From: an uncultured Methanobrevibacter sp.
GTDB lineage: Archaea; Methanobacteriota; Methanobacteria; Methanobacteriales; Methanobacteriaceae
NCBI RefSeq assembly: GCF_947169325.1
Contig: NZ_CAMVPN010000005.1
Location: 1-64,000 of the forward strand
Direction of reading: 5' to 3'
Length of the DNA stretch: 64,000 nt
Notes under the pieces: generated by a model
The model's input: only the letters and a program-made list of their open reading frames with translations
The model's database searches: none
What the model was told of the DNA's origin: nothing
Shown: positions 1 through 64,000 of the stretch, piece after piece
Position numbering within the stretch: the first letter of the stretch is position 1
Layout of the letters: every line of letters starts with the position of its first letter
Made by a program: the position numbers and the translations under genes

Positions 1-2
1 GT

Positions 3-344
3 TACCAACCTGAAATCGCTTACTTTGAAACCTGTCACGAAGTAAAACTCATCGTCGATTTGATTTACGAAAAAGGTTTTGCTGGAATGTGGCATGATGT
101 AAGTAACACTGCAGAATTCGGTGGTTTAACAAGAGGTAAAAGAATAATCACTGATGAAGCAAAAGAAGGTATGAAAGAAACTTTAAAACAAATCCAGGAT
201 GGAACCTTTAAAAAAGAATGGGCTGACGAAAACGCTACTGATGGAGCTAACTTAAAAGAAATGAGGGCAGCCGAAGGTAGAAAAGAAATTGAAATTGTTG
301 GTGAAAGATTAAGAAAAGCTTGTGGATTACAAAAAGACGATTAA
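3..344 (+). CDS. ilvC: Ketol-acid reductoisomerase, C-terminal part (truncated by window start)
   Basis: Open frame from the window edge: [45 protein letters not shown]..., typical IlvC C-terminal domain. Confidence 0.93.
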
Positions 345-398
345 GTCTTTTTAATCCTTTTTTTACTATTTTTTTTATTCAAATTATTTTTTTACAGT

Positions 399-1412
399 GT
401 GGTAATTGTGGTATTTATTGGTATGGACCATGGAACTACTGGAATCTCTTTTTGCATAATGTCTGATGAGGGCGATGTTATCGATGTTTTCAAGATAGGA
501 AGAGAGGAAAGCAAGAAAGGTCTGGTTTCTGCAGCTGAAGAGCTTGAAAAACGTGTTGATTTTAATGATGTCAAACTGATGGCCATTACTTATGCAATGG
601 GGGACGGAATTAGTAAGATCCTGCCGACCGATAAGGTCAAGGACAGGGGAATTCTCTCAATCAACGGTGCAGGTAAGGTGACTGGCGGGGGAACATCAGT
701 GTTCGGTGAACTTGAACAGCTGGACATTGATTCAATAATGATTCCTGGCCTTCACAAGGATTCAACATCATTGAATGAAATGTTCAGGGCAGCATATTCC
801 CATCAGGCAAGCCCGGAAAAGGTAAGCATTTCCTACAATGCGATAAAGGAAACTGGATGGTCCAATTTTATAGTGGCGGACATTTCATCAAACAGTGTGG
901 ACATCCTGATAGAGGATGGAAAAATAAAAGGGGCAATGGATGCATGCGTCGGCGCAATGGGTGTTGTTCATGGACCTATTGACTTGGAAATGATTAGAAA
1001 TATCGATGAGAATGATGCATCAGCAAACGATTGCTTTTCACATGCTGGCGCTATAAAAATAGCTGGAATTGATGGAAAGGTAGCCAACATGAAAGACCAG
1101 CTTCTTGAAAACTATAGAAACGGTGATGAGAAAGCCAAATTGGCAATTGATACATTAATCATGACTGTAGCTATGGAAATAGCAGGTCTTGATGTCGTAT
1201 GTGAAAATGAAATTGAAGGAATTGTCCTGACAGGTTCAATCGGATCTGCAACAGAACCGTTTAACTTTTCAGATGAAATCAACAGGTATTTCAAAAACAG
1301 ATATGAATTGAAAGTCATTTCAAAAGATTCCGGAGCTATCGGTGCAGCTCAAATAGCGATGGATGTTTATAATGGTAAAAAAGAGATTTTAGGCATAGAA
1401 GTTGATATTTAA
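399..1412 (+). CDS. Methanogenesis marker protein 12 (ASKHA-like fold family)
   Basis: MVIVVFIGMDHGTTGISFCIM...GAGKVTGGGTSVFGELEQLD; GTG start at 399. Confidence 0.85.
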   Translation: MVIVVFIGMDHGTTGISFCIMSDEGDVIDVFKIGREESKKGLVSAAEELEKRVDFNDVKLMAITYAMGDGISKILPTDKVKDRGILSINGAGKVTGGGTSVFGELEQLDIDSIMIPGLHKDSTSLNEMFRAAYSHQASPEKVSISYNAIKETGWSNFIVADISSNSVDILIEDGKIKGAMDACVGAMGVVHGPIDLEMIRNIDENDASANDCFSHAGAIKIAGIDGKVANMKDQLLENYRNGDEKAKLAIDTLIMTVAMEIAGLDVVCENEIEGIVLTGSIGSATEPFNFSDEINRYFKNRYELKVISKDSGAIGAAQIAMDVYNGKKEILGIEVDI

Positions 1413-1416
1413 ACTT

Positions 1417-1623
1417 CTATTTATCTTCTTTTACACTAATGAATATTATATTTCCTCCTTTAATGGTTTCAAGACCATTTTCATTTTCAAGGACTAAGTT
1501 TAAGTAATTATCAATTGCGATTATTTTTCCTTCGCTTTGGTAATTTCCTCTTAAATCGACAGTTACATATTTATTTTTAAATTGTGCAAATAGTTTGTTT
1601 ACATCATTTTTTTCAAAACTCAT
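1417..1623 (-). CDS. LSm-like small RNA-binding protein
   Basis: 68 aa, Sm1/Sm2-like pattern (NKYVTVDLRGNYQSEGKIIAIDNYLNLVLENE). Confidence 0.7.
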   Translation of the reverse strand: MSFEKNDVNKLFAQFKNKYVTVDLRGNYQSEGKIIAIDNYLNLVLENENGLETIKGGNIIFISVKEDK

Positions 1624-1698
1624 TTTTTCAAATCCTTGAATATTCTACATAAATATTGATGTTTCAACTTTAAATACTTTAATGTTCATAATAATATC

Positions 1699-1842
1699 AT
1701 GGCAATTAATCAATTAGAAAGTAATTTAGAGGCTATTACTCGTACAATAGCGCAATTAAAGAAAGATGGATGCACTGATGAAAAGATTTTAAACGAGCTC
1801 AGAGAAGAAAGGGAAAAAATACTTAAAGACTTAAACTTATAA
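1699..1842 (+). CDS. Small conserved-looking hypothetical protein (47 aa)
   Basis: ATG-started ORF MAINQLESNLEAITRTIAQLKKDGCTDEKILNELREEREKILKDLNL in an otherwise empty gap; below the ORF-track cut-off. Confidence 0.5.
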   Translation: MAINQLESNLEAITRTIAQLKKDGCTDEKILNELREEREKILKDLNL

Positions 1843-1847
1843 GTATT

Positions 1848-2624
1848 TTACTTTATCCATTCCTTTAATAAACTCATATCACCGGTCAAATCAATTGTAA
1901 GTGGTGTTATTGTAGTTTTTTGTGCTCGACGTAATTCGTAACCATCACTGCCGGGTTCATCCAAATCATATGGTTCACCGCCAATCCAGTAATATGGTTT
2001 TCCGCGTGGATCCATGCGTATATCTATGACTGGAGTGTACATTCTTTTTCCCAGATGTACAACTTCAAATTCTTCATTTATGGGATTTGCCGGAATATTG
2101 ACATTCAACAAATCGATTCCTTCAGGCAAACCTTTTTTTAATACTATTTTTGATAATTTTTTAAGCATTTTACCTGCAAAATCAAAGTCTATCTCGTTTT
2201 CCCCGTTTTCGAATTTGATATCGTCCCTTGTCACTTCCTGTGATATGGCTATTGTTGGGATTCCAAAGCTTGCAGCTTCAAGTGCCGCTCCAAGGGTTCC
2301 TGATGTTGTCAGCTCGGCCTGTCCTATGTTATATCCTGTGTTTATTCCAGATATCATCAAATCCGGGTGTTTGTCGAGTATTTCAAACAATCCGATTGTT
2401 ACCGCATCGGTCGGTGTGCCGCTTACGCCATAGCCCTTACTTCCGTCTCTTAAAGTATGTTCATTGACTCTCAGTGGTTCATATAATGTTAATGCATGCC
2501 CTATTCCGCTCTGCTGTAGTTCTGGAGCCACTACATATGTATCACATAAATCATCAACTGCCTTTTTTGCAGCAAGTATTCCTGAAGCTGTGATTCCATC
2601 ATCATTACATATTAACGCTTTCAT
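1848..2624 (-). CDS. surE: 5'/3'-nucleotidase SurE
   Basis: MKALICNDDGITASGILAAKKAV...GTPTDAVTIGL...SGINTGYNIG. Confidence 0.95.
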   Translation of the reverse strand: MKALICNDDGITASGILAAKKAVDDLCDTYVVAPELQQSGIGHALTLYEPLRVNEHTLRDGSKGYGVSGTPTDAVTIGLFEILDKHPDLMISGINTGYNIGQAELTTSGTLGAALEAASFGIPTIAISQEVTRDDIKFENGENEIDFDFAGKMLKKLSKIVLKKGLPEGIDLLNVNIPANPINEEFEVVHLGKRMYTPVIDIRMDPRGKPYYWIGGEPYDLDEPGSDGYELRRAQKTTITPLTIDLTGDMSLLKEWIK

Positions 2625-2752
2625 ATATTTATTTGGGTATTACTTTGTTAAAATAATTTTAGGTTTCAACCAGATATAAAAAACTTTAATAATAATTTCA
2701 ATTATAAAATATAATATTAATATTTGATGAAAAAACACATGCGGGTGGAAAC

Positions 2753-3655
2753 TTGGAAAAACCACAATTGATTAATTTTATAGCAAAAGTAATGGAGGAC
2801 TCCGGTTTTAAGGTTTACAAGAACTTTAAAACATCTCAAAAAGTCATTGACATATATGCTGTCTTGCCTACAACAATTGGGGACTTTGGTGTAGTTGTAG
2901 CATGTAAAAATTATGACAAGGACTTTGAGATTGGAGTGGATGTTTTAAAAGAGATGGAAGATGTTCAACAGAGTATTAAGGCATCTAAGGTAACGATTGT
3001 ATCTTCTTCATACTTCTCCAATCAAGCAAAGAACTATGCTCTTAGGAAGAATATCAAATTGGTTGATAGGGATAATTTAATTGAGCTTGCAAAGCGTTAC
3101 CAAGACAGAACATCTCAAACCACTTTGGATAATACTCCTTATGACGGTGGAGCTTCCGCTTATATCGAGGAAGAATATCCTGGATATGAGGAATACGACG
3201 CTTCGGATATGGAATATCTTATGCAGAGGCGTGAAGCATATCCAAACGTTTATAAGAGTTCTCTATACAGGCAGAGTGATGAGCCAAGGTCCAATCCTAT
3301 ATCTTCCCTTTTAAATAGGAACATTCCATCCATAGGCAGGTCATCTCAAACAAATCTTTATAACTATAATGCCCCTAGCAGAAATTCAAATTATGAACCA
3401 TTATTATTCAAATTAATCAATAACCCTATTGTTTTAATTGTTTTAGTTGTAGCAATTTCTTACGCTCTTGCATTCGTGTTCGGTAATCTTTTAGGTATGG
3501 ATGCCGGAATCTGTGGTTTGATTGAGATGGTTGTAGCATTGCTACTGTCTTATGGTTTGTCCTTATACACAGAAAGAAACAGTGACTTTGTAATTAAAGG
3601 AACATTCGTATTCTTTATTTCACTGATCATTTTAATTATATTAATTTTTGTTTAA
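2753..3655 (+). CDS. Membrane-anchored Mrr-like restriction endonuclease-fold protein
   Basis: TTG start after GGGTGG; N-terminal VIDIYAVLP...VVVACKNYDK (PD-(D/E)xK-like D...xCK), C-terminal hydrophobic helices. Confidence 0.6.
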   Translation: MEKPQLINFIAKVMEDSGFKVYKNFKTSQKVIDIYAVLPTTIGDFGVVVACKNYDKDFEIGVDVLKEMEDVQQSIKASKVTIVSSSYFSNQAKNYALRKNIKLVDRDNLIELAKRYQDRTSQTTLDNTPYDGGASAYIEEEYPGYEEYDASDMEYLMQRREAYPNVYKSSLYRQSDEPRSNPISSLLNRNIPSIGRSSQTNLYNYNAPSRNSNYEPLLFKLINNPIVLIVLVVAISYALAFVFGNLLGMDAGICGLIEMVVALLLSYGLSLYTERNSDFVIKGTFVFFISLIILIILIFV

Positions 3656-4702
3656 GTTAATATAATTAAAATTTATTATTATTAAAACAAAACCTATTAG
3701 GTACAAAAACCAAATCATAATGTCTGTTGGCCCAGTTTCTATCCAAATCAATGTGTGTGTTAATATTATAGAATAGATGCCAACACCAATTCCTTTTTTT
3801 AGCTTATCCATTATTCCTAGAAATATTCCCATTGCCAGCATCTGAACAGCAAGCCCGATAAAACCAAAATCAAGCATTACCGGTCCGAATAGTGTGGATG
3901 TTAGACAAACGCTGTAATGCAGAACGTATTCTCCAACGAAAGTTCTCGGACTTCCTGAAGAGAATATCATGCTTAGGATGTGTCCGTGTGTAGTGCCGCT
4001 TAACGGAAGGATTCTCTCAAAGACCTCCAGGGTAAATGCGGCCCTGTAAAAAATCAGTTCCAGGGGATTCAATGTCCAGTTCTGGGATGCGATTGACTGT
4101 GAGGCGATGTATCCCACCGCCATCACTCCGGCAACTATTGCAGCAATAAATATTATTCCCATTTTCCTTGAAATCTTGTCCAGGTAATAAAGGGTAATGA
4201 ATGAGCTTCCTAAAATCCCTAAAACTGATGTCCTGTATCCGTTAAGTCCGAATATCAATGCTCCAAGAAGCACCAGCAATAAATATTTCTTATCGTAGTG
4301 TTTTGCAAGCAGCACATTGATCATAATTAAAAATAGGGGATAGGCAACTCTCCAGATGTTTGTAGTTGCATTTGACTTCAATACGCTGTTGAAAAGAGGA
4401 ATTCCTCCAATCAATAACAGATTCATGGTCTGTAGGATTAATGCAATCAAAATGAGAATAATGACCAGCTTTTCAGATAGAAAATTGATTTCCTTGATGT
4501 CGCTGACGTTGATTTTAAACTTTGCAATGACGAGTCCGATTACAAATACCAGACATGCGAAGAGTATTGTTACAATCACTTCCAAATCCAGGGAATCTTC
4601 AAATCTGTAGTTGAATGAACCGATATAGCCCATCGCCAGAAATGCAAGTATTGCAACCACCAGTATTGACGGCTGGAAAAAGTCGATTTTTTTTAAATCC
4701 AT
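3641..4702 (-). CDS. Oligosaccharide repeat unit polymerase-like multi-pass membrane protein
   Basis: 353 aa, many TM segments, GLNGYRTSVLGILGSS motif resembling archaeal Wzy-like polymerases. Confidence 0.6.
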   Translation of the reverse strand: MDLKKIDFFQPSILVVAILAFLAMGYIGSFNYRFEDSLDLEVIVTILFACLVFVIGLVIAKFKINVSDIKEINFLSEKLVIILILIALILQTMNLLLIGGIPLFNSVLKSNATTNIWRVAYPLFLIMINVLLAKHYDKKYLLLVLLGALIFGLNGYRTSVLGILGSSFITLYYLDKISRKMGIIFIAAIVAGVMAVGYIASQSIASQNWTLNPLELIFYRAAFTLEVFERILPLSGTTHGHILSMIFSSGSPRTFVGEYVLHYSVCLTSTLFGPVMLDFGFIGLAVQMLAMGIFLGIMDKLKKGIGVGIYSIILTHTLIWIETGPTDIMIWFLYLIGFVLIIINFNYINLNKN

Positions 4703-4703
4703 A

Positions 4704-6053
4704 TTATCCTTGAAGTTCTAGTGAAGATATTGTGAGATTGCCTCCAAAGTTAGGCATTGCGGCAACATGGGTGTGAACATAGCTTGCAAGGGTATTCCTT
4801 TCCATGAAACCGTCCTGGTTATTGTATGATCCTTTTCCTCTTAAGATATTGAATGCCATATCATGTTTAAGGTCATTAACGATTACCTTTGAGTAATGGA
4901 ACTCATGGCCGTTGAACTTTTCGCCTTTTTTGGAGATGATGTTGTCCTGGGTAACTTCAGCGATTGTATATTTCAGCGCCTGAACCCTGTCTGTGAGAAC
5001 TGACTGGTAAGGGTATACATTGACGACTTTGTCTTCATGGATGGAATTCATAAGATACATTAGACCGCCGCATTCGGCAAATATTGGTCTGTCATCCAAA
5101 TGGAACTGCTTGATGTCTTTAAGCATTTTTTCATTTTCCGACAGCTGTTTTGAAAAGAGTTCGGGATATCCTCCGCCGATGTACAGTCCGTCCACGTCAG
5201 GCAAACCTTCATCCTTTAAAGGGGAAAAGTACTCTATTTTTGCATTGTTTGCTTCTAAAGATTCGATGTTTTCCTTATAATAAAAATTAAAGACTTCATC
5301 AAATGCCACTCCGATTTTCACTGGCTGCTTGTTAAGCTTATTCCAGATTGGAACGATATCCGATGTTATTTTAGGCGCCTCTTTAGCAATTTCAACCAGC
5401 CTGTCCAAATCAATTGAATTTTTAATGACTTCAGACCAGAGGTCAATGAATTTCAGTGAGTTTTCCCTTTCTACAGCGGGAACAAGGCCTAAATGCCTTT
5501 GCTCTATGGAAATGTTGTCGTCCCTTATTATTCCGCCGATGACTTCGGTTTTTGTAAGCTCTTCAATGGATTTTTTGGTCTTTTCATAGTGGGCCTTATT
5601 TTTCACCTTGTTTAAGATGACTCCTGCAATGTTTATTTCAGGGTCCAATGCCTTAAAGCCCAAAACCAGTGCGGCAGCACTTTTAACCAAGCTTCGAGAA
5701 TTGATAATTAAAATAACAGGAGTATTTAAGGATTTTGCAACGGATGCGGTACTGCCGATATCATTGATGGAGTCTATTCCTTCATAAAGGCCTCTTACAC
5801 CTTCAATTATTGCTATGTCCTTGCCTTCCATACCTTTTAGGAATGAGTCTCTGACCTGTCCCTCTTTCATAAAGAATGAATCCAGGTTTCTGGAGGTATT
5901 TCCGGTAGCTAATGTATGATATGACGGATCGATATAATCCGGTCCAACCTTAAATGGCTGTACATTGTATTTTTCACTTAATGCTTTCATTATTCCGGTT
6001 GCAATTGTAGTTTTTCCAACTGCACTGCCGGTTCCTGCTAAAATAATTCTCAT
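4704..6053 (-). CDS. cfbB: Cobyrinate / Ni-sirohydrochlorin a,c-diamide synthase
   Basis: [25 protein letters not shown]...[12 protein letters not shown]...GGGYPELF...[10 protein letters not shown] (CobB/CbiA family). Confidence 0.88.
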
Positions 6054-6150
6054 GATTAATACTTTGTAGTTGTTTTATATTAAATTTTTAGATTAGCTAT
6101 TTTTATATAATATTAAAAATAAAATCTAAATCATAATATATGGTGGTTAA

Positions 6151-7974
6151 ATGAGAATTTTACTAATTCATTCTGATTATTTAAATTACAATGTAAAGAA
6201 TAAGACACCTGTAGCTGAAGAAATCGAGGATGCTAAAATGCAAGGTGCCTTCGATGAATCCTTAGTGGTATTTACAGCTGTCGAAAAAGAAGATGAAAAT
6301 AATCCAGAAGGTATTGTTGAAAATTTAGTCAGTGAAGTTAAAAAAACCAATGATCAGGTCAAAGCTGAAAATATAGTGTTATATCCATATGCTCACTTGT
6401 CTTCATCATTAAGTTCTCCAAAAGTCGCTGTACAAATCCTAAAGGATGCGGAAGAGGCTTTGCTTGCTGAAAATTTCAACGTTAAAAGAGTACCTTTCGG
6501 ATGGTACAAGGCATTTGAAATTTCCTGTAAAGGGCATCCGTTAAGTGAACTTTCAAGAACAATAACTGCTGAAAAACAGGAAGAAAAAGTGGAAAGGAAA
6601 CCTTCAACCTGGCAGATTCTTGAAGGAGACAAAATCACACAAATCGAAGACTTCGAATTCAACAACAGAGCATTCAAGCAACTCGTTGACTATGAACTCG
6701 GTCAAGGTGCCTCTGATGAAGGCGAACCGCCTCACGTCAAACTGATGAGGGAAAAGGAAATCTGTGATTATGAACCTGCATCCGATGTCGGAAACCTCAG
6801 ATGGTATCCTAAAGGAAAACTGATTAGGGATTTGCTTGCGGATTATGTTTATGACTTGACTGTCGAACGTGGAGCGATGCCTGTAGAAACTCCAATATTT
6901 TATGATTTAGACAATCAGGCAATTTATGAGCATGCATACAAATTCGGAGAAAGACAGTACAGAACAGACACCAAAAAGAAATTGATGCTCAGATTTGCAG
7001 CTTGCTTTGGTGCATTCAGATTAATGTCAGATTCCTATCTGACATGGAAAAACTTGCCTGCCAAAATCTTTGAATTGACCAGATACAGTTTCCGTTATGA
7101 GAAAAAAGGAGAAGTTGTCGGTCTTAAAAGATTAAGGGCGTTCACCATGCCGGATTGTCACTCATTCTGTTGTGACGTACCGTCATCCTTAGATGAATTT
7201 TCCGCCCAAACCGACATGTGCATGCAGACAGGTAAGGATTTGAATTTGGACTTTGAAGTAATTTTCAGGGCAACCCAGGACTTCTTTGATGACAATGAGG
7301 AATGGATGTATGAAATCGCCCGCAAATTCGAAAAACCTATTCTTTTGGAAATCCTACCTGAAAGACATCATTACTGGGTATGCAAAATCGATTTGGCCAA
7401 CATTGACGCTTTAGGACGTCCAATTGAAAACCCTACTGTTCAAATCGATGTTGAAAGCGGTAAGAGATTTGGCATTACCTACCTCGGTGAAGACGGCAAC
7501 CAGCACAACCCTACAATATTGCACACTTCCCCAACCGGAAGTATCGAAAGGGTTTTATGTGCTATGCTTGAAAAAACCGCATTGGAAATCAATGAAAGAG
7601 CTCCAATGTTGCCTACATGGTTAAGTCCGATTCAAGCAAGGATTCTTACTATAGGCGAAGCCCATAAGGAATTTGCAGAGGAACTGTATCAAAAAATCAA
7701 TGCTTCAAACATTCGTGTCGATGTTGATGACAGGGATGAAAGCGTAGGTAAGAAAATCAGGAATGCATCCAAGGAATGGATTCCATACATTTTTGTCGTT
7801 GGAGACAAGGAAATGGAAACCGGCAAGTTCCAGGTTACCGTACGTGAAACCGGAGAGAAAGTCGACATGACAGTTGACGAATTGATTGCTGAAATCAATG
7901 GAAAATGCGAAGGAAAACCTTTCAGAAGATTGCCTTTACCTAAGGATATTTCAAGAAGGATTAACTTCCAATAA
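6151..7974 (+). CDS. thrS: Threonyl-tRNA synthetase (archaeal type)
   Basis: N-terminal archaeal editing domain ([20 protein letters not shown]), class II core, C-terminal anticodon-binding domain. Confidence 0.95.
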
Positions 7975-8031
7975 TTATATTTATCAATAAAAATAAACTA
8001 TTAAATGTTATATTATAACGGAGGAAATTTA

Positions 8032-9282
8032 ATGGACCCAATGTATAGAATAGGAGAAGCTCTTATTGGAGACGGCCCTGAATTAGCACACGTTGATTTA
8101 TTAATTGGTGATAAATTTGGACCGGTTGGTCAAGCTTTCGCTATTGGTTTGTCTAACCTTTCCGTAGGCCACACTCCTTTAACAAGTGTAATCAGACCTA
8201 ACTTATTGACCAAGCCAGCTACTTTAATTATCCCTAAAGTAACTGTCGGTGATTTGGAAGATGCAAGTAAAATATTTGGACCTGCACAAACCGCTGTTGC
8301 AAGAGCGGTGGCTGATGCAGTAGAAGACGGATACATTCCAAAAGACATTGTCGAAGACATTGTGATTAATGCAAGTGTATTTATTGACCCATCTGCAAAA
8401 GATTTCAGAAAAATTTATCAATACAACTATGGAGCAACCAAATTAGCTATCAGAAGAGCAATGGAAGGTTACCCATCAATCGACAAAGTACTTGCAGAAA
8501 AAGATCGTGGAACTCACCCAATCATGGGATTCAAAGTCAAAAAACTTTGGTCACCACCATACTTACAAGTTGCACTTGACCTGGACAATGAAGCTGCTAT
8601 GGAAAGAATTATCAACGATTTACCGGACAATGATAGGATTCTTCTCGAAGCCGGTACTCCACTCGTTAAAAAATTCGGTGTTGGAATTATCGGTAAAATC
8701 AGAGCATTACGTCCAGATGCATTCATCATTGCCGATTTGAAAACTTTAGATGTTGGTCGTGTTGAAGTTAAAATGGCAGCTGATGAAACCGCTGATGCAG
8801 TAGCTATTTCCGGTCTCGGTACTATTGAATCCATTGCTAAAGCTATTCACGAAACTCAAAAGCAAGGTATTTACTCAATCCTTGATATGATGAACGTTAA
8901 AGGATTTGAAGAAAAATTAGCTCAACTTCCTGATGATTTAAAACCAGACATTGTTTTATTACACAGAAACGTTGATATGGAATCCTACAGAGCAGAGCAC
9001 GGTGAAGATACCAGTGACATGACCGAATGGGGTAATATTAAAGATATTAAAGCAACTCTCGGTGGAAAAGGTCTCATTGCCGTTGCTGGTGGAATCAAAC
9101 CTAACAATGTTGAAGAAGCAATTGAAAAAGGTGCAAACATAATTATTGCAGGAAGATACATTATCGGTTCAAGAGATGTCAGAAGAGCTGCTCAAGACTT
9201 CTTGGAACATTTCGACCCAGATCCAGATAATATGAGACTTGCAATGGATGAAGATGAAAATATTGAAGTAAAAGACAAGTAA
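8032..9282 (+). CDS. fae-hps: Bifunctional formaldehyde-activating enzyme / 3-hexulose-6-phosphate synthase
   Basis: Fae: [32 protein letters not shown]; Hps: [21 protein letters not shown]...ADLKTLDVG. Start ATG 8032 after GGAGG. Confidence 0.93.
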
Positions 9283-9303
9283 ATTAGATTTTTTCTAATT
9301 TAC
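9279..9303 (+). terminator. Hairpin plus T-rich tract after fae-hps
   Basis: GTAAATTAGA-TTTTT-TCTAATTTAC perfect 10-bp stem; stop codon TAA in the 5' arm; followed by AACTATTTTTTTTT. Confidence 0.65.
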
Positions 9304-9334
9304 AACTATTTTTTTTTAAAAAGGAGTTTTTATT

Positions 9335-9616
9335 ATGGGATTTTGCAATTCATGTGGCAGACCAATTGTAAAAGAGGATTACGGAACAAATAAGGACGGA
9401 AGCCTTAATCCTGAATTTTGCAAAGACTGTTTTCAAGATGGTGAATACACAGAACCAGATATAACTCTAAATGAAATGATTGTAAGAAAAACAAAAGAAA
9501 TGATGGAAAAGAATCCAAGATTGGCAGAAACACATGCTACCGGAATTACAACCATGTTCATTCCTGGATTAAAAAGATGGAATCCTGAATTTCAGGATGA
9601 TTATAAAACCCTCTAG
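9335..9616 (+). CDS. Zinc-ribbon domain protein
   Basis: MGFCNSCGRPIVKEDYGTNKDGSLNPEFCKDCFQDGEYTEPDITL (CxxC...CxxC). Confidence 0.75.
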   Translation: MGFCNSCGRPIVKEDYGTNKDGSLNPEFCKDCFQDGEYTEPDITLNEMIVRKTKEMMEKNPRLAETHATGITTMFIPGLKRWNPEFQDDYKTL

Positions 9617-10467
9617 CTTCTGCTTTTTAACATGAATTCCCTGACTTTGTTGGCTATGAATTCATCACGAGTTTTTGAATTTTTAATATTATACAACTCT
9701 TCTTCTAATGCGTTGTATTTGTCAACCAAATCATTGTATTCAATGCGAAGGGAATCGTAATCTTTTTCTAAATCTTCATTAAGCTCATACATTTCAGCAT
9801 AACTTGTTTTTGTATTGAGATTTTCTTGTTTTAGTTGATCGTATTTGCTGCTTACTTTATCGTAGCTTTCTTTAATAGAGGAATGTTCTTCTTTTAATGT
9901 GGAACATTTTGTTTTGAGGTTTTTGTTTTCTTCTTTGATGCTGGTGTATTTGGTTTTCAGGTTTTCGTTTTCGGTTTTTATGTTAACGAATTTTGTTTTG
10001 AGGTTTTCGTTTTCAATAATCAGTTTGGAATGCTTGTCCCTGATTAAATGGTTTTCCTCTTTTAAATCGTTAATGTTGTCTTCATGGAGGGTATTGAATT
10101 TGTTTTCCATTTCAGCCAAATCATTATCTTTTTGAGCAAGTTCCGCTTTTAATTGTTCAATTTCATTTTGAAATTCCAATGTGGATGGGTTTAAATTTTC
10201 TTCTAATTGCTTTTCCAATTTCTTCACTTCCTCAACATGTAAATAATTCGCTATTTTCAAAACCTGATTCTCTTCCTCTAAATTTTTAAAATTCTCAATT
10301 TCTCCTTGAGGTATGATGAGGACCTCTTCCTTGTTTTGGTAAATGTCTTCATGTTTAGGTACTGTGATTTGAATCTGCTCTGTGGTGTATTTTTTCCTCT
10401 CACCGTTTTTCAATGTTCTATTATATTCCCTTGAATATTTCTTTACAATACCTTTACCAACTTTCAT
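9613..10467 (-). CDS. Coiled-coil hypothetical protein
   Basis: 284 aa, long K/E/N/L heptad region after a non-coiled N-terminal domain; no signal peptide or TM. Confidence 0.6.
   Translation of the reverse strand: MKVGKGIVKKYSREYNRTLKNGERKKYTTEQIQITVPKHEDIYQNKEEVLIIPQGEIENFKNLEEENQVLKIANYLHVEEVKKLEKQLEENLNPSTLEFQNEIEQLKAELAQKDNDLAEMENKFNTLHEDNINDLKEENHLIRDKHSKLIIENENLKTKFVNIKTENENLKTKYTSIKEENKNLKTKCSTLKEEHSSIKESYDKVSSKYDQLKQENLNTKTSYAEMYELNEDLEKDYDSLRIEYNDLVDKYNALEEELYNIKNSKTRDEFIANKVREFMLKSRS
9905..10030 (-). repeat. Three tandem 42-bp (14-aa) repeat units inside the coiled-coil gene
   Basis: ENENLKTKFVNIKT / ENENLKTKYTSIKE / ENKNLKTKCSTLKE; gttttgagg/gttttcagg landmarks at 9911, 9953 and 9995. 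Confidence 0.75.
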
Positions 10468-10755
10468 AGTTAAATCCTCATTTTTATCTTTGTCTGTTTT
10501 TTATTATATATGTTACCTATAATATTGCTTCAACTTCCCTAAATTGTAATGTTTAGAAAGTTTTATTTTTTTCGTGTGAAAATCAAATGTGTTGCATATA
10601 TTAACTTTGAAGTGTAAAGTTATACTTGTATAAATTTTTGTATGGCAGTGATAATTAGGTGAATATTGTTGCTGTATAAATGTTTATGGTGGTGATATGA
10701 ACTAGTTAAAAATGCCGTATGAATCTTTATATATTAATTGTGGGGGTAAAAAAAT

Positions 10756-12555
10756 ATTAGAAAACTATTAGCTCCACTCTTGATTTGCATTTTTATAATG
10801 CTTTGCATAAGTGGAGTTTCTGCAGAAGAAATTGATGTTGATTCATCAGTTGTGGCTGATTGTCCTGTTTCTGCTGAATTAGATAATAGTTTATCTTCAA
10901 ATGATGCTTCCTATAATGAATTGTCAAATTACGAATCCTATGACGCATCCGATTGTGAAGGATTTAAGCATTCCAGTGAGCCTTTAGATTCATCAAATCA
11001 GGTTTCTTATGAATCCTCAGATTCATTTGATTCTTATGGTCAAATGTCTTATGAGTCTTATGATTTGCCGGAATCTTACAATCACTGCATATATGTAGGA
11101 TCATCTGATTGCTGCGATTTGCAGTCTTGCGAATCTCTCGATTTGGATGATTTCGGAGCAATTGATAATCATGATTCAATCGTATGTGAATCATTTGATG
11201 ATGTGTACTGTATTGGAGAAATCGCTCCAATATTGGGCGTGGTTGATGATAATGTAATTGTAGATGATTGCAATATTTGTCCAGAAATTGATGATGTTGC
11301 AATTCCGCCGACGATTGGTTTGGATGAAATTTTAAAGTCGAAACTTGAGTCGTTAACTGGATATGATGAACTTGGAGTTGATCCGAATTCAAAGATATCA
11401 GAAGTTACTGGCGACAGGGAAGCTTCATTAAGTAATAATTTTAGTATTGATGTGAACCCTCAAGTAAATGATTTACTTAGGTTTGAAAATGAATGTGATG
11501 TTTTAGATATTTATGCACTTGATTTACAAGAAATTTCTGAGACTAGTGAGCCGGTATTCGATACTTTAATGACTTCAGGGTATGTTTCTTACAAAGAGGC
11601 GTATTTTGGAACAATATCCGACTCGGATAGGGAAATGTTGTTGAAATATATTGGTGCTGATGACTTAATTCTGTTCGCAAGTTCAGCTATTGAATGGAAT
11701 TCTGGTGTAGCATTTGATATTCTAAAAAATGTAACACTTAATCAACAAATCGACGAAATTAATCTTGCTGGTTACAAAATTACTAAAGCATTGCTTAAGT
11801 ATTGTCCTTTGACTGGTGAAATAGGTCTTTATTTTGTCAGTGAACGTGATAATGAAGATGAACAGGGTCATGTAATTAATGATACTAACTCTCATGGTTT
11901 GGATTATGCATATGTTAAACACGTAAATGTGATCTATAAAGATATGCCTAATTTAATGGTCTTAACTTTCTATGGTTGCGCTTCTATTGAAGAAACCGCA
12001 GAATCTTGGGACGGTTTAAATGACGTGCTGGGATACAGCGTGTCTAGCGAAACTTTATTGCCGGATCATAAAGCAATATGGACTCCATTATTGTTGTTAT
12101 TACAACAAGATTTACAAGAATCTATTGTAAATAGTCATGCTGATGATAACAGGAATAAAACAATAAGTAAAGCTAAAACAAACGATACCAATAATACCAA
12201 TTGCAGCAATAAGACCCATCATAAGGGATGGATTCATCATTGCAAGCATGGGAGACATAACAATAACGGGTATACACCATACTATTATGGTGGTTACACT
12301 CCAAGTTATGATGCTTATACAAGTAGTGTAGCAGTGAACAGTACTGATTTGAATAAAAAGAAACATGATAATTCAACTGACGATAAAAACAAATCAAGTA
12401 ATGTTACCGCAACCTCTAAAAAAGGAAAATCTTCGGAAATTCCTAAAGCAGCAAAACCTGATAGTGAACCGACTTATACCCTTGTTTATGCGATTTTAGG
12501 TATTGTATTTGTTAGTGTTTTATTTAATTCAGGTTATATGAAACGTAATGACTAA
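10756..12555 (+). CDS. Secreted, membrane-anchored Asp/Ser/Tyr-rich protein; proposed ATT start
   Basis: Frame is open upstream of TTG 10780. From ATT 10756: (M)RKLLAPLLICIFIMLCISGVSA-EEIDVD, a complete signal peptide, with GGGGGT 8 nt upstream; C-terminal TM helix and KRND tail. Confidence 0.65.
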   Translation: MRKLLAPLLICIFIMLCISGVSAEEIDVDSSVVADCPVSAELDNSLSSNDASYNELSNYESYDASDCEGFKHSSEPLDSSNQVSYESSDSFDSYGQMSYESYDLPESYNHCIYVGSSDCCDLQSCESLDLDDFGAIDNHDSIVCESFDDVYCIGEIAPILGVVDDNVIVDDCNICPEIDDVAIPPTIGLDEILKSKLESLTGYDELGVDPNSKISEVTGDREASLSNNFSIDVNPQVNDLLRFENECDVLDIYALDLQEISETSEPVFDTLMTSGYVSYKEAYFGTISDSDREMLLKYIGADDLILFASSAIEWNSGVAFDILKNVTLNQQIDEINLAGYKITKALLKYCPLTGEIGLYFVSERDNEDEQGHVINDTNSHGLDYAYVKHVNVIYKDMPNLMVLTFYGCASIEETAESWDGLNDVLGYSVSSETLLPDHKAIWTPLLLLLQQDLQESIVNSHADDNRNKTISKAKTNDTNNTNCSNKTHHKGWIHHCKHGRHNNNGYTPYYYGGYTPSYDAYTSSVAVNSTDLNKKKHDNSTDDKNKSSNVTATSKKGKSSEIPKAAKPDSEPTYTLVYAILGIVFVSVLFNSGYMKRND

Positions 12556-12646
12556 AATTAGAAAGATTATTAACTTTTTAAGTTTTTAATCTTTTATTTT
12601 TATTTTTTTTAAAAGTATTTAACACTCTTTTTACAAAACTATCTTC

Positions 12647-13231
12647 ATGAAAGTCTTTGGTATTTGCGCCAGTCCTAGAAACAATACTACAGAATATATC
12701 TTGAAAAATGCTTTAAATCAGCTTGAAGAAGATGGTTTCGATTGTAAAATATTCACCTGCCAAGCTAAGGATATTAAGCCGTGCATGCATTGCGATTACT
12801 GTTTGGAAAACAAGAAATGCATTATCGAAGACGACATGGCCGAAATATACGAAAATCTTAGGCAGGCAGACGGTATTATTCTTGCAACTCCCATTCAGAG
12901 CGGAGGAATTAGCAGCAACCTGTCAGCCATAATGGATAGGACCAGAGCCTTGGAGGCAATCGACTACAATCTGCTTCGTGGTAAGATTGGGATGAGCATT
13001 GCAGTTGGCGGAGACAGGACAGGTGGTCAGGATTTCGCTCATTTGAAAAATATAACTTATTTCATGATACACGGTATTATTCCAGTAAGCGGAGGGCCTT
13101 TCGGTTCCAATTTGGGAGCGTCCTTCTGGTCAAACGATTCATTGGATGATATTAAACGCGATGAGTATGGATGGGAGTCTTTAAACAGGACTTTGGTTGA
13201 ATTCGAAAGTTTCTTAAATAAGTATATTTAA
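12647..13231 (+). CDS. NAD(P)H-dependent FMN reductase / iron-sulfur flavoprotein family
   Basis: MKVFGICASPRNNTTEYIL...CMHCDYCLENKKCIIEDDM...TPIQSGGISSNLSAIMDR. Confidence 0.85.
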   Translation: MKVFGICASPRNNTTEYILKNALNQLEEDGFDCKIFTCQAKDIKPCMHCDYCLENKKCIIEDDMAEIYENLRQADGIILATPIQSGGISSNLSAIMDRTRALEAIDYNLLRGKIGMSIAVGGDRTGGQDFAHLKNITYFMIHGIIPVSGGPFGSNLGASFWSNDSLDDIKRDEYGWESLNRTLVEFESFLNKYI

Positions 13232-13279
13232 ATATTAAAATCAATTTATATTATAATAATCTATTTTTAAAGGTATATT

Positions 13280-14842
13280 ATGGCAAATAAGTTGGTTCGA
13301 GGTAGTTTGATAATTTTCATAGGAAATATTATTTTCCGTATTGGAGGTTATCTCTACCGTTTTTTAATGGCGATATTATTGGGCCCTACCAATTATGGTA
13401 TCTTAGGAATGACATTACCGTTCCAGGGTATTTTTCAGACTTTAGCTGCTGGTGGGCTTCCTCCGGCTATTGCCAAATATGTTGCTGAGTATGAAGCCAC
13501 AGGCGAGCACGACATGGCTCGAAAGACGATTTACACGGCATTGAAAATCATGGTATTTCTGGGAATATTTTTAGGGATACTGATGATTTTTGTCATTTCA
13601 CCGATTATCGCAAATAATTTCCTGCATAAGCCCTATACTGTAATTCCACTGCAGATTGTTGGTTTGATTACTCCATTCAGTGTTATTGTCGGTGCATTCA
13701 GAGGCGCATTCCAGGGAGTGTATAAAATGGAATATATTGTATACACTCGTGCTGTAGAGCAACTGGGAATGATCTTATTTGCAACAGGATTTGTTTTAAT
13801 TGGGCTTTCAACTCCTGGTGCATTATGGGGTACTGTCATTGGTTACTCCCTTGCGGCGGTATCTTCAATATACATATTTAAAGTTTACATGCCAAAATAT
13901 ATTCCAAAACCTAGCGATAATTTCGAATTCACATTTAGGGACGAGCTGAAATTGGCTGGAGTATTAATCAAATTCGCCATTCCGGTCATTATTACAGCCA
14001 TTGCTGAAATGCTTATTTATAATATTTGTACTATTATCATGGGCAGATTTTTGTCAGATGCCAGTGTCGGATTTTTCGCCGCTGCGGATCCTATTTCCAG
14101 ATTGCCTTTAATGATTTCTATTTCTGTTGCAACTACAATACTTCCGGCAACTTCAGAAGCGTTCAAGGTCAAAGACGTTAATGCTCTTCAGAAATATGTT
14201 GGAGAGTCTTATAAAATAGCGTTATTGTTTGTTGTTCCTATGTGTGTAGGTTTGGCGCTATTTTCCGTTCCTACTTTACGTTTACTTTATTTCAAGGACG
14301 CTGCTTATGTTGCAGGTGCATCCGCTCTTGCAATATTGGCCATTGGAATGACATTCTATTCCATATTTTCAATTTCCACAAGTATCGTTCAGGGAATCGG
14401 CAATCCTAGAATTCCTATGTATATCCTGATTTTCGGATCAATTGTCACTGGAATCTTAAGCTGGATTTTGGTGCCAACAATGGGTATTGCAGGCGGTGCT
14501 TTGGCAACCACCGTAGCCTGTTTTTTAATGATGATTCCATGTGTTTACTTTGCGTTGAAATTGACACAATCAAAACCGCCAATAGTATCAGTTGTTAAGA
14601 TATTGATTGCTACTGCAATCATGGCTGTTGTCGGATTTGTCATTCCTAAAACCACCTTGTTTTTATTCCCGGGAATAATATTGTGCATGATAGTTTATTT
14701 CTTTGCATTGATTCTGGTTAAGTTTTTCACAAAAGATGATATTGAAACTTTCAGAGGATATGCTGCCAAATTCGGCCCTCTATCCAAAATTGTCAACAAG
14801 TTACTAGATTTTGTTGAAAGAATCGAGTTTCGAAATAAATAA
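13280..14842 (+). CDS. Polysaccharide/lipid flippase of the MOP (MurJ/Wzx-like) superfamily
   Basis: MANKLVRGSLIIFIGNIIFRIGGYLYRFLMAILLGPTNYGILG, 12-14 TM segments. Confidence 0.8.
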   Translation: MANKLVRGSLIIFIGNIIFRIGGYLYRFLMAILLGPTNYGILGMTLPFQGIFQTLAAGGLPPAIAKYVAEYEATGEHDMARKTIYTALKIMVFLGIFLGILMIFVISPIIANNFLHKPYTVIPLQIVGLITPFSVIVGAFRGAFQGVYKMEYIVYTRAVEQLGMILFATGFVLIGLSTPGALWGTVIGYSLAAVSSIYIFKVYMPKYIPKPSDNFEFTFRDELKLAGVLIKFAIPVIITAIAEMLIYNICTIIMGRFLSDASVGFFAAADPISRLPLMISISVATTILPATSEAFKVKDVNALQKYVGESYKIALLFVVPMCVGLALFSVPTLRLLYFKDAAYVAGASALAILAIGMTFYSIFSISTSIVQGIGNPRIPMYILIFGSIVTGILSWILVPTMGIAGGALATTVACFLMMIPCVYFALKLTQSKPPIVSVVKILIATAIMAVVGFVIPKTTLFLFPGIILCMIVYFFALILVKFFTKDDIETFRGYAAKFGPLSKIVNKLLDFVERIEFRNK

Positions 14843-14906
14843 TTGAAAAGTTATTTAAGTTATAAACTATAAAAATTCAATTATCATTATATATTGGGGG
14901 ATTATA

Positions 14907-15599
14907 ATGGCTGATGTTAGTGCAGGTGTTGAATACAAAATCAATGTCGATGGCAATTCTTTCCTGTTGGACAGTAAAAAATACCAACTGTTAGAATCCA
15001 TTTTAGACACTGGTTCTTTAACAGAAGCGGCAAAATACATCAAAGTTTCTTACAGAACCGCTCTGAACTATATTGAAAAAATAGAATCAACACTTAACGT
15101 AAAAATTGTGAATACTACAAAAGGGGGAAAAGGTGGTGGTGGTGGCACCACTCTTACTGAAGAAGGTTATTCTATTTTAAAGGAATGTAAGAAGATAAAT
15201 GCAATCATGGAACTTCACAAAGACGTGAATGAGATTGAAGCTGAAATCATTGACATTAACGATGTCAAAGGTGTCATGACTATTAAAATGGAGGATTTCC
15301 AAATCAATGCTCCATTAAATAGAAAATATAAGCTTGGAGATAAGATTTTAGCATTAATAAGTTATGACAATATCTTTTTAATGTTGGAACCTCAGACATC
15401 AAGTATCCGTAATATTCTCAAAGGTAGAATTGTTGAGATGAAGCTCATCGGCGAGATAATACGCGTTAAAGTCAATGTCGGCGGAGTAATTTTATGTTCA
15501 GACATTACAGTTTCCGCTGAAAAGGAATTGAATCTCAACATTGGAAAAGAGGTCTTTGTTGGATTTAAGGCAATGTCTGTAGCTACTTTAAAATTATAA
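14907..15599 (+). CDS. ModE-type molybdate-responsive transcriptional regulator
   Basis: LysR-type wHTH (LLESILDTGSLTEAAKYIKVSYRTALNYIE) with TTKGGKGGGGGTTLTEEG, then TOBE-like C-terminus. Confidence 0.82.
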   Translation: MADVSAGVEYKINVDGNSFLLDSKKYQLLESILDTGSLTEAAKYIKVSYRTALNYIEKIESTLNVKIVNTTKGGKGGGGGTTLTEEGYSILKECKKINAIMELHKDVNEIEAEIIDINDVKGVMTIKMEDFQINAPLNRKYKLGDKILALISYDNIFLMLEPQTSSIRNILKGRIVEMKLIGEIIRVKVNVGGVILCSDITVSAEKELNLNIGKEVFVGFKAMSVATLKL

Positions 15600-15609
15600 G
15601 GGTGATAAT

Positions 15610-15810
15610 ATGTTGCGAATTTTAGTTGATGAAGATAAATGTATAGCATGTGGTAACTGTGCAGAGATTTGTCCGAAGTCCGCTAAAATTTGGGAAATTA
15701 CCAACGTTGCACGTATATTGGATTTGAGATATTGTCACGTTTGTACGCTATGTGCAATGGAATGTCCTACAAACTGCATTAAAATATTACGTCCTGGTGA
15801 AGATGAGTGA
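15610..15810 (+). CDS. 2[4Fe-4S] ferredoxin
   Basis: CIACGNCAEICPKS...CHVCTLCAMECPTNCI. Confidence 0.92.
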   Translation: MLRILVDEDKCIACGNCAEICPKSAKIWEITNVARILDLRYCHVCTLCAMECPTNCIKILRPGEDE

Positions 15811-15849
15811 ATGCTTGATGCTCAAATCAATTTAAAGATAGGTTAGATT

Positions 15850-16428
15850 ATGACTAGAAATTCTATTGTTTCAAGAAAAACTTCAGAAACTGAAATTGAT
15901 ATAAAAATGAATCTTGATGGAAGTGGAAAGTACGATATTTCCACTGGAGTGAATTTTTTTAATCACATGCTGGAGTCTTTTTCAAAGCATAGTATGATTG
16001 ATTTGGATATTCAGGCTATTGGTGATGTGGAAATAGATGATCACCACACTATTGAAGATGTTGGAATATTACTTGGCGAAGCTTTTAGCGAAGCTATAGG
16101 TGATAAAAAAGGAATTAAAAGAATGGCGCATGCTATTGTTCCTATGGATGAATCTGTAGCTACCGTTGCAATTGACATAAGCGGACGCAGCTATTGCAAT
16201 ATGAATCTCAATTTTAAAAACGAGAAAATTGGGGACATGACATCCGATATAGTCATTCACTTTTTCGAGTCATTTGCAGGCAGCGCCAAAATAAACATTT
16301 ATGGTACTGTTGAAGGCGCTAATGATCATCACAAAGCTGAAGCTGTCTTTAAAGCATTTGCAAAATCTTTAAAGGAAGCTGTTAAAATAGAACATGACCA
16401 AATTCCTTCTACAAAAGGAGCTTTATAG
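15850..16428 (+). CDS. hisB: Imidazoleglycerol-phosphate dehydratase
   Basis: [39 protein letters not shown]...[11 protein letters not shown]. Confidence 0.96.
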
Positions 16429-16445
16429 CTAAATTGAATTTAGCT
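16427..16445 (+). terminator. Hairpin plus T-tract after hisB
   Basis: AGCTAAATT-G-AATTTAGCT then ATTTTTTTATT; overlaps the hisB stop. Confidence 0.6.
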
Positions 16446-16511
16446 ATTTTTTTATTATTCTTATTGTAAAAAATATATTACATTTTCATTTCAAAAAAAA
16501 GAAAAAAATGA

Positions 16512-16531
16512 AAGTAGCAAGAAAGCTACTT
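16512..16531 (-). terminator. Hairpin plus T-tract after mtd
   Basis: AAGTAGC-AAGAAA-GCTACTT; minus strand continues TTTCATTTTTTTC; overlaps the mtd stop. Confidence 0.6.
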
Positions 16532-17360
16532 ATTCTGGTTTTGAGATTAAGTCTGTTTTACAACCTGGGTTTCCTTCTTTCATGTGAGGGGTTCTTAAAA
16601 CAGTATCATTTGCTTTTTCGATTTCTCTTGCTTCTTGTGCTAATTTAGCAGCACATGCAGCAATTTCGTGAGCAGCAGCTACTAATGGGATGAAGTTTTC
16701 GAAACCTTTGGTCATGAAACAACCTTTCATGTCTAAGTTTGCGACTGATCCAGCCATTTCGTATGCAGCAATAGCTTTTGCTTTTGCGTATGGGTTTGCG
16801 AATCCACCAGCTTCTGCAGCTTTTTCAGCAGTAATGATGAGTTTTGGTAATTCGATTTCTTCACCTGCGTCTGCTTGTGCAATTACAGCATCAATGGTTT
16901 TTTGAACTAATCTTAATGCTCCGGTTTCAGCTAATACTTTTAAGATGTCGGAGTTGAAGATAGCCATTTCAGTTGGGTCTAACCATTCTCTTTTTGCACC
17001 AATCATTGGGTCAGACATAACGATGATGTAACCGAGACCTTGTTCATCCATTTCATCTTTTTTACCTTTACCAGGTGCGTCACCAATGATAATAGCAGGA
17101 ACGTCCTTTTCGGATAATAATTCTCTTGCTTTAGCTGGTCCAGGTGCTCCTGGGTTTGGGCTAATGAAGATTGCGAAGTCAGGTTCGAAAGCGTCTATTT
17201 TAGGTACAACGTCTTCTACTTGTTCTGGGTTCATTTTAGCTCCAGATCCAAAGGTTCTTACATCGATGTTTGGTCTGTCTGCTCTTTCGTCTAACAATAG
17301 GTCAATTACTGGTGAAGTACCAATATTACCACTTTTAATAATAGCAATTTTAACTACCAT
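16530..17360 (-). CDS. mtd: F420-dependent methylenetetrahydromethanopterin dehydrogenase
   Basis: MVVKIAIIKSGNIGTSPVIDLLLDERADRPNIDVRTFGSGAKM. Confidence 0.97.
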   Translation of the reverse strand: MVVKIAIIKSGNIGTSPVIDLLLDERADRPNIDVRTFGSGAKMNPEQVEDVVPKIDAFEPDFAIFISPNPGAPGPAKARELLSEKDVPAIIIGDAPGKGKKDEMDEQGLGYIIVMSDPMIGAKREWLDPTEMAIFNSDILKVLAETGALRLVQKTIDAVIAQADAGEEIELPKLIITAEKAAEAGGFANPYAKAKAIAAYEMAGSVANLDMKGCFMTKGFENFIPLVAAAHEIAACAAKLAQEAREIEKANDTVLRTPHMKEGNPGCKTDLISKPE

Positions 17361-17629
17361 AATTAAGTCTCCTTTTTCGATAGTTATAATTTTAATTCAA
17401 AAACTATTTAAATTTTATTATTTATAATTTTTAATCATTGTATTATTTATTTCTATGAATATTGTTCATTATTTTAATTTAATTAATAAAATACTATACA
17501 ATCAACTATATTTTTGAAGATTTGATAAGAAAAATAATTGAAAAAATTAGATATTTTTGTATTGATTTTGCCATATGAAAAGACGAAAAAATTTACAGTT
17601 CGTGAAATTTTTTTAAAAATAAGAAACAG

Positions 17630-17701
17630 TGGTTCCGACGAGATTCGAACTCGTGATCCCCTCCTTGTAAGGGAGGTATCATACCACTAGACCACGGAAC
17701 C
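17630..17701 (-). tRNA. tRNA-Val (anticodon TAC)
   Basis: Reverse complement GGTTCCGTGGTCTAGTGGTATGATACCTCCCTTACAAGGAGGGGATCACGAGTTCGAATCTCGTCGGAACCA; 7-bp acceptor stem, loop CTTACAA, GTTCGAATC T-loop; CCA not encoded. Confidence 0.95.
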
Positions 17702-17818
17702 AACAAATATTATTATGAATTTACTATTATATATATGTTTCTATTATTGAAAATTTTAAGTTAATTTTATTAGTTATGAAAATATATTATCTATCATAAA
17801 TGTAAATGATGTGATAAA

Positions 17819-18742
17819 ATGGCATGGGACGATAAAGAAACTAAAGTTTGGATGGACGGAGAATTTGTTGAATGGAAAGATGCAAACATTTCAGTACTTT
17901 CTCACGTTGTTCACTACGGTACAAGTGTTTTTGAAGGAATTCGTGCATATGAAAACGAAAACGGCGTTGCTGTATTTCGTCTGAAAGAACATGTACAACG
18001 TTTATTTGACTCAGCAAAAATTTATAAGATTGACATTCCTTTCACACAAGAGGAAATTGAGGAAGCTATTTTGGAAACCCTTCGTGTAAATGACTTAGGG
18101 GCATGCTACATACGCCCAATCGTATTTAGAGGATACGGTGAATTAGGAGTAAATCCGTTAGGATGCCCTGTTAATGTGGCAATTGCCGCCTGGGAATGGG
18201 GATCATACTTAGGTGAAGAAGGAATGGCAAACGGTGTAGACATCGGTGTTTCATCATGGAGAAAACCTGCACCTGACACTTTCCCTGCACTTGCAAAATG
18301 TGGTGCAAACTACATGAACTCCCAATTGGCCAAACTCGAAGCAATTGAACATGGATACGATGAAGCTATTATGCTTGATTATGAAGGTCACGTTTCTGAA
18401 GGTAGTGGAGAAAACATATTCCTCGTAGAAGGTGAAAAATTATTCACCCCTGCAATGTCCTCTTCTAACCTCAAAGGTATCACAAGAGACTCCATCATGA
18501 CTGTAGCTCGTGATTTAGGATATGAAGTTGTTGAAGAAGTCATTTCAAGGGAAAGATTGTACTCAGCCAACGAAGTGTTCTTCACAGGAACCGCCGCTGA
18601 AGTAACTCCAATCCGTTCAATTGACCACAGACAAATAGGCATAGGTAAAAGAGGACCTATTTCTGAAAAAATACAAAACGCTTTCTTTGACATTGTTGAA
18701 GCTAAAGTTGAAGATAAATACGGATGGTTAAGTTATATCTAA
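17819..18742 (+). CDS. ilvE: Branched-chain amino acid aminotransferase
   Basis: [36 protein letters not shown]...[11 protein letters not shown]. Confidence 0.95.
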
Positions 18743-18754
18743 ACGGTGTAAAAT

Positions 18755-19588
18755 ATGGATATATTTCAAGGAATTATTATCGGTATCGTTCAGGGATTAA
18801 CTGAATTCCTGCCGGTTAGTAGTTCAGCACATTTGGTCTTCATCCAAAATATATTGGGTGTTGAAAGTTCTCTTGCTTTCGATACTTTTCTGCATTTGGG
18901 GTCATTGCTTGCGGTATTGTGGTTCTTTAGAGCAGACATCATCAAGATGATTTTATCATGGATTGACAGTGTCATGGACATTTTCCAAGGCAGATTCAAG
19001 GAAGGCTTCTACGATGATGCATATAAAAGGCTTGCATGGTACGTTATTATAGGCACTATCCCTGTCGCTTTGGTGGGTTTGCTTTTTGAAGACGCTGTGG
19101 ATTCACTATTTGCAGGCGCCCTTTATGTTCCGGCTTTCTTTTTATTTGTAACTGGTACAATTCTGTATCTCTCTCAAAGAATGACAAGCGGTAATGTCAA
19201 TCTCAAAAACATTTCTGCTAAGGAATCATTGTTTATGGGATTGGGTCAGGCCTGTGCAATCCTGCCTGGTCTTTCACGTTCAGGTACTACAATTGCTGCC
19301 GGTCTTGTAATAGGTCTTGATAAGGAGTTTGCAGCTAAATTCAGTTTCATATTGTCAATTCCTGCTATTTTAGGTGCATTTTTATTACAAGCTAAAGACA
19401 TTGGCGGAGCAATGGATGCAAACTTTTTGCCTGTGATTTTAGGTTTCATTGCAGCATTCATTGCAGGATATGCGGCAATCAAATGGATGCTTGAATTAAT
19501 TCAAAAAAGAAGTTTGGATATATTTGCCTACTACTGTTGGATAGTCGGCATCGTAGTATTTATAGGCTCAATAGCCCATTTATTCTAA
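18755..19588 (+). CDS. uppP: Undecaprenyl-diphosphatase (UppP/BacA family)
   Basis: GIIIGIVQGLTEFLPVSSSAHLVF...GLSRSGTTIAAGL. Confidence 0.95.
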   Translation: MDIFQGIIIGIVQGLTEFLPVSSSAHLVFIQNILGVESSLAFDTFLHLGSLLAVLWFFRADIIKMILSWIDSVMDIFQGRFKEGFYDDAYKRLAWYVIIGTIPVALVGLLFEDAVDSLFAGALYVPAFFLFVTGTILYLSQRMTSGNVNLKNISAKESLFMGLGQACAILPGLSRSGTTIAAGLVIGLDKEFAAKFSFILSIPAILGAFLLQAKDIGGAMDANFLPVILGFIAAFIAGYAAIKWMLELIQKRSLDIFAYYCWIVGIVVFIGSIAHLF

Positions 19589-19600
19589 AAAATAAGATTA

Positions 19601-19622
19601 TAGAGATTTTTTTAAATCTCTA
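19601..19622. terminator. Shared hairpin between convergent uppP and cobT-like gene
   Basis: TAGAGATTT-TTTT-AAATCTCTA; the minus-strand stop (TAG) lies in the stem. Confidence 0.5.
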
Positions 19623-20696
19623 TCCACATACTTTTTCTATTCTTTTTCTAAGTTTTTCAACGGAATTTCCTAAAACGAGTGCGGTATACATTGCGCCTCC
19701 GGCACCTGCACCTTCCTTGACAAATCCTTTCAAGTAATTTCTAAGTCCTTCGTGCTCGGATTCTTCGAATTTAGGGTCAACCACATTAACGGTAATTCCT
19801 TCGTCAATCTGCTTTAGTATTCCAAACAGATCTGCAGTTTCATCACCTGCCACAAACACTGTTGTAGACAGGTTGATTCTTGAAAAATCAAAGTTAGGCT
19901 GTATGGATTTGATTATTGCGCAGACTGCAGCCATTTGGGTTCCGCCTGCTAATATTATTGGGATTTCTGAGCCTAAGACTATTCCCGCCATGGCGGCTAA
20001 GGTAGGGTCTCCGACTGCACCGATGGCCTGCATCGCATCAATGTCATCCTCTTTAGGGTCAAGGCCAGCATTTCTTAATCCTTCATCAACGCATTTTGTT
20101 TTCATGTCATGGGGATTGTGTGGCATGCTGCCGCTAACCTTTTCGTTGGCGTCATATCCAAGCGCTCTCAATACTCCGAGGGCGGTTGTAGTTCCTGCAG
20201 CGATACTTTCACCGATTATGAGCATTTCATGTCTTCTTGACAGTTCCGCGCCCAAATCCTTTGCGTTTTCAAATATTTCCAATGGATTTAAAACTCCTTT
20301 TCCAGTTCTAATGTCCCTTCCATAGTCTTTTCCAAGATTGACATATTCGACATCAGGTTTGATTTTGGAACCTGCATCGACAATGACGAATGGGATATTT
20401 GCAAGTTGAAGTGCAGCTTTTGTAAGCCTTGCAGGAGTAGGCGCTGCAGCATCTCCGACTACAGTTTCGGCTGGGGCTTCACAGCATCTCACTTCACCTA
20501 ATATCATGAATTCAGCATCTGAAGCTGGGGTGTATTCTGTAAGGTCTGCTGAAGGTCCTGCGCCTGAAATTCCATCTATTAATGAAGTTTCTGTTGTTCC
20601 AATGGTAAGTAGAAATACCGGATCTTCACATGCCTGTAACTTTTTGGTCAGTTCATCTGATCCGTAAGTTTTGATTCCTTCAATCATCTTCCCCAC
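19620..20696 (-). CDS. Nicotinate-nucleotide--dimethylbenzimidazole phosphoribosyltransferase-like protein (archaeal CobT family)
   Basis: LLTIGTTETSLIDGISGAGPSADLTEYTPASDAE...AGGTQMAAVCAI. Confidence 0.85.
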   Translation of the reverse strand: MGKMIEGIKTYGSDELTKKLQACEDPVFLLTIGTTETSLIDGISGAGPSADLTEYTPASDAEFMILGEVRCCEAPAETVVGDAAAPTPARLTKAALQLANIPFVIVDAGSKIKPDVEYVNLGKDYGRDIRTGKGVLNPLEIFENAKDLGAELSRRHEMLIIGESIAAGTTTALGVLRALGYDANEKVSGSMPHNPHDMKTKCVDEGLRNAGLDPKEDDIDAMQAIGAVGDPTLAAMAGIVLGSEIPIILAGGTQMAAVCAIIKSIQPNFDFSRINLSTTVFVAGDETADLFGILKQIDEGITVNVVDPKFEESEHEGLRNYLKGFVKEGAGAGGAMYTALVLGNSVEKLRKRIEKVCG

Positions 20697-21186
20697 CCTG
20701 CTTTTTCAACAAATCTATGATGATTTTATTCTGATTAATGATTTTTTTATTCTGGAGCATGATTTTCTTTAGCATTTCAATTTCCGGAAGTTCATTGTCA
20801 GTTTGAAATGTCTGTCCGTCTCTTGCTCTTGGAGGAATCCTGATTTGGTCTTTTGGAGGAAGCTTGTCCGCTTCTTGTTCAGGCATCTTCGGAATCACTC
20901 CCTTTGATGCGCTGTCCTCTCTGGATACGAAGTCCACGTATCTGTGAGTAACCTTGTTTTTGCTTCTCTCATCCAGCAATTCCATCATTCTGTCGTCCAC
21001 TGCATCAACACCTTGGATCTGTTCCATTTCCACTTCATGAATTAATCTTTTTTGAATGTTGTATGCATTGTAGATAGGTATTCCTCTTGTATTGCATTCG
21101 TTTTTGAACATGTCGTGGATGTTGATGTCTCCAGTCAATTGTTTAACCCTTTTCTGTTCGGGGGTATTTGCACTATAAAATCCCAT
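20680..21186 (-). CDS. Hypothetical protein, coupled upstream of the cobT-like gene
   Basis: 168 aa ORF overlapping the next gene start; no family recognised. Confidence 0.55.
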   Translation of the reverse strand: MGFYSANTPEQKRVKQLTGDINIHDMFKNECNTRGIPIYNAYNIQKRLIHEVEMEQIQGVDAVDDRMMELLDERSKNKVTHRYVDFVSREDSASKGVIPKMPEQEADKLPPKDQIRIPPRARDGQTFQTDNELPEIEMLKKIMLQNKKIINQNKIIIDLLKKQGGEDD

Positions 21187-21252
21187 ATTTTCACTTATGT
21201 TTTTTAAATTAAAAAAATATTTTTATATTTCATGATAAATAATACTAATTAA

Positions 21253-22863
<1,611 letters not shown>

Positions 22864-23103
22864 TTTTACTTTTGAATGATGCCAATCTTTGAAAATTAAA
22901 AAGGAAGAATTAACATTTTTAAAATAATTGATCATGTCTGATTTCAATGTTAATTTTCATGACTCATATCGACCCATAATTTTGGGTTACTTTAATTGTA
23001 TTAACTGTCAATCATGTGTCAATTTTTTTGACACACCAACCCATTTTCATTGACACTTGCATTATCCAAAATTATAATAAAAATCACCGTTATATTTAAA
23101 AAT

Positions 23104-23655
23104 ATGATAACATTTATAACTGGTAACGAACATAAAGTAGAAGAAGCAGAGAATATTTTCAAAGATTATGACATTAACTTAAGGCATGTTGATTTAGGCT
23201 ACATGGAACCTCAGGGAACTCTTGAGGAAGTGGCCATATTCGGTGCAAAATATGCCTGTCATGAACTTGACTGTCCTGTGATTGTAGAAGACGCTGGTTT
23301 GTTCATCAGAGCTTTGAATGATTTTCCGGGAACATATTCGCATTATGTTCAGGATACCATTGGAAATCAGGGTATTTTAAAGCTATTGAAAGATACTGAT
23401 GACCGTTATGCCGAATTCAGGTCAGTTATTGGGTATTGCGCCCCCAATTCTGAGCCCAAGACTTTTTTAGGCAAGGTCGTAGGAGAAATCGCAGTTGAGG
23501 AAAGGGGAGATTTAGGATTTGCCTTTGATCCTTTGTTTTATGTTCCTAGTGAAGGTAAGACATTTGGAGAACTTACAACTGAAGAGAAAAACCAGTTTTC
23601 ACATAGAAAAAATTCATTGAAGAAATTCATAGAATGGTATTCCAGTCAAGACTAA
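23104..23655 (+). CDS. rdgB: XTP/dITP diphosphatase (RdgB/Ham1)
   Basis: [19 protein letters not shown]...[22 protein letters not shown]; start ATG 23104 rather than ORF start 23050. Confidence 0.92.
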
Positions 23656-23714
23656 CATTATTTTTCTGCTTATTGGGCTTATTTAAGATTTAAAAAATTT
23701 AAAGAGGTTTAATT

Positions 23715-24113
23715 ATGGCAAGACCAGAATGGGTAACTTATAGTGATGAAGAAATTGAAGAAATGATTTTGAAATTTAACAGGGAAGGTAAAAGTACTTC
23801 TGAAATTGGTATTATCTTAAGAGACCAATACGGAATCCCTTCAGTTAAAGATGTAACCGGTGAAAGAATTACTGAAATTTTAAGAAGAAACGGTCAGGCT
23901 GGCGAATACCCAGAAGACTTAATGAACTTAATCAGAAGAGCCGTAAACATCAGAGATCACTTAGAAGAAAACCCTAAGGACTTACACTCAAGAAGAGGTT
24001 TAACTATCATCGAATCCAGAATCAGAAGATTAGCTTCCTACTATGTAAGTGAAGGTAAATTACCAGAAGGATGGAGATATAATCCAAGAGAAGCAGCACT
24101 CCTTGTTAAATAG
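23715..24113 (+). CDS. rpsO: 30S ribosomal protein S15
   Basis: [42 protein letters not shown]. Confidence 0.97.
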
Positions 24114-25437
24114 GGCTAATGAAGCTACTGATATGCTCAAGGAGCATATCGAAAATGATGCTGTTATAAGAATAATTTCTCATAACGATGCGGATGGTAT
24201 TTCTGCAGCAGCTGTCGTAGCGAATGCTTTGGCTGAAGAAAATGTCCAATTCCACACAACTATTGTCCCACGTCTTAAGCAGGATATGGTAAATCAGCTT
24301 AGAAGTGAAAAGTACGATTTATTCATTTTCTCAGACATGGGAAGCCAGTTCATTGGAGATTTCAACACATATAAGCACGACGTCATTGTTGCAGACCACC
24401 ATCAGGTTAATGACACCGAAGCGGAAAGCAATGTCGTCCACATAAATCCTCATCTTTTTGAAATTGACGGGAGTAAGGATTTGAGTGGTGCGGGCTCCGC
24501 TTATTTGGCTATTCGTAATTTGAATAAAAAGCACCTGGCTTATTATGCTTTAGTCGGTGCATTTGGAGACATGCAAGGTCAGGAAGGGTTTACTGGGGTA
24601 AACAAAATGATTCTTGACGATGCAATCGAAAGCGGAAATCTGGAGATTCATGAGGATTTGAAAATTGTTTCAAAGACAACAGAACCGATTTTCAAGTCTC
24701 TGGCTTATACATTTTCACCGCCTCTTCCGGGAATCAGCGGTGATTTCGATGGCGCCCGTGAATTTCTTGAACGCATGAACCTGTCTTATGGTATAAAATT
24801 CACAGATATGGAGGATGAGGAAAAGGACCTGCTCAAAGAGGCATTGGTCAGCATCAATCCGGATATCTTTGGAAACTGTTATACTGTTGTTAAGGAGGCT
24901 CCAATGCTGCGTGACCTTGAGGAATACTCATACATCCTTGATGCATGTGGCAAAAATAAAAAGCAAGGACTAGGATTAAGCATAGCTTTAGGTGAAAAGG
25001 ATCAGGCTTTGGATGCGGCTTTAAAATTGCAACGCCAGTATCGTGACCAGATTGTCAAAGGCCTTGAATGGGTTAAGAAGGAAGGTGCCCAACAGCTTAA
25101 TACAATTCAATACCTTTACAGTGAAGATAAGGTATTGAAGTCTGTAATGGGTACAATTGCAAGTATTGGATTGTCTGTAGAGTTATTGGATAATTCAAAA
25201 CCTGTACTTGGACTTTCAAGACTTCACAAGGATGTTAAGATTTCTGGAAGAACCACTCGTGAAATGGTTTCGAAAGGCGTTAATTTAGGAAAAGCGCTCC
25301 AAGATTCATCTAACAATTTCGGCGGTACTGGAGGAGGCCATGACATTGCGGCCGGTGCTATGATTCCTTATGAAAGCATGGATAATTTCTTGCATATTAT
25401 GGATGAAATGGTTGAATATCAATTAAACAGTGATTAA
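24103..25437 (+). CDS. DHH-family single-strand exonuclease (archaeal RecJ/GAN-like)
   Basis: [19 protein letters not shown]...VADHHQ...[16 protein letters not shown] 24103 start overlapping the rpsO end is likely. Confidence 0.88.
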
Positions 25438-25438
25438 A

Positions 25439-26626
25439 ATGTTTTTAACAGATGAAGAACAACAAATGTGCGATGGGGAATTTGGAGAAACTATCAGGAA
25501 AAGCATGGATATTCTTGTTGCTTTAGGAGATATCTATGGTGCTTCCAAACTGGTTGACATAACTTCAGCACAGGTGTCCGGTGTTTCTTATAAAACCATT
25601 GGAGATGCAGGTCTGGAATATCTTGAAGATTTGGCATTGGACGGTTCAGGCAAGGCAACCATCAATGCATCTTTAAATCCGCCTGGGACTGATTTGGACA
25701 ACTGGGAGGCATTAGGCTTTCCTCGCGATTTTGCAATAAAGCAAAACCAGATTGTTGACGCTTATGCAAATCTTGGAATTTCCAAAACATGCACATGCAC
25801 ACCTTATTTGGTGGGTAATGTTCCAAGATTCAGAGATCATGTTTCTTGGTCAGAATCATCTGCTGTTGCTTATGTAAATTCTGTAATCGGCGCCAGAACA
25901 AATCGTGAAGGCGGTCCGGCAGCACTTGCAGCAGCAATCGTTGGAAAAACTCCATTGTATGGGTTTCATCTTCCTCAAAATAGGAAAGCAAACCTTGTTG
26001 TCAATGTCAACACTGAATTGAAAGGGGCTGATTTCGGCGCTTTAGGTTACATTATCGGAAAGGTCGTTGGAGGTGGAGTGCCTTACTTCAAACTTCAAAA
26101 CATTCCTAACAACAACGATTTAAAGACACTTGGCGCTGCTTTGGCTTCATCAGGTTCAGTTGCACTTTATCATATTGAAAATGTGACTCCTGAGTTTGAT
26201 GTTGCAGGGGAAGATGATGTTGAAGACATAATGTTTATTTCACAAAAGGAAATTAACGAAACCCGTCAGAAATTATCAACCACTGATAAGGAGCCTGATT
26301 TGATTTGTTTAGGATGTCCTCATGCATCACTTGAAGAAATTAAACAAGTAGCTAGCATTGTACAAGGAAAAACAATCAAAAATAAATTATGGATTTGCAC
26401 TTCAGTAAGTGTCAAAGCCACAGCTGACAGAATGGGATACACACAAATCATTGAAGATGCAGGCGGAAATGTCGTCTGTGACACATGTATGGTTGTAGCA
26501 CCTATTGAAGAAATGGGCTTTGAAGTAATCGGTGTGAATTCAGCAAAAGCAGCAAATTACGTCCCATCCATGTGCGGACTTGATGTAGTTTATAACGATG
26601 TAGAGAATCTTATTCAATTTGAATAA
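25439..26626 (+). CDS. Aconitase X catalytic subunit (likely phosphomevalonate dehydratase large subunit)
   Basis: [17 protein letters not shown]...CTCTPYL...[13 protein letters not shown]...[11 protein letters not shown]. Confidence 0.85.
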
Positions 26627-26744
26627 GTTTTCTGCTATCCTTTTTTTTCATTTTTCTAATATTCGATAACGACTATTTTTTCTTTAACTTTAAATTAAAT
26701 AAAATCCATAAATTATACTAATGAATTTATGAGGAAGACTTTTT

Positions 26745-28130
26745 ATGAATTATTTAGTTGTTGGTGCTGGAAATGCTAGTAGGCCTGTTGCAAGACTGCT
26801 AAACCATTTGGGTCACGACGTTGTTGTCACGGATTTAAAAGACATTTCTGAATTTAAAATAGAATTTCAAAGAAGTTTAATTCAAATGGAAAAGGAAGGA
26901 GTCAAACTGGATTTGGCAAATAAGGACCCATCGGTTGAAGGTTTTGATGCGGTGTATGCTCCGCCTACATTACCTGATTCCGCCCCGATAGCTCAAAAAA
27001 TTAAAGATTCAAACCTGAAGGTTCTAACCAATGAGGAATTCTCCAAAATCGTCAATGACCTGATTCCTGTAGACATTATCGGAATCACCGGAACAATGGG
27101 TAAGACCACAACCACATTCATAACCACAAGCCTTTTCAAGCAGGCAGGCTATAAGGTATGGTCATGCTCTTCCTTAGTAAACAACCTTGTTTCAGAAGCA
27201 ATCATTGATGGAATCGTCACAGGAAAGGCTCAAGAGTGTGATATAGCTATTTTTGAACTTCCTCATGGTACTATCGGTCTTTTGGATAGGCTTGACGTCA
27301 AGATAGGGCTTCTGACAAATATTGCAGAAGACCATTTGTCTGAGTTCGGAGGATCATTGGAAAAATACCAGCAACGAAAACTTGTCCTCCAGGCCATGAG
27401 CGAAACATTCATTGCAAACGATTCCTGTCGTGAAATAATCGAAAAGGTAAGGGATGACGCAATGTTTTATGCATTGGATGAGGATGTTGACTTTAAGGGA
27501 ATTGTCGGAGACGAATCATTGACTGTGAAGTATTCAGGTGGGGAGTTCACTACTCCATTCCACATGATGAGCTATTTCTTTGAAAACTCAGTTGCCGCTT
27601 CAGCAGTAGCATTGACATACGGCGTTGATAAGAATGACATTATCGATGCCCTAACTGTATTTAAAGGCCTTCCGGCACATATGGAGGATGTCGGAGATTA
27701 CAACGGCAGAAAGGTAATTCTTGACTCAGCATTTCTCTATGATGGAATGAAAATAACTTTGGATTACTTTAAGGATGAAAGCGTTGTGCTTTTCCTTGAT
27801 CATTTTGATACGTTGTCTGTAAGGGACAAGGTAGAAGTCGGCGAGCTGGTAAGCAATTATGACATTAAGGTTGTCATCGCCAGCGGTTTTAATGAAGTGA
27901 CACAGGAAGTGGAAATGGAGGCGGCACAGGAAATTTTGGACGCCATCTCAAACCCTAACATTGAAAAGGTGGCCGTTGAGACAATCGAAAAGGCGGCTGA
28001 GCTCACATTCAAATATTCCGAACCTGGAGACATAATTTTACACATGGGACCTCTTATAGCATATGATAGGCTGACTACCGTTGATAAAATCATGAAAGGA
28101 TTAGATGAGGGAAGTAGAAAGTATGAATAA
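26745..28130 (+). CDS. Mur ligase family protein (pseudomurein- or F430-type ligase, not resolved)
   Basis: GITGTMGKTTTTFITTSLF; Mur central ATPase motif. Confidence 0.75.
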   Translation: MNYLVVGAGNASRPVARLLNHLGHDVVVTDLKDISEFKIEFQRSLIQMEKEGVKLDLANKDPSVEGFDAVYAPPTLPDSAPIAQKIKDSNLKVLTNEEFSKIVNDLIPVDIIGITGTMGKTTTTFITTSLFKQAGYKVWSCSSLVNNLVSEAIIDGIVTGKAQECDIAIFELPHGTIGLLDRLDVKIGLLTNIAEDHLSEFGGSLEKYQQRKLVLQAMSETFIANDSCREIIEKVRDDAMFYALDEDVDFKGIVGDESLTVKYSGGEFTTPFHMMSYFFENSVAASAVALTYGVDKNDIIDALTVFKGLPAHMEDVGDYNGRKVILDSAFLYDGMKITLDYFKDESVVLFLDHFDTLSVRDKVEVGELVSNYDIKVVIASGFNEVTQEVEMEAAQEILDAISNPNIEKVAVETIEKAAELTFKYSEPGDIILHMGPLIAYDRLTTVDKIMKGLDEGSRKYE

Positions 28131-29631
28131 AAATAAAACTTTCGGAGTTATTGGCGTTTGTGGAGCAAACGGTAATTTAATAGCTAGAATTCTTAAGCAA
28201 AGAGGATACAATGTCATTGGAACAGATTTGTCCTTTAAAAAGGACTGCAGATTTGCAAAGGCTCTCGGCGGCTATGACATTGATGTCTATTATGGACAGA
28301 CTCCGGACAAGTTTTTTGAAAGGGCAGATTATATTATCCCGCCTGCCAGCATGTCAAAGGATTCCGAAGTTTTAAAGAATTGCGGAAAGCCTATTCTGGA
28401 ATTATATGACATCATTGAAATGATTAAGCCTGAAAAGCCGGTATTTGGAATAACCGGTACAAACGGTAAGACAACCACAACAACTTTACTTAAAAAAATA
28501 GCTTATGATAATGGAATCAAACCTTGTGAACATGACCTTGAAGGCATGCAGGGCAATGCGGAATTCATACCGATTCTTCAATCCAGATTGGATGGGGATG
28601 TCGGAATTTTGGAAGTAGGAACCTTCGGAGTTCCGGGCACTGTCGGAAGGATAGTAAAGAACACCGACATGTCCTCTGGGCTGATTACAAACATCACTCC
28701 TGATCATTTAAATGACCTTGGAAGCTTTATGGATTATGCCAATGTCAAAGGGGAATTCATCTCTGAATTGGGACTTGGACAGCTAATTGTCAATGGTAAT
28801 GACCCTACAATCATCGGGCTTTTAAGGGAACTTGACTTTAAAGGAGAAGTCATCACATTCGGTGTTGATGAGCTTCCTGATTCAATAGGAATGAAGGAAT
28901 GTGTCTGCGGAGCTGAAATCGCAGTTAAGGAAATTATTTCCGGTTGCGGTTATTACTTCTGCAAATGCGGAATAACAACTCCTCAGGTGGACTATGTTGC
29001 AACAAACATCGATTTGCCTAACAGAACATTCGATTTGCACACTCCTACTGAAAAGTTAACCGTTAAAATGGGTGTTGACGGACTTCACAACGTTTATAAT
29101 CTGACAGGCGTAATCATTGCGGCTCACGTGTTCCTTGATTTGCCTTATGATAAGATTTTACCTACAATTGCCAGTTTCACAGGTGTAAGCGGAAGGATGG
29201 AAGAGGTAGGCAAAGTAAAGGGCAAGGACATATTTGTTGATTATGCACACAATCCTGCCGGTGTCGAAACTGTGTTAAAGGAATTCAAAAAATTATTCGG
29301 AGAGTTTACAACTGTCATTACCGTTTCATCAGAATCAGGTTATGTCGGTGACATGGACATCTTCAACAGCGTTTTGAAATTCTCCAAATTCATCGTTCCT
29401 GCTTCAGTAGCTTCTCAAAAAATAGCTTTGGAAAAATTGAGGGCCAATCCTAAACTGAACGACAGGATATTTTTGAATCATGTTGATGATTTTGAAAAGA
29501 CAGGAACTCTTGGAGCCTCTGAAGAAGAAGTTCGTGACGGTTTAAGAAAGGCATTGAACCTAGATTGTGAAATGGTAATAGCTATCGGTGAAGCTGCTAC
29601 CAAATTCAAATCTATAGTTTTTGAATTATAA
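28120..29631 (+). CDS. Mur ligase family protein with Cys4 insert
   Basis: GITGTNGKTTTTTLLKKIAY...ECVCGAEI...GCGYYFCKCG...DYAHNPAGVE; likely start ATG within 28105-28125. Confidence 0.8.
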   Translation, partial: SMNKNKTFGVIGVCGANGNLIARILKQRGYNVIGTDLSFKKDCRFAKALGGYDIDVYYGQTPDKFFERADYIIPPASMSKDSEVLKNCGKPILELYDIIEMIKPEKPVFGITGTNGKTTTTTLLKKIAYDNGIKPCEHDLEGMQGNAEFIPILQSRLDGDVGILEVGTFGVPGTVGRIVKNTDMSSGLITNITPDHLNDLGSFMDYANVKGEFISELGLGQLIVNGNDPTIIGLLRELDFKGEVITFGVDELPDSIGMKECVCGAEIAVKEIISGCGYYFCKCGITTPQVDYVATNIDLPNRTFDLHTPTEKLTVKMGVDGLHNVYNLTGVIIAAHVFLDLPYDKILPTIASFTGVSGRMEEVGKVKGKDIFVDYAHNPAGVETVLKEFKKLFGEFTTVITVSSESGYVGDMDIFNSVLKFSKFIVPASVASQKIALEKLRANPKLNDRIFLNHVDDFEKTGTLGASEEEVRDGLRKALNLDCEMVIAIGEAATKFKSIVFEL

Positions 29632-30027
29632 TTCGTAGGTTTTTGGTGGCTCTCCGGAAAAGTCAGCGATTGTTGCTTTACCGTTGATTGTAAATACTTC
29701 AAACACTGGATTTTCACCGGTTTCGTATAATGCTTTTACAAGTTCGTTTGAATCGATCACTTTCTGTTTTAATTCTATGCTGTCGGTAAATTCGACTTCA
29801 CCAGCAATTCTTAACCATTGGAATTCCGGAGTTGCAGTTACGATTTCACAGTTTGGATTTGCATCAAGTTCTTTGTACATCGGTTTGTTGTTTGCGGTAC
29901 AGAAGTATGGTTTTCCACCCTCTTCGAAGTAGAACAGGATTGGTCTTACTTTTGCGTTTCCGTCAAGTCCGCTGGTTGCTAAGTATATTAAAGAGTTTTC
30001 TTTTAAAAAATTTATTACATCGTTTAT
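29626..30027 (-). CDS. Pyridoxamine 5'-phosphate oxidase-like flavoprotein; proposed ATA start
   Basis: Frame of ORF 29626-29880 extends upstream without stops to ATA 30027: (M)NDVINFLKENSLIYLATSGLDGNAKVRPILFYFEEGGKPYFCTANNKPMYKELD...; AGGAG 9 nt upstream. Confidence 0.75.
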   Translation of the reverse strand: MNDVINFLKENSLIYLATSGLDGNAKVRPILFYFEEGGKPYFCTANNKPMYKELDANPNCEIVTATPEFQWLRIAGEVEFTDSIELKQKVIDSNELVKALYETGENPVFEVFTINGKATIADFSGEPPKTYEL

Positions 30028-30088
30028 TTTTTACATCTCCTAATTGTTTGTTGTTTATAGTTTAATTAAAGGTATATAAACCTTTTTT

Positions 30089-30123
30089 GTAACTTTCAGG
30101 TAACGCAGTAACCTCTTGGTAAC
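30089..30123. promoter_or_regulatory. Two tandem 16-bp dyads (putative HxlR operator)
   Basis: GTAACTTTCAGGTAAC-GCA-GTAACCTCTTGGTAAC, directly upstream of minus-strand TATA-like TTTATATA (30080-30073). Confidence 0.7.
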
Positions 30124-30226
30124 CGCCGATTACTTTGCAAATGCTCTCACTAAACCTTTTATAAATAGAAAGAATTAATATGATAATATAAACGGTATTG
30201 TAAATTAGATATTGCGGGTTAAAATC

Positions 30227-32548
30227 ATGGCTAGTTATATTACACATCCCTTAATCAAGAAAGATGCGATTGAATCCAGGTTGTATCAGCAGGTCTTGGC
30301 AGGGGATGTATTGAAGAAAGGAAATACGATGGTGGTTGCACCTACTGCACTTGGTAAAACCATTGTTGCAATCTTGGTTGCTGCAGACAGGCTGCAAAAG
30401 GTTAAAAATTCTAAAGTGCTGATTCTGGCTCCATCCAAGCCGTTGGCCATTCAGCATGAGGACAGCTTTAAGGAATTTTTGAATCTGCCATGCTCTTCCA
30501 TAACCGGTGCCGTAAAAACAGATGAGAGAGTTAAAAGGTGGGAGGAATCAAGAATCATCTCAGCAACTCCTCAGACTGTTGAATCTGATTTATTGAATGG
30601 CCGTTACGATTTAAGCAGCGTTTCACTAATTGTTTTTGATGAATGCCACCATGGCGTTGGATCATATTCCTATGTTTATCTCGCTTCACGATATGTTCAG
30701 GAATCCAATTTTAATCTGATTTTAGGACTTACCGCTTCACCGGGTTCCGATAAGGCAAAGATTAAGGAAGTTTGCGCAAATCTCTATATCCAAAACATCG
30801 TTGTCAAGACTGAAGACGACTCCGATGTTCGCCCTTATTTCAATCCTGTCGAAATCGACTGGGTCAGGGTTAAGATGAGCAGCGAGCTTGAAAAAATCAA
30901 ATCCTACATAGACAAGGCCTTGAAGGTAAGGCTCAAGGCCCTGAAAAACATGGGCATCATAAGGACAGTCTCCGTCGGTAAAGTGGATATCCTAAAGGCG
31001 AGAGGAAGGGTTCAGGGAGAAATTGCACGTTCCGTCAATCCGGATAAGGACCTCTTCCAGGCGATTTCCATATTAAGTGCCGTCATTAACATCCAGCATT
31101 CCCAGGAGTTGATTGAAACCCAGGGCGTCCAGACTTTCAACAAGTATGTTTCAAGATTGCGCAAAAAGAAAACCAAAGCGGCAAAGTCATTAATGTGGGA
31201 TGACAATTTCGGCAGAGCCGTGAAGCTTGCCCGTGATGCTGAAAAGAATGGTTGGGAGCATCCGAAATTAAGGGAAGTAACTAAAATCCTGAAAAAGGAA
31301 TTGGGCAGTGAAGACGGCCAGACCAAACTTCAGTCCACCAGATTTGCCGAAAACGAGGATGAAAAGTCTTCAAAGATAATAGTTTTCACCCAGTACAGGG
31401 ACACTCTGGAAATGATTCACCAAAAGCTTGAAAAGGAAGGAATCAAATCCGCAAAATTCTTTGGTCAGGCGTCCAAGGATGGCGAGAAGGGCCTTACTCA
31501 AAAGGAACAGAAAGCCATTATCAAAGCGTTTAGGATGGGAGAGTACGATGTGTTATTGTCAACAAGCGTTGCCGAAGAGGGCATTGACATTCCTGCAGTT
31601 GATTTGGTGGTTTTATATGAACCTGTTCCGTCTGAAGTCAGGATGATTCAAAGGCGTGGAAGAACTGGCCGTAAAAGGACAGGGCGCGTAAAGGTGCTGC
31701 TCACTATGGGCACAAGGGATGAGGCATATTACTGGTCCAGCGTCAATAAGGAGGCTCAAATGAAAAACCAACTCATTGATCCGGATGTGTTGGAGGAATT
31801 GAATGCCTCTGCAATCGAGAGGATGGAAAACGAAAAGAGAGTAAAGGTCATTGAAAGGCCAAAACCAGAGCAAACCAAGCCTGTTGTCTATGCGGACTCA
31901 AGGGAAGGCAATTCAAAAGTAATCAGACATCTGTCTCAAATGGACATTGACGTTAAAGTTCACTCAATGGCCGTCGGTGATTATCAGGTAAGCGATGAAG
32001 TGGTTATTGAAAGAAAGACTGCCAAGGATTTTGTAGATTCAATCATTGACAAAAGGCTGTTCAAGCAGGCCCGTGAATTGTCCGAAGAATTCAAACGTCC
32101 GTTGCTCATTCTTGAAGGAGATGACATTTACAATGGAATGATTCATCCGAATGCGGTCAGGGGAACCATCGCTTCCATTGCACTTGACTTTGGCATAAGC
32201 ATAATCCCAACAAGAAACTCTGAAGACACGGCGGCAATGATTAAAAGAATCGCAGTTCGAGAACAGACTGGTGAAAAACCTCATATTCAAATCAGGACAG
32301 ACAAAAAGCCTGTAAGCTTATGGGAACAGCAGCTGTTCATTGTCGAATCGCTACCTAATATAGGTCCCGTCAACGCCAAGAATCTGCTCCAGCATTTCGG
32401 CTCTGTTTTGAACGTGATCAATGCATCCGAAAGCGAGCTTCAGGAAGTTGAAGGCATAGGTCAAAAGACGGCTAAAAACATTAGAAAAGTAGTTGAATCA
32501 GAATATTTGTACTTCCAAAAAGAAATTAAGGAAAGAAAACTTCTTTAA
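30227..32548 (+). CDS. hef: Hef helicase/nuclease (XPF-type)
   Basis: APTALGKTIVAILVAADRL...FDECHHGVG...IDIPAVDLVVLYEPVPSEVRMIQRRGRTGR; ERCC4 nuclease VIERKTAKDF; C-terminal HhH. Confidence 0.95.
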   Translation: MASYITHPLIKKDAIESRLYQQVLAGDVLKKGNTMVVAPTALGKTIVAILVAADRLQKVKNSKVLILAPSKPLAIQHEDSFKEFLNLPCSSITGAVKTDERVKRWEESRIISATPQTVESDLLNGRYDLSSVSLIVFDECHHGVGSYSYVYLASRYVQESNFNLILGLTASPGSDKAKIKEVCANLYIQNIVVKTEDDSDVRPYFNPVEIDWVRVKMSSELEKIKSYIDKALKVRLKALKNMGIIRTVSVGKVDILKARGRVQGEIARSVNPDKDLFQAISILSAVINIQHSQELIETQGVQTFNKYVSRLRKKKTKAAKSLMWDDNFGRAVKLARDAEKNGWEHPKLREVTKILKKELGSEDGQTKLQSTRFAENEDEKSSKIIVFTQYRDTLEMIHQKLEKEGIKSAKFFGQASKDGEKGLTQKEQKAIIKAFRMGEYDVLLSTSVAEEGIDIPAVDLVVLYEPVPSEVRMIQRRGRTGRKRTGRVKVLLTMGTRDEAYYWSSVNKEAQMKNQLIDPDVLEELNASAIERMENEKRVKVIERPKPEQTKPVVYADSREGNSKVIRHLSQMDIDVKVHSMAVGDYQVSDEVVIERKTAKDFVDSIIDKRLFKQARELSEEFKRPLLILEGDDIYNGMIHPNAVRGTIASIALDFGISIIPTRNSEDTAAMIKRIAVREQTGEKPHIQIRTDKKPVSLWEQQLFIVESLPNIGPVNAKNLLQHFGSVLNVINASESELQEVEGIGQKTAKNIRKVVESEYLYFQKEIKERKLL

Positions 32549-32549
32549 T

Positions 32550-33305
32550 TTAAATTTTAAAATTTTCTTTCATATATTCATAACTTTTTTTGATGGAATC
32601 GAAGTCATTTACTTCAATGATATAGATGCCATCGTAATTATTTTTCTCAAAAGTATTGATGATAGTGTTTAATTCAATGGAGCCTTCACCTAATGTAAGG
32701 TGTGCATCATCATCACCAAAATTATCATGCGCATGTATGTGTTTAATCGAATCAAAATACATTGCCTCTGGAGGATACTTCGCATGGTTTGCATGGCCGA
32801 TGTCCAGTGTCATTGCCATGTCAAGTGAAACCAGCAATTCATTTAAGTCTTCTAAATTCTGATAAATCATAGCATCAAAGATTGGCATATTCTCAATTGT
32901 GGTAAGCACTCCTGAATCCCTGCTGTATTCTCCAATCTCTTTGATGGATTCGTCTGCAACATTATACACTTTGTCAAGGAAATATTTTTTGGCTAAAAAT
33001 GAGGCTAGGCCGGGATGGACTACAACTGCCTCGGCATCAATTTTATTTGCCAAATCTATTGAGTCCTTGATTTGTTTGATGGAATTTAATCTGCTTTTGT
33101 CCTGCAATGCTGCAATATTGACATCCATAAAAGGAGAATGAATGGAATATTTCAGGTTGTAGCTTTCCAGCACGTCAATGTCAATGTCTTCTGACGGGAA
33201 CTGATGCACCAGTTCAGCATATTCGATTCCTAAACTTTCAATAAATTCCAGAGTTTCTTCCAAGCTGTATTCTATTCCAGCTAAAGTAGATGCACCTATT
33301 TTCAT
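32550..33305 (-). CDS. Sugar phosphate isomerase/epimerase family (xylose-isomerase-like TIM barrel)
   Basis: MKIGASTLAGIEYSLEETLEFIESLG...TLDIGHANH...HIHAHDNFGDDDAHLTLGEGSI. Confidence 0.82.
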   Translation of the reverse strand: MKIGASTLAGIEYSLEETLEFIESLGIEYAELVHQFPSEDIDIDVLESYNLKYSIHSPFMDVNIAALQDKSRLNSIKQIKDSIDLANKIDAEAVVVHPGLASFLAKKYFLDKVYNVADESIKEIGEYSRDSGVLTTIENMPIFDAMIYQNLEDLNELLVSLDMAMTLDIGHANHAKYPPEAMYFDSIKHIHAHDNFGDDDAHLTLGEGSIELNTIINTFEKNNYDGIYIIEVNDFDSIKKSYEYMKENFKI

Positions 33306-33312
33306 AATATCA

Positions 33313-35154
33313 CTATTTTCTAACTGCTGTAATCTTCAATCCCATTTCAATTGCTTCCAGGATGAAGTCGGATAATTCAATTCCGTTTTTAATCTTCACT
33401 TCACCTTTTTTGGAGGTTGTGGCGGTGAGTAGATACTCTCCTTCAATTAGTATGTCGAAGTTCTGCCTTCCGTTTTCCTTTCCAAGTTCTAAAATCATTT
33501 GTTTTCTGGTGTGGGTAATGTCAACTTCAATAGGTGTCTTATCAACAGGTTTTTCATCAATGACTTCCACGCCCAGGCTGATTCCGATTTCCTGTTCGAT
33601 TTCTGCTATTCTCTTGCCGTTCTTTCCGATGATTTTTGGAACGTACTTGTCCGGAATGTAGATGTTTGCTCTCTCCGGTGAGATTACTTCAACGTCCACC
33701 TTCGCTTTTTTAGGCAAAAGTCTTTTTATTTTCCTTAAGATCTCATTTTCAGCAATGATGTCTACAGATGACTTGTCCGGACCGTCTTGGGAGGTCCCGT
33801 TTACCAGATCCATGTCCATGACGATAGTCTGTTCACCGTATGTGTAGATTTCGTTTTTAAGCTCGCCTGTCTCGAAGTCCCTCACTTCAATGACTGGCCT
33901 TGCAAGGTCCGCTTCCTTCATTCCGCTTGGAACCTTTACTGTCATTTTGGTTTCATAAACGCTTGTCACTCTTCCGTTTTCGATATAAATGCTTGTATCG
34001 ACAATTGAAGGTATCACACCAAGCTCCACCCTTGAGGCAATTCTCTGAATCGCATCTATCGGACGGGTCGCATGGACAACTCCAATCATTCCGACTCCTG
34101 CAAGCCTCATGTCTGCAAATATGTTGAAGTCGGTGTTTTTTCTAAGCTCATCATAGATTGTATAATCCGGCCTTACAAGCAACAGGACATCAGCGGTATT
34201 TTCCATGCTTCCTTCAAGTGGAGCATACTGGGTTATTTCATCCGGAAGCTGCAAGTCCCTTGGTGATTCCATGGTCTTCACGACCTTATTCAATTTTGAT
34301 GAATAGTATTTGGCTATAGCTTGCACAAATGTGGATTTGCCTGCTCCAGGAGATCCTGAAATCAGTATTCCTTCAGCACTTGTGCGGATTCTATTCAACA
34401 ATTTCTCTGATAAGTGATATTCGTCCAAATCGATATTTGCCACCGGGCGAACAACGGTAATTTCCAAACCCTCTGCAAATGGAGGATATGCTATAGAAAT
34501 TCTGTATTCTCTTGACTGCACTACAAAGGAGCCTTCCTTGTCTGATTCAAGATATGTTTTTGAATCGGTATGGGCCTTTTCAAGAATCTCATCAACAATT
34601 TCCTTAAGTTCTGAGTAGGAATAAGGTTTGTCTGAAAGCTTTACAAAGTCAATGTGGCCGGGAGTTCCTTTTTTAGCCATCGCAACCACATTCTCCTTGA
34701 AATGAACTGACATTGTTGTTTCGTCAAAGAATTTTTCTATAGAAAGAGCTTTATGGATGTATTTTTGTTCAAAATAGTAAACCGGAATTCCCTGAGCCTT
34801 TGCAACTTCCGCCTGCACTTTATCATTTGTCAGCAATGTTCCAAACTCTGATCTTGCAAGGTCTCTGATGATGGCGTCTATTTCTCCACTTTTTGCATAT
34901 TTGATGTCGTAATTGGTCGGACGTTTGCCTTTGAAAGTGACTGCAAGCTCTCCGTCATCCTGCATCTCCTGCAGTTTCTGAAGCTCTGCCAGTCCTTTGG
35001 CACCTTCTGACCTTTTTGCATTTGCCTGATGTTCGAGTTCACAGACTACCGCTTCCGGCACGATGATTTCGGGATAGTCAAAATCCCCGTTTTCAATCAG
35101 TTCGCTTACAGCGCCGATTATCACTGCACTTGTATCTGGGATAATGCATTTCAT
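33313..35154 (-). CDS. PIN domain - AAA ATPase - KH domain protein (PilT/VapC-like ATPase)
   Basis: N-terminal PIN (IPDTSAVIIGAVSELI), ISGSPGAGKSTFVQAIA, C-terminal KH (VPKIIGKNGKRIAEIE). Confidence 0.88.
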   Translation of the reverse strand: MKCIIPDTSAVIIGAVSELIENGDFDYPEIIVPEAVVCELEHQANAKRSEGAKGLAELQKLQEMQDDGELAVTFKGKRPTNYDIKYAKSGEIDAIIRDLARSEFGTLLTNDKVQAEVAKAQGIPVYYFEQKYIHKALSIEKFFDETTMSVHFKENVVAMAKKGTPGHIDFVKLSDKPYSYSELKEIVDEILEKAHTDSKTYLESDKEGSFVVQSREYRISIAYPPFAEGLEITVVRPVANIDLDEYHLSEKLLNRIRTSAEGILISGSPGAGKSTFVQAIAKYYSSKLNKVVKTMESPRDLQLPDEITQYAPLEGSMENTADVLLLVRPDYTIYDELRKNTDFNIFADMRLAGVGMIGVVHATRPIDAIQRIASRVELGVIPSIVDTSIYIENGRVTSVYETKMTVKVPSGMKEADLARPVIEVRDFETGELKNEIYTYGEQTIVMDMDLVNGTSQDGPDKSSVDIIAENEILRKIKRLLPKKAKVDVEVISPERANIYIPDKYVPKIIGKNGKRIAEIEQEIGISLGVEVIDEKPVDKTPIEVDITHTRKQMILELGKENGRQNFDILIEGEYLLTATTSKKGEVKIKNGIELSDFILEAIEMGLKITAVRK

Positions 35155-35567
35155 TTGTACACATCTTCTGGGTTCACGATTCTTGGAAGCACAATCTCCA
35201 AGTCATCATCTTTTAAATCTTCAATGTCCACTTCATTGTCGGTGTTGACTTTTCTAAAGAAGCAGGAAAGGTATCCTTCATGGCATGCGGCACCGGTCTG
35301 CTTTATTTTCAGCACAACAGCATCCATGTCGCAGTCGACTAGGATTTCCTTGACTTCCTGGAAATGTCCTGATGATTCGCCTTTCAGCCATAGCTGGTTT
35401 CTTGAAGTGCTCCAGTAGTGTGCTTTTCCTGTTTCGATTGTTTTTTGAAGCGCTTCCCTGTTCATGTTTGCAAGCATCAGGATTTGGTTGGTGTCGGCAT
35501 CCTGGGCAACCGCAGTGATTACCTTAACGCCGTTTATTTCATGTCTAAAGTTGATTTCCATAATCAT
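35151..35567 (-). CDS. hisI: Phosphoribosyl-AMP cyclohydrolase
   Basis: VTAVAQDADTNQILMLANMNREALQKTIETGKAHYWSTSRNQLWLKGESSGH. Confidence 0.95.
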   Translation of the reverse strand: MIMEINFRHEINGVKVITAVAQDADTNQILMLANMNREALQKTIETGKAHYWSTSRNQLWLKGESSGHFQEVKEILVDCDMDAVVLKIKQTGAACHEGYLSCFFRKVNTDNEVDIEDLKDDDLEIVLPRIVNPEDVYK

Positions 35568-36859
35568 TCCTCTTTTAAGTAATTGATAATGTTGTCAATG
35601 TCAATCAGTTCCTGGTTTCCGCTAACCATGTCCTTAATGGTAATCTTGTTTTCCTTGAGGTCGTTTTCACCGATGATTGCCATTTTAGGAACTTTGATTT
35701 TGTCAGCATAGTTCATGAGCTTTTTGAATTTCTTTCCGTTGAGGTCAACATCCGCCTTGATGTCGTTTTTTCTTAAAAGCTGTGTAATCTCATATGCTTT
35801 TCCCCTTACGCTTTCTGAAATCGGTGCAACGTAAATGTCCAGGTGAGATGGCAATTCTTCAGCATCGCTCAGCTCTTCAATTGCGTTCATCAGTCTGTCG
35901 AAACCGAGTGCAAAACCTGTTGATTCGACTTCCTGGCCTCCGAAGAGTTTCACAAGGTTGTATGAGCCTCCGCCGCAGATCTGCTTTTGGGCACCGAGCT
36001 CTGGGACATATATTTCAAATACGATTCCGGTGTAATAGTCAAGGCCTCTTGCAACACCGAGATTTAATGTGTAATTGTTAACATCAAATGACTCTAAAAG
36101 TTCAATCAGTTGTTTGAACTCTTCCAATGCTTCTTTTGGCTCATCGTAAGGTGCAAGCAATTCTTCAACATCGCTCAATATTGACTTGTCTCCGACCATG
36201 TCAATCAGTTTTAACAGGATTTGGTTCAATTCGTCATTGTCGATGACAGGTTCGTCTCCGCTTAGTGATTCGATTAGCAGGTCCTTGTCTCCCTTGTCAA
36301 TAACGACCATGATTTCCCTTTGGGTTTCGGCAGTGATTTCAAAGTGCTTGAACAGTCCCCTTATTATTCCGAGGTGGTTGAGATTAACGTCAGCGGTTGT
36401 GATTCCCAATGCATTGATTGCATCGGTACAAAGCGCAATGACTTCAGCCTCGCCTTGAGGGGAGTTTGCGCCAATCAATTCGCAGCCGAATTGCCAGAAT
36501 TGTCTGAACCTTCCCTTTTGAGGTCTTTCATATCTGAAACAGCTTCCGTAGTAATATAGTTTGATAGGTTTTGCGGAAGTCTTTTCGAGTTCGTTCAGGT
36601 ATAATCTTGCAACCGGTGCTGTGATTTCCGGTCTTAAGGTTAACTCTCTGTCTGATTTGTCCTTGAAATTGTATAACTGGTTTACAATTTCCTCTCCGGA
36701 TTTTGTTGTAAATAATTTTAATTCTTCAAATAAAGGTGTTTTAACCTCTTGATAACCGTAATTTTCAAATACATTTCTTAAGGTACTTTCTGCTTTTTTT
36801 CTCTGTCTCATTTCATCAAATAAGAAATCCCTAGTACCTCTTGGTCTTGTAAATTCCAT
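35564..36859 (-). CDS. hisS: Histidyl-tRNA synthetase
   Basis: MEFTRPRGTRDFLFDEMRQRKKAE...LRPEITAPVARLY...GGGSYNLVKLFGG. Confidence 0.95.
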   Translation of the reverse strand: MEFTRPRGTRDFLFDEMRQRKKAESTLRNVFENYGYQEVKTPLFEELKLFTTKSGEEIVNQLYNFKDKSDRELTLRPEITAPVARLYLNELEKTSAKPIKLYYYGSCFRYERPQKGRFRQFWQFGCELIGANSPQGEAEVIALCTDAINALGITTADVNLNHLGIIRGLFKHFEITAETQREIMVVIDKGDKDLLIESLSGDEPVIDNDELNQILLKLIDMVGDKSILSDVEELLAPYDEPKEALEEFKQLIELLESFDVNNYTLNLGVARGLDYYTGIVFEIYVPELGAQKQICGGGSYNLVKLFGGQEVESTGFALGFDRLMNAIEELSDAEELPSHLDIYVAPISESVRGKAYEITQLLRKNDIKADVDLNGKKFKKLMNYADKIKVPKMAIIGENDLKENKITIKDMVSGNQELIDIDNIINYLKEE

Positions 36860-37001
36860 TTTTGCTCTCCTATGATTAAATTTATTATAATATAATTATG
36901 TTTTTTAGGTGTTATATAATCTTTTATTCACTATTACTTTTCAAATGCTCTCGGGTAAATTGTTAGTAATTTAAAGTATAATTGTGATATAAGTTTTAGA
37001 A

Positions 37002-37046
37002 ATGTGTTTTTACACATTAGCACAATGGTGTTTTTGCACTTTTGTG
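37002..37046. repeat. Two adjacent T-loop inverted repeats upstream of the RhuM-like ORF
   Basis: ATGTGT-TTTT-ACACAT (37002-37017), then nested CACAA...GTG-TTTTTG-CAC...TTGTG. Confidence 0.55.
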
Positions 37047-37113
37047 TAGTGTATATGCTTTTAATAGAGTGGAAATACATTATCTAAATTAAATAAACTC
37101 TTGGAGGATTATT

Positions 37114-37587
37114 ATGGTAAAATTTAAGTTAGTGGATACCTTGTTGTATCAGAGTGAGGAAGGTGCTGTTGAAGGAAAATTTATTATTGGAGACGAAACC
37201 CTATGGGCAAGTCGAAAAGTTGTTGCCGAGATTTTTGCAACAACTGGACCAAATATTTCAATGCATTTTGATAATATAGTTCTAGAAGGCGAACTTGAAG
37301 AAAAAGAAGTAAGCATAACTTCCAAAGAGCTATTTAAAGATGATTTGGAGTTTAGTAAGAAATTCTTATAAAACTCTAAAAAAGGAGGTAGGCCTCAAAT
37401 ATGGTATAATCTTGATGCAATCATCTCAATAGGCTACAGAATCAATTCAAAAGAGGTAATAAACTTTTGTAAATGTTTTAGAGAAATTCTAAAGCAATAT
37501 GTGCGAAAGGGTTTTTTCATCAAAAAAGAACTTTTCAAATCAGATTACAACAAATTTGATGAGGAAACTAAAAAGTTTTTAGTATAA
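37114..37587 (+). pseudogene. RhuM-family (virulence RhuM-like) protein, interrupted by in-frame TAA at 37369
   Basis: Same frame either side of the stop: ...IIGDETLWASRKVVAEIFATTGPNISMHFDNIVLEGELEEKEV...SKKFL*NSKKGGRPQIWYNLDAIISIGYRINSKEVINFCKCFREILKQYVRKGFFIKKELF. Confidence 0.75.
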
Positions 37588-37609
37588 CCTTTAATCAATC
37601 TATAATTAT

Positions 37610-38458
37610 ATGAATATTAAAGGCAGTACAAATATTGTAGGTTTGATAGGCCATCCTGTTGAACATAGCTTTTCGCCGCCAATGCACAATGCCGCATTTC
37701 AAAGTCTGGAAATGGATTATGCTTATGTTGCTTTTGATGTCGAGCCCCAAAATGTAGGCGAGGCTATAAAAGGAGCGGAATCATTAAACATTAAAGGATT
37801 CAATGTCACGATTCCCCATAAGATTGAAGTGATGCAGTATTTGGATGAACTTGATGAAGTTGCCGAGCTGATTGGTGCTGTAAATACTATTGATTTTAAA
37901 GACTTGAAAGGGTATAACACTGATGGAATCGGTGCAGTAAGGGCTATTGAAGAGGTCACATCAATCAAAAACAAGGATGTTGTTGTTGCTGGTGCCGGCG
38001 GAGCTTCAAGGGCAATATCATTTTACCTTGCAAAATTCGGTGCAAGTTCAATAACAATACTGAATAGAAACGTTGATAAGGCCCAAAGTCTTGCAGAGGA
38101 TGTTTTGGCATCGGATTTGATAGGTGATGTTGAATCAGGTTCCATATCAGAAATTACTAATCATTTGGCCGATGCGGATATTCTGGTCGATACGACACCG
38201 GTTGGAATGGATCCCCACATTAACGATGGGCCAATCGCCACAGCAGATGATATGCATGAGGATTTGGTTGTCTTTGATGCTGTTTACAATCCGAATGAGA
38301 CAGTGTTAATTAAAGAGGCCATCAAGGCAGGCGCAAAGCCGGTTTATGGAATTAAAATGCTGCTTTATCAGGGAGCGGAAAGCTTTAAGATATGGACAGG
38401 CAGGGATGCTCCAATTGATGTAATGCAGGATGCACTCAACGATTATTTGGGAAGATAA
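37610..38458 (+). CDS. aroE: Shikimate dehydrogenase
   Basis: LIGHPVEHSFSPPMHNAAFQSLEMDYAYVAF...GFNVTIPHK...VVAGAGGASRA. Confidence 0.96.
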   Translation: MNIKGSTNIVGLIGHPVEHSFSPPMHNAAFQSLEMDYAYVAFDVEPQNVGEAIKGAESLNIKGFNVTIPHKIEVMQYLDELDEVAELIGAVNTIDFKDLKGYNTDGIGAVRAIEEVTSIKNKDVVVAGAGGASRAISFYLAKFGASSITILNRNVDKAQSLAEDVLASDLIGDVESGSISEITNHLADADILVDTTPVGMDPHINDGPIATADDMHEDLVVFDAVYNPNETVLIKEAIKAGAKPVYGIKMLLYQGAESFKIWTGRDAPIDVMQDALNDYLGR

Positions 38459-38459
38459 T

Positions 38460-39146
38460 ATGGATTTGATTTTTGACATTTCAAGTTTGACGGATGAAAA
38501 AGAGGATTTCACCTCCTCAAAAAAGGATGTCCTGAAGTTTCTTAAGATAATTGGCGTTGACACACGTTTTATTTCATACACTCCTGAAAAAATCTACATC
38601 AACAATTTGAGATTTTCAAAGTTTTCAAGGACACGCGAGGCGACCTTCAACAAGCAATATCCCGACATAGAAGTCGTGAGAAATTCTCTGTTTCAAAAGA
38701 TATGCTCAAAGTCAGCCAAGAATCTGACTTTGGAAATCCAACCGAACTCCACAATATTGATGCCTGAGGATAATTACATGATTGAACTGTTGATGGAGCC
38801 TTATACTCGCAAATACGGTGTTAAACTGGTTTATGAAGGCGATTACGATTTGGCAGCAAATCCTGTTATTTTGGATGATGAAGTTAACAATATTTTTTCA
38901 AGCATCTTTGCTGGTGAAGGGATAGATTTCAGAGATAAAACCAACGAGACCTATCCATTGGTTAATGTGCCTTTGGAATGGATCAATTCATTTTTAAAAA
39001 TGGATGGTCGGGATGCAATTGAAAGTGTCAATGACGATGAATTGGCCATTTCATTTTCCGAATTCCTGGAGGATGTCGCTCCCCAGTATAAGGAGAATGT
39101 TGTCAGCGCAGCCAATTTCATTGAAAAAAAATTAAAAACTGAATAG
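38460..39146 (+). CDS. Hypothetical protein
   Basis: ATG 38460 directly after aroE; no family recognised. Confidence 0.6.
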
Positions 39147-40625
39147 CGAAACTTGCTTATCAGTTTTCTTTTTAGGTTTTTCTTCTTCATCAGGTTCTGC
39201 TGTGTCTTTTTCTTCTATGCTTTCCTCAACAGCAGGCTCTTCAGCTTCAATGCCAGGAATTTCAAATGGAAGTTCGTCTTCAACTTTTTCTTCTTTAACT
39301 TCTTCCGGAATGACATTCATCATCTGATTTTGAAGTTCCTCATTTCTCCTGTCACGTTCCTCAACTATCATTTGAGCCTTTTGCTTTTCCATCTTGTTTA
39401 TGACCTTTTTAGGAATCTTTTTGGATCTGAATCGTTTGATGTGGTGTTCCTCAAAACCCAGATAGTCAGATATTTCCCAGGCAAGCTCGTCATTCTTAAA
39501 CATTATTTCCATGTATGGAAACATTGAAATGGCAACAGTTTTTGATATGTGCATCTTATCAGACATTATCTGGGCTATTTCATCTCTTAAGTTTCTTTTT
39601 CCTCTGTTGCGGCCCAGTAATGTGAATGTTGATGGAGTTTGTATTTTTGTGAATTTTTTGTAGGTCTCATGTTTTGATGAGCTCACTCCAATTCCCATAA
39701 AGTCACTTGCATATTTCCAGTAACCGTAATTTCTGCTACTTCTGGCCCTTCCAAAGTATAGGTCGGCTTTAGCTATATTTTCATATGCTTTTTTGATTTC
39801 ATCCTTTTTGGTGTATTCCCTTGGAATGTTTTCAGCAATGTATTCCATTACTAAAGTAGGGTCCTCGTCAACTCTCAGGGCTTCCCGTACGTGCTGAGGA
39901 TTTTTGCTTTTTAAAACACCGGTTATAGCATTGAAAATGTCTGACCTGTCATCTTTTATTCTTAAATCCTCTACCTGTTTTGGTTCAAGCACGACATCCT
40001 TATCGGCTAATGCCTGAAGGGTGTTGATTGCAGACCTCATGTCTCCATTGGATTTTTTGGCAATCAGATCCAGTGCCTTAGGATTTGCTTTGATTTCTTC
40101 TTTTTCGGCAATTTCCTTAAGTGCTTTTCTGATACTTGGGCTTCTTACTTTGGCCATTTTGATAACGGTACACTTCGGTTTGAGTGATTGCAGGCGTTTT
40201 GAGTAAAAGTCATTCGCCATTAGAATAATGGGATGCTTGGAATTTTTAATAATCTCACCAATGGCTCTTACTCCTCCACGGTCATTGGTTCCGTGGATTC
40301 CGTCCACTTCGTCCATTATAATAAGTTTGTATTCATCCCCAAACAGTGATCTTGTGGAGGATGATTCGCCTATTGTGCTTTTTATGATGTCCTGGGAACG
40401 CTTGTCACTTGCATTGAGCTCGATGTATTCTGAAAATTCCTTTGCAATGACGAGGGCAAGTGTGGTTTTGCCGATGCCCGGAGGCCCAACCAAAAGTAAA
40501 GGCTTCTGAGGATTGCCGTTTTTCCAGTTTCCAACCCAATCCAGGATTATTTTCTTCTCTTTATTGTTGCCGACCACTTCATCCAAGGTCTGCGGTCGGT
40601 ATTTGTCAGTCCATAACATTTCCAT
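39132..40625 (-). CDS. rfcL: Replication factor C large subunit
   Basis: [23 protein letters not shown]...[21 protein letters not shown]; acidic/[16 protein letters not shown]-box-like tail. Confidence 0.95.
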
Positions 40626-40628
40626 ACC

Positions 40629-41576
40629 TTAAATGAATTTGGTTAGAAGAGCTTCAAGTTGGATTCCAGGGTTTGCTCCTTCCCTTATTCTAAAGTCACA
40701 ATCTGCAATGGCAGTAATCAAATCAATATAAAAGTCAGGTTCCATTTTGCCTTCAACAACTCTTTTGGAAACTTCCTGATAAATTTGGGCAACCATATCC
40801 TCTCCGCTTGTACCCTGCAAAACCATTGTTTCTCTTAAAACGGTTCTTGCACCTAAAAAGTCTCCCTTGAGTGCTTTGTTAATCATGTTTCCGATTTCCT
40901 GAGGTTTTGCTTTGGACACCACTTCATAAACTGAGTCTTCAGTAATGGCCTCTCCTTCCGAAGCCGCAGCCTGCAGGACATTCACGGCTTTTCTCATGTC
41001 TCCTTCAGCAAAGTATACTATGGTTTCAAGGCCTTTGTCATCAGCTTCAAATCCTTCAGATTCGCATATGAACTTCAGCCTTTCGATTATTTCCTCTCCT
41101 TTGATTGGAGCGAATCTGAATATTGCGCATCTTGATTGGATAGGGTCGATAATTTTTGATGAATAATTACATGAAAGTATAAATGAAGCGGTTTTTGTAT
41201 ACATTTCCATTTCACGTCTAAGGGCATGCTGAGCATCCTTGGTCATGTTGTCCACTTCATCCAGAAAGAGTATTCTGAATGGAGCGCCGATAGGTTTAAG
41301 TCTACAGAAGTTTTTAATCTCGTTTCTCACTGTGTCGATTCCTCTTGCATCTGATGCATTCAGCTCCAGGAAGTTCTGCTTCCAGTATTCTCCAAGAATT
41401 GATTTTGCAAGTGCGAGGGCGGTTGTTGTCTTTCCAACCCCTGCAGGTCCTGTAAACATCAGGTTAGGCATGCTGCCTTCGCCTACATATTTTTCAAGTC
41501 TGGTAATGATTTGCTTTTGTCCAACGATGTCTTCTAGTTTTTGTGGTCTATATTTTTCTACCCATGGTCCGCTCAT
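40629..41576 (-). CDS. rfcS: Replication factor C small subunit
   Basis: [24 protein letters not shown]...[18 protein letters not shown]...[20 protein letters not shown]. Confidence 0.96.
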
Positions 41577-41724
41577 TTAATCACCATTTCTTTATAGTAA
41601 CATTTATGTATTATGTTGTTAAATTATTTTTTGCTTATACTTTTTTAATGTATGAAATCCAATAGATATATAATTAAAGGGAGCATTTGAAAAGTAATGT
41701 TTACAAAAGATTAAGGTGTTAAAA

Positions 41725-42684
41725 ATGAGAGGTAGTTGGAAACTTAGACTGAGAATGTTCATCACTTATTTCCTGATGTTTACAATCGTGTATTTCCTGG
41801 TAATGCTTGTAGGATGGTATTTGGGAATTACCCGTTGGACATTGTATGCAGCTGTGAGCTTGATAATTGTATTTTTACAGTATTGGTTTGGACCATCTTT
41901 GGTAAAGCGTTCAATGAACGTAAGGCCATTGTCCGAAGCGGAAGCCCCTCACATTCACAAAATGGTTGAGGAGCTTGCAATCGAAGCGGGAGTTCCTAAA
42001 CCTGAAGTGGGATTATCAGAAATTAACATTCCAAATGCATTCGCCTATGGCAGAACTAGTAAAAGCGGCCATATTGCAATCACCCGCCCTATATTGGGCT
42101 TGCTTGACTATGATGAACTGAGAGCTGTTTTGGGTCATGAAATGGGTCATATCAAACACAACGACATGGCTTTGACTGCCGCCGTTAGCGTAATTCCTAT
42201 GATCTGTTATTACATTGCATTGTCCTTTGTGTTTTCAGGAGACTCCAGAAACGGAGCGGGAATCATCATTGGAATAGTTGGATATCTTTTTTATCTAATC
42301 GGACAGCTGCTGGTATTGTTCATCTCAAGAACCCGTGAATACTATGCAGATGAAGCAAGTGTCGAGTATGGAAACCGTCCGGCCGCTTTGGTCTCAGCAC
42401 TGTACAAACTGTCTTACGGAGCTGCAAGATGCAGCAAGGAAACAATTGATGAAGTCAACACCAACAGGGCATTCTTTGTAAACGACGTTAACAATGCAAA
42501 GCATGATGTAAATGACTTCCAGCAAATAGACTTTGACGGCGACGGCAAAATCTCAGACGATGAATTGAGAAGACTTGCGAATTCAGAAGTCAAGATTTCA
42601 AGGAAAAACGGAATCATGGAATTGCTGTCCACTCACCCGGATTCCTTAAAAAGAGTAAAAAGATTAGCGGAACTTGAAAATTAG
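41725..42684 (+). CDS. htpX: HtpX-type M48 membrane metalloprotease with EF-hand loop
   Basis: LGHEMGHIKHND zinc motif, TM segments; DFDGDGKISDDE near the C-terminus. Confidence 0.9.
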   Translation: MRGSWKLRLRMFITYFLMFTIVYFLVMLVGWYLGITRWTLYAAVSLIIVFLQYWFGPSLVKRSMNVRPLSEAEAPHIHKMVEELAIEAGVPKPEVGLSEINIPNAFAYGRTSKSGHIAITRPILGLLDYDELRAVLGHEMGHIKHNDMALTAAVSVIPMICYYIALSFVFSGDSRNGAGIIIGIVGYLFYLIGQLLVLFISRTREYYADEASVEYGNRPAALVSALYKLSYGAARCSKETIDEVNTNRAFFVNDVNNAKHDVNDFQQIDFDGDGKISDDELRRLANSEVKISRKNGIMELLSTHPDSLKRVKRLAELEN

Positions 42685-42692
42685 GTGTAAAA

Positions 42693-43424
42693 ATGAAATT
42701 AATTTTAGATGAGCGTGGTAAAAAATATATTTTGAAGGCAGGAGAGCAATTTGAAAGTGATTTGGGTATTCTTTCATCCGAGGATTTGGATGATGCAGAA
42801 ATTGGAGATGAAATTAAAAGTCATCTCGGCCACTCATTTAAAATTATAAAGCCTAACATTAACGATTTCATCGACGTGATGGAAAGGCGATGTTCAATAC
42901 TTCTCAAAAAGGATATAGGTTACGTGCTGGCCCACACCGGATTGGGTGCAGGTGCTCGTGTAGTCGATGCTGGAACCGGTGCGGGAGCCATAGCGCTTAA
43001 CTTCGGAAATGTAGTGGGGCCTGCAGGCCATGTCTACACATATGAAATCCGCAATGACTTTGCAGAAATAGCACAAAGAAACATTGACAATTTCGGAATC
43101 GAAAACATTACTGTCAAGAACAAGAACATCAAGGATGGAATCGATGAAGACAATCTGGATTTGGTCTTTCTGGACTTGCCGAAGCCATTTGAAATATTCG
43201 AGGACGTTTGGGATTCCCTCAATGTCGGAGGATGGCTTGCGGTTTATGCGCCATATATCGATCAGGCAAAACTGTCATATAGGATTGCTAAAAAGGTCGG
43301 ATTCTATGACATTGACATAAGCGAGATTTTGCAAAGGGGCCTTGAGGTTCGCCAAAACGGAGTAAGACCTAAAACACGAATGGTTGGCCATAGCGGATAT
43401 CTGCTCTTTGCAAGAAAATTATGA
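42693..43424 (+). CDS. tRNA (adenine-N1)-methyltransferase (TrmI family)
   Basis: LLKKDIGYVLAHTGLGAGARVVDAGTGAGAIALNFGNVVGPAGHVYTYEIR. Confidence 0.85.
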   Translation: MKLILDERGKKYILKAGEQFESDLGILSSEDLDDAEIGDEIKSHLGHSFKIIKPNINDFIDVMERRCSILLKKDIGYVLAHTGLGAGARVVDAGTGAGAIALNFGNVVGPAGHVYTYEIRNDFAEIAQRNIDNFGIENITVKNKNIKDGIDEDNLDLVFLDLPKPFEIFEDVWDSLNVGGWLAVYAPYIDQAKLSYRIAKKVGFYDIDISEILQRGLEVRQNGVRPKTRMVGHSGYLLFARKL

Positions 43425-43621
43425 TGCTTTTTTTTAAACCATTCATTTCATTTATTTTTTTACGTTAATGTAAAATAATCTTTTCATCAGATATTGAATA
43501 TTGGGCATGGGAATTGTGTACAAGGTTTGCACTGATAAGAAAAAGAAAATTTCTAGTTAAAATAAACTATTTAATTATATAGAAACATAAATTATAATAT
43601 AAATTATTTTGGAGAAAACTT

Positions 43622-44665
43622 ATGGGTAAAACTAGGATTGAATGGATTGATTTGGTACGGGCAATAGCTATTCTGACTGTCCTATACATTCATGCGACAG
43701 ATGGAATATTTATAATATCCTCGGATGCGATAACCAACTATACTATTTATTCAAGGATTTTCAACTTCGCATCCCTTTTTATTGGCCGTATTGGGGTTCC
43801 GTTCTTTTTAATGATTACCGGTTATCTGTTACTTGACAGGGCTTATGACGATGAGAGGACCCAGAAGTTTTGGCAGAAAAATTGTAAGGGTCTGATTATT
43901 GTAACTGTGCTTTGGGCAATAATCTATGTTATCAGCCTGCAGTTTTTAACCGTTGGCAGCAGCCAGGTTAACTTTTCAGAGGCTGGAACATTGTTCTTTT
44001 CTCACATGTGGTATATGCCGATGATTATTGGAATGTATCTTTCAATGCCGTTTGTTGCAAGTGCCCTGAAACACTTTGAAGTAAGCACAATCTACCAGGC
44101 AACCATTGTATTTACGCTTTTGGCGTTCCTGCTTCCCTTCGTCACATTAATTTGTGCAATGCATGGAATTTCAGGGGTGGCCATTCAATATTGTCTTGGT
44201 TTCAGTGGTGGAATCTATGGAATTTATATCATTTTGGGATATCTTGTCAAAAAAGGTCAATTTAAAAATATTGAAAGCTACAAGTTATGGATACTCGCCA
44301 TAATTTCATTTTTAATCTGTGTCGGATTCCAGTATTATGCTTTCATTATTAACTATGATTTCTTCCTGTGGTATGAGTTCCCGTTCATTTTGCTTGGATC
44401 ATTTGCACTCTTTGAGCTATGTTCAAGATGCGGCAGCGTAAGGTTTTACAGTGGAGTTAAGGTGTTGTCAAAATACTCATTTGCGGTGTTTTTAATACAT
44501 AACCTGTTCAGATTGCCATTGCTTCCACTTGTTGTAGTTCTACCATATTCAGAACCGGTCAAAGCGATAATCTTATGGGTCTTATTGGTGATATTCAGTT
44601 TCACAGCGGCTGCAATTATCTATAGGATTCCAAGATTCGGTAAGTATATTTTGTACATGAGATAA
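43622..44665 (+). CDS. Acyltransferase 3 family membrane protein
   Basis: RIEWIDLVRAIAILTVLYIHATDG...GVPFFLMITGYLLLDR. Confidence 0.85.
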   Translation: MGKTRIEWIDLVRAIAILTVLYIHATDGIFIISSDAITNYTIYSRIFNFASLFIGRIGVPFFLMITGYLLLDRAYDDERTQKFWQKNCKGLIIVTVLWAIIYVISLQFLTVGSSQVNFSEAGTLFFSHMWYMPMIIGMYLSMPFVASALKHFEVSTIYQATIVFTLLAFLLPFVTLICAMHGISGVAIQYCLGFSGGIYGIYIILGYLVKKGQFKNIESYKLWILAIISFLICVGFQYYAFIINYDFFLWYEFPFILLGSFALFELCSRCGSVRFYSGVKVLSKYSFAVFLIHNLFRLPLLPLVVVLPYSEPVKAIILWVLLVIFSFTAAAIIYRIPRFGKYILYMR

Positions 44666-44681
44666 TCATTCAATTATCTCT
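44660..44681 (+). terminator. Hairpin plus T-tract holding both convergent stop codons
   Basis: GAGATAAT-CATTCA-ATTATCTC followed by TTTTTTTATTT; plus-strand TAA 44663-44665 and minus-strand TGA 44668-44666 lie inside. Confidence 0.65.
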
Positions 44682-45529
44682 TTTTTTATTTCTTTAAATG
44701 CTTCTTTTGCCTCAGGAATTGGGAATAATGGATATATGTGGAATTGTCCTCCACCTGAGATTAATCTGACATTAACGTTGCTCTTTTTGAGTTTATCACA
44801 GTATTCTACAATGTCCTTATAGAAGATTTCATTGGTTCCGGCAAAAATCAGTGTTTTTGAAAGTCCCGCATTGTCCCCATAAGTCGGGCTTACCCTGTAG
44901 TCTTTGGTATCCAGGTCTCCGGCCCAAAACTTTCCGATTTGCCTAAGTCCAACCTCTCCCAGGATAGGGTCATTTTCACTGTCGTATGGAGTATTGCTCA
45001 TGGAAATGTCAACCCATGGTGAAAATGCGATAATGTGTTTAGGTTGGGGTAAATCAATAGTTTTCAGATATTGTGCAAAGGATAATACGAATCCTCCGCC
45101 TGCAGAGTCGCCCATCAGTGTAATGTTTTTGTTGGTTTGAAGCAGGTCTAGGTACAGTTGCGTAACGCCCTCAAAAGTTTCATGCCATTTATGCAAAGGA
45201 GCGAGTCCGTAAACGGGTGAAAGTACAAATGCATTCAATTTTCGTGATAGCTTCAGGCAATATAAATGATGCTGATAATTAATTTCATTTACGTAAGCTC
45301 CGCCATGTAGGTATAGTATTATGTTTTTTGATTTTTCTTCATTTCCATATGTGAAAACCTGCATTCCATTAATCTCTCTGCTTTTGAAAATGCTTTTGAC
45401 TTCTTTTGTTGGCTCTTTTGATTTTTTATCTAAAAATTCACTTACTGCCTCTTGCGAGTCCATATACTTTGGTTTTGTGAATTTCAAAATCAGTTCTGCC
45501 ATTCTTGAAATGAATGATGGATTGGTCAT
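44666..45529 (-). CDS. Alpha/beta hydrolase fold esterase (HSL-like)
   Basis: IILYLHGGAYVNE...LMGDSAGGGFVLSFAQYL. Confidence 0.87.
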   Translation of the reverse strand: MTNPSFISRMAELILKFTKPKYMDSQEAVSEFLDKKSKEPTKEVKSIFKSREINGMQVFTYGNEEKSKNIILYLHGGAYVNEINYQHHLYCLKLSRKLNAFVLSPVYGLAPLHKWHETFEGVTQLYLDLLQTNKNITLMGDSAGGGFVLSFAQYLKTIDLPQPKHIIAFSPWVDISMSNTPYDSENDPILGEVGLRQIGKFWAGDLDTKDYRVSPTYGDNAGLSKTLIFAGTNEIFYKDIVEYCDKLKKSNVNVRLISGGGQFHIYPLFPIPEAKEAFKEIKKEIIE

Positions 45530-45560
45530 GAAAATCTAATTATATTAAAAAGAAAAAATT

Positions 45561-45579
45561 GTAGATGATAATCATCTAC
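45561..45579 (-). terminator. Hairpin plus T-tract after the Cna-B-like gene
   Basis: GTAGATGAT-A-ATCATCTAC; minus strand continues AATTTTTTCTTTTT. Confidence 0.6.
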
Positions 45580-45583
45580 TCAA

Positions 45584-46327
45584 TTATTTTTTACGTGAAA
45601 ATGGAACAAACGCAGCTGCAAATGCCACAATGACTAAAACGATGACAGGAATACCTGTATTTCTTAGTTGTGTTTTTGTGGCCTGTTTAGGTTTTTTATC
45701 AGTTTTTTTGATAACCTTTTTCTCTACTTTCTTAACGACTTCTGTTTTTTCTTTGTTTGGTGAAGTTGTTATTGGACTGTCATCACCTGTAGTTTCCGTT
45801 TCGTTTTCATCAGTAGTGTTTGTGTCTGTTTCACCCTCTTCGGTTTCATTTTCTTCTGTAGTGTTGTTTTCGTCAGTACCTAACGCTTCATTTGAGTCGC
45901 TGTCATTCTGGGCGTTATTGTCATCAGCCTGTAAATTCTCATCATTTGCGCTTCCCAATGCATCCTCTTTAAGAGTGTTTGTAATTACAAATCCGCTTGA
46001 AGCACTTCCGCTTGTTGAAATGGAATAATCTGAAAGGCTTTCGACCTGTTTTACGGAATAACTTCCGTCTTCGCCAACGGTAAATTTCGCTGACCATGAG
46101 TTGTCGGCACTTAATTTTTTACTGTCAACAACCTTTCCATCTTTAATCAGGTTTACAGTTATGGATGCTGGTCTGTCAGTTTGACTGTCGCCATTCCAGT
46201 TGATTTTAACTGAAATTGTTTTTGAGGAGTCGGTTCCGTCATCTGATGCATCCGCAGCAGAAATGAAACTGACGCTTGCGACTAAAAAGACCGCAACCAA
46301 CAGCACTGTGAACAATTTCCTATTCAT
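45584..46327 (-). CDS. Secreted Cna-B-like domain protein with Thr/Glu-rich stalk and LRNTG-TM-RKK tail
   Basis: Start MNRKLFTVLLVAVFLVASVSFISAADA; SVKINWNGDSQTDRPASITVNLIKDGK...SGFVITNTLK; C-terminus QLRNTGIPVIVLVIVAFAAAFVPFSRKK. Confidence 0.8.
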   Translation of the reverse strand: MNRKLFTVLLVAVFLVASVSFISAADASDDGTDSSKTISVKINWNGDSQTDRPASITVNLIKDGKVVDSKKLSADNSWSAKFTVGEDGSYSVKQVESLSDYSISTSGSASSGFVITNTLKEDALGSANDENLQADDNNAQNDSDSNEALGTDENNTTEENETEEGETDTNTTDENETETTGDDSPITTSPNKEKTEVVKKVEKKVIKKTDKKPKQATKTQLRNTGIPVIVLVIVAFAAAFVPFSRKK

Positions 46328-46403
46328 TTTTAAAATCCTCCTTTTGATGTTCAAATTAGTTTAATGGTATTTTTTGATAAATAAAAGGGTTGGAATAATT
46401 AGA

Positions 46404-49262
<2,859 letters not shown>

Positions 49263-49269
49263 ATCACCA

Positions 49270-50076
49270 TTATAATATAGTTTTTAAAGGAATTTCAGGA
49301 ACTTTGCTTTTGTGTTCGCTCCTGATGACTTTTGTAATAATCATATCAACATCATCTACTGAAATATTTAGCTTGTCTGCTATTTCAGTGTTTTTCATGT
49401 CTTTATCGGCATAGAGATAAAGAATTTGATCAAGCAAATCATAGCCCATTCCTATTTCAGCCTCGTCGGTCTGGCCTTTCCATAATCCTGCACGGGGAGG
49501 TTTTGTAACAATTTCCTCAGGAAGGCCCATATATTCGCCTAGCTTGAAAACTTCGCTTTTGTACAAATCTCCGATAGGCTCCATATCGCATGCGCCATCT
49601 CCATGCTTTGTGAAATAGCCAATCAGGATTTCACTTTTATTTCCGGTTCCGCTGACCAGGTAATTTTTATGATTTGCAAAATAATAAATGATTGACATTC
49701 TGATTCTGGCCTTGAGGTTTCCAATGGCCAAATCGTTTTCTTCAAGTTGTGTCTTTAATAAAAATTCATTTAAAATGCCGTCGATTGCTATTTGCCTGTA
49801 ATCGATTCCAAGCTTTTTCGCTATTTCGGCTCCATGAACTGTATCTTCAGCTGGTGTTGTACTGGATGGCAGGACAATTCCAAACACGTTTTCGCTGCCA
49901 ACGGCTTCACATGCAAGATAAGCTGTCAATGTGGAATCGATTCCACCGCTTAATCCGACAACGATTCCGTTGGTTTTGGATTCGCTGACTTTGGATTTTA
50001 TAAAATCAACAATATCCGTTTTTGTCTTTTCTAGGTCTATGTCTGGTATTTCACTAATATTTTCACCAACCTTCAA
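49270..50076 (-). CDS. nadE: NAD+ synthase (NH3-dependent)
   Basis: [23 protein letters not shown]...[22 protein letters not shown]. Confidence 0.96.
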
Positions 50077-50125
50077 ATCATTTATACATAAACTAATATG
50101 TCATTATTAATTTATATATTAATTG

Positions 50126-50521
50126 ATGATGAATGTAGAACTTATTTGCGAAAAATCATTTTCCGATGTTGATAATGAAATTCTTAACAGATTCATTGAG
50201 TTTCAAAAAGCCCTGATTGACAAAGATAAGGAAAAGCTTAATGATATAATCCTTGATGATTACCAATTGGTCCACATGTCCGGAAAAACCCAATCCAAAG
50301 AGGAATTCATTGGTGAAGTGATGGATGGGACATTGAACTACTACAGGTCTGAAATTGAAGATCCGACAATCCTTTGGGATGATGATGAGAATGCATCTTT
50401 GATAGCGGATGTCACATTAACGGCCAAGGTTTATGGAATAAAGGGGAAATGGACATTGAATACCGTTGCAAGCTTTGTAAAAATTGATGATGAATGGTAT
50501 TTTGGAAAATGGGATAACTGA
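50126..50521 (+). CDS. NTF2/SnoaL-like (DUF4440-type) small protein
   Basis: DNEILNRFIEFQKALIDKDKEKLNDIILDDYQLVHMSGKTQSKEEFIGEV. Confidence 0.75.
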   Translation: MMNVELICEKSFSDVDNEILNRFIEFQKALIDKDKEKLNDIILDDYQLVHMSGKTQSKEEFIGEVMDGTLNYYRSEIEDPTILWDDDENASLIADVTLTAKVYGIKGKWTLNTVASFVKIDDEWYFGKWDN

Positions 50522-50633
50522 TTTTCAATCTTCTATCGAGTTGTAATTTTCACGGCACTGCAATGAAAGAAAAATTGCAATCCTGGTAAAATAACTAACT
50601 TTATATACTAAGAAAAATTAAAATAACATTTAG

Positions 50634-51683
<1,050 letters not shown>

Positions 51684-51696
51684 AAAAATAAAAAAT

Positions 51697-51725
51697 AAGT
51701 TAAAATAAATTAATTATTTTAACTT
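51697..51725. terminator. 12-bp perfect hairpin between arsA and a convergent small membrane gene
   Basis: AAGTTAAAATAA-ATTAA-TTATTTTAACTT then CTATCCTTTTTTTTC. Confidence 0.6.
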
Positions 51726-52067
51726 CTATCCTTTTTTTTCTTCAAAAAACCATCCTAAAAACATTGTTATTGCAAACAATGCCAATATCAGCAGGCTATC
51801 TGAAGTCGATCCCTTGTTGGTGAAGTCCATGAAAACGGAATTCACGAAATAGATTATAAAAAGGATTATTCCAGCTACACAAAATAGGATTGACAATATC
51901 CTGTTTTCATATTTTGTCCTGTATCTTGCTAAAAGATTCATTAACAGGTATATTATAGCCAAAGCCAGTAAAAACAGGAATACAAATGAATATTCCGGCA
52001 TTTGGGATGCGCATATCAGCAATATCACAATTGCAATTCCTGTAAATATCAATTCTGTTTTGTTCAT
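51726..52067 (-). CDS. Small multi-pass membrane protein (hypothetical)
   Basis: 113 aa, four hydrophobic helices; third gene of an apparent operon with the adhesin-like gene. Confidence 0.6.
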   Translation of the reverse strand: MNKTELIFTGIAIVILLICASQMPEYSFVFLFLLALAIIYLLMNLLARYRTKYENRILSILFCVAGIILFIIYFVNSVFMDFTNKGSTSDSLLILALFAITMFLGWFFEEKKG

Positions 52068-52083
52068 CAGATCGCCTTTTGAT

Positions 52084-52266
52084 TTATTTTGTCAGGTATT
52101 TGACAGCATTCACAAATATGATGATGCCCATAATTGTTGTAACCACGCCATTGAACGGCATGTTTAAGCTTACCAAAATGATTTCATATATGAGACATAT
52201 GATGAATATTATGTCCAATATCTGCATTATTCTTGATTGTTTTTTAAAGTAGTCTATGATTTTCAT
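52084..52266 (-). CDS. Small membrane protein (60 aa, hypothetical)
   Basis: MKIIDYFKKQSRIMQILDIIFIICLIYEIILVSLNMPFNGVVTTIMGIIIFVNAVKYLTK; ATGA overlap with the upstream gene stop. Confidence 0.6.
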   Translation of the reverse strand: MKIIDYFKKQSRIMQILDIIFIICLIYEIILVSLNMPFNGVVTTIMGIIIFVNAVKYLTK

Positions 52267-55166
52267 TTGATTGCACTCCAACTCTTGTCCCAGTATTTTG
52301 TTGGAACATTAAATGGGCTCCAGGTCTCGTCGCTGAAATACTTGTAAGTTTCGGTTTTTGTCAGGTTTCTTGTTTTCCCATCACTAATATATTTTGCATT
52401 ATCCCTATTTAAAGTAAGGTCACTTTTGATTTCAACTTCAATGAAATCGTATCCGCCCTTGCTGTTTGGAATGTTGTATACCTTCTTGTTCTGCTGATAT
52501 CCCGGTCTGGTGAATGTAATTGTGTCCATTACCGAATGCCAGTATTTGTCTTCAACGAATTCGTTTCTTGCGTCAACTCCAACCTGCTGTATGAAGACCA
52601 TTGTTCCAAGAATGCTTAAAACAGCCTTTGTTGCTCCTTGTATGGTTTTTCCACCAATGAATGTCAAAACCTTATATGCCATTTTACTCATCGGATGGAT
52701 TTGATCAAACAGTTCTGTTATTTTTGTTTTTGCTGATGAAAACATGTTCAATGCTTTTTCCAGTCCTGAAATCTGGTCGGCAGGCAGTTTGGTAATGCTG
52801 CAGCAGTCACACACGGTTTTAATCGATGCTCCTTTGTATGTTGCATTGCCGTTGGAATAGATGACATTAACGACGCCGCTTGTGGTGTTGACGATGATTG
52901 CTGAGTTGCTTTTGTCTTCAGCAAACAGATACAGCATTTCTCCAATTTGTGTAATTCCTGTTTTGCTTTTGCTTATGGCAATGAGCATGTTGTCCTGTGA
53001 ATTTGTAGTAAAGTTCATAAATCTTGATGAAATGTCTTCCAGACTGTATTCCTCCAGATTGGGCAATTGCAGGGAATTGATGAATCTGAACAGAACAGCA
53101 TCCTCGGCACTGCCCTTAACGTCCATTCCCATATCTGCATTTAAGATGTTCAGATATGTGTCATCAAGATTTATTCCTCCTAAAATGGTCACTGTATGGC
53201 CTCTCTTCCATGTCACGTCAAATTTGCCTGCATACTCGTCGGCCAGTTTGTCTGCAAGCCATGCTGTTTCTAGGGATGCAAGATGCATTCCGTAAACGTT
53301 CATGACTCCAAACCTGTCCTTGTAAAGCTTGTTTTTGCCAATCCAATCCTTCAGTATTGCTGGTGTTATCTTTTCGTTGATGATGCTGTATGCCTGAAGC
53401 ACTTCAAAGCCCACGGTTTTGCGGTACTTGTCTGCAAGGCCGTAGCTGATTGTTTCTCCTTTTTCAAGTTCCGCTTTTCCATTGACAAAGAATTTTGTAA
53501 TGATGTCTTCCTTGGAAACGTATCCTTCAATGCTTCTTCCAAAATAGGTAAATGTCACTGGAGTGTTCGTATTTACAAATTTTATTGATTTTGTATTGTG
53601 AGTTGTAATTTCATCGTAGCTTTTGTAGTTGAAATCATATATGGTCTTCTGATAATATTTGGCCAGGCTGTATCTCAATCCCATTTCATCAAAGCTTTGT
53701 GTCATAATACCTACCTTTGCGGTGATCTTGTCATTTTGCATATATGTCAATACTTCTCCGTTGAATTGCCCCTTGTCTGCATAAAATCCGAACAGTTCCA
53801 CATTATCGCCGGTATTTGACCGGTAGTCGATTTGGGTAAATCCGTTTGCATTTGAGATGATTATTCCATTGCCCTTCAATTTGCTTTTGTTCTTGTCGCT
53901 TTGAATTGCACCGCCGTCAAAAGGCACCAGATGACTTTTATAGCCAATCACTATTGAATTGACACCATCAATCCTGATGTTTGAAAACAATTGGCTTTTA
54001 TTGCCAATCTGTACGGTAAAAATCTCATTTTTTGGCATTTTTATGATTCCGTTGATTCCGGTCTTAAGGGAATATACGGTGTTTTCATATACGTAATTGC
54101 ATGTCACGTTGACGTAATCTGGAATAAGGGTGGTGTGAGTAAATGTGGTGGGTCGAATCTGCTTGTTGACTGTTATCTTATTGCTGACCTTAAGCCCGTC
54201 ATATTCGGTTGTTATTGTATATTTTCCCCCATCCAAACTCAATTCAATCCCTGCAATTCCGTTTTTGTTTGTCTTTGCGGTGTATGTTTTCCCGTTCACT
54301 TTAACGGTTACCTTTTTGTTTGGAGATGCCTTTCCGTAGCTGTTCAATATTTTCACGGTGAATTTTCCCTTTTGTGTTTCATTGAATGTCAGATCGCTTG
54401 TTTCAATCAGCGATTTGATTGTCACGGTTTTCTGAATGCTTTCCGATGTTTTCGAGTTTGTAACTGAAATGCTGTATTTTCCAGGCTTCAGGTCAATGGA
54501 AAGCTTTCCAATGCCTTTGCTGTTTGTTTTAACAGAGTATGTTTTCCCGTTCAGCTTAATCTTTACCTGTGTATTTTTGATAAGCTTTCCTTTCTTGTCA
54601 TAGAATGTTGCGGAATATTTTGCCGTGTTCTTGTAGTATTTCGAAAAGTCGCTGCATTTTATTGTGCTTTTTATTGTTACGGTACTTTTGGCGCTGCAGG
54701 CCTCAAATTCATTGTTTCCGCCACATGAGCTTAACACTGAGTATGTTCCGCTTTTATAGTTGAGGTTTATTGAAGCCTTTCCCTTCTTGTCAGTTGTCTT
54801 TGTGAAGGTTTCTCCGTTGATTTTGATTTGAACCTTCGCATTTGAGATTACCTTTTTGTTGTATTTCAGTGTCACTGTAAATTTGCTGCCGTCCTTATAA
54901 TACATTTTCACGTCCGGTGCGGTCAGTGTGGGTTTCTTCTTTGTCACGGTAGACGACTTTACAGTATTTTCGCTTGCGCTTAATTTTTCTACATCTTCTG
55001 TTGCTTGAAGTTCATCGCTGTTTTCTATGGTTGCTTGATATAATTCTTCATATTCCGGTTGCTGTATACTTGTTACGGTTTCATTTTCATTATTTGCCGC
55101 TGAAACGGCAGATATCAAAAAAACTAATAAGAAAATGAACGCTATGGTGTTTATTTTTCTATTCAT
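52263..55166 (-). CDS. Large secreted adhesin-like protein with Ig-like repeats and a C-terminal globular region
   Basis: MNRKINTIAFIFLLVFLISAVSAANNENE; repeated VKINGxTYxxKTNxxGxAxxxLxxxxGxYxI units; later VCDCC motif. Confidence 0.82.
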   Translation of the reverse strand: MNRKINTIAFIFLLVFLISAVSAANNENETVTSIQQPEYEELYQATIENSDELQATEDVEKLSASENTVKSSTVTKKKPTLTAPDVKMYYKDGSKFTVTLKYNKKVISNAKVQIKINGETFTKTTDKKGKASINLNYKSGTYSVLSSCGGNNEFEACSAKSTVTIKSTIKCSDFSKYYKNTAKYSATFYDKKGKLIKNTQVKIKLNGKTYSVKTNSKGIGKLSIDLKPGKYSISVTNSKTSESIQKTVTIKSLIETSDLTFNETQKGKFTVKILNSYGKASPNKKVTVKVNGKTYTAKTNKNGIAGIELSLDGGKYTITTEYDGLKVSNKITVNKQIRPTTFTHTTLIPDYVNVTCNYVYENTVYSLKTGINGIIKMPKNEIFTVQIGNKSQLFSNIRIDGVNSIVIGYKSHLVPFDGGAIQSDKNKSKLKGNGIIISNANGFTQIDYRSNTGDNVELFGFYADKGQFNGEVLTYMQNDKITAKVGIMTQSFDEMGLRYSLAKYYQKTIYDFNYKSYDEITTHNTKSIKFVNTNTPVTFTYFGRSIEGYVSKEDIITKFFVNGKAELEKGETISYGLADKYRKTVGFEVLQAYSIINEKITPAILKDWIGKNKLYKDRFGVMNVYGMHLASLETAWLADKLADEYAGKFDVTWKRGHTVTILGGINLDDTYLNILNADMGMDVKGSAEDAVLFRFINSLQLPNLEEYSLEDISSRFMNFTTNSQDNMLIAISKSKTGITQIGEMLYLFAEDKSNSAIIVNTTSGVVNVIYSNGNATYKGASIKTVCDCCSITKLPADQISGLEKALNMFSSAKTKITELFDQIHPMSKMAYKVLTFIGGKTIQGATKAVLSILGTMVFIQQVGVDARNEFVEDKYWHSVMDTITFTRPGYQQNKKVYNIPNSKGGYDFIEVEIKSDLTLNRDNAKYISDGKTRNLTKTETYKYFSDETWSPFNVPTKYWDKSWSAIK

Positions 55167-55295
55167 AGTATCTACCTTGATTGTCAATTTCATTTCAAAA
55201 TCAACAATCAAAGTATGCCTTCTATGATATAAATGCTTTAATCTTTAAAACAAATCGTAAATGCTTTTTAAAATGAATTTAGGACATCAATAGTT

Positions 55296-55931
55296 CTAAT
55301 ATATGACCATAATGCACATATAGGTAAATTCGCTTGTGGCAATGTCATTCAATGTGGCCTCGACAATTCTTTCATCAGGATAGCTGAGGCGTTCACATAC
55401 GACAACTTTACGTGTCGGCTCAACACCATTGTCAAGCAAAAACTGCGCCATGTCCTTCACCTTTCTTGAAGGAAGCGCAATGGTGGTCTTTCCATTGTTT
55501 ATCACCGGCAGAATCTCTTCAATGTTTTCCCGACCATGGAATGTCATTACATTGGCATTGTCCCATTGTATGTGGCATCTGGCGGCCGCAAGCTGAAGCG
55601 AACTGATTCCTGGAATGACTTCAATGCTTTCCTTTGGAAAACCGATTTCACCGGATAATCTCAAAACGGTATTCAAAACTCCTGAAAAGCCCGGATCTCC
55701 TGTTGATAATATTGACACCGTATTTCCGTCATAAGCCAGCTGGACTCCTTTTTTCAATGTGTCGACAAGTTCCTTGACGTTGAATGCAATTGTATTTTGA
55801 ACGTCATCAAACAGTTCGATTGCGCGTGTGCTTCCGACGGTGTAGTCACTGGCCTTAACGGTATCAACTGCCTTTTTGGTTAAGTATTCGCTTGAACCTG
55901 GTCCAATTCCAATAATATAAATTTTTCCACA
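55296..55931 (-). CDS. cbiE: Cobalt-precorrin-7 (C5)-methyltransferase CbiE-like
   Basis: MCGKIYIIGIGPGSSEYLTKKAVDTVKASDYTVG...ILSTGDPGFSGVL...VIPGISSLQLAAAR. Confidence 0.87.
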   Translation of the reverse strand, partial: CGKIYIIGIGPGSSEYLTKKAVDTVKASDYTVGSTRAIELFDDVQNTIAFNVKELVDTLKKGVQLAYDGNTVSILSTGDPGFSGVLNTVLRLSGEIGFPKESIEVIPGISSLQLAAARCHIQWDNANVMTFHGRENIEEILPVINNGKTTIALPSRKVKDMAQFLLDNGVEPTRKVVVCERLSYPDERIVEATLNDIATSEFTYMCIMVIY

Positions 55932-55935
55932 CATT

Positions 55936-56319
55936 TTAACCATCAATTTCCAATCTTTCTTTGAAAGTCTCTTTCAATTCCTCACGGGTCTCATCCGAAT
56001 AGCTGTTGTCGTTTTCATCGTGCAATGTAAACATTGCCAGTTCGTAAACGATTCTGTTCATGGATTTGCCGTATTCGGTCAGGTAATATTCTGTTGTAAC
56101 CGGTGTGGTGTTCACGACGACCTTTTCAATCAGCCCGTTTTCTTCCAGTTCCTTAAGGCAGTTTGACAATACCTTATTGCTTAATTTTGGCTTGTCCTCC
56201 TTGAATTCCTTGAAATGCTTCTTTCCGAAAAACATGTCACGGATAATTTGGATGCTCCATTTCTTGTTAATTAGGTTTAAGGTTTTATCGACAGGACAGA
56301 CTGTTTTTTCGAAGTTCAT
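55936..56319 (-). CDS. HxlR-family winged-helix regulator with N-terminal Cys
   Basis: MNFEKTVCPVDKTLNLINKKWSIQIIRDMFFGKKHFKEFKEDKPKLSNKVLSNCLKELEENGLI. Confidence 0.92.
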   Translation of the reverse strand: MNFEKTVCPVDKTLNLINKKWSIQIIRDMFFGKKHFKEFKEDKPKLSNKVLSNCLKELEENGLIEKVVVNTTPVTTEYYLTEYGKSMNRIVYELAMFTLHDENDNSYSDETREELKETFKERLEIDG

Positions 56320-56356
56320 AATAATACTTTGTTTAAATATTATATATCTTTTTTCA

Positions 56357-56391
56357 GTTACTTTCAGGTAACCCGGTTGCTTTTAGGTTAC
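56357..56391. promoter_or_regulatory. Two tandem 16-bp dyads (putative HxlR operator) between divergent TATA boxes
   Basis: GTTACTTTCAGGTAAC-CCG-GTTGCTTTTAGGTTAC; flanked by minus TATA-like sequence (56347-56337) and plus TATA-like ATTTAAATAA (56399-56408). Confidence 0.75.
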
Positions 56392-56450
56392 AAAAATCAT
56401 TTAAATAACCAAAATAAATTATTATTAATCGAATTTAAGGGGGATGAAAT

Positions 56451-57236
56451 ATGAATACAACAGAACAGTTGGATTTTTTAATAGACTATTTGCTTGACGA
56501 GAGAAATGATTTCACAGACATTCCACATGACCTTCAAAGCAAAAAGGGTTTGTTTAGGGCATTGATGAATATAAGAATGCCTGGTGAAGTGTCTGATGAA
56601 TTTCTAAAGATTCAGGATGACTATTTGACCGCTGAAACATTGAATAAGACATTGACATCTCCAAACGATATTGAGGAGGTTAAAGGCAGAATTGCACTTT
56701 GGCAGGGCGACATTACCACATTGAAAGTCGATGCCATCGTCAATGCGGCCAATTCAAAACTGCTAGGATGCTTCATACCTATGCACAACTGCATCGATAA
56801 TGTCATACATTCCTCTGCAGGCGTTCAGCTGAGGTTGGCCTGCGATGAAATAATGAAAGCCCAGGGAAGGGACGAGGCAGTCGGACGCGCTAAAATCACT
56901 CCTGCTTATAACCTTCCTTCAAAGCATGTGATTCACACTGTCGGACCTGCAATTCCACAGGGTTCAAAACCTTCACACACAGATTGCGAAGCGCTTGCAA
57001 GCTGTTATAAGGCATGTATGGAAATTGCCGATGAAAATGAACTTGAGTCATTGGCATTTTGCTGCATTTCAACAGGAGTTTTCAATTTCCCGAAGGGTTT
57101 AGCGGCACAGATTGCCATTGAAACCGTTGAGGAGTATTTGAATTCAAATGATTCCTGTTTGAAATGCGTGATTTTTGATGTATTTGATGACGGCGACTAT
57201 CTGATTTATAAAAATTTGTTATGGGGTGATGAATAA
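56451..57236 (+). CDS. Zinc-type macrodomain protein (protein-ADP-ribose hydrolase class)
   Basis: [53 protein letters not shown]; GCFxPxHxCIDNxIH signature; SRP-independent, soluble. Confidence 0.9.
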
Positions 57237-58087
57237 TGGACCGTTTCGTTCAAAGATTGGATAATGCTTTTGAAGCTATTGAAAATGCTGATTATATTCT
57301 TATCGGTGCGGGTGCCGGTTTTTCTGCAGCTGCAGGTCTTGAATATTCGGGCAAGCGTTTTGATGATAATTTCCAGGATTTCATTGAAAAGTATGGGGTA
57401 CAGGACATGTACTCAGCAACATTCTATCCGTATCAAACACAGGAGGAAAAATGGGCTCATTGGGCACGTCATGTCTATGTGAACAGGTATTCGGTTGGAA
57501 AAACCAAATTATATGAACAATTGCTGGAACTGGTTAAGAATAAGGATTATTTTGTCCTTACAACAAATGTTGAGCATCAGTTTTGGATAAACGGTTTTGA
57601 AGATGAGCGAATCTTCGCAACACAGGGTGACTATGGGCTCATGCAGTGCGAAAAGGGATGTCACGATAAACTGTATTCAAATGAGGATCTGGTTTTTGAA
57701 GCGCTTGAAAAAACCGAAGACTGCAGGATTCCGTCTGAACTGGTTCCGGTATGTCCAGTCTGTGGAGGCAATATGGAAATCAATGTAAGAAAGGACAGTT
57801 TCTTTGTTGAAGATGAAAAATGGCATCAGATGTCTGAAAGGTATTATAAGTTTTTAAATTCAATCGATGAGGATAAGAATTTAGTGTTTTTGGAATTGGG
57901 AGTTGGATTCAACACTCCAACAATAATCAGATATCCTTTTGAACAGATGACATACAATAATCCCAACACTACACTGATAAGATTGAATAGAGATTTTCCA
58001 CAGGCAATTCCGGAAAACAAGGATAGGACAATAAGCTTTGATGAGGAGATTTCTGAAATATTTGATTACTGGTTAAAAAGAGTTTAG
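57236..58087 (+). CDS. SirTM-class sirtuin-like NAD-dependent enzyme
   Basis: ILIGAGAGFSAAAGLEYSG...VLTTNVEHQFWINGF...IFATQGDYG...CEKGC...CPVCGG; TAATG overlap with the macrodomain gene. Confidence 0.9.
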   Translation: MDRFVQRLDNAFEAIENADYILIGAGAGFSAAAGLEYSGKRFDDNFQDFIEKYGVQDMYSATFYPYQTQEEKWAHWARHVYVNRYSVGKTKLYEQLLELVKNKDYFVLTTNVEHQFWINGFEDERIFATQGDYGLMQCEKGCHDKLYSNEDLVFEALEKTEDCRIPSELVPVCPVCGGNMEINVRKDSFFVEDEKWHQMSERYYKFLNSIDEDKNLVFLELGVGFNTPTIIRYPFEQMTYNNPNTTLIRLNRDFPQAIPENKDRTISFDEEISEIFDYWLKRV

Positions 58088-60210
58088 ATGTTTTCTAAAT
58101 TCTTAATTTCTTTTTTTAAGAATTCATATATTGATTCAGCACCAATCAATTCACCGGGATTATTCCATTCTGAAGGGTATATGATAAATGGTCTTGTCTG
58201 ATTGCCTCCAAGGCCTCCATGGCTTCCAATCAGCTCTTCGAATGCACACACTTCATCGGTTTGTGAGTCATAAAAGCTGTTAACTAAAATGTCCGGCATG
58301 TTTTTAAAGCCGTTCTGCCTTTTCAAATGTATGGAGGCATTTTCGCCAAAGCCTATCAGTGGATTTTCACCAACAACCCGGTCTGTTTCAAGATAGTAAA
58401 TTCCACTCTCTCCAATCACCATTCCTCCGTTTGTCATTGAATTCACAAGAACGAATCCTATTCCCGGATGCTTTACAAGTCCCGGAATCAAATCCGGAAA
58501 CAGCATCACGATTTCTTCATAGGTCAATCGCTGTTTCCATTGTGTGAGGTAAATCAAACCCAGGTTTCCTGAGCCTAAAACAATCAATTCCGAATCTTCT
58601 GCTTTTTTTGTTGAGTGTTCCACACTTTCATGGCGTTTAATGTAGTCTAAACTGTTGGAATACCTTTCCCTTAGATTCAGGTATTGTTCGTTTTCAAATA
58701 TTATTGAAGATTTGCTGCTGTCAATTTTCCCCCTTATGCTCTGCACATATTCGTTTTCTTCAAACAAATCGTCACGAACATTTCCAAACTTGTTTTTAAG
58801 ATTTCTGATTTGTTTGTTTTCAGGAATCACTGCATCCCTGAAGTGGTCAATGGTGTATTCCGTTTTGAACATTTTTAAATCATCCGGAAGCAATCTCCTC
58901 ACGTAATTTCCAAGTGTCATTCCGTATCTCTGCTTAAATGTGGCACCTTTGCTTTGGCCATGGTCTGATAGAACAACCAATTTGTAGTCACGTTCACTCA
59001 TGTCTATTGCAGATGTTAATCTTTGAAATTGCATGTCAATCTGCTTTAGAGCACCCCAAACGTCCATGTCCTCCACTCCGGAGTGGTGTGCTATCTCGTC
59101 ATATCCCATGTAGGTTGCATATGCGGTATCGATGTCTCCTGTCAATATTTCGCCTGTTAAAACTTGTGTTGTAGCTTCCCTTAAAACAACGTTTGCCCCT
59201 GCCCTTACTGCCGCATAGACAATTGACCTTCTGATGCGGGGGTTGATATTTTTTAAATAATGAATCATTTGGGACTTTAACTCCAAAACAATGTCCCACA
59301 AGAACAGGACAAATATTCTGGGGAAGTTGTTTGCATCTAAAAATACGCTGTGCAGGCTTTTGCTGTAGATTTTCTTTAACCCTTCAAGTTTGGATGATGT
59401 CAATGTTGATTCGGGGCTGTCTCCTGAAAACATGTTTGCAATGCTTATTCCATCTTTAAGAAGACCGTCTCCATCGCTTATTCTTCTTTCGACTTCCGGT
59501 GCATCACTCAATTTTCCTGAAACTATAATATGATTCTCATTTTCTTTTTCAACCCATCTGTATGCAACGATGTTTTCATTGTTTCCATGCAATATTCCCG
59601 CCTGGCTTGATCCGGTTTGTGAGGATAAATCAGTCTCCCATTCCTTCAATGTGTGTGTCTTTTCATCCAGCCACTTCTTCAGGTTAGGCATCATGCCCTT
59701 GTCAAGAGCCTTTTTCAATGTATTGATTGACAGACCATCAATTTCAAGCATTATAACACCAGGATATCTCTTTTTGTATTGTGTTTTTCTTTTTAGGGCA
59801 AATTTCTTGATGGTTTTCATGTATCCGTCGAAATAATTGGTGTTTGTGATGTTTGTTGCGAATGTGGTGAATATAGCCATCACTATCGGAACCTGAAGCG
59901 CTCCGTAAAATCCGACATAAACTCCCGGAATGAAATAGGCAGCTATATAGAATGTTATGCAGTTAATGAATATTGTTGCAATTCCAAATGTGAAAATGAT
60001 GATTTTCATGAAAAATCTTTGAAAAAGAGGCCATAGCAATGAGTTTGTTATTGCAAGGGCGATAATGATGAGTATTGCATTGTACCATGGGCCAACGCTG
60101 AAGTCCTGGCTTATGTAATCCACTGCATAAATTGATATCATGTTGGCTAATACAACAAAAATAATCGTAATGGATGACTTTAAATAAGGAATAATCTTGC
60201 CGGCACTCAT
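58084..60210 (-). CDS. Membrane protein with holin-like N-terminus and alkaline-phosphatase/phosphodiesterase domain
   Basis: N-terminal TM helices, then MLEIDGLSINTLKKALDKGMMPNLKKWL...LSDHGQSKGATF. Confidence 0.8.
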   Translation of the reverse strand: MSAGKIIPYLKSSITIIFVVLANMISIYAVDYISQDFSVGPWYNAILIIIALAITNSLLWPLFQRFFMKIIIFTFGIATIFINCITFYIAAYFIPGVYVGFYGALQVPIVMAIFTTFATNITNTNYFDGYMKTIKKFALKRKTQYKKRYPGVIMLEIDGLSINTLKKALDKGMMPNLKKWLDEKTHTLKEWETDLSSQTGSSQAGILHGNNENIVAYRWVEKENENHIIVSGKLSDAPEVERRISDGDGLLKDGISIANMFSGDSPESTLTSSKLEGLKKIYSKSLHSVFLDANNFPRIFVLFLWDIVLELKSQMIHYLKNINPRIRRSIVYAAVRAGANVVLREATTQVLTGEILTGDIDTAYATYMGYDEIAHHSGVEDMDVWGALKQIDMQFQRLTSAIDMSERDYKLVVLSDHGQSKGATFKQRYGMTLGNYVRRLLPDDLKMFKTEYTIDHFRDAVIPENKQIRNLKNKFGNVRDDLFEENEYVQSIRGKIDSSKSSIIFENEQYLNLRERYSNSLDYIKRHESVEHSTKKAEDSELIVLGSGNLGLIYLTQWKQRLTYEEIVMLFPDLIPGLVKHPGIGFVLVNSMTNGGMVIGESGIYYLETDRVVGENPLIGFGENASIHLKRQNGFKNMPDILVNSFYDSQTDEVCAFEELIGSHGGLGGNQTRPFIIYPSEWNNPGELIGAESIYEFLKKEIKNLENI

Positions 60211-61076
60211 TCTATCTCAATAATCTGCTTTTTACTGGTTTTTAATGTTATGATTGTAATTTCGGGTTTGCAATTGACTCTTATTCTGAATGAATTTGTT
60301 CCAAGGCCTTTGCTTGTATACTGAATCATGTTGCCGACCTTATAAAGTCCGACAGGATATCTTGTTGAATTCGGACCTCTGAAGGGGGTTGTTTCAAATT
60401 TAGGTATTATGAATTGGCCTCCATGGGAATGGCCTGAAATCTGAAGGTCAAACAATTCTGTTTGTGAAGACTGCTTTGCAAAATCAGGTTCATGGGCAAG
60501 CAATATTGAAGGTATGTCTTTAGGCATTTTTGCAATTACCTTGTCCAAATCATCGGCACATACTGTACTGGAGTCGACTCCACAGAGATTGAGGCAGTCA
60601 TCACCTTTTTTAAAGGTATGGACATCATTGCTTAAATCAACAATGTCTGCAGCCTTGAATATATTTCTGACCCTTTCAGCACTCATCCAATGGTCGTGAT
60701 TTCCCAAAACTCCGAATTTGCCGTCCTTTGCTGTCAGCTTTTTCAATGAGTTTTCCAGAGCTTTGTCATAGTCATGCAGATTATATGAAAAGTAGTCACC
60801 GGTAAGTGTGACAATGTCAACGTTCAAGGTGTTGGCATAATCAATCAGCTCATCGAGATATTCTGGATTAATCCACTGGCCGAGATGGATATCGGTCAGA
60901 TTTAAAATACGGTAATTGTTAAAATTCCACCCCAGGTTCTTCAGTTCGATGTCAACTTCAACGATGTCGATTTTTTTCTCTGTAAATTTCTTGTCCGGAA
61001 GCGAATAGGTCATTGCATCCTGAATTCCTTGACGGACTTTCATTGCAGCCGGCCGCTCTATATCTTCATCTTTCAT
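60207..61076 (-). CDS. Metallophosphoesterase (YkuE/UDP-diacylglucosamine hydrolase-like)
   Basis: RILNLTDIHLGQWINPEYL...LTGDYF...GVLGNHDHW...LAHEPD...SGHSHGGQ. Confidence 0.9.
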   Translation of the reverse strand: MKDEDIERPAAMKVRQGIQDAMTYSLPDKKFTEKKIDIVEVDIELKNLGWNFNNYRILNLTDIHLGQWINPEYLDELIDYANTLNVDIVTLTGDYFSYNLHDYDKALENSLKKLTAKDGKFGVLGNHDHWMSAERVRNIFKAADIVDLSNDVHTFKKGDDCLNLCGVDSSTVCADDLDKVIAKMPKDIPSILLAHEPDFAKQSSQTELFDLQISGHSHGGQFIIPKFETTPFRGPNSTRYPVGLYKVGNMIQYTSKGLGTNSFRIRVNCKPEITIITLKTSKKQIIEIE

Positions 61077-61155
61077 TAAATAATGTTTACTTTCTGAAAC
61101 TATTTATAATTTTAAATACAAACATTTAGATGTTATTATAAATTAAGTGATTATT

Positions 61156-62346
61156 ATGCTTCAAATTGCAGTTTGTGGAAAACCAAATGTTGGCAAATCA
61201 TCTTTTTTCAATTCAGCAACTGCATCTGGTGTAGAAATGGCAAACTATCCATTTACAACCATTGATGCGAATAAGGCTGTTGCTCATGTTATTAAGGATT
61301 GTCCATGTAAGGAATTGGGTGTTACATGCAATCCTCACAATTCAATCTGTCTTGACGGAAAAAGATTATTGCCGATTGAAATGATAGATGTTGCAGGATT
61401 GGTTCCTGGAGCACACGAAGGAAAAGGATTAGGTAATAAGTTTTTAGATGACTTAATGCAGGCTAAAGTATTCATAAATGTCATAGATGCTTCAGGTTCA
61501 ACAGACCTTGAAGGAAATCCTGTCGATGCCGGAAGTCACGACCCTCTTGAAGATGTGGACTTTCTTGAAAACGAGATTGTAATGTGGATGTATGGAATCC
61601 TGTCAAGAAATTGGATAAGGCTTGTAAGAAAGATAAGTGCTGAACACCTTGACATTGCAAAGGTATTGTTTGACCAGCTGTCAGGTACAGGAATAGCCAT
61701 TGAAGATATAATCGAAGCTAAAAGGACAATTGAACCTGACTTCAACAAATGGGAAGAAGAGGATTTGATTGAACTTACCCGTAACATTTTGCATATTGCA
61801 AAACCGATGATGATTATTGCAAACAAGGCTGATCTTCCGACTTCAGCGGAAAACATTGAAAGAATCAAGGCAAAATATCCTAATGTCATTCCTACTTCAG
61901 CTGGTTCAGAGCTTGCACTTGTAAATGCTGCAAAAGCAGGTTTGATTAGCTATTTGCCTGGTGATGATCATTTTGACATATTGAAACCTGAAGAATTGTC
62001 TGAAGCTCAGCTTAAGGGTTTGGAATATATTCAGACCAACATTTTGGACAAGTATGGAAGCACCGGCGTTCAGGATGCTTTAAACTACGGTATTTTTGAA
62101 TTGCTTGACCAAATCGTTGTCTACCCTGTTCAGGATGAAAACAAGTACACTGACCAGAAGGGCAATGTGCTTCCAGATGGAATACTGCTTAAAAACGGTT
62201 CAAATCCTCGTGAACTGGCATATCTTGTCCACACTGACATAGGAGATAAGTTCATGCACGCCGTTGATGCAAGATCAAAGATGCGCATAGCCAGTGACTA
62301 TGAGCTTAAGGACGGCGACATCATAAGCATCATTACAAGAGGATGA
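61156..62346 (+). CDS. YchF/Obg-like P-loop GTPase
   Basis: [39 protein letters not shown]...[24 protein letters not shown]-terminal TGS-like domain. Confidence 0.94.
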
Positions 62347-62354
62347 TTCCTCTT
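62337..62354 (+). terminator. Hairpin plus T-tract with the ychF stop codon as loop
   Basis: AAGAGGA-TGAT-TCCTCTT then CTTTTTTTTT; TGA stop at 62344-62346. Confidence 0.7.
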
Positions 62355-62388
62355 CTTTTTTTTAATTTTGACATTAACGATTGGGTTT

Positions 62389-63792
62389 TTAGATTTCCAT
62401 TATTCTTAAGTAATTTGTTCTTTTTGCCTCACCTATCGGAAATCCGCCGGTTATTATGATTAAATCTCCCTTATTCAGGTCAAATTCTTTCTCTGCCATT
62501 TTTCTTGCATTTTCAACCATTTTGTCAGTGCTTTTGTAAATGTCTGTTATCACGGGTTTCACACCAAAGTTTAAGACGACCTTCTCGGCAATGTGGCTGG
62601 ACGGACAGCAGGCCAATATGATACAGTCCGGTCTCAGATTACTGATTCTGCTGGCAGTAAATCCTGTCATTGTAGTTGTAACTATTGCCTTGACGTCCGT
62701 ATATTCAACGGCTCCCACAACTAGTCTTGCAATGGTGTCGCTGATGGCTATGTCTCCCTTGTATTCGAAATGTTTGGTATAGTCAATGGTAGATTCCACA
62801 TATTTGCATGTTCTGCTCATTATTTCAACTGCCTCTACCGGATATTTTCCGACAGTGGTTTCTCCGGACAGCATCACACAGTCAGTACCATCCAATACTG
62901 CATTGGCAACGTCTGAAATCTCTGCTCTTGATGGTCTTGGGCTTTCATACATGGATGCAAGCATTTCTGTAGCGACAATGGCAAACTTGCCTTTTTCACG
63001 GCATTTTCTGATGATGCTCTTTTGAAGTGTCGGAAGCTCTTCCATAGGAACTTCGACTCCAAGGTCTCCCCGGGCAACCATGATGCCGTCGGATTCATCG
63101 ATGATTTCATCAATGTTTTCGATGCCTATGTTGCTTTCGATTTTGGAAATGATGCAGGAATCTCCTCCTGCTTCTTCAATTATTTTACGGGCTTCAATTA
63201 CATCTTCTTTTCTATTCACAAATGATAATGCTAAATAATCGCAGGAGTGCTGGGCTGCAAAGGTAATGTCGTTTTTGTCTGTTTCGCTCATGAAATCCAG
63301 TTTCAAATCGACCCCTGGAACATTAATGGTCTTGTGGTCTTGGATTTTACCGTCTCCCAATGCTTTCAATATGACATAATCGTTTTTCTTCTCGATTACT
63401 TCCAATTCAAGCAATGCATTGTCTATGAGGACCTTGTCACCCACTTCAATAAAATCAATTGCTTCGCTGTGATTTACTCCGAATTCCTCTTCATTTCCAA
63501 CTATGCAGTTCTTGCTCATCTTGATGGTGTCTCCTTTTTGAAGGGAGACTCCTTCGTCTTTAAATTTCAAAGTTCGAAACTCAGATCCTTTTGTATCATA
63601 CAGAATGGCAATAGGGGCATTGCAGGCTTTACGCACATTACGAATATTGTCTATTGTTTTCAATATGCAATCGTGTGTGGCATGGCTGAGATTAATACGT
63701 GCGCAGTCCATACCTTTGTTGACCATTTTACTCATTACCTCAACTGAATCGGATGCCGGACCAATGCTGCATATTATTTTTGTTTTTTTCAC
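62389..63792 (-). CDS. pyk: Pyruvate kinase
   Basis: KTKIICSIGPASDSVEVMSKMVNKGMDCARINLSHA...MVARGDLGVEVPMEELP...ATEMLASM. Confidence 0.96.
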   Translation of the reverse strand: MKKTKIICSIGPASDSVEVMSKMVNKGMDCARINLSHATHDCILKTIDNIRNVRKACNAPIAILYDTKGSEFRTLKFKDEGVSLQKGDTIKMSKNCIVGNEEEFGVNHSEAIDFIEVGDKVLIDNALLELEVIEKKNDYVILKALGDGKIQDHKTINVPGVDLKLDFMSETDKNDITFAAQHSCDYLALSFVNRKEDVIEARKIIEEAGGDSCIISKIESNIGIENIDEIIDESDGIMVARGDLGVEVPMEELPTLQKSIIRKCREKGKFAIVATEMLASMYESPRPSRAEISDVANAVLDGTDCVMLSGETTVGKYPVEAVEIMSRTCKYVESTIDYTKHFEYKGDIAISDTIARLVVGAVEYTDVKAIVTTTMTGFTASRISNLRPDCIILACCPSSHIAEKVVLNFGVKPVITDIYKSTDKMVENARKMAEKEFDLNKGDLIIITGGFPIGEAKRTNYLRIMEI

Positions 63793-64000
63793 ATTATCAT
63801 CTCGAATGTTTGATTTTGAAGATAATCTTTCAAATTATTCCCAACTGATTAATAGTTATGTAAGTGAATGTTAAATAATTTGTGAATGGGTAGATATTGA
63901 CATTAACGTTTGCCTTTGGCCATTTAAACTTGCTTTTTGAAACCCCTTGATATATATCCACGCTTGAAAGCAATTTTGATTTGCATAATCGTCGTCGTTA

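Follow-up and report, generated by a model that had tools for sequence, protein, structure and literature searches.

The analyzed window, a stretch of 64,000 nucleotides from an uncultured Methanobrevibacter sp., carries a twin operator of two 16-bp dyads at two promoters, one located between hxlR and the genes for an ADP-ribosylation writer/eraser pair and the other in front of a distant flavoprotein gene, and these genes are predicted to form one stress regulon (Table 1). The sites are strongly conserved, restricted to these two kinds of promoters, and positioned at a fixed distance of 8 nt from the TATA box, and the regulator co-occurs with its targets. The protein binding to the twin dyads would be the HxlR-family regulator encoded next to them, which, judged from the sequence comparisons, very likely controls both targets. 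A first-pass annotation had proposed such a regulon. It had observed the operator correctly, and the regulon appears supported and extended by the data described below.

Table 1. Positions of the genes and predicted promoter elements of the putative HxlR regulon in the window
Feature	Position	Strand	Basis or remark
PPOX-fold (NimA/NimC-like) flavoprotein gene	29626..30027	-	PF01243; 2ig6
PPOX promoter TATA box TTTATATA	30073..30080	-	8 nt from operator
PPOX-promoter proximal operator dyad, minus-strand GTTACCTGAAAGTTAC	30089..30104	-	
PPOX-promoter distal operator dyad, minus-strand GTTACCAAGAGGTTAC	30108..30123	-	
cbiE (cobalt-precorrin-7 C5-methyltransferase), directly behind hxlR	55296..55934	-	NF004459, 347.7 bits vs 298
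hxlR, HxlR-family winged-helix regulator, 127 aa, Cys8 (CPVD) and Cys54	55936..56319	-	PF01638
hxlR promoter TATA-like box, minus-strand GATATATAATATT	56340..56347	-	
Distal operator dyad GTTACTTTCAGGTAAC, hxlR side	56357..56372	+	conserved in 37/39 orthologous intergenic regions
Proximal operator dyad GTTGCTTTTAGGTTAC, macro TATA side	56376..56391	+	sequence
Macro-SirTM operon TATA box TTTAAATA	56400..56407	+	8 nt from operator; A-rich BRE-like AAAAATCA in between
Zn-dependent macrodomain ADP-ribosyl hydrolase (Zn-Macro)	56451..57236	+	NF003163, 353.9 vs 272
SirTM (class M sirtuin) protein ADP-ribosyltransferase	57236..58087	+	5a3a SirTM, E 1e-56, sequence-level match only

The arrays that had been reported at 56357-56391 and 30089-30123 were both present letter for letter, and the window contained no other such sites. 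When every position was scored out of 20 for four GTWAC half-sites at the offsets 0, 11, 19, and 30, a score of at least 16 was reached at two positions only, 30089 (20/20) and 56357 (19/20), compared to a chance expectation of 7e-5 per 64 kb for a score of at least 19 at the base composition of the window. A position weight matrix built from the four 16-mers gave 17.7 to 20.7 for the 16-mers themselves and 10.9 for the next-best site in the window, which is a circular test, albeit with a wide gap. The dyad described previously as GTTAC-N6-GTAAC is real but better written as GTWAC-N6-GTWAC because GTTAC and GTAAC are mutual reverse complements and both are found in either half.

The distance between the array and a TATA-like box had been given as 7 to 9 bp. 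The TATA box is indeed nearby, but exactly 8 nt separate the proximal GTTAC from the TTTAWATA motif in the macro promoter (56392-56399) as well as in the PPOX promoter (30081-30088). The same distance of 8 nt between the last GTTAC and TTTA[AT]A was found in 37 of the 38 macro promoters and in all 19 PPOX promoters measured, with the PPOX promoter of locus L123 left out of this count due to its variant TATA box. Spacers and flanks differ between the macro and PPOX promoters while the 8-nt geometry is the same, and the operator never overlaps the TATA box of these targets. The distance between the operator and the TATA-like box of hxlR varies between species from 0 to 20 nt and is 0 to 3 nt in many of them, so that the operator would cover the BRE of hxlR there.

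Conservation was surveyed in 67 Methanobrevibacter genomes, and the loci of 30 close hxlR orthologs plus 20 additional loci were inspected. The named relatives whose HxlR is 72 to 94% identical belong to Methanobrevibacter from the rumen and gut. The ortholog set comprised 39 loci in which hxlR (at least 70% identity) is divergent from macro-SirTM, and the twin site occurs in 37 of these intergenic regions, a number to be read in light of the relatedness of the species, which makes neither genome nor locus counts independent. The consensus is GTTACTTTTTAGTAAC-CTG-GTTTCCTTAAAGTTAC, then AAAAATCATTTAAATA. Both the length and the letters of the surrounding intergenic sequence are largely variable between species, so that the twin reads as a real phylogenetic footprint. 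The remaining two loci (L070 and L076) possess the TATA-proximal dyad alone; this dyad is likewise retained at L153 and L155, and all four loci lack either the distal dyad or an adjacent hxlR. A gene for the PPOX protein was present in 23 of the 67 genomes at 25 places, 20 of which carry the twin with 19 or 20 of 20 matches, mostly some 60 bp ahead of the start codon, and the other five a single or imperfect dyad. Since several macro loci also have one dyad only, pairing of the dyads is not essential everywhere.

The motif is not widespread at unrelated promoters. In a genus-wide search for the twin with up to 1 mismatch, 37 genomes gave matches, all of them at hxlR/macro or PPOX promoters, and each of these genomes harbors an HxlR of the macro/PPOX clade (p = 1e-10). 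None of the 21 genomes without this clade contained a twin with up to 1 mismatch or this PPOX gene. Two genomes possess macro but not the HxlR clade, G001 and G051, and in G051 the contig ends just upstream. Two recurring matches with 2 mismatches, starting with TTAGCAATyCTG or GTAACAGTATTATTACC, are near-invariant across genomes at other places and were taken as unrelated conserved, probably coding sequence. The former, in full TTAGCAATyCTGTAACCTGGTTTTTCAAAAGTAAC, is nearly unchanged in G002, G007, G010, G013, G025, G045, and G058, where it presumably represents conserved coding sequence.

The regulator matched the PF01638 winged-helix domain with 80.3 bits (cutoff 20.8), and its nearest relatives with a solved structure are HypR/YybR and YodB. 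The N-terminal Cys8 in its CPVD motif is present in 40 of 40 orthologs and aligns with the CPV motif of HypR, the cysteine of which is the redox-active residue there (PMC6943732), so that a redox role of Cys8 is predicted. The second conserved residue, Cys54, is not equivalent to Cys49 of HypR; a counterpart of the latter is absent, as the alignment puts KPKL opposite ICPS. A dyad operator is located by sequence in the promoter region of hxlR itself. In the orthologous loci examined, cbiE begins on the same strand about 1 to 7 nt past the stop codon of hxlR. Both genes are probably cotranscribed, and the operator would thus probably also govern this cobamide synthesis gene. In G001 and G026, hxlR is missing at this place, and macro directly faces an apparent cbiE gene across a single dyad.

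Both products of the divergent operon contain the motifs of their class. Zn-Macro scored above the NCBIfam cutoff for protein-ADP-ribose hydrolase (NF003163) and possesses VNAAN and the Cx4HxC zinc loop (GCFIPMHNC) that defines Zn-macrodomains (PMC11490716), with 8rsi, MorMacro of M. oralis, as best PDB match. SirTM contains QG instead of HG (TQGDYG), which defines class M sirtuins (PMC4518038). An internal TAG in some macro genes was dismissed as an apparent readthrough of the terminal stop codon where the alignment ends. GcvH-L and LplA2 are absent from the operon, and no PF01597 match for the GcvH family was obtained in the genome (2.61 Mb, 145 contigs, 93% complete), so GcvH was rejected as a candidate substrate of ADP-ribosylation. 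This genome therefore seems to lack the substrate known from the extended operon of bacteria, which is in line with the inactivity of the Methanobrevibacter MorMacro on the bacterial substrate GcvH-L (PMC11490716).

The distant target had been annotated as a pyridoxamine-oxidase-like gene. A PNPOx-like split-barrel fold agreed with the match to PF01243 (38.4 versus 28.1 bits) and with the predicted structure (pLDDT 86; TM score of 0.87 to 2ig6 at 34% identity), and 2ig6 was also the closest solved sequence (E 2e-16). The name F420-dependent reductase (TIGR03618) was discarded at 28.8 bits versus a cutoff of 79.05.

Control of the macrodomain-sirtuin operon and the PPOX gene by this HxlR, as originally proposed, is supported not only by the conservation and restriction of the sites but also by rearranged adjacency and co-occurrence, all of them features of the sequence. 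Concerning the wiring by REARRANGEMENT, the HxlR ortholog of G012 adjoins PPOX with one common twin, and macro-SirTM is located on another contig with a twin of its own. PPOX directly follows SirTM in G036 and G015, with a separate twin, and adjoins an HxlR gene of the same clade in G007 and G066, with a twin site, and in G030, with an imperfect one. The macro-SirTM operon begins with hxlR in G003 (contig C5), G008, and G032, where PPOX is divergent with a single dyad in between. By locus, PPOX-hxlR with one common twin is found at L069 and PPOX behind SirTM with a separate twin at L162 and L163, and at L150 macro has no adjacent hxlR but retained the twin. Since PPOX lies beside hxlR or behind macro-SirTM in other genomes, these independent rearrangements support the proposed wiring. 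All 23 PPOX-bearing genomes contained the HxlR clade, compared to 23 of the 44 genomes without PPOX (Fisher p = 1.8e-5). The macro-linked and PPOX-linked proteins grouped together in a tree of 75 HxlRs and apart from the ACGX-linked paralogs, with moderate fork support (85/74) for this short protein. HxlR and PPOX were also listed together for 9 of 10 “Ca. M. intestini” but 0 of 12 M. smithii genomes (PMC11366006). At L151 6164-6979 (G012:C16) lies a gene for another SirTM-like protein, a divergent one (36 to 37% identity). Its neighborhood also contains two distantly related HxlR paralogs and an additional copy of PPOX, which has a twin operator.

A looser genus-wide search for one dyad, 8 nt, and a TATA box also matched promoters divergent from paralogous hxlR genes, including G000:C87 in the genome of the window itself, the product of which shares 52 to 53% identity and which has a similar single dyad at the same 8-nt distance. 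By these comparisons, GTWAC-N6-GTWAC appears to serve as the code for a broader HxlR clade that includes Methanosphaera, with the tandem form as the mark of the macro/PPOX regulon. Cross-talk is possible, as the half-site in the single dyads of the paralogs is the same. In several genomes, such paralogous hxlR genes with single dyads face genes for Cys-rich repeat peptides, which contain ACGSD or SCCIDTT repeats (L083 1-9000, L236, L241, and L249; L196 and L197 in Methanosphaera). Several ACGX-type loci also encode a radical SAM enzyme, an MDR oxidoreductase, and a PPOX-ferredoxin protein, and the radical SAM enzyme of L083 matched TIGR04340 (rSAM_ACGX) far above the cutoff. The paralogous HxlR and its single dyad are candidates for the regulator and operator of the ACGX peptide system.

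The start codons of the target genes point to a possible second level of control. Start positions were aligned across loci, since an earlier homology screen for missing NTG codons was too noisy. In 47 rows for Zn-macro (L037 to L076, L134 to L136, L150, and L153 to L155), 27 starts were non-AUG, 14 ATA, 12 ATT, and 1 ATC, and 18 were ATG. The ATT row L047 has an ATG one codon upstream and L058 reaches an ATG by a small shift, which left 26 non-AUG starts. A GGAGG-type Shine-Dalgarno sequence precedes them at the usual distance. SirTM starts at the same loci with ATG (40), GTG (3), or ATA (1). Of 35 hxlR rows, 30 begin with ATG and one with ATT, and the others reflect offsets in the alignment. 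For PPOX, ATG was found in 23 of the 25 orthologs and ATA in two, G019 (L123) and the copy in the window (30025-30027, minus strand, behind AGGAG). A Shine-Dalgarno screen of 359 open reading frames flagged 13, about half of them convincing, so the genome-wide rate of non-AUG starts is low and the macro gene exceptional. Non-AUG initiation may possibly be specific to the eraser gene. No description of non-AUG macro starts was found in the literature searched, and gene callers restricted to ATG, GTG, and TTG would truncate those macro genes that start with ATA, ATT, or ATC. Another candidate for a non-AUG start is an open reading frame at 49273-50100 on the minus strand of the window, the best start of which is an ATT behind GGTGA, as in G060 and G010. 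It is a tentative and rather doubtful idea that control operates at two levels, with a redox-sensing HxlR that coinduces the pair and the flavoprotein and adjusts its own abundance along with cbiE, and with an AUA, AUU, or AUC start on the eraser gene alone that throttles translation of Zn-macro relative to SirTM. If true, a modification system would have its set-point fixed at translation, and AUA, AUU, and AUC would be standing archaeal start codons.

The twin dyads are likely the operator of the HxlR in the window, with the targets, the sign of control, and the sensing as modelled here. Judged from the family and the anatomy of the site, two HxlR dimers would bind, one per 16-bp dyad and nearly on the same face of the helix due to the 19-bp period, at the bidirectional region between hxlR-cbiE and Zn-macro-SirTM and in trans at the NimA-like PPOX gene. 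Thiol or electrophile stress may be sensed via the invariant Cys8, as in YodB, HypR, and CatR. At the macro-SirTM and PPOX promoters, HxlR would act from a site that borders the upstream side of the BRE, most likely by recruitment of TBP/TFB, since this is the typical binding position of archaeal activators, EarA and Ptr2 among them (PMC5512572); this suggests activation of the targets, while the proximity of the TATA box of hxlR to the operator suggests that HxlR represses its own gene. Activation rather than repression of the targets is slightly favored. A repressor that blocks the BRE is nearly as likely: HxlR may be a classical repressor of all three genes, with dimers that cover the BRE and block TFB until oxidation of Cys8 releases them, a reading that keeps a substantial, if smaller, share of the probability. 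Precedents for it are YodB and CatR, two repressors that lose their activity when thiols are modified (PMC6943732). The operator directly borders the BRE at macro and PPOX and comes close to the TATA box at hxlR, and the 8-nt geometry would also allow bound HxlR to block TFB at the BRE. Activation agrees better with the lack of overlap with the target TATA boxes and with the invariant 8-nt gap at two unrelated promoters, the typical position of an archaeal activator. Moreover, HypR is activated by thiol modification, and HxlR of B. subtilis is called a positive regulator in a title cited in PMC6943732.

Occupation of the PPOX operators, and perhaps of those of macro, by another HxlR paralog such as G000:C87 has to be considered because the promoter of this paralog carries GTAACCAAATGGTTAC-N8-TTTATATA, the same half-sites at the same spacing. 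This is improbable, however, since the twin arrangement is confined to genomes with the macro/PPOX HxlR clade, PPOX adjoins an hxlR of just this clade in several species, and 0 of the 21 clade-less genomes contain this PPOX or the twin. Alternatively, the repeats may represent a general promoter element or the binding site of another factor located beside hxlR by chance. A fixed TATA spacing would indeed be expected of a core promoter element, but the confinement of the twin to HxlR-linked promoters throughout the genus and the presence of a dyad beside nearly all same-clade HxlR paralogs examined, Methanosphaera included, leave very little room for this explanation. The preferred interpretation is control by the HxlR of the window.

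For the SirTM/Zn-Macro system, a structural study from 2024 stated that its physiological role and its targets outside the extended operon are unknown (PMC11490716), and HxlR is not mentioned in the papers searched on this pair (PMC11490716 and PMC4518038). In the literature searched for HxlR in archaea or methanogens, nothing was found on this system besides the gene-content table mentioned above (PMC11366006). The predicted regulon may provide a handle on the role of the pair, comprising a candidate thiol-sensing regulator, a coregulated flavoprotein, and exactly predicted operators. It would be a fully specified predicted operator/promoter architecture for an archaeal HxlR in a gut genus, and it offers a reason for the joint difference in HxlR and PPOX between M. 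smithii and “Ca. M. intestini.”

With the MarR/DUF24 regulators of Bacillus (YodB, HypR/YybR, CatR, and HxlR), the regulator shares the Pfam family and an N-terminal redox cysteine, which is a predicted one here. The Bacillus regulons include small oxidoreductases, a nitroreductase and an azoreductase (PMC6943732), and the predicted target here is a PPOX flavoprotein. Different from Bacillus are the archaeal TBP/TFB promoter, SirTM/Zn-macro as a target, the twin 16-bp dyads, and the lack of a counterpart to Cys49 of HypR. The position of the operator resembles that of EarA and Ptr2, which use multiple sites immediately upstream of BRE/TATA (PMC5512572), but these are different regulators, and the analogy is positional only. 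The PPOX protein is closest in sequence and fold to 2ig6, the NimA/NimC-like protein CA_C2569 of Clostridium acetobutylicum, but its gene is located in a predicted HxlR regulon together with ADP-ribosylation genes. The writer/eraser pair itself, with its QG and Cx4HxC motifs, is the same as in the extended SirTM/Zn-Macro operons of S. aureus and S. pyogenes, the minimal one of M. oralis, and the fungal Mfs1. In contrast to the extended operons, the locus contains neither GcvH-L nor LplA, and the genome has no GcvH-family match. The predicted coregulation with the PPOX flavoprotein recalls the SirTM locus of bacteria with its OYE/LLM flavin oxidoreductases (PMC4518038), a parallel that is consistent with a redox role.
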